Assembly (NCBI RefSeq): GCF_947496855.1
Contig: NZ_CANMED010000003.1
Coordinates: forward strand, 434,001 to 498,000
Length of the DNA: 64,000 bases
Source of the DNA: an uncultured Aquimarina sp.
GTDB taxonomy: Bacteria > Bacteroidota > Bacteroidia > Flavobacteriales > Flavobacteriaceae
Direction: 5' to 3'
Made by a program: the position numbers and the translations under genes. Shown piece after piece: positions 1-64,000 of this stretch. Below the pieces are notes generated by a model that saw only the letters and a program-made list of their open reading frames with translations, ran no database searches and was not told the DNA's origin. Every line of letters starts with the position of its first letter. Position 1 is the stretch's first letter.

Positions 1-539
1 TTTTCGGCGTAAGAAGTTGATAATTTTTTAGAAATTACACGATTTTCATCTAATAATTGTTCTAATGAAACCTCAATAACTTCTGCTACTTCTTCCTCTT
101 GACGAACAAAATTTGGTGTTTTATGAGTCACGCCAAGAAAAGGGTGTACCCAAAAATTAGATGGAGGAATATACACTTTGGTAAGATGCTTCAATACATC
201 TACAGAATTCGACTTTACACCTATTTCCTCCCAAGTTTCTCTTAACGCTGCAGATTCATAATTTTCATCAAATTCTTCTACTTTACCACCTGGTAACGCA
301 ACTTGACCAGAATGCACTCCTTCATAGGTAGGACGTAATATTAACGCCAGATGTGTATGATGTTCTTTAGGATAAAAAAGCATGAGTACAGCTGCATTTC
401 TTGGATTCTTTTCTTCTATTTTAATTTTATAAAGCTCTCGCATCCTCATTGCGGGAGCCATAATAAAATGAGAAGATTCTCCAGGTACTGACATTTTCTG
501 TATTTTTGGAATCAAACTTTTAAACGTTTCGAATGTCAT
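1..539 (-). CDS. NUDIX hydrolase, CoA pyrophosphatase type (3' end beyond window)
   Basis: My translation of the minus strand from the ATG at 537-539 is open to the window edge (about 179 residues, C-terminus missing). It contains the CoA-NUDIX signature: a LILR stretch, then SGQVALPGGKVEEFD, then ALRETWEEIGV, i.e. the UPF0035 motif and a NUDIX box with metal-binding glutamates (REx2EE). Family knowledge: these enzymes hydrolyse CoA or related dinucleotides to 4'-phosphopantetheine and 3',5'-ADP. The start codon lies inside the first codons of the divergent cyclophilin gene; an internal Met (codon at 492-494) is a possible later start. NUDIX assignment is firm, substrate is inferred. Confidence 0.88.
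   Translation of the reverse strand, partial: MTFETFKSLIPKIQKMSVPGESSHFIMAPAMRMRELYKIKIEEKNPRNAAVLMLFYPKEHHTHLALILRPTYEGVHSGQVALPGGKVEEFDENYESAALRETWEEIGVKSNSVDVLKHLTKVYIPPSNFWVHPFLGVTHKTPNFVRQEEEVAEVIEVSLEQLLDENRVISKKLSTSYAE
501..508 (+). promoter_or_regulatory. Candidate -7 element (TATTTTTG) for the cyclophilin gene
   Basis: TATTTTTG matches the Bacteroidota -7 consensus TAnnTTTG and lies 25 bp before the ATG at 533. No good TTTG is seen at the -33 distance. It sits inside the first codons of the divergent NUDIX gene. Confidence 0.35.
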
Positions 540-1291
540 TTAACAGAGTAATTTTAGTGTATAGTTGTATTGTTTTTTTTGGCTTCTGTAGTTGTGAAGA
601 TACACATTCTAAAAAAACTAAGCAGCGTATTATAGAAAACGAAAAGCGTATTTCTACAGAAAAATCTGGTTACCAGAATGATACATTAAAAACTGAAATA
701 AAAGTAAAAACTGATGACACTTCTGTTTCAGAGGATGAGCCTTTTAAGCTTACTAACAAAAACATGAAGAGCTTCTTACTCGAATATGGCAAGGAAAATC
801 CCGAAACCTTGGTGCGTATTAATACTAAATTTGGAGATATCCATATTCGACTTTATAAAGAATCTCCTTTACATAGAGCTAACTTTATTTACTTAGTAAA
901 ACAAAAATATTTTGATGAAACTTTTTTTTATCGAGTAGCCAAAGGATTCGTGATTCAAGGTGGAAATAGTGATCGTACTCAAATGGCTCAAAAACGTCAC
1001 GACATTGGGGATTATACCCTACCTCAGGAACCCATTAAAGGACTAAAACACAATCGTGGCTCTGTAGCTTTATCGAAACAGTGGGTTGATAATCCTTCTA
1101 ATCGTTCTACTCCTTATGAATTTTTTATTGTTATTGCAAAACAGGGAGCTCATCATCTGGATGGAGAACATACTATATTCGGTAAGGTGATCAAGGGAAT
1201 GAACATAGCCGATAAAATATCGAATGTACCTGTAGATGGTAGTGAGTGGCCAAAAGAAAATATCTTTATTAAAGCAGAGGTTACTAAATAA
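533..1291 (+). CDS. Cyclophilin-type peptidyl-prolyl cis-trans isomerase, lipoprotein
   Basis: The 252-residue protein begins with a short hydrophobic signal ending in a cysteine pair (residues 19-21, lipobox-like, then Glu-Asp), so it is probably a periplasm-facing lipoprotein. A charged linker runs to about residue 90. The cyclophilin domain follows: FYRV (132-135, catalytic Arg), FVIQGG (139-144), GSVAL (176-180), FFIV (197-200) and LDGEHTIFGKV (209-219). Role: proline isomerisation during folding of exported proteins. The ATG overlaps the divergent NUDIX start by 7 bp; it is kept because it is the only Met before the signal peptide. Confidence 0.93.
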   Translation: MSFNRVILVYSCIVFFGFCSCEDTHSKKTKQRIIENEKRISTEKSGYQNDTLKTEIKVKTDDTSVSEDEPFKLTNKNMKSFLLEYGKENPETLVRINTKFGDIHIRLYKESPLHRANFIYLVKQKYFDETFFYRVAKGFVIQGGNSDRTQMAQKRHDIGDYTLPQEPIKGLKHNRGSVALSKQWVDNPSNRSTPYEFFIVIAKQGAHHLDGEHTIFGKVIKGMNIADKISNVPVDGSEWPKENIFIKAEVTK

Positions 1292-1339
1292 TTAGCTGCC
1301 TAAAAAAATATAATTTTATAGACAGCCATCATTGATAAT

Positions 1340-1501
1340 TTAGCAAGGATCAGCTATTGTTTCGCATTGACACGTATTATGAGTACCAACTGCATCCTTT
1401 ACTCGTTCCTTATAAGGTCCCATAGGATGTGCTAACCCACCTTTTAGCTTTGAAATAGTTTCTTTACGTAATTCTAAATGCTTAAAATTCTTTGTTTTCA
1501 T
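1340..1501 (-). CDS. Small GG-leader, Cys/Thr-rich peptide; probable orphan RiPP (class I lanthipeptide-like) precursor
   Basis: Read directly from the minus strand: 53 codons from the ATG at 1499-1501 to a TAA at 1340-1342. The N-terminal half, LELRKETISKLKGG (residues 9-22), matches the Bacteroidota peptide-leader pattern K-L-x-L-x-K-x-T-I-x-x-L followed by Gly-Gly. After GG22 comes a 31-residue tail with the C-terminal cluster GTHNTCQCETIADPC: three Cys (44, 46, 53) and three Thr (40, 43, 48), as expected for thioether formation or disulfides. No LanB/LanC, radical SAM enzyme or peptidase-ABC gene is in this window, so modification enzymes would have to act in trans. Gene call fairly sure; RiPP function is an inference from leader and core layout. 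Confidence 0.7.
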   Translation of the reverse strand: MKTKNFKHLELRKETISKLKGGLAHPMGPYKERVKDAVGTHNTCQCETIADPC

Positions 1502-1589
1502 GATATTAATGATTTATGATTTATATCAGTATATCAATCTGCATAAAAAAATGTTACCTCAAAAAGGAAAAATAAAAAATTCTACTTTG

Positions 1590-2303
1590 CTATTTCTGAG
1601 TATAGTAATTATAATCCTCTAATACCTTAGAAAGAAATTGTACTGGTTTTTCTTGAGGTGTAATTTGCATAAGACCACTCACTTTAGTCGAGAGTTGTAA
1701 AATGATATTGTGATCTCCATTCCTTCTGGCATCTTGGTATATACCTTTTATTTTGCGCATCTCTACATCACTAAAAACAGTGACCTGTGGATATACCGGT
1801 TTATAATCTTCAGGGATATCTACTAGAATTGTTTGATGAAATTTCACTTTTTGCTTCTCGCTTATTACAGTAGTTCCCGCAGCCATATCGCCAAGTCGTT
1901 GTCCGGTTCCTTTAAAAAGAATTGCCACTACAGCGATTCCTCCAGATGCTAAGGTAATATCAAGGAGTCTAAGTAACCACCTAATAAGGTAACCCGAAAA
2001 AGCAGGTCTGGAACCATCTAATCTTACAACTCTAAGCTTCATAGTAGCCTTTCCAGGAGTTTTTCCGTCCCAAAAAGTTTCCCATAATAAAAAGTAAAGA
2101 AAAGGAGGAAGCCCTATTATCAGCCAAAATGACCATTGATCTCCACCACCTAAGTCCAATACTCCTATAAAAAATATCGCAACGATAAAATAGGCTATAA
2201 TAATCAAGAGATCGATCAAGTATGCCAAGATCCGTTCCCCTATTCCAGCTGCATTTTGCTGTATACTTACATTTTGAGCAGTTTCTATTTGAAAATTATC
2301 CAT
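1590..2303 (-). CDS. RDD family membrane protein
   Basis: The 237-residue protein has an RDD domain at residues 20-150: GERILAYLID with the Arg24/Asp31 pair in the first helix, then GKTPGKATMKLRVV (80-93) and QRLGDMAAGTTVI (135-147). Helices lie near 26-48, 57-75 and 105-130; a soluble tail of about 85 residues follows. RDD proteins are membrane proteins of mostly unknown role, some linked to Na+/H+ exchange. It is divergent, 36 bp away, from the SpoIIM-MoxR operon; RDD genes commonly accompany SpoIIM/DUF4129/MoxR/DUF58 clusters, so a shared role in that membrane system is likely. Confidence 0.9.
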   Translation of the reverse strand: MDNFQIETAQNVSIQQNAAGIGERILAYLIDLLIIIAYFIVAIFFIGVLDLGGGDQWSFWLIIGLPPFLYFLLWETFWDGKTPGKATMKLRVVRLDGSRPAFSGYLIRWLLRLLDITLASGGIAVVAILFKGTGQRLGDMAAGTTVISEKQKVKFHQTILVDIPEDYKPVYPQVTVFSDVEMRKIKGIYQDARRNGDHNIILQLSTKVSGLMQITPQEKPVQFLSKVLEDYNYYTQK

Positions 2304-2339
2304 TAATTATGTTTCTTTGAAGCTCCTAATTTTTAATCC

Positions 2340-3311
2340 ATGCGTGAGGCGGCTTTTGTGAAGCAAAATAAAGATAAATGGTTAAAATTTGAAAGTGTTC
2401 TGCTTAATAATGCACAAATAACTCCAGATGAGCTTTCCAGTTTATATATTGAGATTACTGACCATTTGAGTTACGCAAGAACTTTCTACCCTAATAGCCA
2501 AACATTCAACTACTTAAACGGACTTGCTTCTAACGCGCATCAAAAAATATACAAAACAAAAAAAGAAAAGAAAAATCGTTTTTATTCCTTTTGGGTAAAA
2601 GAGTTTCCATTAGAATTTTATAAATACCAACGACAACTTCTTATTGCATTTTTAGTTTCTGCTCTTTTTACGGCTATAGGCGTTTATTCTTCGGCTACAG
2701 ATGGAGCATTTGTTAGATCTATTCTAGGAGATGGTTATGTTAATATGACATTAGAGAATATCGAGAAAGATGATCCTATGGCTGTGTATAAAAAAATGGA
2801 AGAAACCAATATGTTTCTTGGTATTACTATAAATAACATAAGAGTAGCACTAAACTGCTTCATATTAGGCATAATGCTAGGAATTGGTACCATATATATG
2901 TTGATGCAAAACTTTATTATGTTAGGTTCTTTTCAGTATTTCTTTTATGAAAAGGGATTACTCTGGGAAAGCGCCCGTACCATATGGATACACGGAACTA
3001 TAGAGATTTCAGTTATTATTATTGCAGGATGTGCGGGATTAGTAGTTGGTAATTCTATCTTGTTCCCAAAAACATATACACGTCTTACTTCTTTTGTTAG
3101 AGGTGTTAAAGCAGGATTAAAAATTGTGATAAGTACAGTTCCTTTCTTTATTATTGCAGGTTTCCTAGAAGGGTTTGTGACCAGACATACAGAAATGCCA
3201 GATTGGCTGGCCATTTTTATTATAATAGGATCTTTAGGTTTAATTCTATTTTATTACGTTTTATATCCTAGACAATTATACAAAAAATCAATTTTGACAG
3301 ATGAACAATAA
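2340..3311 (+). CDS. Stage II sporulation protein M (SpoIIM/DUF95) family membrane protein
   Basis: 323 residues: a cytoplasmic N-terminal part of about 95 residues followed by five or so membrane helices (near 98-118, 165-190, 213-237, 258-275 and 288-308). The pattern TNMFLGITINNIRVALNCF at about 155-173 followed by the small-residue helix LGIGTIYMLMQNF is the typical SpoIIM/DUF95 core. Non-sporulating Bacteroidota carry this family in MoxR/DUF58 clusters; its biochemical role there is not established. First gene of a tight operon; its end overlaps the next start by 11 bp. Confidence 0.88.
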   Translation: MREAAFVKQNKDKWLKFESVLLNNAQITPDELSSLYIEITDHLSYARTFYPNSQTFNYLNGLASNAHQKIYKTKKEKKNRFYSFWVKEFPLEFYKYQRQLLIAFLVSALFTAIGVYSSATDGAFVRSILGDGYVNMTLENIEKDDPMAVYKKMEETNMFLGITINNIRVALNCFILGIMLGIGTIYMLMQNFIMLGSFQYFFYEKGLLWESARTIWIHGTIEISVIIIAGCAGLVVGNSILFPKTYTRLTSFVRGVKAGLKIVISTVPFFIIAGFLEGFVTRHTEMPDWLAIFIIIGSLGLILFYYVLYPRQLYKKSILTDEQ

Positions 3312-4179
3312 TTACGTAGAATTTAAAAAGAAAAGAGAACTAGGAGAAATTCTCACAGATGTTTTTGCATTTTTAAGAACCAACATTAAACCTCTATTTT
3401 CTGTTTTAGTTAAAACATCTGGTATCGTTTTTATTGTAATGCTCCTTGCTATAGGCTACTATACTCACGCATCTTCTCATATTATGGATCCTTTTAATAT
3501 TGGAGGTAATTCACAAATATTTAATTCTGGAACAGTAATAATAGCTGCATTGGTTATGCTAATAAGTGTACTACTTTTTTATGGGTTAGTTTTTGGTACT
3601 GTTTTACATTACATAAAAGTATATATTGATAACGTAGGTATAATTAATCAACAAACTGTTGTAGATGGAGTAAAAAAGGATCTAGGAAACATTATTGGAC
3701 TATCTATACTTTCTACAATTATGATGATAGTTGGATTCATGTTATGTGTCATTCCGGCAATATATCTTTATGTCCCCTTAAGTCTTATTTATCCAATTCT
3801 TATTTTTAGAAAACCTGGGGTATTTGATTGCATAGGAGAAAGCTTCGAGTTAGTAAAAAATGAATGGTGGATCACTTTTGCTACGCTACTCGTTATTGGA
3901 ATATTATCATACATTATTAGTATGATATTTTCAATCCCAGCAATAGTGTACACTTTATTTAAAACATTTACGGCTGCTGCAGAAGGATCTTTTTCGGATC
4001 CATCAAGTATGTTTGACTGGGTATTTATTGTATTAAATACATTAGCATCGGTTATACAGTATATAATTATATATCTATTTACCGCGATATGTAGTGCTTT
4101 CATTTATTTCAATCTAAATGAAAGAAAACATCATACTGGAACTTTAGAACAAATTGACTCTTTAGGTAAATCGGAATAA
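3301..4179 (+). CDS. Multi-pass membrane protein of the SpoIIM/MoxR operon
   Basis: 292 residues with about six hydrophobic helices (near 37-55, 82-104, 137-163, 195-220 and 245-270) and a soluble N-terminal segment. I recognise no named domain with confidence; the layout resembles the 'glycerophosphoryl diester phosphodiesterase membrane domain' type proteins that sit at this operon position in flavobacteria. It starts within the last codons of the SpoIIM gene and ends 1 bp before the next gene, implying co-translation. Function unknown; probably part of the same membrane assembly. Confidence 0.82.
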   Translation: MNNNYVEFKKKRELGEILTDVFAFLRTNIKPLFSVLVKTSGIVFIVMLLAIGYYTHASSHIMDPFNIGGNSQIFNSGTVIIAALVMLISVLLFYGLVFGTVLHYIKVYIDNVGIINQQTVVDGVKKDLGNIIGLSILSTIMMIVGFMLCVIPAIYLYVPLSLIYPILIFRKPGVFDCIGESFELVKNEWWITFATLLVIGILSYIISMIFSIPAIVYTLFKTFTAAAEGSFSDPSSMFDWVFIVLNTLASVIQYIIIYLFTAICSAFIYFNLNERKHHTGTLEQIDSLGKSE

Positions 4180-4180
4180 T

Positions 4181-4933
4181 TTGAAAATAGTAATTTACTT
4201 TTTATTAATAACTGCATCTTTTTTTGTGTCTTCAAAGGTTCAAGATAGCACAACTGTATCCGAACCTCAAGAAATCATATACGATCTTGATGCTACTAAA
4301 GAAATCAAAAAATTTAATTCTGATAAAATTCAGGAATTATCAAATAATGATGACTTTAATTATACGGAATATGAGGAGCCTGATAATATCTGGACAAAGT
4401 TTAAAAAATGGCTAGGACAATTATGGAGTAGGTTTACTCAATGGCTATTCGGAGTAGGAGAAGTTACAGGATTTTGGGCAATTTTGCTTAGACTGTTACC
4501 TTATCTTATCATTGTTGGTGTATTATTTTTACTAGGGTGGCTATTTATGAGAGTGAATCCAAGAGATATGCTGTTCGAAAAACAAGAAGCCCCACAAATT
4601 ATACTTACTGAGGATGAAGATATTATTCAGAATAAAGATATTCAACAATTGATAGCATTAGCACTAAAAGAGGACAATTATAGGCTAGCAATCAGGTATT
4701 ACTACCTTTCTGTACTAAAAAAATTATCAGATACCGAATTAATCAACTGGGAATCTCAAAAAACAAATACCGATTATTTAAAAGAACTAAAAGATGATTC
4801 CTTAAAAAGCAAGTTTCAAAATATTACCCGGTTATATGACTTTATCTGGTACGGAAGTTTTGAAGTCGATGAAAAATCCTTTCATCAGGTTCAACAAAAA
4901 TTTAAATCAATAACTAATAGCATACCCTCATAA
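4181..4933 (+). CDS. DUF4129 domain protein
   Basis: 250 residues, TTG start 1 bp after the upstream stop codon. N-terminal signal sequence (residues 1-20), a periplasmic stretch, one membrane helix near 103-125, then a cytoplasmic DUF4129 domain (about 155-240) with the characteristic LALKEDNYRLAIRYYYLSVLKKL and FxxIxRLYDFIWYG-type segments. DUF4129 often pairs with MoxR/DUF58 genes and transglutaminase-like proteins; no enzymatic activity is known. Start chosen because it opens directly onto the signal peptide; no ATG is nearby. Confidence 0.87.
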   Translation: MKIVIYFLLITASFFVSSKVQDSTTVSEPQEIIYDLDATKEIKKFNSDKIQELSNNDDFNYTEYEEPDNIWTKFKKWLGQLWSRFTQWLFGVGEVTGFWAILLRLLPYLIIVGVLFLLGWLFMRVNPRDMLFEKQEAPQIILTEDEDIIQNKDIQQLIALALKEDNYRLAIRYYYLSVLKKLSDTELINWESQKTNTDYLKELKDDSLKSKFQNITRLYDFIWYGSFEVDEKSFHQVQQKFKSITNSIPS

Positions 4934-4934
4934 T

Positions 4935-6152
4935 TTGTTAAGTAAAAAGTCTAAAATATTTATCATTATAATCATAGCTATTATCGGCCTGCTTACTTTT
5001 TTAGAGGCAAGTGAACCAGAGCCTATTAATTGGTTTCCGAGCTATGCAAAAACCGACAAAATTCCTTTAGGGACATTTGTCTCTTATTCTATAATGAAAG
5101 AGACTTTTGGGGATCCTAAATTAAAAGACATTAACCAACCTCCTTATGAGTTTTTATTGGATAATGATACGGTATCTGGAACCTATTTTTTCGTAAATGG
5201 ATCTATTAGTTTCGATGATAGCGAATTAGATAGAATATTGGACTGGGTAGGAAAAGGTAATACCTTATTTGTATCTTCAAAAACAATTAGTAGTAATCTC
5301 CTAGATACCCTGCTAATAGATACGGATAATCTGATATCCCTTGATGATATTTCTACGCAACCAATGGTCGAATTGGTTAATAAAAACCTAAAAGCAGAAA
5401 AACCGTATCATTATGATCGTGACGTATACAACCCTTATTTTAGTGAAATAGATACTATTAACACAACAGTTCTCGGAGTTACACAACTATATAATGACAC
5501 TTTACAGATTAAAAACCCGCAACTAAATTATATCAAACAATCCTTTGGAGAAGGAGAAATATTACTTCACTCTTTTCCTGAGGCTTTTGGAAACTACTTT
5601 ATGCTAACGGATGAAAATTATGAGTACACTCAGAATATCTTATCATATGTAGATCCAACTAAAAAAATTCTCTGGGACAATCATTATAAATCAGGAAAAA
5701 CATTCTATACATCTCCTTTATTTTTCTTATTACAAAATAGATATCTAAAATGGGCATACTATACATTAATAATCGGAGTATTGCTTTTTGTTATTTTTGA
5801 AGGAAAACGAAAACAGAGAAGTATTCCAATTATAGCACCTCTTAAAAACCAGACACTAGCCTTTACTAGAACAATTAGCGCAATGTATTATGAAAAGGAA
5901 AAACATAAAGAAATTGTAGAAAAACAAAATCTTCTCTTTTTAGACTATGTTCATCATGATCTTAGAATACAGACTAACGTGCTAGATGAAAAAACCTTGT
6001 TAGATATTTCTGCTAGAAGTAATAATGACATAGAAGATACTAAAATTTTATTTAAATATTTTGAAGAACTTAATCGAAAAAGAGTTCTATCGAAAGAAGA
6101 ATTAATTCGATTATATAATATGATAAGCGAATTTAAAAATAAATCATATTAA
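4935..6152 (+). CDS. DUF4350 domain protein
   Basis: 405 residues from a TTG start 1 bp after the DUF4129 gene. An N-terminal membrane helix (about 6-24) is followed by a periplasmic DUF4350 domain (about 35-225, GATase-like fold in the family) and a second helix near 273-288. A C-terminal cytoplasmic region of about 115 residues is charged and helical. DUF4350 proteins are regular partners of MoxR, DUF58 and DUF4129. Role in the complex unknown. Confidence 0.87.
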   Translation: MLSKKSKIFIIIIIAIIGLLTFLEASEPEPINWFPSYAKTDKIPLGTFVSYSIMKETFGDPKLKDINQPPYEFLLDNDTVSGTYFFVNGSISFDDSELDRILDWVGKGNTLFVSSKTISSNLLDTLLIDTDNLISLDDISTQPMVELVNKNLKAEKPYHYDRDVYNPYFSEIDTINTTVLGVTQLYNDTLQIKNPQLNYIKQSFGEGEILLHSFPEAFGNYFMLTDENYEYTQNILSYVDPTKKILWDNHYKSGKTFYTSPLFFLLQNRYLKWAYYTLIIGVLLFVIFEGKRKQRSIPIIAPLKNQTLAFTRTISAMYYEKEKHKEIVEKQNLLFLDYVHHDLRIQTNVLDEKTLLDISARSNNDIEDTKILFKYFEELNRKRVLSKEELIRLYNMISEFKNKSY

Positions 6153-6195
6153 TAAAGATATAGAACAATCTCGTACTGAGAATAAATATAATCAT

Positions 6196-7287
6196 ATGGA
6201 AAACGAAGAGTTACAAAATGATGCTTTAGAAAACACTCCTCAGAAGACGGAGGAAAATACAGCTCCTATTGATACTCCGAAAGAAGCTACGACGACTGCC
6301 GAAGCTACTTCGGAAAAGATAAACTTTGAGAACCGTATTGATCTTAGTGAATTACAGCAGGCGATAGAGAAACTAAAAACCGAATTAGCAAAAGTAATTG
6401 TTGGTCAAAAGGATTTTATAGAACTACTTATTGTTTCGCTATTATCTAACGGCCACGTACTTATTGAAGGAGTTCCTGGAATCGCTAAAACAGTTACGGC
6501 AAAGTTATTTGCTAAAACATTAGAAACCGCATTTAACAGAATTCAGTTTACTCCTGATCTCATGCCTAGCGATGTCTTAGGAACCTCTATACTGAATATG
6601 AAAACTAGTGATTTCGAATTTAAGAAAGGTCCTATATTTTCTAACATGGTATTAATTGATGAAATTAACCGTGCACCTGCAAAAACACAAGCAGCCTTAT
6701 TTGAGGTTATGGAAGAACGCCAGGTAACCATTGATGGAATACGATATGTTATGGAACCTCCTTTTATGGTTTTGGCCACGCAAAATCCAATCGAACAAGA
6801 AGGAACCTACGCATTACCAGAAGCACAACTAGACCGTTTCTTATTTAAAATCAAAGTAGACTATCCATCCTTAGAAGAGGAAGTAGACATTCTTAAAACA
6901 CATCACCAAAGAAAAGCCCAAAAACCATTAGAAATGGTAAATGCCGTGATGACACCAGAAAAACTAATTGAGTATAAGAAAAAAACTCAGGGAATTATTA
7001 TAGAAGAAAAAATTCTAGGATATATAGCAGAGATCGTTACCAAAACGAGAACACATCCACATCTTTATCTTGGTGGGTCTCCACGTGCTTCTATTGCAGT
7101 TATGAATGCTTCAAAAGCATTTGCTGCTATTAATGGTCGAGATTTTGTCACTCCAGAAGATATTAAGAAGTCATTATATCCTGTACTACGTCATCGTATT
7201 ATACTATCTCCAGAGCGCGAAATGGAAGGAATGACTACAGAAAATGTCATTGAGATGATTTTACAATCAGTAGAAATACCTCGCTAA
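6196..7287 (+). CDS. MoxR-family AAA+ ATPase
   Basis: 363 residues. After an acidic, Thr/Glu-rich N-terminal tail of about 45 residues comes an AAA+ module: Walker A GVPGIAKT (92-99), Walker B VLIDEI (152-157), sensor ATQNP near 195 and an arginine-rich lid region. MoxR ATPases act as chaperones that help metal insertion or maturation of VWA-type proteins and envelope functions. It precedes the DUF58 gene by 2 bp, the conserved MoxR-DUF58 arrangement. The low-complexity N-terminal tail is longer than in many MoxR proteins. Confidence 0.96.
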   Translation: MENEELQNDALENTPQKTEENTAPIDTPKEATTTAEATSEKINFENRIDLSELQQAIEKLKTELAKVIVGQKDFIELLIVSLLSNGHVLIEGVPGIAKTVTAKLFAKTLETAFNRIQFTPDLMPSDVLGTSILNMKTSDFEFKKGPIFSNMVLIDEINRAPAKTQAALFEVMEERQVTIDGIRYVMEPPFMVLATQNPIEQEGTYALPEAQLDRFLFKIKVDYPSLEEEVDILKTHHQRKAQKPLEMVNAVMTPEKLIEYKKKTQGIIIEEKILGYIAEIVTKTRTHPHLYLGGSPRASIAVMNASKAFAAINGRDFVTPEDIKKSLYPVLRHRIILSPEREMEGMTTENVIEMILQSVEIPR

Positions 7288-7289
7288 TT

Positions 7290-8624
7290 GTGATTAAATT
7301 CTATAAATCCTTATATATAAGTTCTAGAGTTTTTTATATACTCGCCATCCTATCGGTACTATTTTTAGTTTCGTATTGGTTTCAAGCAGTATATCCATTA
7401 GCTTGGTTATTAGTATGGGGATTGATGATTACTTTTTTATTCGACATTGTTATTTTGTTCAACACCAGAAATGGTATTGAAGCAAATAGATTACTTCCAG
7501 AAAAATTTTCGAACAGTGACTTTAATGCGATTCCGATTAGAGTCAAAAACAACTATTCATTTACTACCTATACAGAAATAATTGATGAGATTCCTGTTCA
7601 GTTTCAAAAGCGTGACTTTTTAAAAACAGGTGTAATTAACCCAAAATCAACGTTCGATTTTGAATATTCGATAAGACCTGTTAAAAGAGGGGAATATATA
7701 TTTGGTTATTTACACGTATATGCTATGACTAAAATCAACTTAGTCAAAAGACGTTATAGTTTTGATAAATCGGCTATGGTAAAAGTATATCCATCTTTTA
7801 TTCAAATGAAGAAATACGACTTTCTAGCCATCGATAACAAATTAACTCAGTTCGGTCTTAAAAAAATAAGACGAATAGGTCATACTATGGAGTTTGAACA
7901 AATCAAAGAATACGTTATTGGTGATGATGTGCGAACCATCAATTGGAAAGCGACTGCTAAGCACGGAAATTTGATGATTAATCAATTTCAAGATGAAAAA
8001 TCACAACCAATTTACTCCATTATTGATGAAAGCCGTGTGATGAAAATGCCTTTTGACGATCTGAGTTTATTGGATTATGCCGTAAACAGTACGCTTGCTT
8101 TTTCTAACATAGCACTTAAAAAAAATGACAAAGTGGGGATGCTTACTTTTTCTAATACGGTAAGTAATTTTTTACCTGCTAGTAGAAAGAAAACATACAT
8201 TAATAATATATCTGAAACTTTATATAATGTAAAGACACAATTTTTTGATTCTGATTTCGGATTATTATATGCACACGCAAAAAGACAAATAAATCATCGC
8301 AGTCTTCTATTATTATATACCAACTTTGAACATATTTCTGCTTTAAAAAGACAACTTCCCTATTTACAAGCACTAGCGAAAAAACATCTTTTGGTTGTAA
8401 TTTTCTTTGAAAATACAGAGCTACATCAACTAATAAATAATAACGCAGAAGATTTAGAAGGAATCTATGACCAAACGATTGCACAACAATTCGCTTATGA
8501 TAAAAAGATAATGGTGAAAGAATTACAAAGACATGGAATTCAAACTGTTTTAACATCTCCTAAAGATCTAACGGTAAACACCATTAATAAGTATCTGGAG
8601 ATAAAAGCTAGAGGACTTCTTTAG
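7290..8624 (+). CDS. DUF58 domain protein, MoxR partner
   Basis: 444 residues from a GTG start 2 bp after moxR. Two membrane helices lie near the N-terminus (about 15-32 and 37-55). The DUF58 core GDDVRTINWKATAK is near residues 211-224, followed by a VWA-like domain (about 240-440) with a degenerate MIDAS (IIDES in place of DxSxS). Family role: partner or substrate of the MoxR ATPase in envelope maintenance. It ends the operon that starts at 2340. Confidence 0.94.
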   Translation: MIKFYKSLYISSRVFYILAILSVLFLVSYWFQAVYPLAWLLVWGLMITFLFDIVILFNTRNGIEANRLLPEKFSNSDFNAIPIRVKNNYSFTTYTEIIDEIPVQFQKRDFLKTGVINPKSTFDFEYSIRPVKRGEYIFGYLHVYAMTKINLVKRRYSFDKSAMVKVYPSFIQMKKYDFLAIDNKLTQFGLKKIRRIGHTMEFEQIKEYVIGDDVRTINWKATAKHGNLMINQFQDEKSQPIYSIIDESRVMKMPFDDLSLLDYAVNSTLAFSNIALKKNDKVGMLTFSNTVSNFLPASRKKTYINNISETLYNVKTQFFDSDFGLLYAHAKRQINHRSLLLLYTNFEHISALKRQLPYLQALAKKHLLVVIFFENTELHQLINNNAEDLEGIYDQTIAQQFAYDKKIMVKELQRHGIQTVLTSPKDLTVNTINKYLEIKARGLL

Positions 8625-8846
8625 TCAGTATTTTAGGTTTTAGATTTACGGGTTTAATATTTAGATATCTACGCTACTCAAAACATTCATCTACTAAAAA
8701 ATTCTCATACTACCCTACTCAAATACTAAACTACATTTCATCCTATAAATTCTACAATTGAGTTAGATACTTTATAAATGCACATAAGATTTATAGACTT
8801 TTGAATCATCAAAACGAAATAATAAAAATCAAAAAACTAAACTCTT

Positions 8847-9266
8847 ATGAAAACTCTAATTTTATTTTTAGCAATGACAGCCGTAAATTTTGTTACCAAA
8901 GCACAAGACACTAAAGGAATCACCATCACCGTAACCATACCCAATGTGTCAAGCTCTGATGGCGCAGTACTTTTTGGACTATATGACGAAGCTACTTTTA
9001 TGAAAGCTGCTCCTGTTAAATCAGCAAAAGGTGAAATAAAGGATGGTGTAGCTAAAATCACATTTACGAATATCCCTGCTGGAGAATATGGAATCTCTTG
9101 TGTACACGATGCTAATAATAATGAGAGAATGGATTTTGAAGAAAATGGAATGCCAAAAGAAAATTATGGAGTGTCCAATAATAACATGAGCTACGGACCA
9201 CCTATGTGGTCAGATGCTAAATTCGAAGTAGGTACTGAAGATTTGGATTTAGAAATTAGATTTTAA
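8847..9266 (+). CDS. DUF2141 domain protein, exported
   Basis: 139 residues with a signal peptide ending at about residue 19 (VTKAQ). The rest is one DUF2141 domain: an Ig-like beta fold with GAVLFGLYDEATFM, the KITFTNIPAGEYGISCVHDANNN turn (Asp/Asn-rich, possibly cation binding) and a C-terminal strand. The family is common in Bacteroidota envelopes; function unknown. The gene stands alone and ends just before a strong bidirectional terminator. Confidence 0.9.
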   Translation: MKTLILFLAMTAVNFVTKAQDTKGITITVTIPNVSSSDGAVLFGLYDEATFMKAAPVKSAKGEIKDGVAKITFTNIPAGEYGISCVHDANNNERMDFEENGMPKENYGVSNNNMSYGPPMWSDAKFEVGTEDLDLEIRF

Positions 9267-9288
9267 TCAACTAACATATTCATCAATC

Positions 9289-9331
9289 AAAAAAAGGGTT
9301 TTGCCTCTTTCATAAGCAAAACCCTTTTTTT
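9289..9331. terminator. Bidirectional intrinsic terminator
   Basis: A long stem (GGGTTTTGC pairing with GCAAAACCC, loop of about 11 nt) is flanked by an A-run on the left and a T-run on the right, so it can end both the DUF2141 gene and the convergent lipoprotein gene. Confidence 0.92.
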
Positions 9332-9342
9332 ATAATATAATT

Positions 9343-9648
9343 TTAACCATTATCCTCACAGCTTGACTCACTAGCATCACGTAATGCTTCTTCTAAATCG
9401 GCATCTTCGATAAGTGGACAATCATCCAATGCTCTTAAATATGCAATCGATGCAGCTTTTAATGATTCACAATTTTCTATACTAGGGTCATTCCCATATC
9501 GATCCAGAGCAGCGCTATAATTCTCAATGGCATTAATAGCAATACAACCTCCGGTAAGCTCATCAAGAATATCTTCTTCAGAACAAGAAATTAATAAAGC
9601 ACTCATACTTAACCCCAATACTACAATAGACTTACTTACTGTTTTCAT
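9343..9648 (-). CDS. Small hypothetical lipoprotein
   Basis: 101 residues. The N-terminus is a clear lipoprotein signal with lipobox LISC (Cys22). The mature part is acidic and helical with five further cysteines, in a layout suggesting two disulfide-tied helices. No named domain recognised. It is convergent with the DUF2141 gene and divergent from oxyR. Function unknown. Confidence 0.72.
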   Translation of the reverse strand: MKTVSKSIVVLGLSMSALLISCSEEDILDELTGGCIAINAIENYSAALDRYGNDPSIENCESLKAASIAYLRALDDCPLIEDADLEEALRDASESSCEDNG

Positions 9649-9784
9649 TTTTTTGATTTTTAATTATTATAAGTTTTATTGTTTAGTGTTATTAAAGAAA
9701 GAGAGGTAAACATTTTCTGAGAAATCTTCTATAGAAAAAAGAAATTTTTAGCATATACTTAATAAGTTTTATCAATAGCTTTTC

Positions 9785-9792
9785 TATTTTTG
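9785..9792 (+). promoter_or_regulatory. Candidate -7 element (TATTTTTG) of oxyR
   Basis: Exact match to TAnnTTTG, 18 bp before the ATG at 9811. The upstream TTTT at 9767-9770 is too close for a standard -33. It overlaps the TTG that would otherwise open a longer reading frame, which argues for the ATG start. Confidence 0.4.
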
Positions 9793-9810
9793 TCATCCAA
9801 AATTAACAAC

Positions 9811-10761
9811 ATGACCATTACACAATTACGATACGTTCTTGCAGTAGCTGAACACCAAAACTTTACAAAAGCAGCCGAAAAAACCTTTGTTACTCAACCT
9901 ACCTTAAGTATGCAAATTCAAAAACTAGAGGAAGAGTTAGACATCCTTATTTTTGATCGAAGTAAAAAACCAATTGAACTTACTGAAGTAGGTAGAAAAT
10001 TAGTGCAACAGGCTAGAAATATTGTTAACGAAAGTGAGCGTATCCAAGATATTGTAGACCAACAAAAAGGTTTTATAGGAGGTGAATTTAAATTAGGGGT
10101 GATACCAACGGTGATGCCTACATTATTACCAATGTTCCTAAATAATTTCATAAAGAAATATCCTAAAGTAAAACTTAAAATTGAAGAGCTTACTACAGAA
10201 GCAATTATAGAACGTTTACAAGATGGACATCTCGATGCTGCTATTGCCGCAACACCTTTGCAAAATGAAAACATAAAAGAACGGGTATTGTATTATGAGC
10301 CTTTTGTTGGATATATCCCTCCTAGTCACAGGTTGAATCAAAAAAATAAAATTGATGTTTCTGATCTTGATATAGATGACATGCTATTACTAGAAGATGG
10401 ACACTGCTTTAAAGATGGTATTGTTAATCTTTGTAAAACTCAAAAAAGCTATGATGATGATCACTTTCAATTAGAAAGTGGAAGTTTCGAAACGTTAGTT
10501 AAGTTATCTAATGAAGGACTTGGTATGACATTATTACCATATCTGCATACACTAGACATTAATGATAAAGAGAAAAGAAACTTGCATCATTTCAATGAGC
10601 CGTCTCCAGCTAGGGAAGTAAGCCTTATTTATCATAAAAGTGAATTAAAAATGCAAATAATAGAAGCGCTACATACAACTATTGCAGGAGTAGTAAAAGG
10701 TGCAATTACTTTTCAGAATGTACAAATTATAAGTCCTTTACCTAAAATAAAAAGCGACTAA
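9811..10761 (+). CDS. oxyR: OxyR, peroxide-sensing LysR-family regulator
   Basis: 316 residues from the ATG at 9811; a TTG seven codons upstream lies on the promoter element and is not used. Residues 1-60 form a LysR winged helix (NFTKAAEKTFVTQPTLSMQIQKLE), residues about 90-300 the regulatory domain. The redox motif EDGHC-x8-C is present with Cys199 and Cys208, the same spacing and numbering as the E. coli peroxide-sensing pair, so H2O2 sensing by disulfide formation is strongly supported. The stop codon lies inside a perfect palindrome acting as terminator. Confidence 0.95.
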   Translation: MTITQLRYVLAVAEHQNFTKAAEKTFVTQPTLSMQIQKLEEELDILIFDRSKKPIELTEVGRKLVQQARNIVNESERIQDIVDQQKGFIGGEFKLGVIPTVMPTLLPMFLNNFIKKYPKVKLKIEELTTEAIIERLQDGHLDAAIAATPLQNENIKERVLYYEPFVGYIPPSHRLNQKNKIDVSDLDIDDMLLLEDGHCFKDGIVNLCKTQKSYDDDHFQLESGSFETLVKLSNEGLGMTLLPYLHTLDINDKEKRNLHHFNEPSPAREVSLIYHKSELKMQIIEALHTTIAGVVKGAITFQNVQIISPLPKIKSD

Positions 10762-10773
10762 TTAGTCGCTTTT
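10750..10773. terminator. Perfect 24-bp palindrome terminator between oxyR and the convergent gene
   Basis: AAAAGCGACTAA followed by its exact reverse complement; the oxyR stop codon is in the centre. A- and T-runs at both ends make it usable from both directions. Confidence 0.85.
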
Positions 10774-10777
10774 ATAT

Positions 10778-10975
10778 TTATGATTTTAAATAGATTAAAC
10801 AAGGTTCTAACTCTGGTTTGTTTAGTGCCAAAGATTGAATCCAAAGTTTTAATTCTTCAATCTCGTGAGGTAGTAATCTGTTTAGTGCTTTAATTACCTC
10901 CTTTGTAAATAGATTTACATCAAAACTAACTTTTTTTAATACAGTTTTGGTGTAATCAAACATTGCTCTCGCCAT
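10778..10975 (-). CDS. Conserved small flavobacterial protein, unknown function
   Basis: 65 residues, beginning MARAMFDYTKTVLKKVSFD and containing LLPHEIEELKLWI. I recognise the overall pattern as a small uncharacterised protein widespread in Flavobacteriaceae. It is predicted soluble and helical, with no signal peptide or membrane segment. It converges on oxyR and shares the palindromic terminator. Function unknown. Confidence 0.75.
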   Translation of the reverse strand: MARAMFDYTKTVLKKVSFDVNLFTKEVIKALNRLLPHEIEELKLWIQSLALNKPELEPCLIYLKS

Positions 10976-11107
10976 AAATTAATAGGGGTTTAAAATGTTA
11001 GGTTTAATACAAGTAATTGTAGGATTATACTTACTATTTTAAAGTTGTTGAATCTAATATAGCCAAATAAAACTAAAAAACTGTCTTTTAACCCTTATTT
11101 AACTTTA

Positions 11108-11908
11108 TTAAAAATTATTATCGCCATCCAAAAGATCACCTAATCCACCTAAAATACTACCTTCCCCTCTACTTTTACCGCCACTTCTAGGAGCCAAAGC
11201 TAATACTCTATTTGCCAATCTACTAAAAGGTAATGATTGTATATACACCACTCCAGGTCCTGTTAGATTTGCAAAAAATAATCCTTCTCCTCCAAAAATG
11301 GTATTTTTAATACCTCCTACAAACTCTATATCATAATTAACCCCTTTAGAGAACCCTATAATACATCCAGTATCTATCTTTAGTTTCTCTCCCAATTTTA
11401 ATTCTTTTCTTGCGGTAGTTCCTCCTGCATGCACAAAGGCCATCCCATCTCCTTCGAGTTTTTGCATAATAAACCCTTCTCCACCAAACAAACCTCTTCC
11501 TAATTTTTTGGAAAACTCTATTCCAACGGAAACACCCTTTGCTGCGCATAGAAACGCATCTTTCTGACAAACAAACTTTCCTCCATATTCTGTAAGATCA
11601 ATAGGGATAATTTTTCCGGGATATGGTGATGCAAAACTCACTTTTTTCTTACCAACAACTTCGTTATAAAAAGCTGTCATAAACAAACTCTCTCCAGTAA
11701 GCAACCTTTTTCCTGCTCCAAAAATCTTACCCATGAATCCCTGATCCTTCTGCGAACCATCACCAAAAATGGTATCCATCTTAATACCATCATCCATCAT
11801 CATAAAACTTCCTGCCTCTGCAATTACTCCTTCTTGAGGATCCAATTCTATTTCTACATATTGCATTTCTTCACCATAAATGGTGTAGTCAATTTCGTGT
11901 GCTGTCAT
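11108..11908 (-). CDS. AIM24 / TIGR00266 family protein
   Basis: 266 residues, a single AIM24 domain (double-stranded beta-helix) recognisable by VIAEAGSFMMMDDGIKMDT, the GFMGKIFGAGKRLLTGESLFMTAFYN region, repeated FGGEGF/FGGEGLFF segments and a C-terminal GGKSRGEG tail. No signal peptide. The family is related to tryptophan-RNA-binding-attenuator-like folds; bacterial function is unknown. Confidence 0.93.
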   Translation of the reverse strand: MTAHEIDYTIYGEEMQYVEIELDPQEGVIAEAGSFMMMDDGIKMDTIFGDGSQKDQGFMGKIFGAGKRLLTGESLFMTAFYNEVVGKKKVSFASPYPGKIIPIDLTEYGGKFVCQKDAFLCAAKGVSVGIEFSKKLGRGLFGGEGFIMQKLEGDGMAFVHAGGTTARKELKLGEKLKIDTGCIIGFSKGVNYDIEFVGGIKNTIFGGEGLFFANLTGPGVVYIQSLPFSRLANRVLALAPRSGGKSRGEGSILGGLGDLLDGDNNF

Positions 11909-12035
11909 ATTATTACTATTTAATTTTATCGATTAATGAATATTTCAATATATAGGTAATAAATTTTCGCAAATTGTTACAAATTCATTTCTAAATACTT
12001 TAGACTTTAGTATCCTTTCTAATACTTAAACTCCA

Positions 12036-12491
12036 TTAATTTTTCAATTTAATAGTCCACTCAAAATTAAACGTAGAAACCTCTACCCCATCTTTATTAG
12101 TTCCCACAGATTTCATCCAGACCGTTTGCCCTTCTCCTGTGTCAATAGTTTTTTGGATAGCTTCTTTAATCAAATTTCCATCATTACATATAAATGTAAT
12201 CCTACCTGTTGCCTTTTTAGTAAATGTAGCATTGTTATTTGCTACCAACATGGATATTTTCTTACCACTATCATGAATCTGACCAGATACCATTGCTCCT
12301 GTACTCATTTCTGCAGCCATTCCCTGTACAGCCCAAAACATAGAATTAAAGGGGTTTTGATTCATCCATCTATGGGTAACACTAACAGTGCAACTGGCTT
12401 CATTAATCGTTCTTACACGAACTCCGCAGAGCCAAGCAGAAGGTAACTTAAACATTGTGAAGGTGTTAATTTTTCTAGGAGTAATCGTCAT
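12036..12491 (-). CDS. DUF4442 protein, hotdog-fold thioesterase-like
   Basis: 151 residues from the ATG at 12489-12491 (MTITPRKINTFTMFKLPSAW). A longer frame starting at 12536 adds 15 residues that overlap the likely promoter, so the shorter start is preferred. The DUF4442 signature HRWMNQNPFNSMFWAVQGMAAE is at about 38-60 (PaaI-like hotdog fold). Likely substrate is an acyl-thioester, but no catalytic assignment can be made. It is divergent from the DUF4870 gene. Confidence 0.85.
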   Translation of the reverse strand: MTITPRKINTFTMFKLPSAWLCGVRVRTINEASCTVSVTHRWMNQNPFNSMFWAVQGMAAEMSTGAMVSGQIHDSGKKISMLVANNNATFTKKATGRITFICNDGNLIKEAIQKTIDTGEGQTVWMKSVGTNKDGVEVSTFNFEWTIKLKN

Positions 12492-12584
12492 AATATAGGA
12501 TTTAGTCGCCCTAAAGTATTGAAAAAGAATGGACATACAAAATAGTATTAAATCATAAATTTATGTTAAAATATGGTACTATGT

Positions 12585-12617
12585 TTTGCATAATACCTTC
12601 TTTTAACCATATATTTG
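12585..12617 (+). promoter_or_regulatory. Promoter of the DUF4870 gene (TTTG-N21-TATATTTG)
   Basis: TTTG at 12585-12588 and TATATTTG at 12610-12617 fit the Bacteroidota -33/-7 pair with a 21-bp spacer, 1-2 bp longer than usual. The ATG follows at 12646. Confidence 0.55.
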
Positions 12618-12645
12618 TATAAGAAACTATTATATACTTTTAGAA

Positions 12646-13098
12646 ATGTCCAATAACAACCACAAAAATATCGCAACATTTATGCACTTAGGAGTGTTCA
12701 CTAAATACTTTATACCATTTGGAAATTTTATAGTTCCCATATTACTATGGACTACCAATAAGGATAAATCCGTATTTATAGACAATCATGGTAAAGAAGC
12801 CATCAATTTTCAGTTAAGCGTATTACTTTATACAATAATATTAGGGATGATATCCGTTCCATTTTTTATGTTTAACATCCTTGGAGATGCTTCTTTATTC
12901 GATATTTTTAATCACAACGGATTAGATATTAACTTTTCTAGTGATGGAGGATTTAGAACACTAATAGGTGCCTCATTTGTAGGTGTACTTGCGTTAATGG
13001 GATTCTTTTTAGAAATCATTTTTATCATCTCTGCAGCATTAAAAGGAAATAAAGGAGAGTTATATAGATATCCGTTAACAATCAGATTCATAAAGTAA
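12646..13098 (+). CDS. DUF4870 domain membrane protein
   Basis: 150 residues with the DUF4870 (Tic20-like) pattern: FIVPILLWTTNKDKSVFIDNHGKEAINFQLS followed by hydrophobic helices near 62-85 and 108-130. The family is a small integral membrane protein of unknown role. It precedes an M50-like protease gene by 6 bp, so the two are probably co-transcribed. Confidence 0.9.
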   Translation: MSNNNHKNIATFMHLGVFTKYFIPFGNFIVPILLWTTNKDKSVFIDNHGKEAINFQLSVLLYTIILGMISVPFFMFNILGDASLFDIFNHNGLDINFSSDGGFRTLIGASFVGVLALMGFFLEIIFIISAALKGNKGELYRYPLTIRFIK

Positions 13099-13104
13099 AT
13101 TAGA

Positions 13105-13638
13105 ATGAACGCATCAATCAACATAAAATACATTCTAATTACTGCTATAGCTGTGGTATCCTCCTTCTTTTTTCACGAGTTGGCTCACTTCATCACTGGG
13201 AAACTTTTAGGATACGAAATGGGAATGACACTTAATTCTGCATTCTTATTAGAAGGAGAATACCAATCAGCTTGGCATCAACAACTGGTTAGTGCCGCTG
13301 GACCTTTATTTACAATCCTTCAGGCTTTTGTAATTTTTTGTTTCATCAAAAAAACGAATAATAAGTATTGGTACCCTTTTTTATTCTTTGCATTTTACTC
13401 TAGAGTATTAGCAATGATTATATCAATTTTTAATCCTAATGATGAAGCCCGTATTAGTGCTTGGCTTGGACTTGGATATTGGATTTTACCATTATTAGTA
13501 GGCTTTACATTACTAGTATTACTGATCAAAACATCAAAAGAACAGAGGTATAATTTAAAATTTAACCTAATCAATTATCTTTTAACATCAGTCTTTATTG
13601 CTGGAGTTGTATTCTCTGATCAATATCTATTTAAATAA
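13105..13638 (+). CDS. M50-like membrane metalloprotease
   Basis: 177 residues, about five membrane helices. The first helix carries HELAH (HExxH zinc motif, residues 25-29) and the next segment AAGPLFT resembles the NxxPG-type second motif; NPNDEARIS at about 112-120 could give the third, acidic ligand. This fits a compact site-2-protease-like (M50) enzyme that cuts within or near the membrane. Substrate unknown; the adjacent PadR-PspC operon is envelope-related. Confidence 0.75.
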   Translation: MNASINIKYILITAIAVVSSFFFHELAHFITGKLLGYEMGMTLNSAFLLEGEYQSAWHQQLVSAAGPLFTILQAFVIFCFIKKTNNKYWYPFLFFAFYSRVLAMIISIFNPNDEARISAWLGLGYWILPLLVGFTLLVLLIKTSKEQRYNLKFNLINYLLTSVFIAGVVFSDQYLFK

Positions 13639-13654
13639 CATCATCAATCAATCA

Positions 13655-13676
13655 ATCAAAAAATGAACAGTTTAAT
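13655..13676 (+). promoter_or_regulatory. 22-bp leader element shared by padR and GIN genes (copy 1)
   Basis: ATCAAAAAATGAACAGTTTA and the two following bases recur with one change at 15868-15889, each just upstream of a start codon in the PadR/PspC/GIN block. Not palindromic. Could be a leader or regulator site. Confidence 0.4.
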
Positions 13677-13695
13677 TTTTTAAAAAACCAGTTTT

Positions 13696-14037
13696 ATGAA
13701 GATCGAAAACACAAAAGCGCAAATGCGCAAAGGTGTTCTGGAATATTGCATACTTTCAATTCTTAGGGATGACGACGCTTATGTAGCAGAGATTTTGGGA
13801 ACCCTTAAAGATGCAAAGATGCTAGTTGTAGAAGGCACAATATATCCTTTACTAACTAGACTTAAGAATGCAGGTCTGCTCAGTTATCGCTGGGAAGAAT
13901 CGACATCCGGACCACCACGTAAATATTATGGACTTACAGAAACAGGAAAACTTTTTCTGAAAGAATTAAATAACACTTGGGATGAATTACAAAATGCAGT
14001 AACTATAGTTACTAAACAAAAAAAGAAACAAAAATGA
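13696..14037 (+). CDS. PadR family transcriptional regulator
   Basis: 113 residues. Winged-helix PadR domain: QMRKGVLEYCILSILRDDDAYVAEIL (helix 1 and 2), the recognition stretch VVEGTIYPLLTRLKNAGLLSYRWEE and GPPRKYYGLTETG (wing). PadR proteins are usually repressors of a neighbouring operon. The stop overlaps the PspC gene start by 4 bp, so autoregulation of padR-pspC is likely. Confidence 0.94.
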   Translation: MKIENTKAQMRKGVLEYCILSILRDDDAYVAEILGTLKDAKMLVVEGTIYPLLTRLKNAGLLSYRWEESTSGPPRKYYGLTETGKLFLKELNNTWDELQNAVTIVTKQKKKQK

Positions 14038-15845
14038 ACAAAACAGTCAATATAAATTTAGCAGGCATATTTTTTCACATAGATGAAGACGCTTATTTAA
14101 AGCTGCAGCGTTATATTCAGGCGATAAAACGTTCATTTACCGACTCTCAAGGTAGAGATGAAATTATCGCTGATATTGAAGCTCGAATTGCAGAGCTTTT
14201 CAGTGAAAAAATAAAAGATGAAAGACAAGTAATCGGCACTAAAGAAGTCGAAGAAGTAATCGAGGTTATGGGGCAACCCGAAGATTATAGATTGGATGAA
14301 GAGATTTTTGAAGACGAACCAAAAGCTTCTTACCAAAGAACTCCAAAATCTAAACAATTATTTAGAGATACTTCTAACTCGTATGTAGGAGGTGTAAGTT
14401 CTGGATTAAGCCATTACCTTGGTATAGACCCTATCTGGTTAAGAATTGCATGGATTCTTTTTACTGTATTTTCTAGTGGGGCATTTATCCTTATCTATAT
14501 CGCATTTTGGATTTTTGTTCCAGAAGCAAAAAGTACAGCAGACTATTTAGCAATGAAAGGAGAAGCTGTAAATATTAGCAACATCGAAAAAAAAATCAAG
14601 GAAGGATTTAATGATGTTGCGGATAAGGTAAAAGATGTAGATTATCAGAAATACAGTGATAAAGTAAAAAGTGGTTCTACTAGCTTTTTTGATGCACTTG
14701 GAGATGTATTACTAGTGGTATTGAAAATATTTGTGAAATTCATAGGAGTACTATTAATCCTTGTATCAGGAATCACTTTAATAAGTTTATTTATTAGTTT
14801 ATTTACTGTAGGAACTTTTGGATTAATCGAAACACCTTTTACAGAATACATTGATGTAATTAATCATCCAAATGTACCTCTATGGTTAGTTTCATTACTT
14901 GCATTGTTCGCTGTAGGCATCCCTTTTTTCTTTTTATTTATTTTAGGATTAAAGATTGTTATCAATAATTTAAAATCAATTGGTACACCAGCTAAGTTAG
15001 CATTATTGGCAGTTTGGATTCTATCTGTGATAGGATTAACAATTATAGGTATCCGTCAGGCTACTCAAGAAGCCTATGACGCAGAAGTAATTGAAGATTC
15101 CCGAAACTTGTACCTTCAATCTAACGACACTTTAAAGTTAAAGATGATTGGAAATAGTAGATATGTAAGAAACCTACACCATAGAAATGATTTTAAAATT
15201 AAAAGAGACCAAAACGATAATAAAATAATCGTAATTCAGGATATCGAAGTTTTTATCAAAGAAAACAAAGAAGATTCTATTCCTAAAATTATGGTTAGAA
15301 GGAATGCTGAAGGAAGCAGCTACGATGAAGCTAAAGAAAGAGCTGCTGCCATAAAGTACGACTACGATATAAAAGGTAATACTTTATTATTAAATGGATA
15401 TGCAATTACTGATTACGCAAATAAATACAACGATCAAGAAGTTGAAATTATAATTTCTATACCAGAAGGAATGACCATATTGGCAGATGATAATACATCT
15501 GGATACAATAACTCTTGGAAATACAATGATTATCTCACCATAGATGGAAAGGAAGAAAAGTATCTGAAATTAATTGATGGTAAGTTTACTTGCCAAGATT
15601 GCCCTAATGATGAGTGGCAATATAATGAATGGGAAGATAATGATACTGATGGAGTAAAAATAAATATCAACTCTGATGATGATGATGCCAATCTCAAAAT
15701 TGATGAAGATGGAGTAAGAATCAAAATCAACTCTAATGACGATGATGCTAATCTTAAAATTGATGAAGATGGAGTACAAATCAAAAGTGAAGAAGTAGAT
15801 ATAAAAATAGACGAGAACGGGATAAAAATCAAAACCGATAATTAA
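14034..15845 (+). CDS. PspC domain protein with acidic repeat tail
   Basis: 603 residues. An N-terminal soluble part (about 1-95, including the typical RDEIIADIEARIAELF stretch) precedes a PspC domain (about 107-165, LFRDTSNSYVGGVSSGLSHYLG with one helix). Further helices lie near 223-250, 280-302 and 318-338, then a large C-terminal domain with putative beta structure. The end holds a 60-bp/20-residue tandem repeat (INSDDDDANLKIDEDGVRI-like), rich in Asp. PspC proteins sense or respond to envelope stress. Co-translated with PadR upstream. Confidence 0.92.
   Translation: MNKTVNINLAGIFFHIDEDAYLKLQRYIQAIKRSFTDSQGRDEIIADIEARIAELFSEKIKDERQVIGTKEVEEVIEVMGQPEDYRLDEEIFEDEPKASYQRTPKSKQLFRDTSNSYVGGVSSGLSHYLGIDPIWLRIAWILFTVFSSGAFILIYIAFWIFVPEAKSTADYLAMKGEAVNISNIEKKIKEGFNDVADKVKDVDYQKYSDKVKSGSTSFFDALGDVLLVVLKIFVKFIGVLLILVSGITLISLFISLFTVGTFGLIETPFTEYIDVINHPNVPLWLVSLLALFAVGIPFFFLFILGLKIVINNLKSIGTPAKLALLAVWILSVIGLTIIGIRQATQEAYDAEVIEDSRNLYLQSNDTLKLKMIGNSRYVRNLHHRNDFKIKRDQNDNKIIVIQDIEVFIKENKEDSIPKIMVRRNAEGSSYDEAKERAAAIKYDYDIKGNTLLLNGYAITDYANKYNDQEVEIIISIPEGMTILADDNTSGYNNSWKYNDYLTIDGKEEKYLKLIDGKFTCQDCPNDEWQYNEWEDNDTDGVKININSDDDDANLKIDEDGVRIKINSNDDDANLKIDEDGVQIKSEEVDIKIDENGIKIKTDN
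15661..15780 (+). repeat. 60-bp in-frame tandem repeat (2 copies) in the PspC gene
   Basis: The two 60-bp halves match at most positions and encode 20-residue units with the core DDANLKIDEDGV; a partial third unit (DIKIDENGIKI) follows. Repeats of this type may bind Ca2+ or change copy number by slippage. Confidence 0.85.
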
Positions 15846-15867
15846 TCAATCTATCTGCCTTAGGCCG

Positions 15868-15889
15868 ATCAAAAAACGAACAGTTTAAT
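15868..15889 (+). promoter_or_regulatory. 22-bp leader element shared by padR and GIN genes (copy 2)
   Basis: ATCAAAAAACGAACAGTTTA plus two bases; one difference from the copy at 13655-13676. It lies 19 bp before the GIN gene start. Confidence 0.4.
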
Positions 15890-15907
15890 AAATTAAATCA
15901 CACTATT

Positions 15908-16627
15908 ATGACAACACTAACTAAAATTATAGCAACATTAATTCTTTCAGCTTTATGTTGTTCTTGTAACATAGCTTTTGACGGAATCAGAGGCGAAGGA
16001 GAAGTAATCCGAAAAGAAAAAACCATTAACGAAAACTTTGATACTATAAAATCAAGTCGAGGTTTAGATGTAGTACTAACCAATAAACAAGATAAAAAAG
16101 TAATTATTGAAGCAAATGAAAATCTACACGAACACATAGAAGTATATGTGGAAGGAGAAACACTGTATATTACTTCTGACAAAAATATCTATCGAGCTGA
16201 TGAGAAGACAGTCTATGTATCCTACGATAAATTAGGAAAAATATCGGCAACTAGTGGTGCTAGAGTTACGTCTCAGGGAGCCGTTGTTCAGAAAGATCTT
16301 TCTATTAGTGCTACAAGTGGTGCAGATATTGAACTCAAGGTAAAAGCAGAAACACTTACCACATCAGTAACAAGTGGTGCTATGATGAATTTATCAGGAA
16401 AAGTAAACAACCATAAAGCCAGCGCGACAAGTGGAGCAGACATAAGAGCTGATGACTTATTAAGTCTAGTATCTAGTGCTAAGGCAACTAGTGGTGCAAT
16501 GATCAGAATTCATGCCAAAGATCAATTTACAGGAAAAGCAACAAGTGGAGCCAATATCAACTATTATGGAGAACCAGGAAAAGTTGATGAAGTAGAAAAC
16601 TCCGGCGGTAATGTAAAGAGGCATTAA
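15908..16627 (+). CDS. Head GIN domain (DUF2807) lipoprotein
   Basis: 239 residues. A lipoprotein signal ends in LCCSC (Cys18-20 region). The remainder is a DUF2807/GIN beta-helix: FDTIKSSRGLDVVLTN, then five or more rungs, each carrying an (A/V)TSGA turn about every 20-25 residues. Likely an outer-membrane or periplasmic adhesin-like beta-solenoid. It follows padR-pspC and shares a leader element with it, suggesting joint control. Confidence 0.92.
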   Translation: MTTLTKIIATLILSALCCSCNIAFDGIRGEGEVIRKEKTINENFDTIKSSRGLDVVLTNKQDKKVIIEANENLHEHIEVYVEGETLYITSDKNIYRADEKTVYVSYDKLGKISATSGARVTSQGAVVQKDLSISATSGADIELKVKAETLTTSVTSGAMMNLSGKVNNHKASATSGADIRADDLLSLVSSAKATSGAMIRIHAKDQFTGKATSGANINYYGEPGKVDEVENSGGNVKRH

Positions 16628-16685
16628 AATCCAACAACTTAACCAATAAATTCAACCAACCACTACCAACCAAAAAAATAGAATC

Positions 16686-16744
16686 GCCTGAAAAGCTCCC
16701 ATTGTTGACAGACAAGTTATTTAGATATTGTGCTTTTCGGGTGG
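16686..16744 (+). other. Imperfect long-loop hairpin in the gap between two genes
   Basis: CCTGAAAAGC near 16687 pairs with GCTTTTCGGG near 16732 (one G-U pair), enclosing about 35 nt. There is no T-run, so it is not a normal terminator; a structured leader or small RNA are alternatives. Otherwise 16628-16859 shows no gene. Confidence 0.3.
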
Positions 16745-16859
16745 TTCTTATGTTTTAACTATCTCTAATCTATTATCACCATCTTATTCTATAGATGGAT
16801 TATCAATCATATCAATATTCATCAATCTGCCTGATCCAGGTAAATCAAAAAACTAAAAA

Positions 16860-17642
16860 ATGATATTAAAATTAAAGGATTTAATCCTATTCATATGTAT
16901 CCTAGCCGCTTCTGGATATAACAGCTATGCCCAAAAATCAGAAACCGCAAAAAATCTAACTAATACTATCCTTAAATTAGATGGAGAATTCTGGAAATCT
17001 TATAACACTTGTGATATTCCTACATTTAAAACTTTTTTCGTAGAAGATTTTGAGTTTTATCACGATAAAGGTGGTTTAACTTCTGGTCTTACTAAAATGA
17101 TGTCTAGCATAGAAAACGGATTATGCAATCCAGAAAACCCAAGGGTTCGTAGAGAAGTTGTAGAAGGAAGTGTAGATGTATTTCCTCTTAATAATTACGG
17201 AGCCATCATTACTGGCGAACACGTCTTTTATGTTTCAGAAAACGGTAAAGCAGAACGACTTGCTGAGATAGCAAAATTCACTCACGTTTGGCAGCATAAA
17301 AATGAGCAATGGAAAATGACCAGAGTATTAAGCTATGATCATCAAGCCGCTCCTCAGAACACAGATAAAAAAGAAATCTCTTTATCTGACAAAACCTTAA
17401 ATCAATACGTAGGAACATACCAAGCACCTCAAACAGGAACCGTTATTATTACTAAAAAAGAAAAACTTCTAAAAATAAAAGCAGGAAAAATGGAGCTCAT
17501 AGTCTACCCTCAATCCGAAAAATTATTTTTCCATAAACAAAACCCACTTACTTTTGAATTTATAAAAACATCTAATGAAAAAGTATTAAAGATGCTTATC
17601 CGTGAAAATGGAAAATTAGTAGAAGAAGCAACAAAAATGTAG
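16860..17642 (+). CDS. Exported NTF2-like (DUF4440/SnoaL-type) protein with C-terminal lipocalin-like domain
   Basis: 260 residues. Signal peptide 1-24 (ending YAQ). Residues about 30-160 resemble the DUF4440/SnoaL cone fold: LDGEFWKSYNTCDIPTFKTFFVEDFEFYHDKGG and a FTHVWQHKNEQWKMTRVLSYDH strand pair. The C-terminal 90 residues (YVGTYQAPQTGTVIITKKEKLLKIKAG) resemble the DUF3471-type beta domain often appended to exported hydrolases. No enzymatic residues assigned. A strong terminator follows. Confidence 0.78.
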   Translation: MILKLKDLILFICILAASGYNSYAQKSETAKNLTNTILKLDGEFWKSYNTCDIPTFKTFFVEDFEFYHDKGGLTSGLTKMMSSIENGLCNPENPRVRREVVEGSVDVFPLNNYGAIITGEHVFYVSENGKAERLAEIAKFTHVWQHKNEQWKMTRVLSYDHQAAPQNTDKKEISLSDKTLNQYVGTYQAPQTGTVIITKKEKLLKIKAGKMELIVYPQSEKLFFHKQNPLTFEFIKTSNEKVLKMLIRENGKLVEEATKM

Positions 17643-17693
17643 TATGAAAATACTTTCTAGCAGAAAATGTATAATCGGTATTTGCACTTTAAA

Positions 17694-17733
17694 GAAAAAA
17701 ACAGCCTCTTATCAAAAAGAGGCTGTTTTTTTT
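17694..17733. terminator. Intrinsic terminator after the NTF2-like gene
   Basis: AACAGCCTCTT pairs perfectly with AAGAGGCTGTT across a 6-nt loop, followed by a run of T. Confidence 0.95.
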
Positions 17734-17865
17734 GGTATGCCTTTTGAAATATACTCTTTAGTATAGTTATATTTAAGCTATGAACCGATTTTAAGATGAT
17801 AATTTAAAACCATAATTATACTGAAATTAAAAAAAAACTGTTTTAAACATAAAAACTTTCATATT

Positions 17866-18726
17866 ATGAGAACATTAGTGCTTTCGATATTTTGCACAGT
17901 TATTTTTGGAAACCTATATGCACAAAAAGAAAAAATAAAAGGTAATAAAATTGTGATGATTGAGCAGAAAATATTAGATGCTTTTCATACGATATTACTT
18001 TATGACAATTTTGAAGTGAGCCTTCAGGAAGATAGTGATAATATTGTCACTATAGAAGCAGATAGTAATCTTCAAGAACACATCAATATAGAAGTACAAG
18101 ATAGTATCCTAAAAATAAAATCTGACAAAACGATCAAAAGATCAAAAGCATTGAATATTAAAATATTATATGCTCAAAATTTACAAAAAATTGTAATCTA
18201 CGATAAAGTGGAGCTAAAATCTTTATCATCTATCAAATCACCAAAACTACGTATTGAAGCCAACGATAATTCTGAAGTATTTCTGTCTGTAGACACAGGT
18301 AAATTAACGGGTATATCTAATGGAAAAGCTGATCTCGAATTACATACCAAATCAGAAGAAGCCTTTTATCAGGTAAACGAAAATTCAGAATTAAAAGGGA
18401 TCATAACCGCAGATAGTCTAAAGATTGATTTATATCAAAAAGGATATGCTAAATTAGAAGGAGAGGTTAAATCAATGCTGGTAAGAGCTGATGGAGGTAC
18501 TGATTTTTATGGTGAAAAATTGACATCAGGCAAAATCTCTATTATTGCTGAAGGTTCTAGTGATTGCTACGTATTGGCCAATGAAGAAATTACTATTGAA
18601 GCTAAGGACGAGACAGAAATATATTTATTAGGGGAACCTACAATTAATATGACGATGTTTGCCAACGAAGCTACTTTATACAAGAAAAAAATTGACTACA
18701 GTCCGAGTAGACTCAAATTAAAATAG
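17866..18726 (+). CDS. GIN domain (DUF2807-like) exported protein
   Basis: 286 residues with a signal peptide ending at about residue 19 (NLYAQ). The pattern FHTILLYDNFEVSLQEDSDNIVTIEADSNLQEHI at the N-terminus parallels the head GIN protein at 15908, and the remainder is regular beta structure of the DUF2807 kind, without the TSGA turns. It is a diverged second GIN protein. Role unknown, probably envelope. Confidence 0.85.
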   Translation: MRTLVLSIFCTVIFGNLYAQKEKIKGNKIVMIEQKILDAFHTILLYDNFEVSLQEDSDNIVTIEADSNLQEHINIEVQDSILKIKSDKTIKRSKALNIKILYAQNLQKIVIYDKVELKSLSSIKSPKLRIEANDNSEVFLSVDTGKLTGISNGKADLELHTKSEEAFYQVNENSELKGIITADSLKIDLYQKGYAKLEGEVKSMLVRADGGTDFYGEKLTSGKISIIAEGSSDCYVLANEEITIEAKDETEIYLLGEPTINMTMFANEATLYKKKIDYSPSRLKLK

Positions 18727-18741
18727 AAATTCTTAAAAATA

Positions 18742-18778
18742 TTAGACCTGACTAATTTTAAAAAATAGTCAGGTCTAA
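18742..18778. terminator. Bidirectional hairpin between GIN gene and trxB
   Basis: TTAGACCTGACTA pairs with TAGTCAGGTCTAA over an 11-nt AT loop; A/T runs on both sides. It separates convergent genes. Confidence 0.85.
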
Positions 18779-18800
18779 AAATATTTTCTATTTAATCTTA

Positions 18801-19769
18801 TTAAGCAGAAACTTCTTCACTAGTTTCTACAGTCGCTAGATATCTTTCTGCATCTAATGCCGCCATACAACCAGTACCAGCTGCAGTAACTGCTTGTCTA
18901 TATTCTTTATCCTGAACATCACCTGATGCAAATACTCCTGGAATATTCGTTTTAGTAGATTTACCTTCTGTGATGATATATCCGGTATCATCCATATCGA
19001 TCTGACTCTTAAAAATATCTGTATTTGGCTTATGACCAATCGCAATAAACAATCCAGTAATAGAAATCTCTGATTTCTCTCCTGTTTGGTTGTTCACCAT
19101 ACGTAAACCTTCAACTACCTGATCACCAATAACCTCATCAACTTCTGTATTATATAATACTTTAAGATTAGGCGTATTATTTACACGATGCTGCATAGCT
19201 TTAGACGCTCTCATAAAATCTTTACGAACTAACATAGTTACACTAGAACAGATGTTAGATAAGTATGTAGCTTCTTCCGCAGCTGTATCTCCAGCACCAA
19301 CAATAGCAACATCTTGACCTTTATAAAAAAATCCATCACAAACTGCACAGGCGGAAACTCCACCTCCACGTAATTTCTGTTCGCTAGGTAATCCTAAATA
19401 TTTAGCAGTAGCCCCTGTAGAAATAATTACAGCTTCGGCTTCAATTTGTTTTGTATTATCTACAGTAACTTTATGAATCCCTCCTACTTCTTTGCTAAAT
19501 TCTACGGCAGTAACCATTCCAATTCGTACTTCTGTACCAAAACGTTCTGCTTGCTGCTGTAATTGTACCATCATTGTTGGGCCATCAATACCTTCAGGAT
19601 ATCCAGGAAAATTATCCACCTCTGTAGTAGTAGTTAACTGTCCCCCTGGCTCCATACCGGTATACATAATAGGTTTAAGATCTGCTCGCGCTGCATAAAT
19701 TGCTGCAGTATATCCTGCTGGTCCTGAACCTACAATTAGGCATTTTATTCTTTCTATTGTATCTGACAT
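18801..19769 (-). CDS. trxB: Thioredoxin-disulfide reductase
   Basis: 322 residues, the usual length. FAD site GSGPAG (14-19), redox-active CAVC (Cys141, Cys144), NADPH site GAGDTAAEEA (158-167) and C-terminal FAD motif GVFASGDV. It catalyses NADPH-dependent reduction of thioredoxin in the cytoplasm. Single gene, convergent with the GIN gene. Confidence 0.98.
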   Translation of the reverse strand: MSDTIERIKCLIVGSGPAGYTAAIYAARADLKPIMYTGMEPGGQLTTTTEVDNFPGYPEGIDGPTMMVQLQQQAERFGTEVRIGMVTAVEFSKEVGGIHKVTVDNTKQIEAEAVIISTGATAKYLGLPSEQKLRGGGVSACAVCDGFFYKGQDVAIVGAGDTAAEEATYLSNICSSVTMLVRKDFMRASKAMQHRVNNTPNLKVLYNTEVDEVIGDQVVEGLRMVNNQTGEKSEISITGLFIAIGHKPNTDIFKSQIDMDDTGYIITEGKSTKTNIPGVFASGDVQDKEYRQAVTAAGTGCMAALDAERYLATVETSEEVSA

Positions 19770-19964
19770 AATCTTTTTCGGTTTATCTGATGTAAAAGTA
19801 GCAATTTGAACAGAAACCTTACATTAAAGTTATTAAGAATTGTTATAAGATTATAGACATCCTAAATAAATACTAGAATAAAATATTAATAAAAAACACT
19901 AAATGTCAGTCGAAAAATTAAAATTCGGATTAGATATTCTACATTTATTCCAAAATATAGAAAA

Positions 19965-20585
19965 ATGACACTTTTCGATACTTTGGATATTTTGGGAACA
20001 ATTGCCTTTGCCATTTCAGGAGCATTGAGTGCTATGAACAGAAGATTAGATCTTTTCGGAATTTTTATTATTGCTTTTGTCACTGCGGTTGGTGGAGGAA
20101 CACTGAGAGATGTTCTTATTGGAGCAACTCCTGTTGCATGGATGCAAAATACATTAAACCTATATATTATCGGTGGCGTTACTGGTTTATCAATTATTTT
20201 TAGAAATAAACTAGATTATCTCAAGAAATCACTTTTCTTATTCGATACTATAGGATTAGGGATTTTTACAATTATAGGAGTAGAAACTGGAATACATACG
20301 GAGCTTGATCCTATTGTATCTGTTGCATTAGGAACCATGACCGGATGTTTCGGAGGAGTGATTAGAGATATTTTATGTAATGAAATTCCGGTGATTTTCA
20401 GAAAAGAAGTTTATGCTACAGCATCAATCGCCGGAGGAATTTGTTTTATGATCTTGTATTCACTAAACATACCTATAAATATCATATATATTTCTACCAC
20501 ATTATTGATTATTATTATACGTTTATTAGTCGTGAAATTTAAAGTTTCGCTGCCTATGTTTCCGGTTAGAAATCAGAATAATTAA
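19965..20585 (+). CDS. Trimeric intracellular cation (TRIC) channel family protein, UPF0126
   Basis: 206 residues with two TRIC/UPF0126 repeats. Both carry the glycine-rich kinked helix: VTAVGGGTLRDVLIG (about 35-50) and MTGCFGGVIRDILCNEIP (about 125-142). Six or seven helices. The family forms homotrimeric K+-permeable channels. Single gene; decayed sequence follows. Confidence 0.93.
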   Translation: MTLFDTLDILGTIAFAISGALSAMNRRLDLFGIFIIAFVTAVGGGTLRDVLIGATPVAWMQNTLNLYIIGGVTGLSIIFRNKLDYLKKSLFLFDTIGLGIFTIIGVETGIHTELDPIVSVALGTMTGCFGGVIRDILCNEIPVIFRKEVYATASIAGGICFMILYSLNIPINIIYISTTLLIIIIRLLVVKFKVSLPMFPVRNQNN

Positions 20586-20606
20586 TGGTATTCGTCAAAA
20601 AAATGA

Positions 20607-21038
20607 TTGTTATGTTTCAACTATCTAATATTCAACATCAAGAAAATCAATCTAGATCTCAATAATTCAAAATTTGAAAAACAGTTTAGAGATGGTTATC
20701 TTAACCCTTCTTTGTTTATTCACGAAGCTCACTTGAGATTAGCGTGGATACTTAAATATGGTGTTGATACTGCTTGTAGGAGGAATTTCTAATCAAATTT
20801 TAGCTTTTGTGACTCAATTAGGTAAAACGGATAAATTTAATAAGCCTTTACCACTACTACCGTTAAAACTGTGAATCATTTTGTACAAAAATCAAATACC
20901 TTTTAGGGTTTTATTACTGAATTCCCTAGACTGAAATATAATCTTAAAGAATTATTAGGTTCTCACTATGGATTTCATATTTTTAATTCCGAAGAGGCCA
21001 AGACGCAATATTTAGAACCAGATATATCACTCTTTTAA
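20607..21038 (+). pseudogene. Decayed gene of a conserved flavobacterial protein (frameshifts plus stop)
   Basis: Three frames together give one protein-like string: SKFEKQFRDGYLNPSLFIHEAHLRLAW, then after a frameshift ISNQILAFVTQLGKTDKFNK, then after another frameshift TVKTVNHFVQKSNTF, an in-frame TAG, and FITEFPRLKYNLKELLGSHY ending EYLEPD-like at 21038. I recognise the pattern of a roughly 120-residue uncharacterised protein of Flavobacteriia (HEAHLRLAW ... YLEPDLLPF-like). At least two frameshifts and one stop show it is dead. The rest of the gap to 21376 holds only the fabV promoter and an inverted repeat. Confidence 0.8.
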
Positions 21039-21266
21039 TGAAATTACACAACAAGTAACATCCATATTTGTTTAAAAGAAATCAAATTAATCTGAGTTAC
21101 GTAAAATGTGTAGATAAAATTTAGTTACTAATAATTATATTTTTATCAACCTACATAGCCTCAGAATCTATAAAGAGGATTGATAAGTTAGATTATTCTA
21201 ACACAGGGCACCTTATAAAAACAAAACACTTAATTTAATGCTAGTTTAAGTCGTTTTTACTATTTT

Positions 21267-21318
21267 AATTATCCGGTTGTTTACTCGTTTATCTATTGCT
21301 AAAAATAACCGAATAATT
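21267..21318. repeat. Inverted repeat upstream of fabV
   Basis: AATTATCCGGTTGTTT (21267-21282) pairs with AAATAACCGAATAATT (21303-21318), two differences, both G-U compatible, 20-nt spacer. It sits directly before the fabV -33 element, so it may be a regulator site or the terminator of lost upstream genes. Confidence 0.45.
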
Positions 21319-21320
21319 TC

Positions 21321-21352
21321 TTTGGAAATCGATACTTTTTAGGCTATGTTCG
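21321..21352 (+). promoter_or_regulatory. fabV promoter (TTTG-N20-TATGTTCG)
   Basis: TTTG at 21321-21324, 20-bp spacer, TATGTTCG at 21345-21352 (one change from TAnnTTTG). The ATG is 25 bp downstream. Confidence 0.6.
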
Positions 21353-21376
21353 TATATTCAGAAAAGAATTTACACA

Positions 21377-22570
21377 ATGATCATAGAACCTAGAACTCGC
21401 GGATTCATTTGCCTAACTGCACATCCAAAAGGGTGCGAACAAAATGTAATAAACCAAATAGATTATATCAAATCAAAAGGAGCCATAAACGGACCTAAAA
21501 AAGTACTTATTATTGGTGCTTCTACGGGTTTTGGTCTAGCCTCCAGAATTACTAGTGCATTTGGTTCTGATGCTGCTACGATTGGTGTGTTTTTAGAAAA
21601 ACCACCTAAGCCTAATAGACCTGCTTCTCCAGGATGGTATAATACCGCTGCTTTTGAAACACAGGCACAGCAAGCCGGTTTATATGCGAAAAGTATTAAC
21701 GGGGACGCTTTTTCTAATGAAATTAAACAGCAAACTATAGCACTCATCAAACAAGACCTAGGACAAATAGATCTAATAATTTATAGTTTAGCATCACCAG
21801 TACGTGTACATCCAGAAACTGGAGTAAAACATAAATCTGTTCTGAAGCCTATAGGTGATCCATATACCAATAAAACGGTAGACTTTCATACAGGGAACAT
21901 CTCTCAGGTATCTATAGAACCTGCTACAGAAGAGGATATAGAAAACACTGTAACGGTAATGGGTGGAGAGGATTGGAAATTCTGGATAGATGCTTTGCAA
22001 AAAGAAGATTTATTAGCTCCAGAAGCTAAAACTATTGCTTACTCTTATATCGGTCCAAAACTTACAGAACCTGTTTACCGAAAAGGAACTATAGGTAGCG
22101 CCAAAGATCATTTAGAAGCTACAGCGTTCGATATCACCAAATCACTTGATAGTATTAATGGAAAAGCGTATGTTTCTGTAAACAAAGCCTTGGTAACACA
22201 GGCTAGTTCGGCAATCCCGGTAATCCCATTATATATTTCTCTTTTGTATAAAATCATGAAAGAAAATGATATTCACGAAGGGTGTATAGAACAAATCCAA
22301 CGTTTATTTGCGGATAGAGTATATAACAATCAAGAAACACCTACAGATGATCAAGGTAGAATACGCGTTGATGATTGGGAAATGCGTGAAGATATTCAAG
22401 CTAAAATAAAAGAATTATGGGATAATGCCACTACAGAAACCTTGGCAGCAATTGGTGATCTAGAAGGATATAGTAATGATTTCTTTAATTTATTCGGTTT
22501 CAAAGTAACTGGAGTTGATTATGATCAGGATGTAAACGAAGTAGTAGAAATTCCTGGATTGCAAGCTTAA
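21377..22570 (+). CDS. fabV: FabV-type trans-2-enoyl-CoA/ACP reductase
   Basis: 397 residues, the normal length. Rossmann motif GASTGFGLA (48-56), the FabV-type active site Y234-x8-K243 (YRKGTIGSAK), and the GDAFSNEIK and SLASPVR segments typical of FabV/TER. It reduces enoyl thioesters with NAD(P)H, either as the last step of fatty-acid elongation (triclosan-resistant) or in the CoA form. Own promoter and terminator; monocistronic. Confidence 0.96.
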   Translation: MIIEPRTRGFICLTAHPKGCEQNVINQIDYIKSKGAINGPKKVLIIGASTGFGLASRITSAFGSDAATIGVFLEKPPKPNRPASPGWYNTAAFETQAQQAGLYAKSINGDAFSNEIKQQTIALIKQDLGQIDLIIYSLASPVRVHPETGVKHKSVLKPIGDPYTNKTVDFHTGNISQVSIEPATEEDIENTVTVMGGEDWKFWIDALQKEDLLAPEAKTIAYSYIGPKLTEPVYRKGTIGSAKDHLEATAFDITKSLDSINGKAYVSVNKALVTQASSAIPVIPLYISLLYKIMKENDIHEGCIEQIQRLFADRVYNNQETPTDDQGRIRVDDWEMREDIQAKIKELWDNATTETLAAIGDLEGYSNDFFNLFGFKVTGVDYDQDVNEVVEIPGLQA

Positions 22571-22591
22571 TATTCATTTTATATATAGAAC

Positions 22592-22631
22592 AACATCCCC
22601 TTTATAATTCATTTAGGGGATGTTTCTTTTG
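22592..22631 (+). terminator. fabV terminator
   Basis: AACATCCCC pairs with GGGGATGTT across an AT-rich loop, followed by TTCTTTT. Confidence 0.88.
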
Positions 22632-22699
22632 TATTTAGAATTAAAAAATTATTATGCGTTTATAAACGACTATCATAAAGTCTATAAAATATAAATAAG

Positions 22700-22726
22700 C
22701 ACAATTGCTGCTATGTAGTAATTGTG
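22700..22726. other. Short dyad in the fabV-tetR gap
   Basis: CACAATTGCT and AGTAATTGTG are inverted with one mismatch and a 7-nt spacer. Possible operator or hairpin; position far from the tetR promoter makes either uncertain. No gene is visible in 22632-22833. Confidence 0.25.
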
Positions 22727-22833
22727 TTCCATTGTAAATAACATCTAAAAATTAAAAAACGACAACGTTATCTTCGGAATCATTCAGTTAAACACATCAA
22801 AATTATAAATAAAGGTTAAACTATTTTTTATTT

Positions 22834-22849
22834 CTAAACGATTATTTAG
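22834..22849. promoter_or_regulatory. TetR-type operator 1 (CTAAACGATTATTTAG)
   Basis: Near-palindrome repeated at 23450-23465 with one base difference. It overlaps the -7 element of the tetR gene, as expected for autorepression. Confidence 0.75.
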
Positions 22850-22854
22850 TTTTG
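22847..22854 (+). promoter_or_regulatory. -7 element (TAGTTTTG) of the TetR gene
   Basis: Exact TAnnTTTG, 12 bp before the ATG; TTTT at 22824-22827 stands at the -33 distance (19-bp spacer). The operator overlaps its first bases. Confidence 0.6.
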
Positions 22855-22865
22855 TATAAGCAAAA

Positions 22866-23429
22866 ATGGCAAGAAAAAAAGAATATATAGAAGGAGAGGT
22901 AATCCAGAAAGCAATGAATGTATTTTGGCGTAATGGTTATGAAAACACATCTATGCAAATGCTTGAGAAAGAAATGGGTATAAACAAATTCTCTATATAC
23001 TCTAGCTTTGGAAATAAACACGGAGTTTTTGTTGAAAGTTTAAAAAGCTATAAGTTCAAAGTTAATTCGATTTTTGAAAAATTTAAAAACGCCTCCAAAG
23101 GAATAGAAGATATTAAACAATTCTTTTATGACTCAGTGATGCTATGTTCTCAAGAAGGGAATCAAAAAGGTTGTTTCATCACGAACACTTATAATGAATT
23201 TTCTGAAAGTGAAGATAAAATCATTAAAGAGGAAATGGAAACTTTCATGGATAACCTGAAAAGTTTAATCATTGAAAAATTGAAAAAGGATACTTCTAAA
23301 GATGAGGATACTATTCTGAAACAAGCTAATTATTTATTATTGGCAAAACATGGATTAGCTGCTGCCTCAAGAGTAAATAGCCAAAAAGAAATTAAAGATT
23401 ATATTGAAATAACTTTCAATAATTTATAA
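22866..23429 (+). CDS. TetR/AcrR family repressor
   Basis: 187 residues. The N-terminal helix-turn-helix is clear: VIQKAMNVFWRNGYENTSMQMLEKEMGINKFSIYSSFGNKHGVF, the usual TetR recognition segment. The C-terminal ligand domain contains QEGNQKGCFITNTYNEF, of the TetR_C type seen in AcuR/YxaF-like repressors. Its operator lies on its own promoter and in front of the next gene, so it most likely controls itself and the AhpD-like gene in answer to an electrophile or oxidant. Inducer unknown. Confidence 0.93.
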   Translation: MARKKEYIEGEVIQKAMNVFWRNGYENTSMQMLEKEMGINKFSIYSSFGNKHGVFVESLKSYKFKVNSIFEKFKNASKGIEDIKQFFYDSVMLCSQEGNQKGCFITNTYNEFSESEDKIIKEEMETFMDNLKSLIIEKLKKDTSKDEDTILKQANYLLLAKHGLAAASRVNSQKEIKDYIEITFNNL

Positions 23430-23449
23430 ACCCTTTTTTTAATCAATAA

Positions 23450-23465
23450 CTAAACGATTGTTTAG
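23450..23465. promoter_or_regulatory. TetR-type operator 2 (CTAAACGATTGTTTAG)
   Basis: CTAAAC and GTTTAG arms are perfectly inverted around GATT. Only one base differs from operator 1. It lies 22 bp before the AhpD-like start codon. Confidence 0.78.
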
Positions 23466-23486
23466 CTAAAATAACAATAAAATATT

Positions 23487-24044
23487 ATGACAACATTAAA
23501 AGTTCACACTATCGAAACAGCTCCAGAAGCAAGTAAATCCCAACTAGAGGCATCTGTAAAAAGTTTTGGTATGTTACCTGGTTTGCACGGCGTTTTAGCA
23601 TCATCACCAGAAACATTAGAAGCATATAAAAATTTACATAGTTTGTTTTCAAATACATCTTTTAATGCAGAAGAACTTACCGTAGTTTGGCAAACCATTA
23701 ATGTAGAGAACGAGTGTCACTATTGTGTACCAGCACATACTGGTATTGCTCATATGATGAAGGTTGATGAAACGTTAATCGAATCATTGAGAAACGGAAC
23801 ACCTTTGAATAATGATAAGTTACAAGCACTACAGGACATGACATTAAAGATTGTTCGTAATCATGGTTATGTAACGGAAGAAGATTTACAAGCATTCTAT
23901 GATGCAGGATATGGCCAGCAACAAGTTCTAGAAATTATACTAGGACTTTCTCAAAAAATAATTAGCAACTATACAAATCATATAGCTAACACGCCTGTCG
24001 ATGAATCTTTTCAAAAATTTGCTTGGAAAAAGGAAACTGTTTAA
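23487..24044 (+). CDS. Carboxymuconolactone decarboxylase/AhpD-like protein
   Basis: 185 residues, all-helical CMD/AhpD fold. The redox and proton-relay motif E-CHYC-x3-H (NECHYCVPAHTG; Cys77, Cys80, His84) is complete, as in peroxidase-related AhpD proteins. Family role: alkylhydroperoxidase or reductase of peroxiredoxin partners. Placed directly behind the TetR gene with a matching operator, so probably a small inducible detoxification unit. Confidence 0.92.
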   Translation: MTTLKVHTIETAPEASKSQLEASVKSFGMLPGLHGVLASSPETLEAYKNLHSLFSNTSFNAEELTVVWQTINVENECHYCVPAHTGIAHMMKVDETLIESLRNGTPLNNDKLQALQDMTLKIVRNHGYVTEEDLQAFYDAGYGQQQVLEIILGLSQKIISNYTNHIANTPVDESFQKFAWKKETV

Positions 24045-24096
24045 CATAAACGTTAGAACGAATATGAAATTTGAAAAGCAATAGAAATGATAAATT

Positions 24097-24163
24097 GTCT
24101 TTCTGAGCTTGCCAAAGGTGTTTTAAATTACTAATTAAAAAACTTCGACAAGCTCAGATTGAC
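24097..24163. repeat. Palindromic interspersed element (CTGAGCTTG...CAAGCTCAG)
   Basis: GTCTTTCTGAGCTTGCCAAAG and CTTCGACAAGCTCAGATTGAC are imperfect inverted copies (about four mismatches in 21), with an AT-rich 25-nt loop. The core TTCGACAAGCTCAG is a well-known interspersed palindrome type in Bacteroidota genomes. It lies between the AhpD-like gene and the next lipoprotein and may act as a terminator or processed hairpin. Confidence 0.75.
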
Positions 24164-24224
24164 ACTATCCCATTATTTTTGAGGCTTAATATTTAATTTA
24201 CAATAACAACTAATCACTTATAAA

Positions 24225-25067
24225 ATGAATTTTAAACAAATAGTTTTTTTGGTCATGGGTCTGATTTTGATCTCCTGTAATGATAAAAATCAACCAAAGA
24301 CTGAGATAGTAACTCCTGAATCAAAAATCGTAAAAGAAACTACACCAACGTTTCAAAATAAAGGGCATGAATTAATCTATAATTTCGTAAAAAAAGTAGG
24401 AGATTATAATACACTTAGAAATAAAAAGGATGTAGTATATACTTATACCTATACAACACCCGATGGCAAAAGCGATATTTCAACAGAAAAATACATTTTT
24501 AACAACGAACTATCTTATGGCGAATATAGACAACACCAACGTACTTTACCTGATCTAGAAGGTATAATAGAACAGGCGTATGATGGTAATGAATATTGGT
24601 TAAAAAATAATGGGAAATTAGTAAAAGATAGCTTAGCATTAAAACGAGTAATATTTAGCAGACCCACTAACTTCTATTGGTTTGCAATGTTTCAAAAACT
24701 ATTAGATCCAGGATTGAAATACGAGTATTTAGGTAAAAAAAATCTAGAGAGTAAAAACTATGATGTTGTAAAAATTTCTTTTGAATCGCAAAACGAGAAA
24801 CCTACAGATATTTATCAACTTTATATAAATAAAGAGAGTGGATTAGTAGATCAATTTTTATTTACTGTAGCTGATTTTGGTGTTATAGAAACACCTTTTT
24901 TAATGCAAATGGAATATGAAAAAGTGGATGACATTTTAATTCCTAACAAACGTAAATACAAAAAATCTACTTGGGATGCAACGATAACTGAATCTCCTTG
25001 GATAGACGTAACTTGGACAAACATTAACTTTAATAATGGTTTGAAAAAGGAAGACTTCACGAAATAA
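24225..25067 (+). CDS. DUF6503-like lipoprotein
   Basis: 280 residues. Lipoprotein signal with lipobox ISC (Cys18), then a spacer and a single beta-rich domain starting at about residue 45 (GHELIYNFVKKVGDYNTLRNKKDVVYTYTY). The run of substrate-barrel-like strands (YEYLGKKNLESKNYDVVKISF, DIYQLYINKESGLVDQFLFTV) resembles DUF6503/LolA-like outer-membrane-associated lipoproteins of Bacteroidota. Function unknown. It is beyond the palindromic element, so co-transcription with the AhpD-like gene is uncertain. Confidence 0.75.
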   Translation: MNFKQIVFLVMGLILISCNDKNQPKTEIVTPESKIVKETTPTFQNKGHELIYNFVKKVGDYNTLRNKKDVVYTYTYTTPDGKSDISTEKYIFNNELSYGEYRQHQRTLPDLEGIIEQAYDGNEYWLKNNGKLVKDSLALKRVIFSRPTNFYWFAMFQKLLDPGLKYEYLGKKNLESKNYDVVKISFESQNEKPTDIYQLYINKESGLVDQFLFTVADFGVIETPFLMQMEYEKVDDILIPNKRKYKKSTWDATITESPWIDVTWTNINFNNGLKKEDFTK

Positions 25068-25070
25068 CAA

Positions 25071-25107
25071 AACGGGCAGAAGGGAAATGTTCTCCCTTTT
25101 GCCGTTT
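25071..25107 (+). terminator. Terminator after the DUF6503-like gene
   Basis: AACGGGCAGAAGGGA pairs with TCCCTTTTGCCGTT, one bulge and one wobble. No strong T-run follows. Confidence 0.6.
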
Positions 25108-25228
25108 ATGAATTGTTATACTTCAATAATAGTTCAACCTCTTCTAATTTACTTCAACCCAAATCATAACATTTTTTAAGGTTTTTAGACAAACAATTGA
25201 ACTTAGTTATATCAATTAGAAAAGATAC

Positions 25229-26329
25229 CTATTTCTGAATATTTTGTTTCTTTTCTGCTAATGTATTTTGTTCCATGATTTGTAACTCATTAGTAATTCT
25301 GCTCAGTAATACGTCAAAATCATTCTGGTTGATGAGATTACTTTCACGACCTGGAAAAATTTCTTCTGTAGGAATCCTATAATTAGGATCAATGGTAAAT
25401 TGATAAAAACTGGTAAGTAACTCTCCTTTAGCATTTACAAGAGGAACATCTAAAATAATTGAATCAACAGTATTATTTACCATATTAGGAATTATCCAAG
25501 GACGACTAGAGGTAAGAACATCTGGATCACGCCTTAGCGTAATATTCTTACTAGGTATTCGTTTTTTATTGGTATACCACTTACTATTAATTGCATCGTA
25601 GGCATCATACGTTTCTTTTGCTGTCTTTACAACATCTAAACTATCTAATGTGGATTCGATAATCATTGTTGCCGCCTGATTAAAAGGGAGCTCCGAATGC
25701 AAAGTTTTCATACCTATGTGTATCCCAAGTAAATTTGAATACACATCCTCAACCGAAAAACTAGAAAATTTTTCTGGTATAAAAGGAATAGTTGACGCAC
25801 CATACCAAGTAGAAATTTCGTGCCATAAAGAAAGATCATATGTTATCTTTCCTGCTAATAGAATACAATCGCTATTACTAAGCTGTTCTGGTACATTTAG
25901 ATATAAAGTTTTACGTCCTGCTTCTTTACGTAATGGCAAAACTACTTCTCCTTTCCCTCTGCTATTTAGAATGGTAGTGTATAGAAAGCGAGTCCAATCA
26001 ATTTGATCTCGTAAGTGACCAAAATCAATAAAACCGCCTTTATTTGTGTAAATCGTTCCAATACCTTCACTCTTATTTCCCATATAATGATGTTCATTCA
26101 GATCATCAATACTAATCACTTGATCAATGGAAACAAATGGCACTCCCCATATTTTTAAATCGTAGCCAAAAGCACAACAGGCTCTAATAATACGTGGAGG
26201 CGTTTTACTTAGATCAATAGGATCATCTTTTATACTTTGAGCACTTATGTTTAAAGGGGTAACAACAAGGCATAAAACTATAAAAAGTTTCACATAATGT
26301 AATGTTGTTCTGTAAATGACGAATTTCAT
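25229..26329 (-). CDS. DUF4056 domain protein, exported
   Basis: 366 residues. Signal peptide 1-31 (ending ISAQ). The DUF4056 pattern is plain: RIIRACCAFG near 48-57, EGIGTIYTNKGGFIDFGHLRDQIDW near 88-112 and LWHEISTWYGASTIPFIPEKFSSFSVEDVYSN in the middle, with conserved His, Glu and Asp that could form a metal or catalytic site. Family function unknown. It is the last gene of the carotenoid-glycosylation operon, 17 bp after the TPR gene. Confidence 0.8.
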   Translation of the reverse strand: MKFVIYRTTLHYVKLFIVLCLVVTPLNISAQSIKDDPIDLSKTPPRIIRACCAFGYDLKIWGVPFVSIDQVISIDDLNEHHYMGNKSEGIGTIYTNKGGFIDFGHLRDQIDWTRFLYTTILNSRGKGEVVLPLRKEAGRKTLYLNVPEQLSNSDCILLAGKITYDLSLWHEISTWYGASTIPFIPEKFSSFSVEDVYSNLLGIHIGMKTLHSELPFNQAATMIIESTLDSLDVVKTAKETYDAYDAINSKWYTNKKRIPSKNITLRRDPDVLTSSRPWIIPNMVNNTVDSIILDVPLVNAKGELLTSFYQFTIDPNYRIPTEEIFPGRESNLINQNDFDVLLSRITNELQIMEQNTLAEKKQNIQK

Positions 26330-26346
26330 GGAGCTAGATGATAATA

Positions 26347-27102
26347 TTATAGATTGTTACGTTTTATCATATCAGGGTAAAGTTCATCTTCAACCCACAT
26401 GAAATTAGGAAATATCCGCATTATTTTTTCATAACATAATTTGGCTAGTTGTATTTGATCAGTAGCTTCGTATGCCTGTCCTAAAGCAGTCATTGTATTT
26501 ATGTACATCCAGTTATTAACAATCAGTCCTTGTTTTTCAAAGCTTTTAACTGCTTTTACATAGTATTCAATTGCTTCATTCTTATCTCCGCCAAATGCTG
26601 ATGGACGATAATACATGGAGTTACCTTTTTCAATATTCCCTTGAATATTCTCTGGATCTAGTTCGATAGATTTATCTATGTATCTCATGCTCCTCCTGCC
26701 TAAGTAAATAGCTTTAAAATTTGAGATACCAATAGTAAACGCAATGTAAGCTCCTTTATATGCCAGCAAGGTTGCGTTTTCGGGGGATTTATCTAATAAC
26801 TTATCAATAATTTTTTCTGATTTTTCTATATAATCTTCAGCAGTATCATGCTTTTCTGCACCAATTAACCAAGCTGTATAACCGTAGTAATAACTAATAA
26901 GCTCTAATTGTTCATCATAACTATTCGGGTTTGCATTTTTTTCACAAGAATGCATTAATCCATACCACTTATCCATTTTACCTCGCGAATAAGCTTTATA
27001 AATCGGGTCGCGGTATGGGCTTTGAGAAAAGCCCAATTGTATTGAAAGTAACAAAACGCTGATTGCAATTACAAATCTTGTAATATATTTCGGTCTTTCC
27101 AT
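26347..27102 (-). CDS. Tetratricopeptide-repeat exported protein
   Basis: 251 residues. Signal sequence to about residue 26 (LGFSQ). The mature protein is helical with TPR-like units such as NATLLAYKGAYIAFTIG, RSMRYIDKSIELDPENIQGNIEKGNSM and MTALGQAYEATDQIQLAKLCYEKI. Its start overlaps the glycosyltransferase end by 34 bp, a long overlap but the only Met ahead of the signal peptide. Role probably a scaffold with the DUF4056 protein. Confidence 0.82.
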   Translation of the reverse strand: MERPKYITRFVIAISVLLLSIQLGFSQSPYRDPIYKAYSRGKMDKWYGLMHSCEKNANPNSYDEQLELISYYYGYTAWLIGAEKHDTAEDYIEKSEKIIDKLLDKSPENATLLAYKGAYIAFTIGISNFKAIYLGRRSMRYIDKSIELDPENIQGNIEKGNSMYYRPSAFGGDKNEAIEYYVKAVKSFEKQGLIVNNWMYINTMTALGQAYEATDQIQLAKLCYEKIMRIFPNFMWVEDELYPDMIKRNNL

Positions 27103-28172
27103 ATTAGTTTTTTCTGTTTGTTATTTATGATTCCTTTAATTATTATTAAAAGAAATATAATGTGCTGTGGTAGTACTAAAAGTAGGTTTTGGACTATTGA
27201 TTGTTGGCTCGCCAACATTACAAAAAATCGAATGCAGATAATCCCTGCAAGATATGCTGTTAACCACCAAAAGCCCATGTATGCGTATACTACAAATGGA
27301 GCTATGGTTGTTAAAATTCCAAAAGAAATAGTTACTAAAATACTATCCCCAAAAAACTGAAATATATTTTTTATGAATCCCTCAATAGCATCATCTAGTC
27401 CAACATACATTCGGCAAGAAATATCACTATCTCCTAAGCGCGTATCACTGGCGAGGCCTTTTTGTTTAAATAGTCTTATGATAGCCATGTCTTCTACCTT
27501 ATTAGACTTACATTTTTCGTGAGGCCATATTTTTTTATACGTAGCTGCTTTGAACATCATGAATTGCCCATTGGCTGCCGAAAAGATTTTGTTCTTTGAC
27601 TTTCGAATTAGGTAAATCGGAAGTATGCTCAACAAAATCCAGTTCATTAAGGGTACAGAAACTTTTTCTCCGAAAGACTTAACTATTTGCTTTGGAAATA
27701 TCGATAACAAATGAAGTTCGTGTTTTTGAAGATAACTAATACTACGCTCGATTACATCTTTTTTTACGCTTACATCTGCATCTAAAAAAAGTAATAAATC
27801 ACCAGTAGCTTTTTGTGCTAATTGGTGGCAGGCATGATTCTTACCCAACCAACCTTGCGGAAGTGCATCTCCATTTAATAGTTTAATATTAGGTTTAAGT
27901 GATACCCAATGCTTGATAATACTTTCTGTTTCATCAGTAGAGTGATCATTATAGACAATGATTTCAAGCTTATGGTATTCAAACGTTGATAATTGCTCTA
28001 ATAAGGTTCCAATATTTTCTTCCTCATTACGTGCGGGTATTAAAATTGAAACACGTGGCACTGATGTTAACGAAGTTATCTTTGGTAAATAAGCGAACGA
28101 AAGATAATTAACAAATGCTACAAGCAATCTGATAATCAGAAGGGTTATTAGGAAATAACAGAAATATATCAT
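27069..28172 (-). CDS. Glycosyltransferase family 2, carotenoid-operon type
   Basis: 367 residues from the ATG at 28170-28172, which forms an ATGA overlap with the acyltransferase stop; a longer frame from 28196 is less likely. GT-A fold: VSILIPARNEEENIGTLLEQL (41-61), VYNDHSTDET, and the metal-binding DAD at 131-133. An N-terminal helix (4-25) and two to three C-terminal helices (about 270-345) anchor it. It resembles CrtQ-like GT2 enzymes that glycosylate carotenoids. Neighbours CrtB, CruF and an acyltransferase support a glycosyl-carotenoid acyl ester product (inference). Confidence 0.88.
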   Translation of the reverse strand: MIYFCYFLITLLIIRLLVAFVNYLSFAYLPKITSLTSVPRVSILIPARNEEENIGTLLEQLSTFEYHKLEIIVYNDHSTDETESIIKHWVSLKPNIKLLNGDALPQGWLGKNHACHQLAQKATGDLLLFLDADVSVKKDVIERSISYLQKHELHLLSIFPKQIVKSFGEKVSVPLMNWILLSILPIYLIRKSKNKIFSAANGQFMMFKAATYKKIWPHEKCKSNKVEDMAIIRLFKQKGLASDTRLGDSDISCRMYVGLDDAIEGFIKNIFQFFGDSILVTISFGILTTIAPFVVYAYMGFWWLTAYLAGIICIRFFVMLASQQSIVQNLLLVLPQHIIFLLIIIKGIINNKQKKLIWKDRNILQDL

Positions 28173-28789
28173 CTTAAGCCTTGTTTTGTAAAACACGATT
28201 TTGCAAAACGATTAAATTCTCGTTCTACATCTTCAGCATTTGTATTTGTACTTATTGTATGTGTTTCGTAGTATACACACATATCGGGCCTAAGTTTAAT
28301 TCCATAATTAATAAGGTTAACATTATAAACTAACTGGAAATCATTTTTTGTGTTTTCTAAAACATAAGAAAGTAAGCCCTTTTCGAAAGTAAACTCTCTT
28401 GTATATATGCTTTTAATCTTCCCCTGTGGAAAAAACAGAAATAAGTTCTCTTTATTTTGTAACATTTCAACCGCATAATTAAGGCTCGCTATACTTGATC
28501 GCTTGCCTTTGTTAATTGAACTAGCACCAATTTTGGTTAATAGCATGTTTTTACGCAACTCCTTTTCCAACATCATAAAATTAAATCTTCGTTTAAAGAC
28601 TTTGAAGTTTAATAAAATTTGAATAAAACCATCGTAAAACGAAAAATGATTGCTAATCATAAGAATAGGTAGTCCTTTTTCTTCATACTCGCCAGCATAC
28701 TTAGTACTACTAAAAAAAAAGCCTAATAGTATTTTTGTAAAATACTTGGAAAATCTTACCCACAATTTACTATGATTGGCTCGTATCAT
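28169..28789 (-). CDS. PlsC-type acyltransferase
   Basis: 206 residues. HX4D motif NHFSFYD (His48, Asp53) and the substrate motif FPQGK in place of FPEGT near residue 120. The Glu to Gln change in the second motif also occurs in some CrtO-like or glycosyl-acyl transferases. The gene has 4-bp overlaps with cruF upstream and the glycosyltransferase downstream. Likely acylates the carotenoid sugar, as in glycosyl carotenoid esters; phospholipid synthesis is the alternative. Confidence 0.85.
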   Translation of the reverse strand: MIRANHSKLWVRFSKYFTKILLGFFFSSTKYAGEYEEKGLPILMISNHFSFYDGFIQILLNFKVFKRRFNFMMLEKELRKNMLLTKIGASSINKGKRSSIASLNYAVEMLQNKENLFLFFPQGKIKSIYTREFTFEKGLLSYVLENTKNDFQLVYNVNLINYGIKLRPDMCVYYETHTISTNTNAEDVEREFNRFAKSCFTKQGLR

Positions 28790-29445
28790 TTTTTACTATA
28801 AATATTGAAAATAACTAAAATTGTAAAAAAAACAAACTGAACAAAAAATAACCAACGCGCAGATTCATTGTTCGTATTCACTCTAAATCTCTGAATAACC
28901 CAATTAAAGATTAAAGCCAATAAGAACCAAACTACATAGTTGTTTATAGGAGGATCGTTCTTTGAAAACATCCACATATCCATCAAAGGAGCGGCTTTTT
29001 CAAGTAAGATATCATATATTACCATCAGTGATGCTGAACCTACAATAATAGGGATATTTTTGGATGTATATCTAGAGATAATCCCATTAGAAGCATACGT
29101 TAAGAAAACCCAATTAAGACCAATAATAACTGGCACATCAGCTATTTTAACCCCAAGTCCTTTACCGTATTCATACACTCCAAATAATTTACCGGTTGCT
29201 ACACCAATAATTTCGATTACAATACTTATTGTAAAAATACTAGCTAAAACGGCAATCGTTTTTACATTCCACTTTTTATGATGTGAAAAAACAGCTGCGG
29301 AAACTAAAACCAGCGTATAAGGTGTAATTAGTATAAATAAATTGTGAGTGAAAGGTGTGAAATACAAAGCCAATCCCACACAGTAAAAAACTATAAAAGT
29401 TATTGGAAGCCCCTCATTAACAATATACTTAACTATCCGATTCAT
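28786..29445 (-). CDS. cruF: Carotenoid biosynthesis protein, CruF family (1',2'-hydratase)
   Basis: 219 residues, six to seven membrane helices. CruF/DUF422 features: VIEIIGVATGKLFGVYEYGKGLGVKIADVPVIIGLNWVFL and the YDILLEKAAPLMDMWMF segment with conserved Asp/Glu and Trp residues. Family activity: adds water to the psi end of carotenoids to give 1'-hydroxy groups. ATGA overlap with the desaturase remnant upstream and with the acyltransferase downstream. Confidence 0.9.
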   Translation of the reverse strand: MNRIVKYIVNEGLPITFIVFYCVGLALYFTPFTHNLFILITPYTLVLVSAAVFSHHKKWNVKTIAVLASIFTISIVIEIIGVATGKLFGVYEYGKGLGVKIADVPVIIGLNWVFLTYASNGIISRYTSKNIPIIVGSASLMVIYDILLEKAAPLMDMWMFSKNDPPINNYVVWFLLALIFNWVIQRFRVNTNNESARWLFFVQFVFFTILVIFNIYSKK

Positions 29446-29612
29446 CTACTATACAGGTATTTCATTGGTGCAATTTTAGCATTAGCTAAACAGAACGGTA
29501 TTCTACCCTTAGATGCATTTCTTTCAAATACAATTATTTCATCTCCTTTGACTATCAATCTGCAATAAGCAGTCCATACAACGATTCCGAAATCAATTAC
29601 TACAATCTTCAT
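29442..29612 (-). pseudogene. In-frame remnant (56 codons) of a CrtI/CrtD-type carotenoid desaturase
   Basis: My translation from the ATG at 29610-29612 begins MKIVVIDFGIVVWTAYCRLI and continues VKGDEIIVFERNASKG. This is the CrtI-family N-terminus in which the FAD loop GxGxGG has become D-F-G-I-V-V. It then joins RIPFCLANAKIAP, the C-terminal GGGIPLCLxSAKI motif of the same family. So more than 400 codons between the two motifs have been deleted in frame. Both ends keep ATGA overlaps with the lycopene cyclase and cruF, so translation still passes through. No desaturase activity is possible. Position suggests a CrtD-like enzyme; a CrtI origin is the alternative. Confidence 0.85.
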
Positions 29613-30316
29613 GCCTTTTTAGTTTTTCTAGATCTCATTTCAAAAATATGAGTTAACGCCAAAGGTGATAACAGCAGTGAAAAATTATAAAACATGTCTT
29701 CAAGCGGAATTGAGAAAATATGAATTCCCAATATTACTTGAGGATTGTAATCAAAAACAGCTTGCTCAATCCCAGTACCTGTTAAGATTCCATTTATAAT
29801 AAAAAACGGGATGAGTAAAATCGGATATATTGCTAAATAGTACTGTACTACTTCTCTACTAAAATAATAACTTAGTAAAAGTATAGCAGGCAAAACAAGG
29901 AAATTAACAAAAGTATAAGTAAGGTCTTGATGTAATAATGAAGTTATAACAGATACTATTACAATGAAAAAAGTTAAAATTTTTGTCCATTTTTCATTCA
30001 ACTTGAATTTTGGAAAATGAAATTTAACTGCGTAAAATGAGAATGCACAAGCGTATGGAATGGCAATAAAAAACAAGTATTCTTCCAAAGGAAGCTTACT
30101 TATGTAAATGCCTGAATTATATCTTGAATTGAAAAACCAACATCCCATATGCGTAAAGATGATATCCCAAGCCACAAAAACAAACATAGTTATTAAGATT
30201 GCAGGAAGCAGGTATTTCCAACGCTTGTAGAGTCTAAGGTTTTTCTCGAAACTCAAAGCAAGTGGTCCAGCAAGTGAAATAACAAGTATAATTAAATAGA
30301 GTGACATAGTTAGCAA
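29609..30316 (-). CDS. Lycopene cyclase domain protein (fused CrtYcd type)
   Basis: 235 residues, about seven helices. It has the two CarR-type half motifs PLEEYLFF (76-83) and PLEDMFYN (204-211), so both heterodimer halves are fused in one chain. The family forms beta-ionone rings from lycopene. Located 12 bp after crtB, it overlaps the desaturase remnant by 4 bp. An ATG at codon 4 is an alternative start. Confidence 0.9.
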   Translation of the reverse strand: MLTMSLYLIILVISLAGPLALSFEKNLRLYKRWKYLLPAILITMFVFVAWDIIFTHMGCWFFNSRYNSGIYISKLPLEEYLFFIAIPYACAFSFYAVKFHFPKFKLNEKWTKILTFFIVIVSVITSLLHQDLTYTFVNFLVLPAILLLSYYFSREVVQYYLAIYPILLIPFFIINGILTGTGIEQAVFDYNPQVILGIHIFSIPLEDMFYNFSLLLSPLALTHIFEMRSRKTKKA

Positions 30317-30328
30317 TTTTATTCTGTT

Positions 30329-31165
30329 CTATGCCAGCTTAAGTTTCTTGGCGATGTAAATAGATCCTAATGACCACATCTTAACTCTATTAGGAATTCG
30401 AATTCGCTCATTTAGTAATTTCTCTACAGGAGTATTCTCTATCTTAGTGGTAAGTTTAGTGTAATAAAGATATGCTGCATACACTCCTTTTCTTGAATTA
30501 TCAGGCAATTCTTTGATTCCCTCTAAAGCAACTCTGAAATCTTCATTAATATCATCAATAATCTTTTTCTTGATATCTTCGGTGAGTTCGTTATCCCTTA
30601 AAATTGGAAAGTAGATGCGATGTAACTCATTGATGTCATCGTTAATATCGCGTAAGAAATTTACTTTCTGAAAAGCAGAACCTAAACGCATCGCAGCTGG
30701 TTTTAAAGCCTGATAACGTTCTTCATCACCATTAACAAAAACCTTAAGACACATTAACCCAACCACATCAGCCGATCCATATATGTACGCTTTAATCTCA
30801 TTATCATCGAACTCTTTCTTTGATAAATCACTATGCATACTCTTTAAGAAAGCTTGTATCAACTCATCGTCAATATTATATTTGCGAACAGTTATTTGAA
30901 ACGAATTAAGTATAGGGTTGAGACTTATACCTTGATCATAGGCTTGGTAATAATCTTCTTCAAAGTTCGAAAACAACGAGGCTTTATCATACTCATGAAA
31001 TGTATCAACAATCTCATCAGCAAAGCGCACAAAACCATAAATACTATAGATACTATCTCTTATTGATTTATCAAACAGTTTAATACCCATTGAAAATGAA
31101 GTACTATAATTTTGTGTAACAATTTTACTACACTTAAATGACACATCATCAAATAATTCCTTCAT
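30329..31165 (-). CDS. crtB: Phytoene synthase (CrtB)
   Basis: 278 residues. First aspartate-rich motif DEIVD (50-54) after YGFVRFA, and the second, NFLRDINDD, near 170-180: the metal-diphosphate sites of squalene/phytoene synthases. Condenses two geranylgeranyl diphosphates to phytoene. First gene of the minus-strand carotenoid operon. Squalene synthase is ruled less likely by the carotenoid context. Confidence 0.92.
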   Translation of the reverse strand: MKELFDDVSFKCSKIVTQNYSTSFSMGIKLFDKSIRDSIYSIYGFVRFADEIVDTFHEYDKASLFSNFEEDYYQAYDQGISLNPILNSFQITVRKYNIDDELIQAFLKSMHSDLSKKEFDDNEIKAYIYGSADVVGLMCLKVFVNGDEERYQALKPAAMRLGSAFQKVNFLRDINDDINELHRIYFPILRDNELTEDIKKKIIDDINEDFRVALEGIKELPDNSRKGVYAAYLYYTKLTTKIENTPVEKLLNERIRIPNRVKMWSLGSIYIAKKLKLA

Positions 31166-31197
31166 TTACTGATTTTTAAATTTTTTTAATGCAATTT

Positions 31198-31226
31198 GAT
31201 GATGATGATATAATATCATAATCATC
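31198..31226. promoter_or_regulatory. 29-bp dyad in the crtB leader
   Basis: GATGATGATGATAT and ATATCATAATCATC are inverted around one A with one mismatch. It lies 33 bp before the crtB start and downstream of the candidate promoter, so it could be an operator or a leader hairpin. Confidence 0.5.
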
Positions 31227-31349
31227 TCTATTCAAAAGCATTACTTCAGTCTATCTCATTGTATAAGAAGCATCTGTCTGAAGAGCCGGTTACGCATTAA
31301 AACTATTTAATTCTTCTTACTTTGCATTTAGACAAGTTAATATCGTCTG

Positions 31350-31357
31350 CAAAAGTA
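31350..31357 (-). promoter_or_regulatory. Candidate -7 element (TACTTTTG) for the crtB operon
   Basis: Read on the minus strand, TACTTTTG matches TAnnTTTG exactly and is followed by CAGACG. It would give a leader of about 175 nt containing the dyad at 31198-31226. No standard -33 seen. Confidence 0.45.
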
Positions 31358-31399
31358 ATCATCTTTTTCAAACTCGCCTACTTTTTAAATAAGCAATTA

Positions 31400-31912
31400 C
31401 ACTATCCTATAAACCTCTCTAAGTGTGATTTGGTCATCTTTAGAGTTCAATAATAAAATATTGAAATTACTTACTGCAAAAAATATTTCTCACTGGAATA
31501 ATAAATACAACCAAATTAAAATAGTCGATCTCAGAGATTAATTTCCTAAAAATCTTGTTATAAAACATCATGAAAAACAAAAAAAAGCCGATAGTACTAT
31601 AGCAAATAAGACAGCGGTATTTAATCTAAAAGCTTATGTTTATCTTCAAATCATTTGATTTCGTAATAACAAAAGAATAAAAAATGATGTAGAAATTATT
31701 ACATTAACGGATAGAAATTATCTAACAATATTTATCTTTATTTAAGATTTTCACAAATAATTCTCAAAGAAAAACGGGAAATAACAATTTTCCTTAGAGA
31801 ACAAGGGAAACCTATTAATATTGGGCAAAGAAAAAACAAACTCAGAAGAATCATTGAACTAAAGGTTTCTGACAAGAAAAACAAAAAATTAAACTTGACT
31901 ATTAAAAAATAA
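31400..31912 (+). other. AT-rich gap with eroded coding-like stretches
   Basis: No intact gene. Two plus-strand open stretches look like gene remains: 31563-31658 (KADSTIANKTAVFNLKAYVY) and 31736-31912 (FLREQGKPINIGQRKNKLRR, ending 4 bp before the next start). Neither is recognised, both are AT-biased, and stops separate them. Could equally be chance. Confidence 0.3.
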
Positions 31913-31916
31913 TATC

Positions 31917-32888
31917 ATGAAAACTAAGATAACTGAACTGTTTGGTATTGAACATCCTATCATGCAAGGAGGAATGCACTATGTTGGATTTGCAGAATTA
32001 GCCGCTGCTGTTTCTAATGCTGGTGGTATTGGAACAATTACAGGTTTGACCCAAAAAACCCCAGCTGATTTAGCAAATGAAATTGCAAAATGTAAAGATT
32101 TAACAGATAAACCTTTTGCAGTAAATCTAACATTTTTGCCTACCGTTAACGCTCCAGATTATCCGGGTTATGTCAAAGCTATTATTGAAGGAGGTGTAAC
32201 CGTTGTAGAAACTGCAGGGCGCAATCCTCAAGAGGTTTTACCATATCTAAAAGATGCTGGAATTAAGATTATTCACAAATGCACTTCTGTAAGACACGCA
32301 CTAAAAGCACAGTCTATTGGTTGCGATGCTGTCTCTGTTGATGGTTTCGAGTGTGGTGGCCATCCAGGTGAGGATGATATTCCAAACATGATCTTGCTAC
32401 CACGTGCTCAAGAAGAACTAGAAATTCCATTTTTAGCTTCTGGCGGAATGGCAGATGCTCGCTCTTTAGTAGCTTCGTTAGCTATGGGTGCTGAAGGTAT
32501 AAATATGGGAACACGATTTATGGCAACTCAAGAAGCGCCTATCCACGAAAATGTAAAACAAGCCATTTTAGAAGCTACTGAATTAGATACACGCTTAGTC
32601 ATGCGACCGCTAAAAAACACGGAACGGGTAATGAACAATGCTGCCGTGCAACGATTGCTAGAAAAGGAAAAAAAATTAGGAAAGAATATCCAGTTTAAGG
32701 ATATCATTGAGGAAGTGGCAGGCGTATATCCTAAAATCATGCTAGAAGGAGATATGGAGGTTGGAGCATGGTCTTGCGGAATGGTGGTAGGATTGATTCA
32801 TGATATACCAACGTGCAAAGAGTTAATTGACCGTATAATGAAAGAAACAAACAACTTAATTACCAAAAGATTGAACGGTTTACTTTAA
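31917..32888 (+). CDS. NAD(P)H-dependent flavin oxidoreductase / nitronate monooxygenase family
   Basis: 323 residues, TIM-barrel. N-terminal PIMQGGMHYVGFAELAAAVSNAGGIGTI (FMN site), VDGFECGGHPGEDD (phosphate-binding, with the His typical of the NMO family) and FLASGGMADARSL, then GAEGINMGTRF. Likely oxidises alkyl nitronates or acts as a 2-nitropropane-dioxygenase-like or FabK-like reductase; the exact substrate cannot be set. Single gene after an eroded stretch; the CHMI-like gene is 139 bp downstream. Confidence 0.93.
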   Translation: MKTKITELFGIEHPIMQGGMHYVGFAELAAAVSNAGGIGTITGLTQKTPADLANEIAKCKDLTDKPFAVNLTFLPTVNAPDYPGYVKAIIEGGVTVVETAGRNPQEVLPYLKDAGIKIIHKCTSVRHALKAQSIGCDAVSVDGFECGGHPGEDDIPNMILLPRAQEELEIPFLASGGMADARSLVASLAMGAEGINMGTRFMATQEAPIHENVKQAILEATELDTRLVMRPLKNTERVMNNAAVQRLLEKEKKLGKNIQFKDIIEEVAGVYPKIMLEGDMEVGAWSCGMVVGLIHDIPTCKELIDRIMKETNNLITKRLNGLL

Positions 32889-33027
32889 GTCAAATAAGTA
32901 CACAATTTAACAAGGATGAATTTGGATTATAAAAATTGGACTGTTGCTATCATAGCTACAAAAATTTGAATTATGTCTACTTCCTAAATAGTATATAGAA
33001 CCGGTAAAACTAGAATAAAAAAATAAT

Positions 33028-33372
33028 ATGCCACATTTCGTAATTGATTGTTCAGAGAATATCATAAAATTAGAATCCCCAAAAAACATTATTCAAAAAG
33101 TATATGATACAGCAGAGTCAACTGACCTTTTTGATAAAGGAGATATCAAAGTAAGAATTAATCCTTTTGAATTTTATACCATTGGAAATACTAAAGATGA
33201 TTTTATTCACATTTTTGCTAATATTATGGAAGGGCGAACCTCAGCTCAAAAAAAGAACCTTTCTGAAAAAATTATTACTGAATTAAAATTAATGTTCCCT
33301 AGCGTTCCAATCATTTCTATCAATATTAGAGATTTTGAAAAAGTAACGTATTGCAATAAATCAATGGTATAA
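33028..33372 (+). CDS. 5-carboxymethyl-2-hydroxymuconate isomerase (CHMI) family protein
   Basis: 114 residues in the tautomerase superfamily. It begins M-P-H-F, so Pro1 is exposed as catalytic base after Met removal, and continues VIDCSENII as in HpcD. Later segments EGRTSAQKKNLSEKIITEL and ISINIRDF fit the CHMI fold. No homoprotocatechuate pathway genes are nearby, so the physiological substrate is open. Confidence 0.85.
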   Translation: MPHFVIDCSENIIKLESPKNIIQKVYDTAESTDLFDKGDIKVRINPFEFYTIGNTKDDFIHIFANIMEGRTSAQKKNLSEKIITELKLMFPSVPIISINIRDFEKVTYCNKSMV

Positions 33373-33508
33373 AAAGAAATAAACGCCAAGCGAAACAAAA
33401 CAAACTCGATAAACAGATAAGAATAAACAAATTGGTTTATAGATATTTGCGCTTTGGCAATTCTTACGTCCTCCGTTGACACATCACTAGAAAAAAGTAA
33501 ATTATAAC

Positions 33509-34126
33509 ATGAAGAAAACTACTAAAAATGTATTTAAGTATTTACTTGAATTTTTAATTGTAGCCTTTGGTGTTTTCCTGGGAATCTATGTTAGTGAACA
33601 AGAAAATAAAAAGAAAATAAAAGGCGAAAGAGAAAAGTCCGTAAACTATATTCTTGAGGAATTAAATGACAATAAAAATAGTCTTGAAAAATCTATCAGT
33701 TATCACCAATTAATAAAAATTCAAATAGATAGCATCGTTCCAACTTTCAATGAGAAAGACTTGTATGAAGCTTATTGGGGTAATAAAAAATTCAAACACA
33801 ATCAAATAGTAGGTTGGAATGGAATTAGACTGGCTAATTTAGAGGACACGGCTTTTGAAGGTGCTAAAATTAGCGGTATTATACAAGGATATAACATCGA
33901 ACTTATTCATAATATTTCGAAAATTTATAATCAACAAAAAAAATACACTGAATTTGGAACCTCTATATTTAACAAAATGATAAATATTAATTCATCAACA
34001 AAAATTATTGATATTTTTAGTTCCATTAAATTAATAACAACTGACCTACTTCTTAATGAAAAGCAATTATTGGATAACATAAAAAAAGCAGAAAACAACA
34101 TAAAAACCGTCCGTAATAATAATTAA
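33509..34126 (+). CDS. Membrane-anchored protein of unknown function
   Basis: 205 residues. A single N-terminal helix (about 10-29, YLLEFLIVAFGVFLGIYVSEQ) is followed by a charged, mostly helical domain (about 30-200). The N-terminal layout (helix, then basic EREKSVNYILEELNDNKNSLE) recalls the DUF6090-type family of flavobacteria but I cannot confirm it. No neighbours of known function. Confidence 0.72.
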   Translation: MKKTTKNVFKYLLEFLIVAFGVFLGIYVSEQENKKKIKGEREKSVNYILEELNDNKNSLEKSISYHQLIKIQIDSIVPTFNEKDLYEAYWGNKKFKHNQIVGWNGIRLANLEDTAFEGAKISGIIQGYNIELIHNISKIYNQQKKYTEFGTSIFNKMININSSTKIIDIFSSIKLITTDLLLNEKQLLDNIKKAENNIKTVRNNN

Positions 34127-34253
34127 ATAAGGCAATCAATTATCATTAACATCTATTTATAATCCTAGTCAAAAAAAATCACATCTCAATCTTAGTTTTT
34201 TTCAATCCGAAACTCCTTAAAAACAAAAAACGTATACCGAACCACCCAGATAG

Positions 34254-34528
34254 GCAACACTACTTAACCAATTACTAAATGATAATTGGAATGAAACAAT
34301 ATCGTTACAAGAAATTGCAATACAACTAGTATCTCAAAAAACTTCCAGAAATACTTTAATTATAATTTAGTAGAATATAGAGGAACGTTAAAAATCAAGC
34401 ACTTTGCACGACATCAATACTCATAGATTATTAAGGCTGTAACAAAAAGTGCTATTGAATCCTTAAAAGAAACCGATAAAAATCTAATTCCAAAAGAATA
34501 TTTAACCAAAACAAAAGTTGACCTATAA
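34254..34528 (+). pseudogene. Probable eroded gene
   Basis: Combining two frames gives ATLLNQLLNDNWNETISLQEIAIQLVSQ, then after a frameshift NFQKYFNYNLVEYRGTLKIK, an in-frame stop, and KSAIESLKETDKNLIPKEYL ending at 34528. Amino-acid composition is protein-like, but I do not recognise the family. The remainder of the 34127-34560 gap shows nothing else. Confidence 0.5.
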
Positions 34529-34560
34529 GTATGCTAAAACAACCCTAATCTTTAGACCAT

Positions 34561-35079
34561 ATGATTGAACAAAAACCTATTTTGACTGCCAAACGATTAA
34601 CATTACTATTTGTTTTATCCTCAATTAGCTATGGTTTTTCTCAAAATCATGAGCAAATTGAAAACAAAATTAGAGATTCTATCCAAACAGAGTTTATCAA
34701 AAACTATAGTGACTGCTCGTTTTACAGCAAAAATGGCATCACTAATTTTAATGGAAAAACTGAGTTTTGGAAAATTTGCGGATTAAAAAATGGGAATAGA
34801 ATTATTCAGGTAGAATCTCATTTTGAAGCTACTTATTTTCAGGAAATTTATTTTGAAAAGAAAGGAAAACTCCTCTACGCAAGAGAAACTCAAAATTATA
34901 CACCTATCAATAGTTTCGAACAAATCAGATGGAATTGTGATTTCTACATCCAGCATAATAAGGTAATTACTACAATGTCTCTTGGACACGGAAAAACAGA
35001 AAATGAAGAATGGGACGAAAATGCGATTATAGAAATGTATTATAAAAGATTAAATGAAATAGAAAAAATCCAGCAATAG
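34561..35079 (+). CDS. Small exported protein, unknown function
   Basis: 172 residues. Basic N-terminus then a hydrophobic stretch (about 12-25) ending GFSQN, probably a signal peptide. The rest is a beta-rich acidic domain with three cysteines (SDCSFYSK, KICGLKNG, WNCDFY). No domain recognised. It is flanked by eroded sequence and the 21-bp repeats. Confidence 0.65.
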   Translation: MIEQKPILTAKRLTLLFVLSSISYGFSQNHEQIENKIRDSIQTEFIKNYSDCSFYSKNGITNFNGKTEFWKICGLKNGNRIIQVESHFEATYFQEIYFEKKGKLLYARETQNYTPINSFEQIRWNCDFYIQHNKVITTMSLGHGKTENEEWDENAIIEMYYKRLNEIEKIQQ

Positions 35080-35143
35080 CAACAAAAAAGATTCTTTACA
35101 GCGTCTTTTTTACTCTTTTAAGAGTATAATTCACTTGCACTTG

Positions 35144-35248
35144 AATAAAAAATACTCGATGTTGAGTAAAAAACATTCGAAATTGAATGAAAAAGACTCA
35201 AAATAGAATGAAAAACATTCAATATCGAATAAAAAACACTCAATATTG
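35144..35248. repeat. Five tandem 21-bp imperfect repeats with internal dyad
   Basis: Five consecutive 21-bp units (35144, 35165, 35186, 35207, 35228) of the form AATRAAAAACATTCAATATTG; most contain an ATTC...GAAT-like inverted pair across the unit border. On the minus strand the block reads as a pseudo-peptide with seven-residue periodicity (ECFSFNF-like). Such ORFs are known as spurious products of flavobacterial repeats. The rest of 35080-35589 shows no gene. Confidence 0.85.
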
Positions 35249-35589
35249 AATATAATTCACCGGAAATTATAGTCGCGATTCAGATTCAATTTCAATACGA
35301 CTGTTAGGCCCATTGTTTTTCAAAAGCATGTTGTTATTATAAGAATTGAATTATTTTTTATTACAATATCGACGAAATAATAGTCTTGATTCTTAGAAAG
35401 AAAATAAATTCTGGGGTAACATTTTGTATTGATTTGACACTTACCTAAGAACATTAACTTTAATTAGTGAACAAAGGTATTTCAAAAAGTCAAATCGCAT
35501 CTAACTGTTTTAAAATCTTTTATTTCTTTGTATATCTAATAAATGTAATATGTTATTTTTTAAATTGACTAACCATCAACATATTTACT

Positions 35590-38500
35590 ATGAAAGACTT
35601 ATACATAAAAAGCTCTCACATCACTCCAGAAGGATTAACTAAACCATCTTCTTCATTCAGAAAACATGTATGGCTCTCAGTTTTAGGGTTGCTACTTTTC
35701 ATAATTATATATTTGACCCTTATTATATGGTTTGGAAGATTAGCCTATTATTCATTTTTAGACGAAGGTTCTTTTTGGAATTATGTATTAGCAGGAGGTT
35801 ATGCTTTTCTTTGTTTATTTATGATCAAATCTCTTTTTATTTTCAATAAAAAAGAACAAAATCCATTAGATAAATATATAACGGAGAAAGAGGAACCGAT
35901 TCTTTTTGATTACCTCTATAAATTGGCGGATGAAACGGGTGCACCAAGACCTAAAAAAGTTTTTCTCTCTCCTAGAGTAAATGCAAGTGTATCTTATGAC
36001 CTTTCAATTATAAACTTAATTTTCCCTTCTAAGAAAAATTTAGAAATAGGATTAGGACTTATGAATGTGCTAAGCTTAGGAGAATTTAAAGCAGTATTAG
36101 CTCACGAGTTTGGCCATTTTGCTCAACGTTCTATGTTATTAGGAAGATATGTATATGTTGCTCAACAAATTGCTGTACAGATTATCAATAAGAGAGATAT
36201 TTTTGATAATTTCTTGGCAGGAATATCCAGTATAGATATCCGCATATCTTGGATAGGTTGGATATTATCAATACTTGTTTGGGCAGTTCGCTCATTAATT
36301 GAGACTTGTTTTAGTATTGTTATAATAGCGCAACGAGCATTATCTAGAGAAATGGAGTTTCAAGCAGACTTAGTAGCAGTTTCTTTAACAGGTAGTGATG
36401 CACTCATCCATGCTTTATCAAAGTTACAGGTTGCAGATGAGGCTTATGATCATGCTTTAAATGCTGTCAATATTAAATTAGAAGATAAAAAAGCTATCCA
36501 TAACTTATTTAAGTTACAAACCAATTATATTGAAAAAATGTCCTGGGTATTAAATGATAATACCTATGGTAAATCCCCAAAAATAGTATCTATACATCCT
36601 GAATCTAATCGAATCTTTGGTGACAGAGTATTTAACCCTCCGAAAATGTGGTCAACACACCCCGCTGATCAAGATCGAGAAGAAAATGCAAAAAAGACAT
36701 ACATTTCGGCTGAAATAGATGAGAGACCGGCAGAAATTTTACTTTCTGATGCTACAAAATATGAAGTGGAAATGACAGCCAAACTAATAGCGACTGGCAA
36801 AATCCAAACTGAAGTAATATCAGATGAAGAGTCATTAGATTTTCAGAATAAAAAATATTTTAATTGGACTTTCCTTGATCCAAAATATCAATCAAATTTT
36901 TTAAACAGATTTTTTACACTCAATTTTGAAAACGTTGAGCAAATGTATGCACTAAATATTCCAGATGACCAAGTAATTTCAAATTTCGAATCGATATATC
37001 AAGAAAAACTTGCCAAAAAATTAGAAAATTTAAAAGAAGTAAAAGAAGAAGTAGCTGCAATCAATCTTATTTTTAATGGCCCTATTACAATTGAAAAAAG
37101 AGAAATATGGCATCGAGGAGAAAGAATTAAGAGAAAAGATGTGAAGAAGCTTCTTAATAAATTAGCGCAAGAAGAATTATCCATATTAGACGACCTAAAA
37201 AAGCACGACATACTATGTAGATCTATCTATTACAAGACAGCTACCTATTTAGATAATAATTGGGCAAATTATCTTAAATCTATAACTAGTTTAGTCCACT
37301 ATGCAGAACACGCAATTGCCGATATTGAAGATGCAGCAAGAAAATATCATAATGTAGTTACCATAGCACTCGCAGATGGAAATGTAAGTTCCGAAGAACT
37401 TACCGGTATATTAAATGCTGGAAATGATTATTACAAATCCATTCGCTCTTCTTTTAAAAAGAGTGAAGAAATACAATTAAATAAAGAGCTTCTAGAAAAC
37501 TCAAATAAAGAAAGATATTCCAGTTTTTTTGAAGAGTTTAAGCTGTCATCCCCAACGGGAGATAATATTGACAAATGGTCTCAAGTTGTCGATGGCTGGG
37601 CTAATCAAGCGTTAATTGGATTGAATTTCTTAAGAAATTCATCTCTTGAACACCTATTAGATATTGAAGAGGATGTAAAAAACGCTTTCCTTACTAATAC
37701 TTCGATCGACAGAATAATTCCTGATAAAGTTACCATAGTAGATTCTTATAAATTACTTACTCCTGGTAAAGAAAGACCTATCCAACGAAAATTAAAATTA
37801 TGGGATCGATTTATAATGGGAGAAGGAATTTTTGGCGCAACAGCAAAATTTGCTATATCCTCAGTACTAATTGGAGGTGCTCTTTTTTTAGGAAGTTTTT
37901 CTCAATCTACTAATCTAACCATTTACAATGGGTTAGAAATGGACGTAACTGTAATTATCAATGGACAAGAAGAAATAGAAATACCTGCAAAAAATAATGA
38001 ATCTATTCCTATAGATTATAATACAAACTATGATATAGTAACGAATGGATCAAATGGAATAAAAATAGAAAGTTTTATCGGAACCAGCGGTTCTCCAGGG
38101 CAAGAATCCATTTACAATATAGCAAATGCAGGTGTTTTCTTTGAATATACTGCATATTACGGATCAGGTAATAGTTTTATTCCAAAACAAAGAAATGTTG
38201 GTGCAAAAAGATGGTTTAATAGTACCGTCGATTATGTTTTAAAAACACCTCCTGAAAGAGATGATATAGGCACGAAAAAAGATGTACTAGTAGCGTACAG
38301 TGATATCAATCCCTATGACATGATTTCTATTGTTAGCGATTCTTCAGAACTGAAAAAATTAATATATACTCACGTAAAATGGGATACTGCAGAAAGTACC
38401 AATATCCTAAATTGGCTAAGTCTATTACAATTTTCGGATAACCCTCAAGATGTAATTGATCACAGAATAAAAAATTTAGGAAATGATATGGTCTCCAGAA

Positions 38501-39399
38501 GAGCAAAAATGGATCTCGCCGATATTAATGGAAAAAATAAAATATGTAATGAGATAAAAGAATCATTTACAAAAGACTCTGATAATCCCGACTTATACTA
38601 TTTAAATACAAGATGTTTAGAGGATTCTAATTATCAAGACAGTACTTTTATAAAAGGATTTGAGCAATGGAATGATCATCCTTGGTTAGCATATGCCGCA
38701 GCTCATATTTATGGAAAAAACGAAAATTGGGAAAAGAGTTTATTTGCCTTTAATTCAGCCAGTAAAATAAATAGTTTAAAAGAAATTATAGCTATTAATG
38801 CAGAGAGAGTTAGAAGAAAAATGAGCAGCAATGGTAAAAAAGAGAAATTAAATTTTACAACTAGTGATTTAGAATATTACCTAGATATAGATAATCGAAA
38901 ATTAACTAAATTTAGTAATGACCCAAACTATGCTTACGTATTACTACAACAAGGCAAATTAAACGAAGCATATGATTTTATAAAATCTTACGAAGATAGT
39001 AGGCCATATATACTTCGTTTTCTAGCGGTATCGGATAACATATCGGACGAAATCAAAAATGAAGCAAAATCATTAAATGATCAAGAAGGAATTAACAGCT
39101 CTACTATTTGGTATTCACTAGCACTTAATATGTTAGAAAAGAAAGATTATACTAAAAATTTAATAGATATAGAAAACTTGGGAATTCCAAAAACAGATCT
39201 AGATGAATTTATTAAATCCATTACATCTGGAGACTATACTGAAGCTGAAAATATTATTAAAAAACAACAATTATACTGTAAAGGGCATATGTATGCTCTA
39301 GGCTATATTGTAAATAAATCGGATGCTCCTGTAGCTTGGAAAAATAACGCAAACGATCTATTACTGGCTCACGAGAAACCTTACTTAGGAAAATTATAA
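35590..39399 (+). CDS. Very large M48 family metalloprotease
   Basis: 1269 residues. Two N-terminal helices (about 28-52 and 62-82) precede the peptidase M48 domain: the zinc motif is AHEFGHF (HExxH at about 171-175) and the third ligand EMEFQADLVA near 255. A membrane segment (WIGWILSILVWAVRSLIETCF) lies between. Residues about 330-760 form a long helical, charged region, one more helix near 755-775, and the C-terminal 490 residues combine a beta domain with TPR-like helices. M48 enzymes degrade damaged membrane proteins. The C-terminal extension of over 450 residues is unusual for the family. Confidence 0.88.
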   Translation: MKDLYIKSSHITPEGLTKPSSSFRKHVWLSVLGLLLFIIIYLTLIIWFGRLAYYSFLDEGSFWNYVLAGGYAFLCLFMIKSLFIFNKKEQNPLDKYITEKEEPILFDYLYKLADETGAPRPKKVFLSPRVNASVSYDLSIINLIFPSKKNLEIGLGLMNVLSLGEFKAVLAHEFGHFAQRSMLLGRYVYVAQQIAVQIINKRDIFDNFLAGISSIDIRISWIGWILSILVWAVRSLIETCFSIVIIAQRALSREMEFQADLVAVSLTGSDALIHALSKLQVADEAYDHALNAVNIKLEDKKAIHNLFKLQTNYIEKMSWVLNDNTYGKSPKIVSIHPESNRIFGDRVFNPPKMWSTHPADQDREENAKKTYISAEIDERPAEILLSDATKYEVEMTAKLIATGKIQTEVISDEESLDFQNKKYFNWTFLDPKYQSNFLNRFFTLNFENVEQMYALNIPDDQVISNFESIYQEKLAKKLENLKEVKEEVAAINLIFNGPITIEKREIWHRGERIKRKDVKKLLNKLAQEELSILDDLKKHDILCRSIYYKTATYLDNNWANYLKSITSLVHYAEHAIADIEDAARKYHNVVTIALADGNVSSEELTGILNAGNDYYKSIRSSFKKSEEIQLNKELLENSNKERYSSFFEEFKLSSPTGDNIDKWSQVVDGWANQALIGLNFLRNSSLEHLLDIEEDVKNAFLTNTSIDRIIPDKVTIVDSYKLLTPGKERPIQRKLKLWDRFIMGEGIFGATAKFAISSVLIGGALFLGSFSQSTNLTIYNGLEMDVTVIINGQEEIEIPAKNNESIPIDYNTNYDIVTNGSNGIKIESFIGTSGSPGQESIYNIANAGVFFEYTAYYGSGNSFIPKQRNVGAKRWFNSTVDYVLKTPPERDDIGTKKDVLVAYSDINPYDMISIVSDSSELKKLIYTHVKWDTAESTNILNWLSLLQFSDNPQDVIDHRIKNLGNDMVSRRAKMDLADINGKNKICNEIKESFTKDSDNPDLYYLNTRCLEDSNYQDSTFIKGFEQWNDHPWLAYAAAHIYGKNENWEKSLFAFNSASKINSLKEIIAINAERVRRKMSSNGKKEKLNFTTSDLEYYLDIDNRKLTKFSNDPNYAYVLLQQGKLNEAYDFIKSYEDSRPYILRFLAVSDNISDEIKNEAKSLNDQEGINSSTIWYSLALNMLEKKDYTKNLIDIENLGIPKTDLDEFIKSITSGDYTEAENIIKKQQLYCKGHMYALGYIVNKSDAPVAWKNNANDLLLAHEKPYLGKL

Positions 39400-39638
39400 T
39401 TTAGCTCTTAAAAATATTTAATAAGGAATAATTAAAAAAATGGTAAATCAGTACTGTAAAACTTAATAATAAATTATAGAAAATTATAATGGATCAATTG
39501 ATTTAAGCTCTAAAATGCAACAAAACCGAATTACTTAAGTATTTATCCATGAACTTATAACTGAGAATTTTTATTTTAAGTAAACCCTCACAATCATTAC
39601 ATACAATTTTCGTTATTTTGCAAACAAATATTAGATAC

Positions 39639-41528
39639 TTGAAAAATACATTTTTCTATATAGTTTTTATGTTGTTTTTTTCTACCATCACATTTGCTCA
39701 AGAAGGTAAAAAAATCAAGGTTCAATCAGATCGTACTATCAAAAATGAGGAACGTTTTCCTGGAGCAACGATTTTAGCCAAAGTAAACAAACAAGTTTAT
39801 ATTGAACATGATGGTATTGAGATTTGGTGTGACCGAGCGATACATTATGGAGAAGATAAATTCATTAAAGCTCTTGGTAACGTAAAAATGAAGCAAGGAG
39901 ATACGCTAACAATGACAAGTGCTTATGCTGAGTATAATGGTAATAGTAAGTTTGCTTATGCGCGAGAAAAAGTGTTTTTAGAAACTCCATCTAACACATT
40001 AACAACAGATACATTATTTTTTGACCGACTACGCCAGCAAGCATATTATCGAAGTGGAGGAACTGTAAAAGACTCTTCTAATATACTTACCAGTAGAATT
40101 GGTAGATATTTTATGGATAGAAAACAGTATTCATTTAATACCGAAGTAAAAATCGTTAATCCAGAAAACACTGTAGATTCTGATCGTTTAGATTATTATA
40201 CAGATAATGGTCACGCATATTTATATGGTCCATCAACCGTAAAAGGAGAAGAAAGCACATTATACTGCGAACGTGGTTTTTATGATACCAAGGTAAAAAC
40301 CGGGTATGCTATAAAAAATGCACGGATTGATTACGATAATCGTACTGTTTATGGGGATAGTATATTTTATAATAGCGCAATTCAATTTGCATCAGCGACC
40401 AACAATATTAAGGTACTGGATACAGCTAATAACTCTGTAATTACCGGTCATTATGCTGAAGTTTTTAAAGATAAAGACTCTCTTTTTATTACCAAAAGAG
40501 CTTTAGCAGCTACTTTACAAGAAAAAGATTCTATATACATTCATAGTGATACGTTAATGGTAACAGGTAAACCAGAACGTAGAATTATGAATGGTTTTTA
40601 TGATGTTCGGATTTTTAAAAGTAATATGAGTGGTAAAAGTGATTCTATCAATGTAGATCAGACTACCGGATACACAAAAATGATAGGTAAACCAATCATA
40701 TGGACGCAACGCAATCAAATGACCGGAGACACTATCAAGATTATCTCTAATACCGAAACAGAAAAACTAGATTCGCTAATTGTATACCAAAATGCTTTTT
40801 TAATACAAGAAGACACACTAAAAGCCGGATATAATCAGGTGAAGGGACAGACGTTATATGGACTTTTTAAAGACAATGAAATTTATCAGGTAGATATAGA
40901 TAAGAACACAGAAACAATATTTTATCAAAGAGAAAGCGAAGGGGAACTTAAGTTAATAGGTATTAATAAAGTCCTATCCAGTTCTATTAAGTTACTATTA
41001 GAACAAAGAGAAATTGTGGATGTATTTTATTATCAAAATGTAGATGGAACCTTATATCGAGAAATCGATTTACCAGAAAATGCCAGAGAACTCTCCGGCT
41101 TTAAGTGGCGTGGAGATGAACAAATATTAAGCAAAAAAGAGCTTTTTAGAGGTGAAGCACCTCCTAAATTAACTAAAATAACAGGAATACCACTACCTGT
41201 AGAAGATGATGATTTCTTTGATGAAGAGACTATAAAACGTTTAGAAGATAATAAATCCAAAGACTCTCGTTTATTAGAACAAAAACTAGAAGATGCTCAA
41301 CTAAAAGAAACAAATAAAGAACTGAATTCAACACCTATAATAAAAGAAAAAATAGAAGAAGGAGTAAAACTAAAAAAGAAAAAAGATACTACTTCAAAAA
41401 AGAAGACATCTAACAAAACTTCTTTCATAGATCCTGACCTTAATCGAACTGCTAAACAACGTGATAGTATTACTGTAACTAGTTTAAAAAATCAAAAATC
41501 AGCTGATACTATCAAAAAGGAAAAATAA
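39639..41528 (+). CDS. OstA/LptA-like organic solvent tolerance family protein
   Basis: 629 residues from the second TTG (39639-39641); the first TTG at 39618 falls on a TATTTTGC promoter-like element. Signal peptide (ending TFAQ). The body is a chain of OstA-type beta repeats: AKVNKQVYIEHDGIEIWCDRAIHY, GNVKMKQGDTLTMTSAYAEY, VFLETPSNTLTTDTLFFDR and similar, as in LptA and the LptD N-terminus. A charged low-complexity Lys/Glu tail ends the protein. Probably a periplasmic LPS-transport-related protein; no beta-barrel is present. Confidence 0.88.
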   Translation: MKNTFFYIVFMLFFSTITFAQEGKKIKVQSDRTIKNEERFPGATILAKVNKQVYIEHDGIEIWCDRAIHYGEDKFIKALGNVKMKQGDTLTMTSAYAEYNGNSKFAYAREKVFLETPSNTLTTDTLFFDRLRQQAYYRSGGTVKDSSNILTSRIGRYFMDRKQYSFNTEVKIVNPENTVDSDRLDYYTDNGHAYLYGPSTVKGEESTLYCERGFYDTKVKTGYAIKNARIDYDNRTVYGDSIFYNSAIQFASATNNIKVLDTANNSVITGHYAEVFKDKDSLFITKRALAATLQEKDSIYIHSDTLMVTGKPERRIMNGFYDVRIFKSNMSGKSDSINVDQTTGYTKMIGKPIIWTQRNQMTGDTIKIISNTETEKLDSLIVYQNAFLIQEDTLKAGYNQVKGQTLYGLFKDNEIYQVDIDKNTETIFYQRESEGELKLIGINKVLSSSIKLLLEQREIVDVFYYQNVDGTLYREIDLPENARELSGFKWRGDEQILSKKELFRGEAPPKLTKITGIPLPVEDDDFFDEETIKRLEDNKSKDSRLLEQKLEDAQLKETNKELNSTPIIKEKIEEGVKLKKKKDTTSKKKTSNKTSFIDPDLNRTAKQRDSITVTSLKNQKSADTIKKEK

Positions 41529-41618
41529 CAAGCTACATCAGTACCGAAATTGTTGTTTTAGAAATTACACATTGGTGAGTTTCTTACATCAAGATACTAA
41601 AACTTCGATAGATTGACT

Positions 41619-41626
41619 TAACTTTG
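41619..41626 (+). promoter_or_regulatory. -7 element (TAACTTTG) immediately upstream of the aminotransferase GTG
   Basis: Exact TAnnTTTG ending 5 bp before the GTG at 41632, so transcription would begin at or next to the start codon. Confidence 0.5.
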
Positions 41627-41631
41627 TAAAG

Positions 41632-42825
41632 GTGAAAAAAGACTTCTACAGATATCAGGCTCAAACCACACCACATCCTTTGGCTATGGAAATTTCTCAT
41701 GCAGAAGGAAGTTATATTTTTTCTACCGACAATAAAAAGTATTTGGATTTTGTGGCAGGAGTATCTGCTTGCAGCCTTGGGCATAGACACCCAAGAGTAA
41801 TAAACGCTGTAAAAGAACAGCTAGACAAATATCTACACGTAATGGTATATGGAGAGTATATCCAAAAACCAGCAGTAGAACTCACAAAACTTTTAGCATC
41901 CCTTCTACCCGACACTTTAGAAAAAACATATTTAACCAACTCTGGGACCGAAGCTATAGAAGGTTCACTTAAATTAGCAAGACGAGTGACGGGAAGAAGT
42001 CAAATCATAGCTGCTAAACACGCGTATCACGGCAATACTATGGGGTCTATGAGTGTGATGGGGTTTGAAGAACGGAAACAAGCTTTTAGACCACTAATTC
42101 CAGATGTATCTTTTATAACATTTAACAAAGAAGAAAATCTACAATTCATTACAGAAAAAACAGCTGGAGTAATACTCGAAACCATACAAGGAGGGGCAGG
42201 TTTTATTGTCCCCAAAAATAAGTATCTAAAAAAAGTTCGCGAACGTTGTGATGAAGTTGGCGCTGTACTTATCCTAGATGAAATACAACCCGGATTTGGA
42301 CGTACTGGAAAATTATTTGGATTCCAAAACTATGAAATGGTTCCAGATATTCTTGTTATGGGAAAAGGTATGGGAGGTGGATTACCCATAGGCGCCTTTA
42401 CCGCTTCTTCTAGTATGATGGATAAACTACAAGACAACCCTAAACTTGGCCATATCACAACATTTGGTGGTAATCCTGTAATTGCAGCTGCCGCTTTGGC
42501 AACATTACAAGAAATTACAGAAAGTGACTTAATGGCAGAGGCCTTACAAAAAGAAAAATTATTCCGAGTATTACTAATACATCCTTTAATCAAGGAAATA
42601 AGAGGCATTGGATTAATGCTAACCATTATGACTCCTTCTGCGGAAATCACAAATGAAATTGTTTTGAGGTGTCAAGACAAAGGATTAATTCTTTTTTGGT
42701 TGCTTTTTGAACCCCTAGCAGTGCGCATTACACCCCCTTTGACGATATCTGAAGAAGAAATCAAAGAAGGCTGCCAGATCATTCTTGAAATATTAAATGA
42801 GATTGAAAATCATAAAAAGTTTTAA
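41632..42825 (+). CDS. Class III (PLP) aminotransferase
   Basis: 397 residues, fold-type I. Residues GTEAIEGSLKLARR bind the PLP phosphate, ILDEIQPGFGRTG gives the Asp that contacts the ring nitrogen, and MGKGMGGGLPIGAF carries the Schiff-base Lys near residue 245. It belongs to the acetylornithine/ornithine/omega-amino acid group; flavobacterial homologs begin with the same MKxDFxxYQAQT. Substrate not settled. The GTG start sits beside a -7 element, giving a nearly leaderless mRNA. Confidence 0.92.
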   Translation: MKKDFYRYQAQTTPHPLAMEISHAEGSYIFSTDNKKYLDFVAGVSACSLGHRHPRVINAVKEQLDKYLHVMVYGEYIQKPAVELTKLLASLLPDTLEKTYLTNSGTEAIEGSLKLARRVTGRSQIIAAKHAYHGNTMGSMSVMGFEERKQAFRPLIPDVSFITFNKEENLQFITEKTAGVILETIQGGAGFIVPKNKYLKKVRERCDEVGAVLILDEIQPGFGRTGKLFGFQNYEMVPDILVMGKGMGGGLPIGAFTASSSMMDKLQDNPKLGHITTFGGNPVIAAAALATLQEITESDLMAEALQKEKLFRVLLIHPLIKEIRGIGLMLTIMTPSAEITNEIVLRCQDKGLILFWLLFEPLAVRITPPLTISEEEIKEGCQIILEILNEIENHKKF

Positions 42826-43239
42826 AAACGATACCTTTAAACTGATTTAAAACCCTTATCTTTAGTAGAATATCTTACCATATCATACATTCTATACTAT
42901 CTAGTGGCTTATAATATAAAAAATGCTAAACCGTTAATTATTAATGGTACACATTTTGTTAATTAGTTTGTTAAAAACAATTGATTCCTGAAGTAGTATC
43001 GTACAATTTCATTTGTAAATTTAATTCAGAAGAAATCAATAGTGCAAAAATAAATTAAGTAATGTTGTTTTTACAACTCTTGCTTGTTGGGGAAGACAAA
43101 AAAGGTTTGTAACATATTTTTGATTTATAGAGCACCCTTAATCAACGTGTATGAAATGAGCATACTTATGAATTTCAAAAATATCGAAATTAATATTATG
43201 CGAATTCCATCTGACATTTATTAAAAATAAGGACAACGG
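42826..43239 (+). other. Non-coding gap before the TPR gene
   Basis: No gene or strong hairpin seen. It contains the -7 element at 43115-43122 and a small GTATG...CATAC hairpin near 43149-43165. Confidence 0.5.
43115..43122 (+). promoter_or_regulatory. Candidate -7 element (TATTTTTG) of the TPR gene
   Basis: Exact TAnnTTTG about 118 bp before the ATG, implying a long leader. A TTTG at 43106 is too close to serve as -33. Confidence 0.35.
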
Positions 43240-44640
43240 ATGAAATTTAACCACGAAGAATTCGAAGAAAATAATTTCTCAATCACTCGCTATGAGTCTA
43301 TGTTGAGATCTAATGATGTTAAGTTTTTTGATTCTGATGAGTTTGAATCTATAATTCATCATTATCTGGAAAACGGAAAAATAGCAAAGGCTAAAAAAGC
43401 AATTTCTTTAGGTCTTTCACAACACCCATCTTCTGTAAACTTAAAACTATTACAAGTTGAAGTACTTGTTTTCGAGGATAGATTAGACAAAGCGGATAAT
43501 CTTCTAGGTCAACTACACGCGTTAGAACCTGAAAATGAAGAAATATATATCCAAAAAGCAAATATCCTTTCTAAGCAAAACGATCATATAAAAGCAATTG
43601 AATTATTAAGTACAGCACTGGAGTACACAGCAGATGAGGCTGATGTATATTCCTTGATCGGAATGGAATATCTCTTTATGGATGATTTCGAAAATGCGAA
43701 AGTAAATTTTATGAGATGTTTAGAGTCTGATAATCAAGATTACTCTGCGTTATATAATATAATATATTGTTTTGACTTCTTAGAACAACACGAAGAAGCT
43801 ATTACATATCTTAATATGTTTTTGGATAAAAATCCATATTGTGAGGTGGCTTGGCATCAGGTAGGCAAACAATATTTTGACCTTAAGGATTATCAAAAAG
43901 CTTTAGCTGCATTTGATTTTGCAATTATTAGTGATGAATATTTCATAGGTGCTTATCTGGAAAAAGGAAAAGTATTAGAAAAATTAAAACGCTATAACGA
44001 AGCCATAGAAAATTATCGTATTACCTTAGAATTAGATGACCCTACTTCTTTTGCCTTATTAAGAATAGGAAAGTGCTTTGAGAAATTGGGAAGTGATGAT
44101 CTAGCTATACAGCATTATTCTAAAACTGTACACGAAGACCCTTTATTAGATAAAGGTTGGATTGCAATTACAGATTTCTACATGCGAAAACGCAACTATC
44201 AGAAAGCATTATATTATACCAACAAAGCTATAAGCATTGATGCAGAAAATGTATTGTATTGGAAACGTTATGCTAAAATCAATAACAGATTAGCTTTCTT
44301 TGAAGAAGCAGAACGCGGATACAGAAAAGCATTAGAATTAGGTAATTACGAACTGGAAACTTGGCTTAATAGATCGGATATTTTAAAATTTATTGGTGAA
44401 TCTGATGGTGCTATTCAAAACATGCACCAGGCAATAGAGTTTTATCCAGAAAATGCTGAAGTTCAATATCGGCTAGCTGGACTGTATTATGAAAAGCAAG
44501 AATATGATAAAGGAGAATTTCATCTTAGAAAAGCACTGGACTTGGATATAGAATATACTATTGTTTTAGAAGAGTTATTCGAACGTGTATATAAACTTAC
44601 TTTGGTGCAAAATATTATTTCTGAGTATAAAACAGAATAG
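43240..44640 (+). CDS. Cytoplasmic tetratricopeptide-repeat protein
   Basis: 466 residues, no signal peptide. At least ten TPR-like units, e.g. IYIQKANILSKQNDHIKAIELLSTALEY, AWHQVGKQYFDLKDYQKALAAFDFAI, VLEKLKRYNEAIENYRITLELD and VQYRLAGLYYEKQEYDKGEFHLRKALDLD. TPR arrays mediate protein-protein contacts; no enzymatic domain. It stands alone with a long leader. Homologous single-gene TPR proteins are common in flavobacteria; partners unknown. Confidence 0.92.
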   Translation: MKFNHEEFEENNFSITRYESMLRSNDVKFFDSDEFESIIHHYLENGKIAKAKKAISLGLSQHPSSVNLKLLQVEVLVFEDRLDKADNLLGQLHALEPENEEIYIQKANILSKQNDHIKAIELLSTALEYTADEADVYSLIGMEYLFMDDFENAKVNFMRCLESDNQDYSALYNIIYCFDFLEQHEEAITYLNMFLDKNPYCEVAWHQVGKQYFDLKDYQKALAAFDFAIISDEYFIGAYLEKGKVLEKLKRYNEAIENYRITLELDDPTSFALLRIGKCFEKLGSDDLAIQHYSKTVHEDPLLDKGWIAITDFYMRKRNYQKALYYTNKAISIDAENVLYWKRYAKINNRLAFFEEAERGYRKALELGNYELETWLNRSDILKFIGESDGAIQNMHQAIEFYPENAEVQYRLAGLYYEKQEYDKGEFHLRKALDLDIEYTIVLEELFERVYKLTLVQNIISEYKTE

Positions 44641-44738
44641 AAATTAATATATTACAAGTATAACGAAACAAGGTAATAAAACTAATTCCACCTTGTAATT
44701 TCCTTAAAATAACGGCATACTTTAAATCAAAAATTACA

Positions 44739-44746
44739 TACATTTG
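44739..44746 (+). promoter_or_regulatory. -7 element (TACATTTG) of the DUF368-aroE operon
   Basis: Exact TAnnTTTG, 29 bp before the ATG at 44776. Confidence 0.5.
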
Positions 44747-44775
44747 TTTGTATAACAATTGCTAAACTAAAAAGA

Positions 44776-45741
44776 ATGCGACGAAGTCTTAAGGACTACT
44801 TGGTTATCTCACTGAAAGGGATTGCTATGGGAGCTGCAGATGTTGTTCCGGGAGTTTCTGGAGGAACTATAGCTTTCATCTCAGGAATATATGAAGAACT
44901 TATCTCCACTATCAATACGTTAGATCTTAATTTTTTCAAAGTCTGGAAAAGTGAAAGTTTTGGTAATGCCTGGAAAAAATATAACCTTTCTTTTTTATTA
45001 GCATTATTTACGGGAATAGCTATAAGTATTCTTTCATTGGCCAAAGCAATTAAATGGCTTTTACATAATGAACCATTATTGTTATGGTCATTTTTCTTTG
45101 GATTAGTATTAGCAAGTATACTATATATTGGCAAACAAATAACCTCTTGGAACCCAAAAATTTTTCTTAGCATAATACTAGCTGCTGTTATTTCTTATTT
45201 TGTAACTATAGCAGAACCTATAGCATCCCCAGAAAGTCTATGGTATTTACTTTTTTGTGGATTTATTGCGATAATAGCAATGATTTTACCGGGTGTTTCA
45301 GGAGCTTTTATCTTATTAATCCTTGGTGCATATCAAACGTTTATAGGTATACTTAATCAGTTTAGAGAAGGATTAACCACCATGGATTTTGACATGTTAT
45401 GGCAAGCTTTTTATAAAATAGTTATTATAGGTATTGGTGCTGTTACTGGTTTAAAATTATTTTCTAAAGTATTAAACTGGATGTTCAATAACCACAAAAA
45501 CATGACCTTAGCTTTACTTACAGGATTTATGATTGGGTCTTTGAATAAGATATGGCCTTGGAAAAAAGTAATCTCTTGGAGAACAAACTCAGAAGGTCTT
45601 GAAGTTCCTTTTATTGAAAAAAGTATCTTACCCGCAAATTTTGATGGAGATCCTAGAATTATTTGGGCACTTCTCTTTGTCTCTATCGGTTTTCTGCTAA
45701 TTCTTTTGTTAGAGCGCCTAGCAATAAAAAAAGACAATTAA
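44776..45741 (+). CDS. DUF368 membrane protein (copy 1)
   Basis: 321 residues, about eight to nine helices. The DUF368 motif GAADVVPGVSGGTIAFISGIYEELI occurs near 16-40 and a second, inverted-repeat-like MILPGVSGAFILLILGAY near 171-188. In recent literature DUF368 proteins have been linked to undecaprenyl-phosphate (C55-P) translocation (PopT family); I apply that as family knowledge. Three bp before the second copy. Confidence 0.92.
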   Translation: MRRSLKDYLVISLKGIAMGAADVVPGVSGGTIAFISGIYEELISTINTLDLNFFKVWKSESFGNAWKKYNLSFLLALFTGIAISILSLAKAIKWLLHNEPLLLWSFFFGLVLASILYIGKQITSWNPKIFLSIILAAVISYFVTIAEPIASPESLWYLLFCGFIAIIAMILPGVSGAFILLILGAYQTFIGILNQFREGLTTMDFDMLWQAFYKIVIIGIGAVTGLKLFSKVLNWMFNNHKNMTLALLTGFMIGSLNKIWPWKKVISWRTNSEGLEVPFIEKSILPANFDGDPRIIWALLFVSIGFLLILLLERLAIKKDN

Positions 45742-45744
45742 TAG

Positions 45745-46773
45745 ATGGCGGAAAATACCAGAACGTTTAGCGATAAGTTTTTTCTAGTCATTAAAGGTTT
45801 GGCTATGGGAGCTGCTAATAAAGTTCCTGGTGTATCTGGTGGAGTTGTGGCTTTTGTCGCCGGTTTTTATGAAGAATTTATTTATTCTCTACAGAAAATA
45901 AATCTTAAGGCACTTAAATTATTTATTGATTTTAGGTTTAAAAGCTTCTGGAGATATATAAATGGTCGTTTTTTAGCACTGCTTATTTTAGGAATGCTAA
46001 TTAGTTATTTCAGTGTTTCCAAAATTCTCGATTATCTAATTATCCATTATGAACTATATGTCTGGGCAGCTTTTTTCGGAATGATCATTGGCTCCATATA
46101 TTATATCGTAAAAGATTTTGATGATTGGAGCAAGCGCAATATTTGCTTTATTATTATTGGAATAATAGTAGGTATTAGCATCAGTTTATTAGAACCTGCC
46201 AAAGAAAATGATAATTTATTTTTTGTTTTTTTCTGTGGTATTGTGGGTGTTTCTGGTATGACATTACCAGGATTATCTGGCTCATTTATCCTTATACTTT
46301 TTGGAAACTATGTATTGTTATTGGTAGACTCGGTAAATGCTTTATATGATACCATTGCCGACCTGATACAATGGGATTTGTCCTTTACGGAAAATACTAA
46401 GAGAATACGATTGCTTAAAGTTCTTGTAGTATTTAGTTTAGGCTCAATCACCGGTTTAGTAACATTATCACATTTTTTAGGATATGTATTAAAGCATTAC
46501 AAAAATGCTACTTTTGCTGCAATTATTGGTTTTATTACTGGATCTCTAGGTGTTGTTTGGCCCTGGAAATATAAGATGTATAAACAAAATGATTTAGGAA
46601 AAATCCTAATTGATGCACAAGGAAATCCTATTCTTGATAATTACGATCGTTATCTACCTGATCTAACAATTGCACCGACATATATTGCCTTCTTTTTTGT
46701 TTTAGTAGGTATTGCTATTGTTCTTTGGTTAGAATGGTACGGCGAAAGAACCTTAAAAACTAAACCAAAATGA
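45745..46773 (+). CDS. DUF368 membrane protein (copy 2)
   Basis: 342 residues. Same two motifs: GAANKVPGVSGGVVAFVAGFYEEFI near 18-42 and MTLPGLSGSFILILFGNY near 172-189. It is a tandem paralog of the upstream gene but clearly diverged, so an old duplication with possibly distinct roles or a heteromer. It overlaps aroE by 4 bp (ATGA). Confidence 0.92.
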   Translation: MAENTRTFSDKFFLVIKGLAMGAANKVPGVSGGVVAFVAGFYEEFIYSLQKINLKALKLFIDFRFKSFWRYINGRFLALLILGMLISYFSVSKILDYLIIHYELYVWAAFFGMIIGSIYYIVKDFDDWSKRNICFIIIGIIVGISISLLEPAKENDNLFFVFFCGIVGVSGMTLPGLSGSFILILFGNYVLLLVDSVNALYDTIADLIQWDLSFTENTKRIRLLKVLVVFSLGSITGLVTLSHFLGYVLKHYKNATFAAIIGFITGSLGVVWPWKYKMYKQNDLGKILIDAQGNPILDNYDRYLPDLTIAPTYIAFFFVLVGIAIVLWLEWYGERTLKTKPK

Positions 46774-47498
46774 ACATATACGGATTACTGGGTAGAGACA
46801 TAGGCTATTCTTTTTCTAAAAACTATTTTTCTAATAAATTCAACAAAGAAGAACTAAAATGCCAGTATAAGAATTTTGATCTTCAAACAATTGACAAGCT
46901 AAAAACCATCATACAGCAGGCAGAAGTAAAAGGGATGAATGTGACTATTCCATATAAACAAGAAGTTATTCCATATTTAGATAAATTAGATCCTATTGCC
47001 AAAGAAATTGGAGCTGTAAACGTAATTAAATTTGAAAGTAACGGGAAATTGACAGGGTATAACAGTGATTTCTATGGTTTTACAGAGTCTCTAAAGCCTT
47101 TGCTTAATACAGCTATTAAAAAGGCATTAATATTAGGAACAGGTGGAGCATCAAAAGCCATAGCATATGCATTAGACAACTTAAATATTGAATATGTTTT
47201 TGTTTCTCGGAATCCGGATTTTAAAGAACTTAGTTACAATGATCTGGATGAGGATATCATAAAAGATTTTAAACTAATTATTAATTGTACTCCTTTAGGC
47301 ACTCACCCAGACGTAGAAAATTATCCAGATATCCCTTATGAGTACCTAGGTGACAATCACGTGTTATATGATCTCATCTACAATCCAGAGGAAACAACCT
47401 TTATAAAAAAAGGCAAACAAAAAGGAGCCACAACTTCTAATGGCCTGAATATGCTAATTTTACAAGCAGAAAAATCTTGGGAAATCTGGAATCAATAG
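46770..47498 (+). CDS. aroE: Shikimate dehydrogenase
   Basis: 242 residues. N-terminal substrate site YGLLGRDIGYSFSKNYFSNKF (Ser-x-Ser), MNVTIPYKQEV with the catalytic Lys, GTGGASKA for NADP binding near 123-130, and the C-terminal Asn-Gly-Leu-Asn-Met segment with Gln at the substrate side. Reduces 3-dehydroshikimate to shikimate in aromatic amino-acid biosynthesis. Translationally coupled to the second DUF368 gene. Confidence 0.96.
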   Translation: MNIYGLLGRDIGYSFSKNYFSNKFNKEELKCQYKNFDLQTIDKLKTIIQQAEVKGMNVTIPYKQEVIPYLDKLDPIAKEIGAVNVIKFESNGKLTGYNSDFYGFTESLKPLLNTAIKKALILGTGGASKAIAYALDNLNIEYVFVSRNPDFKELSYNDLDEDIIKDFKLIINCTPLGTHPDVENYPDIPYEYLGDNHVLYDLIYNPEETTFIKKGKQKGATTSNGLNMLILQAEKSWEIWNQ

Positions 47499-47639
47499 TA
47501 TTCTCTTTTTTAAGGCACAAAATTACCCCTTCAATCTCAACTAAGTAATTCCTAAAACCGAGCATTTGCTTTGAGTTTATAGAAGATGTTAGTATCTTAG
47601 TCAATCGTTAACCTCAGACAAACAAAAACATTTTATATA

Positions 47640-49697
47640 ATGTCCACACACGATAACCTGCCTAAGGCAGATGGAAATGAAGAAAATAAGACTAAGGCTT
47701 TAGAGGAGAAATTAGAAAATCCCGTTTCTGAAGCAATGGAATCTGATACTGAAACTCAAGAATCACTGGGTAGTAAACCTGAAGAAATAACTAAAGTAGA
47801 AGAATCTATTGAGGATAGTATATCTACTGAAGAGTCTCCAGTCATTGAAAACACTTCAAATATCGAAGTAGAAAAAGAAAGTGGAGAATCTACCGAAGCG
47901 CCTGATGATGAAATCTTAAATGAGATGGACCAAGCAGTGGCAAAGGATAGCGAGGATGAGAGCAAATTAGAGCGTCATGATATCGAAAAGAAAGATTATC
48001 ATGCAATGAATAAAGATGAACTTATATCTGAATTACGTCTTTTGGTAAAAAGCGAAAAAATTCAAGCTATCAAGGAACATGTAGAGGAAATTAAGACCGA
48101 ATTTAATGCCAAGTTTAACGAAGAAGTAGAACAGAAAAAAGATGAGTTTTTAGCCGATGGTGGAAATATAATAGACTTCTACTACTCTACTCCACTAAAA
48201 AAAGAATTTAATTCCGTTTACTTTGATTATAAAGAGAAAAGAAACGCATACTATCAAAACCTTAAAAAAGATCTTCAGGCAAATCTACAAAAGAGATTAG
48301 ATATCATTGAAGAACTAAAAGGTCTATTGAATGTAGAAGAGAATATCAATACTACCTACAATCATTTTAAGGAAATTAAAGAGCGATGGCATAATGCAGG
48401 TTCAATCCCAAGAGACAAATACAATACGGTTTGGAATACATACCATCATCACACAGAAAATTTTTATGATTTTTTGCATCTCAACAGAGATTTTAGGGAT
48501 CTGGATTTTAAACACAATCTAGAACAAAAACTTAAAATTATAGAGCGTGCAACCGAGTTAGCTCAGGAAACAGATGTGAATAGAGCATTTAGGGAATTGC
48601 AAATTCTCCACAAAATGTGGAAAGAAGACTTAGGACCCGTTGCTAAAGAATATAGAGAGCCTATTTGGGAAAAGTTTAGTGAACTTACCAAAAAAATTCA
48701 TGAAAACCGTCAACAATTTTTTAAAGTACAAGACAAAGTTTATGAAAAAAATCTAGAGGTAAAACAAGAAATTATTACTAAGATTATTGAAGTTGCGACC
48801 GAACATCCAAAAAACCATGGAGGTTGGCAACAAAAGATAAAAGAAATAGAAGCGCTAAGAGAAGAGTTTTTTAAAGCTGGAAAAGTACCTTCTAGTTCAA
48901 ATGAAGAGACGTGGAGCCATTTTAAGGGTGCTGTAAGAGATTTTAATAGAAATAAAAATGCGTTCTATAAGAGTCTGAAAAAAGATCAGTTCGAAAATCT
49001 GAACAAGAAAATGGAACTCATCAAAATTGCAGAAGATAATAAGGATAGTGATGATTTTTCTGTTACCACTCCATTGATGAAAAAAATTCAATCGGATTGG
49101 AAAAAAATTGGACACGTACCACGTAAGGATAGTGATAGAATCTGGAAAAAATTTAAAGATGCTTGTAATTCCTATTTTGATCGTATCCACGCTGAAAAAA
49201 ACGAAGCTAATAAGGAAGAAGTTGTAGCTTATGAGAAGAAGCTAGCCCATATTGAAGCGTTAAAAGAGCTAAAGCTATCTGGTGATACTCAAAACGATCT
49301 TGATGCCATTAAAGAAAATATTGGTATTTGGAAAACAATAGGTAGAGTTCCATACAAAAAACGCAACATCGAATCTGATTTTAATAAAGTATTAGATGGT
49401 CTTTTTGGGCAATTAAACTTAAGCCGACAAGAGACTGAAATGATTAAATACGAAAACAAACTCAATTCACTTGCAAATCAGTCTGATGATAGAGCACTTA
49501 GAAATGAGCAAAATTTCATACGTAAAAAGATTGAAGAAGTTCATAGCGAAATACGTCAATTAGAAAATAATCTACAATTCTTTAAACACGCAGATGACAA
49601 TAATCCATTGGTAATCGAAGTGCGAAAGAACATCGAAAAGCATAAAGAAAATCTCGAAGTTTGGAAAAACAAATTAAAAAAAATAAAGCAACTCTAA
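47640..49697 (+). CDS. DUF349 domain protein
   Basis: 685 residues. A highly acidic, Glu/Ser/Thr-rich N-terminus (about 1-125) precedes five or so DUF349 helical units of about 70 residues, each with a W near the middle (FKEIKERWHNAGSIPRDKYNTVWNTYHHHTENFYD; IQSDWKKIGHVPRKDSDRIWKKFKDACNSYFDRI; NIGIWKTIGRVPYKKRNIES). Coiled-coil C-terminus. Family common in Bacteroidota; function unknown. Confidence 0.93.
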   Translation: MSTHDNLPKADGNEENKTKALEEKLENPVSEAMESDTETQESLGSKPEEITKVEESIEDSISTEESPVIENTSNIEVEKESGESTEAPDDEILNEMDQAVAKDSEDESKLERHDIEKKDYHAMNKDELISELRLLVKSEKIQAIKEHVEEIKTEFNAKFNEEVEQKKDEFLADGGNIIDFYYSTPLKKEFNSVYFDYKEKRNAYYQNLKKDLQANLQKRLDIIEELKGLLNVEENINTTYNHFKEIKERWHNAGSIPRDKYNTVWNTYHHHTENFYDFLHLNRDFRDLDFKHNLEQKLKIIERATELAQETDVNRAFRELQILHKMWKEDLGPVAKEYREPIWEKFSELTKKIHENRQQFFKVQDKVYEKNLEVKQEIITKIIEVATEHPKNHGGWQQKIKEIEALREEFFKAGKVPSSSNEETWSHFKGAVRDFNRNKNAFYKSLKKDQFENLNKKMELIKIAEDNKDSDDFSVTTPLMKKIQSDWKKIGHVPRKDSDRIWKKFKDACNSYFDRIHAEKNEANKEEVVAYEKKLAHIEALKELKLSGDTQNDLDAIKENIGIWKTIGRVPYKKRNIESDFNKVLDGLFGQLNLSRQETEMIKYENKLNSLANQSDDRALRNEQNFIRKKIEEVHSEIRQLENNLQFFKHADDNNPLVIEVRKNIEKHKENLEVWKNKLKKIKQL

Positions 49698-49706
49698 TAT
49701 TATAAT

Positions 49707-50333
49707 ATGAATTGTGCTCTTTGTGGCTCAAAAACCTCAGAATTTTCTGTTGTACACAAACGAGCATACCAACATTGTCCGAACTGTGATGGAATCTCTC
49801 TACATTCATCTTATTTCCTTTCTAATGATAAAGAAAGGAAACGGTATGAAATACATAATAATGATGTTACAGATCTAGGTTATCAAAATTTCGTTTCTCC
49901 TATTGTCAATGCTATTATAAAGAACTATCGTAAGAATCATAAAGGTTTAGATTTTGGAAGTGGTAGTAATCCTGTTATTACTACCATGCTCAGAAATCAA
50001 AAATATACTATCACAACGTTTGACCCGTTCTTCGATCCTGATTCGAAGGCATTGCAATCAACTTATCACTATATTGCTTGTTGCGAGGTAATGGAACATT
50101 TTTATCATCCTAATAAGGAGTTCAAATTATTATATTCATTATTAAAAAATAAAGGAAGTTTATATTGTAAGACATATCTTTATGATGAGTCTATTGATTT
50201 TGATTCATGGTGGTACAAGAATGATACTACTCACGTGTTCTTCTACACAAAAAAAACATTGAATTGGATTAAGAATCACTATGGTTTTAGTGAAATAATT
50301 ATATCCGAAAAACTCATCATTTTCAAAAAATAA
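49707..50333 (+). CDS. Class I SAM-dependent methyltransferase with N-terminal zinc-ribbon
   Basis: 208 residues. The first 25 residues have four cysteines as CALC-x16-CPNC-like pairs (C3, C6 and two near 24-27). Then the methyltransferase core: GLDFGSGSNPVITTML (SAM glycine motif), TTFDPFFD (acidic residue at the end of strand 2) and CCEVMEHFYHPNKEF (motif with His-Pro as in Methyltransf_23). Substrate not inferable. Nine bp after the DUF349 gene, so likely co-transcribed. Confidence 0.9.
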   Translation: MNCALCGSKTSEFSVVHKRAYQHCPNCDGISLHSSYFLSNDKERKRYEIHNNDVTDLGYQNFVSPIVNAIIKNYRKNHKGLDFGSGSNPVITTMLRNQKYTITTFDPFFDPDSKALQSTYHYIACCEVMEHFYHPNKEFKLLYSLLKNKGSLYCKTYLYDESIDFDSWWYKNDTTHVFFYTKKTLNWIKNHYGFSEIIISEKLIIFKK

Positions 50334-50601
50334 TTTCTGTATTGCATTTGCCAATAATTTTAATCTAACGCTACTCTAAAAACTACTATACAAAATGTTA
50401 TCAACACGAAAACGTTTGAGTAATTAGGTGGTCACCTTAGTGAATAATTATTACCCTAAATTGTGTATTTATCTTATTTGTTATTAAAAAAATAAGATTG
50501 TATTAATAATCTATAAAATATTATTCGAATATGATAATTCAGACACTAACTTCTTAAGGAAGAAAAAAATCACACAAGACACAATTCAAACACTAAAATT
50601 C

Positions 50602-53600
50602 ATGAAAAACTCACTACCTAAAACCCTAGGCATATTATGTCTATGGAGTCTATTACTAAATTCCTATCTAGTAACTGCACAAACGGACTTCAGAGAAGAA
50701 ACTATCTATTTTTTAATGACCACTCGTTTCTTTGATGGAGACTCTAGCAATAACGCACCAACAGAATGGTCCTCTTACAATCCTAATCCTGAAATAAATC
50801 CAACCATTACTGATTCTGATGACGTAACCTGGAAAGGTGATTTTAAAGGATTGATTCAAAAATTAGATTACATAAAAGATCTTGGTTTTACAGCAATCTG
50901 GATTACACCTATAGTACATAATCGTAGCCCTTTAGATTATCATGGTTATCACGCCTGGGATTTCACTAAGGTTGATCCACGTTTAGAATCTCCAGGAGCC
51001 ACGTTCCAAGATTTAATTAATGAAATCCATGCGCGTGGAATGAAAATTGTACTGGATGTAGTTACAAATCACGCTGGTCGCTTTGGAATAAAAGATGTAG
51101 CTGAAATAAAATATAATACAGATCCTACCAAACCTTGGTTTGCACCTGACAATCCCAATTGGGAATATGATGGTTTAACACCTAACCCAGACGATGGATT
51201 AATTTGGAGTAGAGCTAATTTAGCAAAAATGCCTCCTCCTTATAATCAAGATTTATCGCAGCACAATTTTCCAAGTAAAGAAAGTTATGTTGATACTTCT
51301 GATCCAGATTGGTATCATCATTCCGGAAACGGTTTTGCGCAAGGTTTTGATGATGTAGAAAATTTACAAAACCGGGCATTGGCGGGGGACACTCCGGACC
51401 TTAACACAGAAAGTCAAATTGTTAGAGATTATCTTATTAATGCGTATGCTACCTATATCAATATGGGAGTAGATGCGTTCCGTTGGGATACAGTAAAACA
51501 TATGAGTAGAGAGGATATTATTTATTTCTATGATGCTTTTAAAGCTATAAATCCTGACTTATTCATTTTTGGTGAAGTAGCACAAAAACGTCACGAATTA
51601 CACCCTGTAGAGGAAACAAATCCTCATTATTATACATGGAGAGGAGCCGTTAATAATTCTGCTCCCTTAGATCTCGCTGTAATAGATTTCTTTGGAGAAG
51701 CTACTTTTCATGGTACGTTTGAAGAAGGGCAATCCTTTCCAACCGTAAAAGCTGCGGCCAGGTATGATAATTTATATAGTGATCCCTCTACCTTGGTAAC
51801 ATGGTTGGACAATCATGATTTTGGGCCTAATAATGACTGGAATAGACGTTATGGAGGTTCTGATGAAAACTTAGCAGCCTGTATGAATTTCATGTTTACC
51901 TGGAGAGGAATTCCAACTGTATATTATGGAACCGAAATGCGATTTAAAGCTGGTGAGTTTAATGATATCCATAATGAAGCAGGAATTAGAGAGTCAATTA
52001 ATAATACTGGAAGAGCATATTATGGCGATGTAATGGATCAAGCTCCAAACCATAAAATATACCAACATATTAAAAAATTAAACGCAATACGAAAAGCTGT
52101 TCCGGCATTACAAAAGGGAAGCTGGAATTGGAAAGAGGCTCCTGGTAATGCCGTTTCTTATCGCAGGGTACATCAAGGTAGCGAAGTTGCTGTTGGGTTA
52201 GCCAAAGATGGGAATGCCTCATTTAGTATTTCAGGAATGACCAATGGATTATATAGAGACGCCGCAACAGGTCGTGAAATTGCAACGCAAAACGGAGTAT
52301 TAAATTTTACCGTAACGTCTGGATCAGCCGGAATTTATGTATTGAATGGACCAGGTCTTATCGGAGGTTGTGGAGAAGGATTCTTTGAAAATTGTGTGAA
52401 CGGTCCAAGTAATCCAGTTGTAATTATTAACCCAAACACTACAAACTCTGAAGATCCAATTCAAGTTACAATGGAAGGTATTGGTGGTGCTGGAGCTCCT
52501 TACAATATTTACTATACTATCGATGGATCAAATCCAAGTACTTCCAGCTCTCAATATATGAGTTCATTTACTATTGCAACATCTACTACTATCAAAGCTA
52601 TTGCTTTTGATAAAGATGGTACAGCATCTGACATCATTACAAAAAATTATCAAATCGGTCCAATAGAAGGGTTACACGTTTATTTTAAGAAACCATCTTC
52701 TTGGTCACAAGCTAATGTACATTATTGGAATGAATCACCTGATGTTTTACCACCTAGTGATTGGCCAGGTCCACAAATGAACCAAATTAATAACTCTGAT
52801 TGGTATGAATATATTTTTGAAGGAGTTCAGAGTACTAATCTACTCTTTAATGATAACGGCGGTACAAAAACTGATGACTTAACAAGAGATAGAGATGGGT
52901 GGTTTGATAATGGCATTTGGTATGATACAGATCCTAGAAATACCGAAAATACTCCTCCAACAATATTAATGTCACCAGAGGGAGGATCCTTTGTGGAAGG
53001 AGAAACTGTAACCGTATCACTAAGTGCAACTGATAATTCTCCTCAAGGAATAGAGATTTATTATACTTTGAATGGAGACCAACCGACAACATCTTCTACA
53101 CGATATACATCGGAAATAATACTTTCTTCTGACACCACGATAAAAGCCATTGCATTTGATACAGAAGGTTTATCATCAACAATGATTAGTAATTCATTCT
53201 CTTTTTCTAATGCAACTGATTCAATGACGGTTTATTATAAAGGACAACTATCTAATCCAAATATTTATTATTGGAATACAACTCCAATAGCATCAACAGT
53301 TCCTTGGCCAGGAGCCGCCATGATCGATATTGGCAATGGCTGGTATTCATCTACATTTAGTGGTATTAACTGCACCAACATAATTTTTAACAGTAATGGA
53401 GCGAATCAAACTGTAGATCTTCAAAGATGTGGAGACGGATGGTATTATAACGGAGTTTGGTATGACAGTAATCCTGAAGAAAGTCAAAATCAAGATTTAA
53501 CAGTTTACTTTAAAACTGACTCTTATACTTCGCCAGTTATTTATTTTTGGAATACTACTCCATCAGGAGTAACGACTTCTTGGCCTGGAGAATCTATGAC

Positions 53601-54051
53601 AGTTGATACAAATGGTTGGTATCGATATACACTGTCGAATATATCTTGTACCAATCTTATATTTAGTAATAATGGAACTTCAAAAACGTCAGACCTTAAC
53701 AGATGCCAAAACGGATGGTATTATAATGGCACCTGGTATGATCAAAATCCCGATACTATGAGATTGAATAATACTGCCTCAGAAGATGATATTTCTGAAG
53801 GGAAAATCACAATATTTCCAAATCCAATAACAGAAAATTCTGTATTACAATTGTACACTACAAAATTAACTAGTGATCTTAGAGTTGAACTTATTAATGT
53901 TTATGGCGCATCACAAACCATCATTAATAAAAAAGTCAATCAAGGACAACACCAATATTCACTAGGAGAAAAATCTTTAGCGAACGGAATTTACTTCTGT
54001 AGAATCAATATCGATGGAAAAACCTCTACCAGAAAAATTATAAAGCAATAA
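50602..54051 (+). CDS. Secreted GH13 alpha-amylase with three CBM26-like modules and T9SS signal
   Basis: 1149 residues. Signal peptide 1-26 (VTAQ). GH13 catalytic domain about 30-490: region I DVVTNH (about 151), region II GVDAFRWDTVKH (nucleophile Asp near 295), acid/base Glu in FGEVAQ (about 324), region IV TWLDNHD (about 400-406). Then two chitobiase-like/HEX_C-type beta domains alternate with CBM26-like modules (three copies ending WYYNGxWYDxNP-like). The C-terminal 80 residues form a type A T9SS sorting domain ending KIIKQ. It degrades starch or related alpha-glucans at the cell surface or outside. Confidence 0.95.
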   Translation: MKNSLPKTLGILCLWSLLLNSYLVTAQTDFREETIYFLMTTRFFDGDSSNNAPTEWSSYNPNPEINPTITDSDDVTWKGDFKGLIQKLDYIKDLGFTAIWITPIVHNRSPLDYHGYHAWDFTKVDPRLESPGATFQDLINEIHARGMKIVLDVVTNHAGRFGIKDVAEIKYNTDPTKPWFAPDNPNWEYDGLTPNPDDGLIWSRANLAKMPPPYNQDLSQHNFPSKESYVDTSDPDWYHHSGNGFAQGFDDVENLQNRALAGDTPDLNTESQIVRDYLINAYATYINMGVDAFRWDTVKHMSREDIIYFYDAFKAINPDLFIFGEVAQKRHELHPVEETNPHYYTWRGAVNNSAPLDLAVIDFFGEATFHGTFEEGQSFPTVKAAARYDNLYSDPSTLVTWLDNHDFGPNNDWNRRYGGSDENLAACMNFMFTWRGIPTVYYGTEMRFKAGEFNDIHNEAGIRESINNTGRAYYGDVMDQAPNHKIYQHIKKLNAIRKAVPALQKGSWNWKEAPGNAVSYRRVHQGSEVAVGLAKDGNASFSISGMTNGLYRDAATGREIATQNGVLNFTVTSGSAGIYVLNGPGLIGGCGEGFFENCVNGPSNPVVIINPNTTNSEDPIQVTMEGIGGAGAPYNIYYTIDGSNPSTSSSQYMSSFTIATSTTIKAIAFDKDGTASDIITKNYQIGPIEGLHVYFKKPSSWSQANVHYWNESPDVLPPSDWPGPQMNQINNSDWYEYIFEGVQSTNLLFNDNGGTKTDDLTRDRDGWFDNGIWYDTDPRNTENTPPTILMSPEGGSFVEGETVTVSLSATDNSPQGIEIYYTLNGDQPTTSSTRYTSEIILSSDTTIKAIAFDTEGLSSTMISNSFSFSNATDSMTVYYKGQLSNPNIYYWNTTPIASTVPWPGAAMIDIGNGWYSSTFSGINCTNIIFNSNGANQTVDLQRCGDGWYYNGVWYDSNPEESQNQDLTVYFKTDSYTSPVIYFWNTTPSGVTTSWPGESMTVDTNGWYRYTLSNISCTNLIFSNNGTSKTSDLNRCQNGWYYNGTWYDQNPDTMRLNNTASEDDISEGKITIFPNPITENSVLQLYTTKLTSDLRVELINVYGASQTIINKKVNQGQHQYSLGEKSLANGIYFCRINIDGKTSTRKIIKQ

Positions 54052-54083
54052 ACTATAGTAGTATAATATTTCTATTAAAATAT

Positions 54084-54125
54084 AATTACCCACTTAAGAT
54101 AACGACTCAAGTGGGTAATTTTTTT
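54084..54125 (+). terminator. Amylase terminator
   Basis: AATTACCCACTT pairs with AAGTGGGTAATT over a 13-nt loop, followed by six T. Confidence 0.93.
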
Positions 54126-54275
54126 GTGATATTAAAAGGAATTACACCTTTATGCTACCAATAATATCTTTTGAATTTTTAATTCACTATGAAGAAAAAT
54201 TAAGTTTCTTGATTTCAATCATAAAAAGAAATCTAATCCACTTTTTAGGTAATTTAAAAACACAACCTTAATTGA

Positions 54276-54458
54276 TTAATTTCCGTAACCTAAAATTTGC
54301 ATTAAATTAGGATTTACATCTCGCTCTCTTCGAAAAATTGGCATCATCAAAAAGTTATCATTATAATTGAATAGCCTCATTATGCTTTGTGAGTTTTTTA
54401 TATGATGTAAACCAAAACTTTGAAAAGCCAGTTCACGCTTACGTTCATTAATAATATC
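54276..54458 (-). pseudogene. C-terminal remnant of a SusD/RagB lipoprotein gene (type 1)
   Basis: The minus strand reads DIINERKRELAFQSFGLHH, ... YNDNFLMMPIFRRERDVNPN, ... LMQILGYGN and a stop. This is the SusD C-terminus: INERRKELAFEG box plus the LPIPQREIDVNPNLVQNPGY-type end. A stop codon directly precedes it in frame and the remaining 400 codons are missing. It is a different SusD subtype from the two intact genes at 55071 and 60120. Adjacent sequence to 55016 is eroded. Confidence 0.85.
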
Positions 54459-54483
54459 TTAAAATGAAGGCAAGAGTATATTG

Positions 54484-54660
54484 AAGGCTAACTCAACAAT
54501 AACATCACCAATAAGAATAAACTATACACTTATCATCGGCGATCTCTTGCCTATTTTTTTATTATTGATTTTACAAAGGACGTTATAGAAGTTAAAAAAA
54601 GAGGTAAACCTGATCAAAATTTACCTTTACCGATCAATATTTCACTATTGAAATATAGAA
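54484..54660 (+). pseudogene. Eroded sequence, copy 1 (matches 59602-59755)
   Basis: Starts GGCTAACTCAA like the copy near 59602. The block 54582-54633 aligns without gaps with 59690-59741 at 38 of 52 bases. Reading DVIEVKKRGKPDQNLPLPI corresponds to EVIEFMK(stop)GNPYQYLLFPK in the other copy, so it may be the rest of a plus-strand gene divergent from a lost susC. Family not recognised. Confidence 0.5.
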
Positions 54661-55016
54661 GAGTATTTTATAAATTATAAAGGTGTTATTGTATTGTTTT
54701 ACAGCTAGTTTTTTAAAAGGAAATCAATAAATGATTAGATGCCAAAAACGAACAGTTCTTTCTAATATAAAATTGTTATTTCTGAACAGTCAGAAATCTA
54801 TTTAACAAGCAAAATGGATATCAAAACAGGTATAGAACAATAACCCAATAATAAAAATTATAGCTAACAAAGTGTCCAGAATTAAATCAAGTAGCTTTAA
54901 CTGAATAATAAAATCAAGTGTAAGTCGATTTCTTCTAGGTAAGTATTTAAACATTATAACAATATGATTTCTAAACTCCACCGCTTTCTAAAAAGGTAAG
55001 TCTTGAAATATGAGAA
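54661..55016. other. Gap without recognisable gene
   Basis: AT-rich, only short open frames. From about 54975 it becomes homologous to the sequence at about 60025, marking the left edge of the SusCD tandem unit. Confidence 0.5.
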
Positions 55017-55045
55017 TAAAAAGGCCTACTTTTCAGTAGACCTTT
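55017..55045 (-). terminator. Terminator of the first SusC/D pair
   Basis: AAAGGCCTACT and AGTAGACCTTT pair with one mismatch across TTTC; on the minus strand a T-run follows. Same structure as at 60064-60094. Confidence 0.88.
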
Positions 55046-55070
55046 ACTTTTGTGAAATATTTTATTATGA

Positions 55071-56474
55071 TTAATAACCAGGGTTTTGATCAAGAAATGG
55101 AGATAAATCTCTAACTCCTTGAGGTATAGGAAATATAGTTCTGTCCATTCCTGGTGCCGAATTAGCATCATTTACTTGACCAGGTCTTCTCAGGCTCATG
55201 TTATTTCTTAAAAGATCCATTCGTCTTTGGCCTTCGAAGGCTAACTCTTTTCTGCGTTCATTTAGAATAATATCTAAATCAACACTAACTAAATCAGATA
55301 ATCCAGCTCTGTTTCTAAGGTCATTAATATCATCAAGTGGTGTAGCACCGATAGATGTATTACCTCTTAAATTAGCTTCTGCTCTGGTTAGATACATTTC
55401 GGTAACTCTCATCACAGGAGCGTCATCTGAATTATTATCCCCCTCAGGAAATTTATTGGTAAAAATTCTATCCGCACCTTCAGCTCCAGGTCCTGTCTGA
55501 GTTATAAATCTTAAATCTCCAGCTTCTTCTGCATACGCATCTAATAAATTTTGGGAAAAAGGAACATCTCCCCTACCTTCTGGCACAGGATTACTCAATC
55601 CAGAAAAACCTTCTCCTGAATCCTGGCCATCCACTGGGTCATTTAGCAGTGTAAATATATGCTCTGTTGCATCAGGTGAATCATAGAACGCATAATCTGT
55701 GGCTAGACTATAAAAAGAATCATTGATCACGTCGTTTGCAAAATTTGCAGCATCATCCCAACGCTCTTGGTATAGATATAATTTAGCCAAAAATGCTCTA
55801 CAAGCTCCAGGGTTAGCTAATATTCTAGTGCCAGCAGCTAAATCAGGAATAATTGCTAAAAATTCAGATTCTACAAAATCATATACTTCGCCTAACGTTG
55901 CTCTTGGCAATTCTTGACCAAGTTCTGACGACGTTACAAGAGGAACACTTAAATTATTTTCACCTGCTCCAACCTGTAAAGGTTGACCAAAGACTGTAGC
56001 GATATTAAAGTATACCAAGGCTCTTAAAAATCTGGCTTCTGCTATCGCTTGACTACGTTGCGCTGTTGTGAAACTCACATCTTCAATTAAAGGAACATTA
56101 TCAATAACTAAATTTGCAGCTCCGATAACTTCATAATTGTCATCCCACATACCAAAAATTGAAGTATTAGCAGCTAATGTTGCGTAATCTCTTATCTCTC
56201 CAAATGTAGTAAACGTACCTATAAAATCTACATTATCAGCTTGCCATTCTGAACTAAATTGTAATGTCCCGTTCAATACATCATCCTGTTGTGCTCTATT
56301 ATATATTCCCGTTACAGCTCCTAAAGCTAAAGCACCATTAGAAAATACAACTTCGTTAACCGTAAGATCTTCGGGTAGTAATTCTATTTTATCTTCGCAA
56401 GAAGTTGTTAATAGCACTACTAATAAAAGTATTAGTACACTAAATTTATTGTTTGTATTTATACTTGTTTTCAT
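55071..56474 (-). CDS. SusD/RagB family nutrient-binding lipoprotein (copy A)
   Basis: 467 residues. Lipoprotein signal with lipobox TTSC (Cys26). TPR-rich SusD fold: RSQAIAEARFLRALVYFNIATVFGQPL, CRAFLAKLYLYQERWDDAANFANDVI, the C-terminal ILNERRKELAFEGQRRMDLLR box and FPIPQGVRDLSPFLDQNPGY end. It binds a glycan or oligomer on the outer leaflet and feeds the SusC channel. Nearly identical to the copy at 60120; differences concentrate in a short stretch at about residues 275-288. Operon with the upstream susC, 25 bp gap. Confidence 0.96.
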   Translation of the reverse strand: MKTSINTNNKFSVLILLLVVLLTTSCEDKIELLPEDLTVNEVVFSNGALALGAVTGIYNRAQQDDVLNGTLQFSSEWQADNVDFIGTFTTFGEIRDYATLAANTSIFGMWDDNYEVIGAANLVIDNVPLIEDVSFTTAQRSQAIAEARFLRALVYFNIATVFGQPLQVGAGENNLSVPLVTSSELGQELPRATLGEVYDFVESEFLAIIPDLAAGTRILANPGACRAFLAKLYLYQERWDDAANFANDVINDSFYSLATDYAFYDSPDATEHIFTLLNDPVDGQDSGEGFSGLSNPVPEGRGDVPFSQNLLDAYAEEAGDLRFITQTGPGAEGADRIFTNKFPEGDNNSDDAPVMRVTEMYLTRAEANLRGNTSIGATPLDDINDLRNRAGLSDLVSVDLDIILNERRKELAFEGQRRMDLLRNNMSLRRPGQVNDANSAPGMDRTIFPIPQGVRDLSPFLDQNPGY

Positions 56475-56499
56475 ATGTATATATTATCTCATTAAACTG

Positions 56500-59400
56500 T
56501 TAGAAAGAAACATTAACTCCAAAAGTATATGTTGATGCTTGTGGTAACGTAAAGAAATCTTGACCAACCGCATCAAAACCATCAGAACCATTGGATACTT
56601 CAGGATCATATCCATCTAATCCATCACTTTTAAAAGTTAATAAATTTGTTGCTGTAGCATATAATCTAATTTTATTAATAAAAGTTTTTTCTAAATGTTT
56701 GTTAGAAAGTGTATAAGCTAACGTTACATTTTTTAATCTAACAAAAGATCCATCCTCGAGCTGAGCAGCTGAGTTTTGGTTAAAAGTATTTATAGTTGCG
56801 CTATCAGGACTTGGTATAAAAGCTTGATCACCTGGTTGTTGCCAAACATTCAGTACTCTTGTTGTTTTGTTGAATCCACTTATTGGGTTTTCATTAAATG
56901 CTCTTGATGTTAGTAATATATCATTACCAAAAGAAAAATTGAATAATGTATTTAATGACCAATTTTTATAGGTGAATACATTAGTAAACCCTCCGACTAG
57001 ATCAGGATTTGCCTGACCTACTATACGTCTATCTGCAGCTACTGGAGTTGTCGTTGGATTACCGTCAGCATCTAACCATTCCGCATCTCCTGTTTGAGGG
57101 TTAACTCCTAAATATGGAATTAAATACCAAGTATTTACAGAATAACCTTCTACAGCTCTCTGTCCTGAAAATGCTAGAGATCCACCAGTACGATCAACAA
57201 ATTTATTTCCAAGCTCATCTACACTAGTTCCTTCAGGAAGATTAGTTACTTCATTTTCATTAAATCCAAGATTTAAACTTGAAGTCCATTTAAAACCGTC
57301 GTTTACACTATCAAAAATCACAGCGTCCAAAGTGAAGTCAACACCTCTATTTTCTAATTCTCCAATGTTTTCGCTTACTGAATTCAACCCATTGTTAAAT
57401 GTTGGGTCTCTAGGAACATTTAAAATTAAATCATCTGTCACATTGTTATAATATTCAACATTAAAAGTTAACCTTCTATTAAAAAAGGCCGCCGTTAATC
57501 CTATATCTCGAGTTGTGGTACTTTCCCACTGTAAATCTGGATTACTTAATGTTGAAGGTGTTAGACCTGGATTACCATTATAATTATTTCCTGCAAAAAG
57601 ACCTAATGCCGGGAAAAAATTAGTAACTCCTATTCTATTGTTTCCAGTTGTACCATAACTTGCGTTTAGTTTGAGTCCCTGAATCCAATCTACGTTCTGC
57701 ATAAAAGCTTCATCAGATATATTCCATCCCACTGCTACTGACCAGAATGTTCCAAACCTATTATTTGCACCAAATCTTGATGAACCATCTCTTCTTATGG
57801 AACCTTCTACAATATATCTACCGTCTGCATAATCGTATGTTAGTCTACCTAAAGAGGATACTAACCTAGTTGCATCACCACTTGAAAAAGTAATAGGAAA
57901 TGTTGAAGCTGACTCAATATTTAATTGTGCATCGGATAAAAACCCTGTACCTGTTGTTTGAACATTCCTTAATTGATTATCTTCAAAAGAATATCCTGCC
58001 AAAAGATTTAGATTATGTGCATCTCCAAAAGTTTTATTGTAGGAGAGTAAACTGTTAAGAACATATCTATTTTGTTGAAAAACAGAGTTTGCTGCGAATC
58101 CTCCTGGAGTTAACAACTCAACATTTCTTTGTTGATTTTCTGTAAACGTTCTGTCAATTCCTATATCTTGTTTAAAACTTAAACCATCTATTAAAGAAGA
58201 TAGATTGAAATCTAGAGATCCATTTGCAATAATACGGGTGGTTGTAGCTAAGTTAATATTTAATGTTTCTTGGGCTATCACATTACCTCCGCCCACATTA
58301 CCAGCTGTTGTAAAATTACCCTCATCATCAAATGGCTCTACATCTGGCCTTTGCAGTATAGCTATGGTATATGGTGATGCAAAACTATTTTCATTAGGAA
58401 CCCTATCAAATCGATTATGTGATACATTAGCATTTAAGCTCGCTGTTAACCAATCAGTGGCTTTAACCTGTATGTTAGATCTAAAACTAGTTCTCTCAAG
58501 ATTATCACCTATTCTTATACCTTCTACATCCTCACGGGTAGCTCCAATAAAATAATTACTTTTTTCGGTACCACCTCTTATACTAAAGTTGTAGGATTGA
58601 CTAACAGCCGTTCTCAATACTGCATCCAATGCGTCGAACTCACCTCCTGCACTAGTTAATGGGTTTGCTGATACAGCAGAACCATTTCTTACCAGTGTTG
58701 TGAAATCTATGAACTGCTGAGCGTTCAATAGGTCGGGTGTATCCGTAATCGTAGCAAATGAAGTATTGACGTCTATATCAACGGTTACTTTTCCATTTTT
58801 ATTTCCACGCTTAGTTGTAATAAGTACAACTCCATTAGCACCTCGAGAACCGTACAATCCCGAAGCCGCTGCCGATTTTAGAACGGATATACTCTCAATA
58901 TCATTTGGATTGATACTAGCCAAAGGGTTAATACCTGCTCCAGTACCTTGATTAAAGGTCGTAAAACTGTCCCCAAGAGTTATTCCATCAATAACAAACA
59001 ATGGTCTGGTATTACTTGTTATGGAACTAGAACCTCTTATATTAATGGTAGGTGACGCTCCTAAACCTCCCGAACTAGAAAACACTTGAACTCCAGATGC
59101 TTGCCCTTGCAATATATTTTGAGGAGAATCTGCAATAATATTTTCCAGATCATCACCTGAAACTGTACTAATACTAGTTACTAATTTCTTTTTAATTTGT
59201 GATCCATAAGCAACTACTACAACCTCCTCTAGCTCTGCTGCTGAGACTACTAGTTGCACATTGATAGTACCAGAATCGCCTACTACGATACTTTTGGTAG
59301 TAAAACTTACATAACTAAATGATAAAACAGCTCCTCTTGCTGCATTAATAGAATAATTACCATCGAAATCAGTTTGGGTACCATTATCAGTGTTTTTTAC

Positions 59401-59532
59401 TAATACATTTACACCTGGCAATGGCAAACCTTTGTCATCGGTTACAACACCCGAGATTGTTTTTTGTTGAGCAAATGCAATGCTGGACATCCAAAACATG
59501 AACATAAGCAATTTGTAATGATGTACTCTCAT
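56500..59532 (-). CDS. SusC/RagA TonB-linked outer membrane protein (copy A)
   Basis: 1010 residues from the ATG at 59530-59532; a TTG five codons earlier is less likely. Signal peptide ending AFAQQ, CarboxypepD_reg-like domain (ISGVVTDDKGLPLPGVNVLVKNT), TonB box-like EVVVVAYG, plug domain (IRGSSSITSNTRPLFVIDGI, SIEVLKSAAASGLYGSRGANGVV-like) and a 22-strand barrel ending in TYTFGVNVSF with terminal Phe. It imports a glycan or oligomer with TonB energy, lidded by the SusD product. Confidence 0.97.
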   Translation of the reverse strand: MRVHHYKLLMFMFWMSSIAFAQQKTISGVVTDDKGLPLPGVNVLVKNTDNGTQTDFDGNYSINAARGAVLSFSYVSFTTKSIVVGDSGTINVQLVVSAAELEEVVVVAYGSQIKKKLVTSISTVSGDDLENIIADSPQNILQGQASGVQVFSSSGGLGASPTINIRGSSSITSNTRPLFVIDGITLGDSFTTFNQGTGAGINPLASINPNDIESISVLKSAAASGLYGSRGANGVVLITTKRGNKNGKVTVDIDVNTSFATITDTPDLLNAQQFIDFTTLVRNGSAVSANPLTSAGGEFDALDAVLRTAVSQSYNFSIRGGTEKSNYFIGATREDVEGIRIGDNLERTSFRSNIQVKATDWLTASLNANVSHNRFDRVPNENSFASPYTIAILQRPDVEPFDDEGNFTTAGNVGGGNVIAQETLNINLATTTRIIANGSLDFNLSSLIDGLSFKQDIGIDRTFTENQQRNVELLTPGGFAANSVFQQNRYVLNSLLSYNKTFGDAHNLNLLAGYSFEDNQLRNVQTTGTGFLSDAQLNIESASTFPITFSSGDATRLVSSLGRLTYDYADGRYIVEGSIRRDGSSRFGANNRFGTFWSVAVGWNISDEAFMQNVDWIQGLKLNASYGTTGNNRIGVTNFFPALGLFAGNNYNGNPGLTPSTLSNPDLQWESTTTRDIGLTAAFFNRRLTFNVEYYNNVTDDLILNVPRDPTFNNGLNSVSENIGELENRGVDFTLDAVIFDSVNDGFKWTSSLNLGFNENEVTNLPEGTSVDELGNKFVDRTGGSLAFSGQRAVEGYSVNTWYLIPYLGVNPQTGDAEWLDADGNPTTTPVAADRRIVGQANPDLVGGFTNVFTYKNWSLNTLFNFSFGNDILLTSRAFNENPISGFNKTTRVLNVWQQPGDQAFIPSPDSATINTFNQNSAAQLEDGSFVRLKNVTLAYTLSNKHLEKTFINKIRLYATATNLLTFKSDGLDGYDPEVSNGSDGFDAVGQDFFTLPQASTYTFGVNVSF

Positions 59533-59601
59533 AAATAAAATTTTCAAGATTATAATAAATTAGCTTAGTATAATCATAAAAGGATGGCTAGAATATCTTG
59601 A

Positions 59602-59767
59602 TGGCTAACTCAAATATTACATTTCATAAAACTTGAACAAAGTTTATGTAGAAATTGCTCACCCTTGTTATGATTACATTGTAAAAGAAGTAATAGAATT
59701 TATGAAGTAAGGCAACCCTTATCAGTATTTACTTTTTCCGAAGAAACTTTACTTTTTCCGAAGAAAA
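59602..59767 (+). pseudogene. Eroded sequence, copy 2 (matches 54484-54633)
   Basis: Begins ATGGCTAACTCAAATATTAC (59600-59619), divergent from susC copy A. It reads YVEIAHPCYDYIVKEVIEFM then stops. 59690-59741 matches 54582-54633 at 38 of 52 bases. A 20-bp tandem duplication (59728-59747 and 59748-59767) has arisen inside it. Both facts fit dead coding sequence; the family is not recognised. Confidence 0.5.
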
Positions 59768-59870
59768 CTTACTTAAACGGCTAGAAAAAATAGGTTGTAA
59801 AGAATTTAATATCGTTTAGGTAAAAATTTCCTGATTATATTTATTGAAGGTATCCTTTACTATCTGATAT

Positions 59871-59903
59871 AAAAAACCACCTAATTTTTAGATTAGGTGG
59901 TTG
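59871..59903 (-). terminator. Terminator of a lost SusD gene
   Basis: AACCACCTAAT and ATTAGGTGGTT pair perfectly; on the minus strand six T follow. It lies just after the stop of the SusD remnant at 59934, so it is a relic of that gene. Confidence 0.9.
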
Positions 59904-59933
59904 CTCTATCTGACACAAAAATATTTAATTAAT

Positions 59934-60006
59934 TCAGTAACCCGCATTTTGATCACTCCCTGACAATGCTATATTATTATCTAATTCATTCTGTAGTATA
60001 GGAAAA
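59934..60006 (-). pseudogene. C-terminal remnant of another SusD gene (type 2)
   Basis: The minus strand reads FPILQNELDNNIALSG then SDQNAGY and a TGA: the SusD C-terminal pattern LPIPQNELDNNPALSGADQNPGY. Only 24 codons remain, followed by its own terminator. It is a third SusD subtype, different from the intact copies and from the remnant at 54276. Confidence 0.82.
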
Positions 60007-60063
60007 GATCATTTCTTTCGAAATTTAACCACTTGCTAAAAAGATAAGTCTTGAAATATGAGA

Positions 60064-60094
60064 ATAAAAAAGGCCTACTTTTCAGTAGACCTTT
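60064..60094 (-). terminator. Terminator of the second SusC/D pair
   Basis: Same hairpin as at 55017-55045, with a longer T-run on the minus strand. Confidence 0.88.
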
Positions 60095-60119
60095 ACTTTT
60101 GTGAAATATTTTATTGTTA

Positions 60120-61526
60120 TTAGTAACCAGGGTTTTGATCAAGAAATGGAGATAAATCTCTAACTCCTTGAGGTATAGGAAATATAGTTCTATCTGCACC
60201 TGGTGCTGAATTAGCTTCGTTTACTTGACCAGGTCTTCTCAAACTCATGTTATTTCTTAAAAGATCCATTCGTCTTTGGCCTTCGAAGGCTAGCTCTTTT
60301 CTGCGTTCATTTAGAATAATATCTAAATCAACACTAACTAAATCAGATAATCCAGCTCTGTTTCTAAGGTCATTAATATCATCAAGTGGTGTAGCACCGA
60401 TAGATGTATTACCTCTTAAATTAGCTTCTGCTCTGGTTAGATACATTTCGGTAACTCTCATCACAGGGGCATCATCTGAATTATTAACATCCTCAGGAAA
60501 TTTATTGGTAAAAATTCTATCCGCACCTTCAGCTCCAGGCCCTGTTTGAATTAAATCAAACCTTAAATCTCCAGCTTCTTCCGCAAATGCATCTAACAAA
60601 TTTTGGGAAAAAGGAACATCACCTCTACCTCCTGGTACAGGATTACTTAATCCAGAAAAACCTTGCCCACTATCCTGACCATTTACCGCATCATTTATTA
60701 ATGTAAATATATGCTCTGTTGCATCAGGTGAATCATAGAACGCATAATCTGTGGCTAGACTATAAAAAGAATCATTGATCACGTCGTTTGCAAAATTTGC
60801 AGCATCATCCCAACGCTCTTGGTATAGATATAATTTAGCCAAAAATGCTCTACAAGCTCCAGGATTAGCTAATATTCTAGTGCCAGCAGCTAAATCAGGA
60901 ATAATTGCTAAAAATTCAGATTCTACAAAATCATATACTTCGCCTAACGTTGCTCTTGGCAATTCTTGACCAAGTTCTGACGACGTTACAAGAGGAACAC
61001 TTAAATTATTTTCACCTGCTCCAACCTGTAAAGGTTGACCAAAGACTGTAGCGATATTAAAGTATACCAAGGCTCTTAAAAACCTGGCTTCCGCTATCGC
61101 TTGACTACGTTGCGCTGTTGTGAAACTCACATCTTCAATTAAAGGAACATTATCAATAACTAAATTTGCAGCTCCGATAACTTCATAATTGTCATCCCAC
61201 ATACCAAAAATTGAAGTATTAGCAGCTAATGTTGCGTAATCTCTTATCTCTCCAAATGTAGTAAACGTACCTATAAAATCTACATTATCAGCTTGCCATT
61301 CTGAACTAAATTGTAATGTCCCGTTCAATACATCATCCTGTTGTGCTCTATTATATATTCCTGTTACAGCTCCTAAAGCTAAGGCTCCATTAGAAAATAC
61401 AACATCACTAACCGTAAGATCTTCGGGTAGTAACTCTATCTTATCTTCGCAAGAAGTTGTTAGTAGTACTACTAATAAAAGTATTAGTGCACTAAATTTA
61501 TTGTTTTTATTTATACTTGTTTTCAT
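60120..61526 (-). CDS. SusD/RagB family nutrient-binding lipoprotein (copy B)
   Basis: 468 residues, tandem duplicate of the gene at 55071 (stop-to-stop distance 5049 bp). Same lipobox (TTSC), same SusD fold and ending QNPGY. Between copies, 55681-56330 and its counterpart differ at only 4 positions by my count, while 55610-55651 differs at 14 of 42. The variable stretch encodes GQDSGQGFSG-flanking residues near 275-288. Function as for copy A, possibly with altered ligand contacts. Confidence 0.96.
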   Translation of the reverse strand: MKTSINKNNKFSALILLLVVLLTTSCEDKIELLPEDLTVSDVVFSNGALALGAVTGIYNRAQQDDVLNGTLQFSSEWQADNVDFIGTFTTFGEIRDYATLAANTSIFGMWDDNYEVIGAANLVIDNVPLIEDVSFTTAQRSQAIAEARFLRALVYFNIATVFGQPLQVGAGENNLSVPLVTSSELGQELPRATLGEVYDFVESEFLAIIPDLAAGTRILANPGACRAFLAKLYLYQERWDDAANFANDVINDSFYSLATDYAFYDSPDATEHIFTLINDAVNGQDSGQGFSGLSNPVPGGRGDVPFSQNLLDAFAEEAGDLRFDLIQTGPGAEGADRIFTNKFPEDVNNSDDAPVMRVTEMYLTRAEANLRGNTSIGATPLDDINDLRNRAGLSDLVSVDLDIILNERRKELAFEGQRRMDLLRNNMSLRRPGQVNEANSAPGADRTIFPIPQGVRDLSPFLDQNPGY

Positions 61527-61551
61527 ATATATGTATTATCTCGTTAAACTG

Positions 61552-64000
61552 TTAGAAAGAAACATTAATTCCAAAAGTATATGTTGATGCTTGTGGCAAA
61601 GTAAAGAAATCTTGACCAGCCGCATCAAAACCATCAGAACCGTTAGATACTTCAGGATCATATCCATCTAATCCATCACTTTTAAAAGTTAATAAATTTG
61701 TTGCTGTAGCATATAACCTAATTTTATTAATAAAAGTTTTTTCTAAATGTTCATTAGAAAGTGTGTACGCTAACGTTACATTTTTTAATCTAACAAAAGA
61801 TCCATCCTCGAGTTGAGCTGTTGAATTTTGGCTAAAAGTATTTATAGTTGCGCTATCAGGACTTGGTATAAAAGCTTGATCACCTGGTTGTTGCCAAACA
61901 TTTAACACTCTTGTCGTTTTGTTAAATCCACTTATCGGATTTTCACTAAATGCTCTTGATGTTAGTAATATATCATTCCCAAAAGAAAAGTTAAATAATG
62001 TATTTAATGACCAGTTTTTAAAGGTAAACACATTCGTAAATCCTCCGACTAGATCAGGATTTGCCTGACCTACTATACGTCTATCTGCAGCTACTGGAGT
62101 GGTCGTTGCGTTACCGTCAGCATCTAACCATTCCGCATCTCCTGTTTGAGGGTTAACTCCTAAATATGGAATTAAATACCAAGTATTAACAGAAAAACCT
62201 TCTACAGCTCTCTGTCCTGAAAAGGCTAGAGATCCACCAGTACGATCAACAAATTTATTTCCATTCTCATCTACACTAGTTCCTTCAGGAAGATTGGTTA
62301 CTTCATTTTCATTAAATCCAAGATTTAAACTTGAAGTCCATTTAAAACCATCGTTTGCACCATCAAAAATAACAGCATCCAACGTGAAGTCAACACCTCT
62401 ATTTTCTAATTCTCCAATGTTTTCACTTACCGAATTCAACCCATTATTAAACGTTGGATCTCTAGGAACATTTAAAATTAAATCATCCGTTACGTTGTTA
62501 TAATATTCTACGTTAAAAGTTAGCCTTCTATTAAAAAAAGCTGCTGTTAATCCTATATCTCTAGTTGTAGTACTTTCCCACTGTAAATCTGGATTACTTA
62601 ATGTTGAGGGTGTTAGACCTGGATTACCATTATAATTATTTCCTGCAAAAAGGCCCAATGCTGGGAAAACATTAGTAGTTCCAATTCTATCGTTTCCGGT
62701 TGTACCATAACTTGCGTTTAGTTTAAGTCCCTGAATCCAATCTACATTCTGCATAAAAGCTTCATCAGATATATTCCATCCCACTGCCGCTGACCAGAAT
62801 ATTCCAAATCTGTTATTTGCACCAAATCTAGATGAACCATCTCTTCTTATGGAACCTTCTACAATATATCTACCGTCTGCGTAATCATATATGGCTCTAC
62901 CTAATGCAGACACTAGCCTTGTTGCGTCACCACTTGAAGAAGTCAGAGGGAATGTTGAAGCCGACTCAATATTTAATTGTGCATCGGATAAAAACCCTGT
63001 ACCCTGTGTTTGAACATTCCTTAATTGATTATCTTCAAAAGAATATCCTGCCAAAAGATTTAGGTTATGTGCATCTCCAAAAGTTTTGTTATAAGAAAGT
63101 AAACTGTTGAGAATATACCTATTTTGTTGAAAAACAGAGTTTGCTGCCGATCCACCAGGAGTTAATAGCTCAACATTTCTTGTTTGGTTTTCGGTAAACG
63201 TTCTGTCAATTCCTATATCTTGTTTAAAACTTAAACCATCTATTAAAGAAGATAGATTGAAATCTAGAGATCCATTTGCAATAATACGGGTGGTTGTAGC
63301 TAGGTTAAGATTTAATGCTTCTTGGGCTATTACATTACCTCCACCTACATTACCGGCTGTTGTAAAATTACCCTCATCATCAAATGGCTCTACATCTGGC
63401 CTTTGTAGTAAAGCAATCGTGTACGGAGAAGCAAAACTATTTTCATTGGGAACCCTATCGAATCGATTATGTGATACATTAGCATTCAAAGTAGCTGTTA
63501 ACCAATCAGTAGCTTTGACCTGTATGTTAGATCTAAAACTAGTTCTCTCAAGATTATCACCTATTCTTATACCTTCTACATCCTCACGGGTAGCTCCAAT
63601 AAAATAATTGCTTTTTTCGGTACCACCTCTTATACTAAAGTTGTAGGATTGACTAACAGCCGTTCTCAAAATTGCATCTAACGCATCAAACTCCCCTCCT
63701 GCACTAGTTAATGGGTTTGCTGATACAGCAGAACCATTTCTTACGATTGTTGTGAAGTCAATATATTCCTGAGCATTCAATAGGTCTGGTGTATCTGTAA
63801 TGGTAGAAAAGGAAGTATTAATATCTATATCAACCGTTACTTTTCCATTTTTATTTCCTCGTTTGGTTGTAATAAGTACAACTCCATTCGCACCTCGAGA
63901 ACCATACAATGCCGAAGCTGCTGCTGATTTTAAAACGGATATACTCTCAATATCATTAGGATTAATACTAGCCAAAGGGTTAATACCTGCTCCAGTACCT
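61552..64000 (-). CDS. SusC/RagA TonB-linked outer membrane protein (copy B, N-terminus beyond window)
   Basis: Open to the window edge; the Met at 63973-63975 is internal (the preceding residues correspond to the plug domain in copy A). At least 816 residues covering part of the plug (SVLKSAAASALYGSRGANGVV) and the whole barrel ending TYTFGINVSF. Very close to copy A across the whole visible length, with scattered substitutions such as Gly to Ala in the plug. Duplicate transporter; co-operonic with susD copy B. Confidence 0.96.
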   Translation of the reverse strand, partial: GTGAGINPLASINPNDIESISVLKSAAASALYGSRGANGVVLITTKRGNKNGKVTVDIDINTSFSTITDTPDLLNAQEYIDFTTIVRNGSAVSANPLTSAGGEFDALDAILRTAVSQSYNFSIRGGTEKSNYFIGATREDVEGIRIGDNLERTSFRSNIQVKATDWLTATLNANVSHNRFDRVPNENSFASPYTIALLQRPDVEPFDDEGNFTTAGNVGGGNVIAQEALNLNLATTTRIIANGSLDFNLSSLIDGLSFKQDIGIDRTFTENQTRNVELLTPGGSAANSVFQQNRYILNSLLSYNKTFGDAHNLNLLAGYSFEDNQLRNVQTQGTGFLSDAQLNIESASTFPLTSSSGDATRLVSALGRAIYDYADGRYIVEGSIRRDGSSRFGANNRFGIFWSAAVGWNISDEAFMQNVDWIQGLKLNASYGTTGNDRIGTTNVFPALGLFAGNNYNGNPGLTPSTLSNPDLQWESTTTRDIGLTAAFFNRRLTFNVEYYNNVTDDLILNVPRDPTFNNGLNSVSENIGELENRGVDFTLDAVIFDGANDGFKWTSSLNLGFNENEVTNLPEGTSVDENGNKFVDRTGGSLAFSGQRAVEGFSVNTWYLIPYLGVNPQTGDAEWLDADGNATTTPVAADRRIVGQANPDLVGGFTNVFTFKNWSLNTLFNFSFGNDILLTSRAFSENPISGFNKTTRVLNVWQQPGDQAFIPSPDSATINTFSQNSTAQLEDGSFVRLKNVTLAYTLSNEHLEKTFINKIRLYATATNLLTFKSDGLDGYDPEVSNGSDGFDAAGQDFFTLPQASTYTFGINVSF

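Follow-up and report, generated by a model that had tools for sequence, protein, structure and literature searches.

The carotenoid operon of an uncultured Aquimarina sp. raises the question of why an open reading frame (ORF) of only 56 codons should stand between the genes for two enzymes, and why it has remained open. The operon lies on the minus strand of the window (the whole stretch of DNA that was analysed, 64,000 nt at bases 434001-498000 of contig 3 in a 5.8-Mb genome) in the order crtB, crtYcd, 56-codon ORF, cruF, acyltransferase, glycosyltransferase, TPR protein and DUF4056 protein. The first-pass annotation took the small ORF for a carotenoid desaturase collapsed by an internal deletion of more than 400 codons that spared the reading frame, and proposed that selection now acts only to pass ribosomes on to cruF. 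The genes around the ORF are the following:

30329..31165, minus strand: crtB, phytoene synthase, first operon gene in the window (PF00494)
29609..30307, minus strand: crtYcd, a fused lycopene cyclase (PF18916, TIGR03462), for which the ORF caller chose a TTG start at 30316
28786..29445, minus strand: cruF-type carotenoid hydratase (PF04240; TIGR03460 at 59.9 bits, under the cut-off of 154.7)
28169..28789, minus strand: acyltransferase (PF01553), with an ATGA overlap with cruF at 28786-28789
27069..28196, minus strand: glycosyltransferase family 2, CruG-like (scoring under the cut-off of that model), for which the ORF caller chose a GTG start at 28196
26347..27102, minus strand: TPR protein, overlapping the glycosyltransferase gene by 34 nt
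25229..26329, minus strand: DUF4056 protein (PF13265), 17 nt after the TPR gene

Four-nucleotide ATGA overlaps join crtYcd to the ORF, the ORF to cruF, and cruF to the acyltransferase gene. A likelier start for the glycosyltransferase gene is the ATG at 28172, which would form an ATGA with the acyltransferase stop (28169-28172); in genome G017 the ORF caller places the glycosyltransferase start at the ATG within that ATGA. The mean dN/dS of cruF is 0.138 (45 pairs), and the gene downstream of the ORF is therefore under selection. No crtI was found beside the window crtB, whereas Aurantibacter has one there. Judging from the roles of the protein families, the product is presumably a monocyclic carotenoid that is hydrated by CruF, glycosylated and acylated. 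The TPR and DUF4056 genes (25229-27102 of the window, minus strand) follow the glycosyltransferase gene in this order in all 11 Aquimarina loci, as judged by ORF starts.

Aligned with CrtD, the small ORF resolves into the following parts:

29442..29612, minus strand: the whole ORF, a collapsed crtD of 56 codons (alignment to CrtD)
29609..29612, minus strand: ATGA overlap of the crtYcd stop and the ORF start
29505-29612, minus strand: part matching CrtD residues 1-36 (BLASTP)
29472-29507, minus strand: part matching CrtD residues 467-478 (BLASTP)
29445-29471, minus strand: tail, frame-shifted by a 1-nt deletion (alignment)
29442-29444, minus strand: stop codon of the ORF
29442..29445, minus strand: ATGA overlap of the ORF stop and the cruF start

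By this alignment the ORF is both ends of a CrtD-type carotenoid desaturase and could make no enzyme. In BLASTP against the in-operon CrtD of Kriegella, its residues 1-36 match CrtD residues 1-36 with 50% identity (E=1e-8) and its residues 36-47 match CrtD residues 467-478 with 75% identity (E=4e-4), both E-values being those of one single comparison. The order of the two ends is kept, with one glycine common to both at the join. None of 5000 shuffles equalled either score; together with the BLASTP matches, this rules out a chance resemblance to CrtD. Searched alone, the ORF gave no Pfam family at E<=1, hence no amino-oxidase match, and just two NCBIfam models, neither of them significant (E 0.12 and 0.14). 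Its ends and its operon position derive from carotenoid 3,4-desaturase CrtD (CrtI/CrtD family, PF01593), from which it differs in having lost about 430 of 486 codons and the GxGxxG FAD-binding loop, reading IDFGIVVW where CrtD has IGSGIGGL. The collapse, the size of the deletion and the mutated loop glycines reported by the first-pass annotation are all borne out. The ATGA overlaps that it described at both ends are also present (-4 nt on each side), but the downstream one is probably secondary: the 1-nt deletion near the 3' end of the stub moved it into the frame that exits at ATGA. The downstream ATGA was set aside as an ancestral feature, since only four of the ten stubs in the genus finish at ATGA, the stop of the other six preceding the cruF ATG by 0 or 3 nt.

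The intact form of the gene is found in relatives. A full-length crtD occupies the position between crtYcd and cruF in nine loci (486 codons in eight, 487 in one), which belong to Kriegella (G217), Aurantibacter (G443), G482, Zobellia barbeyronii, Maribacter algarum, a Saccharicrinis MAG and three uncultured Flavobacteriaceae; a Salinivirgaceae MAG (L119), outside the nine-locus count, has a nearly full-length crtD at the same spot. Alignment with CrtD of relatives at the same operon position, a check that the first-pass annotation had proposed, thus places the stub on an intact gene. The whole series crtI-crtB-crtYcd-crtD-cruF-acyltransferase-glycosyltransferase is found in Aurantibacter and in the MAGs labelled Saccharicrinis and Salinivirgaceae. 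The complete operon in these two MAGs (L110 and L119), whose labels we take to belong to Bacteroidales or Marinilabiliales, reflects either transfer between orders or misbinning.

Within the genus, the close form of crtYcd (at least 85% identity) is present in 11 of 66 genomes, and five more have a distant form only (39-42%). Ten of the 11 genomes with the operon carry a stub, 29-61 codons long, and all ten stubs are free of stops over the whole interval between crtYcd and the start of cruF, so the annotation's remark that no stop had appeared extends to the genus. The eleventh genome (G013) has no stub: cruF begins directly in the ATGA of the crtYcd stop and apparently sits on the old crtD start codon, its first codons being crtD-like by eye. 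Thirteen crtD-less operons were scored, 12 of them with a linker, and in all 12 the linker ORF spans from the crtYcd stop to between -3 and +4 nt of the cruF start (contigs L101-L109 and L112 come from genomes already taken and were left out of the counts; L120 and L121 end inside crtYcd and fall outside the crtD scoring). Two of these operons are not from Aquimarina: that of the uncultured Flavobacteriaceae 2-815 (L111, 46 codons), and that of a Maribacter MAG (L114, 22 codons), in which the crtD start codon is lost and a different ATG is used. Mononucleotide shuffles leave the linker open with P of 0.066 for L111 and 0.21 for L114. Both fall outside Aquimarina in a tree built from the crtYcd, acyltransferase and glycosyltransferase proteins, several nodes of which are weak (38-80%); with this placement there were probably three or more losses of crtD, each of them bridged or directly joined.

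The deletion in Aquimarina is likely to have arisen through glycine-coding repeats. Both of its ends encode PGG, in the same reading phase, in all nine full-length crtD genes. In the register that fits the junction, the two ends match exactly over 8 nt of DNA in two of the nine (the Saccharicrinis MAG and L118), over 7 nt in Aurantibacter and over 2-6 nt in the other six; in a neighbouring register, which would leave one codon more, 8 nt match in three of the nine. Because both ends code PGG in the same phase, an in-frame product can result without selection. The claim that the deletion spared the frame therefore stands, and selection for an in-frame deletion was dropped as unneeded.

The loss of crtD may be tolerable because the stub genomes have a second crtD elsewhere. 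All ten carry one, which shares 75-100% identity with its counterpart in the window genome (G000), where the gene lies in a crtD-cruF-crtY cluster (G000:C5:303554-305666); another desaturase in the genome, for which the first-pass annotation had suggested looking, is thus present. No second CrtD was found in G013, a genome 78% complete. In G217, G443 and G482 the in-operon CrtD is the only one (47-48%), other matches being 25-31% identical, in the CrtI range. A further carotenoid cluster of the window genome (G000:C8:272504-273964) contains a MerR-like regulator (by eye), crtI, crtB and crtZ.

At the protein level the stub drifts freely. Its dN/dS has a mean of 1.09 and a range of 0.52-1.74 (15 pairs of six alignable genomes, first 48 alignment columns), and differences fall by codon position as 195:198:180 in the same six genomes; for crtB, crtYcd, acyltransferase and glycosyltransferase, dN/dS is 0.052-0.091 and the differences are 1037:563:3724. 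The first-pass annotation had named the same short ORF with conserved sequence in close relatives as what would refute it; the ORF is common to relatives, but at a dN/dS of about 1. The frame, by comparison, is intact, with no stop in 478 stub codons (the last two codons of each excluded), and the other two forward frames contain 53 and 67 stops in 492 codons each.

We consider it reasonably probable, on this comparative evidence, that the dead crtD is kept translatable as a spacer so that ribosomes can pass along a chain of ATGA-linked genes. In an ancestor within the genus, an in-frame deletion of about 430 codons, probably bounded by a pair of glycine-coding repeats, would have left an ORF of about 54-55 codons; this would then have drifted without amino-acid constraint, with stop-creating changes purged by selection. 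A chain of ATGA overlaps ties crtYcd, the stub, cruF, acyltransferase and glycosyltransferase together, in a phylum where ribosomes make little use of Shine-Dalgarno sites. Ribosomes would finish crtYcd, restart on the stub, finish at the cruF start and restart there; were the stub to contain a stop, they would halt as much as about 160 nt before that point, and cruF would be cut off along with the later genes of the chain. That the stub is translated, that ribosomes terminate and reinitiate there, and that selection acts on the stub are what we infer. In favour of this reading, the A of the stub's ATG, which falls on the third position of a crtYcd codon, is conserved in all 11 genomes while the residue varies between A, V, G and I; in G013 it serves as the cruF start. 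Of 63 four-fold crtYcd columns, three have A in all 11 genomes. As excerpted, one study reports ATGA pairs to be strictly coupled in Haloferax, in nine of nine tested, and E. coli pairs to be non-uniform (PMC6728339); excerpts of two others state that Bacteroidia ribosomes fail to recognize SD sequences (PMC9976891) and that Bacteroidetes mRNAs are naturally without Shine-Dalgarno sequences (PMC6847099). Of the earlier proposal that selection acts only to pass ribosomes to cruF, the lack of protein constraint and the open frame hold, and cruF would be a presumed beneficiary. In G078, cruF itself has collapsed from about 219 to 67 codons (L063:2248-2451, plus strand), and this remnant is open and ends 3 nt before the acyltransferase start; the beneficiaries of the open stub therefore probably include later operon genes as well as cruF.

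The stub might instead be kept open so that the RNA stays covered by ribosomes and Rho-dependent termination (polarity) before cruF is avoided, restart playing no part; we regard this as unlikely. Rho polarity on untranslated RNA is established in bacteria, according to the excerpted text of PMC12548453, and it would leave nearly the same trace as restart at cruF, predicting the same open frame, a dN/dS of about 1 and tolerated changes in length. Rho polarity needs no stub ATG in the crtYcd stop, yet all ten genus stubs have it. Neither does it need a stop at the cruF ATG, yet one is found in 12 of 12 operons; the position of this stop is weak evidence and partly automatic, because the old crtD stop and the cruF ATGA between them close two of the three frames at that point in any case. 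The stubs are also AT-rich and C-poor (C 13%), and such RNA is a poor substrate for Rho loading.

Less likely still is that the stub is a plain pseudogene remnant which happens to have no stop yet. Mononucleotide shuffles give P of 0.0065-0.094 for a single open stub across the ten, but shuffles ignore that the remnant starts open, and tree-based simulation was therefore relied on. The neutral simulations ran along the tree with substitutions only, indels being ignored and 20 codons each being counted for G032 and G078; rooting was at the midpoint for transition biases of 2 and 4 and on the clade of G025, G064 and G032 for no bias or the fitted bias. At the unscaled rate, 5.1-7.7 of the ten genomes are expected to have a stop, and P for no stop in ten lies, over eight settings, between 0 of 40,000 runs and 0.009 even before indels are counted: at most 0.00003 without transition bias, 0.0002-0.003 with biases of 2 and 4, and 0.007-0.009 when the bias is the fitted 5.5. 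Scaling the rate to three quarters brings P to 0.0003-0.027 (fitted bias 0.026-0.027), and halving it brings P to 0.004-0.088, the upper value coming from the fitted bias and being that of the most lenient setting. Chance is also helped by linker dS (0.16-0.71) being mostly below flanking dS (0.27-0.77) and by the relatedness of the ten stub genomes; what speaks against it, besides the unscaled simulations, is that the other forward frames are full of stops and that probably at least three crtD losses were all bridged or joined directly. Selection against stops in the stub is likely rather than firmly established; the ten genomes are related, and the other two crtD-less cases (L111 and L114) are short or weak.

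Broken crtB remnants at the 5' end of the operon, with no coupled gene upstream, also argue against chance. They are broken in all four loci where tblastn detected them (L115, L117, L118 and L120), with 2-9 stops per frame in 270 nt and a last open stretch before crtYcd of at most 57 nt. Stops occur in every frame in all seven 5'-end loci examined; L121 has what resembles a crtB remnant by eye only, and none was detected in L113 or L116. Openness is not unique to inner positions, because the 5' end of the Kriegella operon holds an open chimera of 171 codons (L098:5620-6135, minus strand), in which the crtI N-terminus is joined to the crtB C-terminus (where they match, 60% and 54% identical, respectively, to their Aurantibacter counterparts). 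A short shared stretch that begins MKKIITF precedes the first operon gene both in operons without crtI and crtB and in that of Aurantibacter (about 264-277 nt upstream of crtYcd in L117, L118, L120 and L121; at -92 in L113; L099:1501), and is perhaps a conserved promoter or leader.

That the stub is a functional small protein is highly improbable, for although the ORF is common to ten genomes and its first six codons are less variable than the rest, its dN/dS of about 1 and its length variation (29-61 codons) led us to reject this reading, little sequence being shared in G032, G025, G064 and G078 and the ORF being absent from G013.

Known systems resemble parts of this arrangement. Termination-reinitiation coupling at ATGA, as excerpted from PMC6728339, shares the ATGA overlaps, tandem genes and short stop-to-start distance; here, unlike there, the middle ORF is a dead gene with an apparently unconstrained product. 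Reinitiation leader genes (PMC4833913, in excerpt) are likewise short ORFs thought to matter for the ribosomes they deliver and not for their product, but the stub sits inside an operon, flanked by genes for two enzymes, and can be traced to a lost gene. The myxol cluster of Nonlabens spongiae, listed in the excerpt of PMC11855829 as CrtB, CrtI, CrtY, CruF, CrtD, CrtA-OH and CrtZ, is also flavobacterial and joins CruF and CrtD; unlike it, the window operon has acyltransferase and glycosyltransferase genes and is without crtD and crtI. No precedent for such a stub was recognised among the matches listed, which cover open-access literature only.

More generally, and tentatively, genes lost from tightly coupled operons, in bacteria that barely use SD sequences, may leave product-free 'ribosome bridges', selected only to lack stops. 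The process would have been repeated in the operons studied here, for crtD in probably three lineages and for cruF in one genome, and in another genome would have gone so far as to fuse cruF fully to the start codon of crtD. The case is unusual and well bounded, with full-length relatives, a known deletion, ten descendants, a neutral protein and an open frame. If the reading of the stub as a translated spacer is true, selection can keep an ORF for being translated, its product being irrelevant, and the role of coupling in a phylum without Shine-Dalgarno initiation becomes directly testable. It would also be a warning against taking every short ORF with a conserved position for a small protein; ribosome bridges, if true, would represent a general way for genes to decay and a kind of ORF without functional product.
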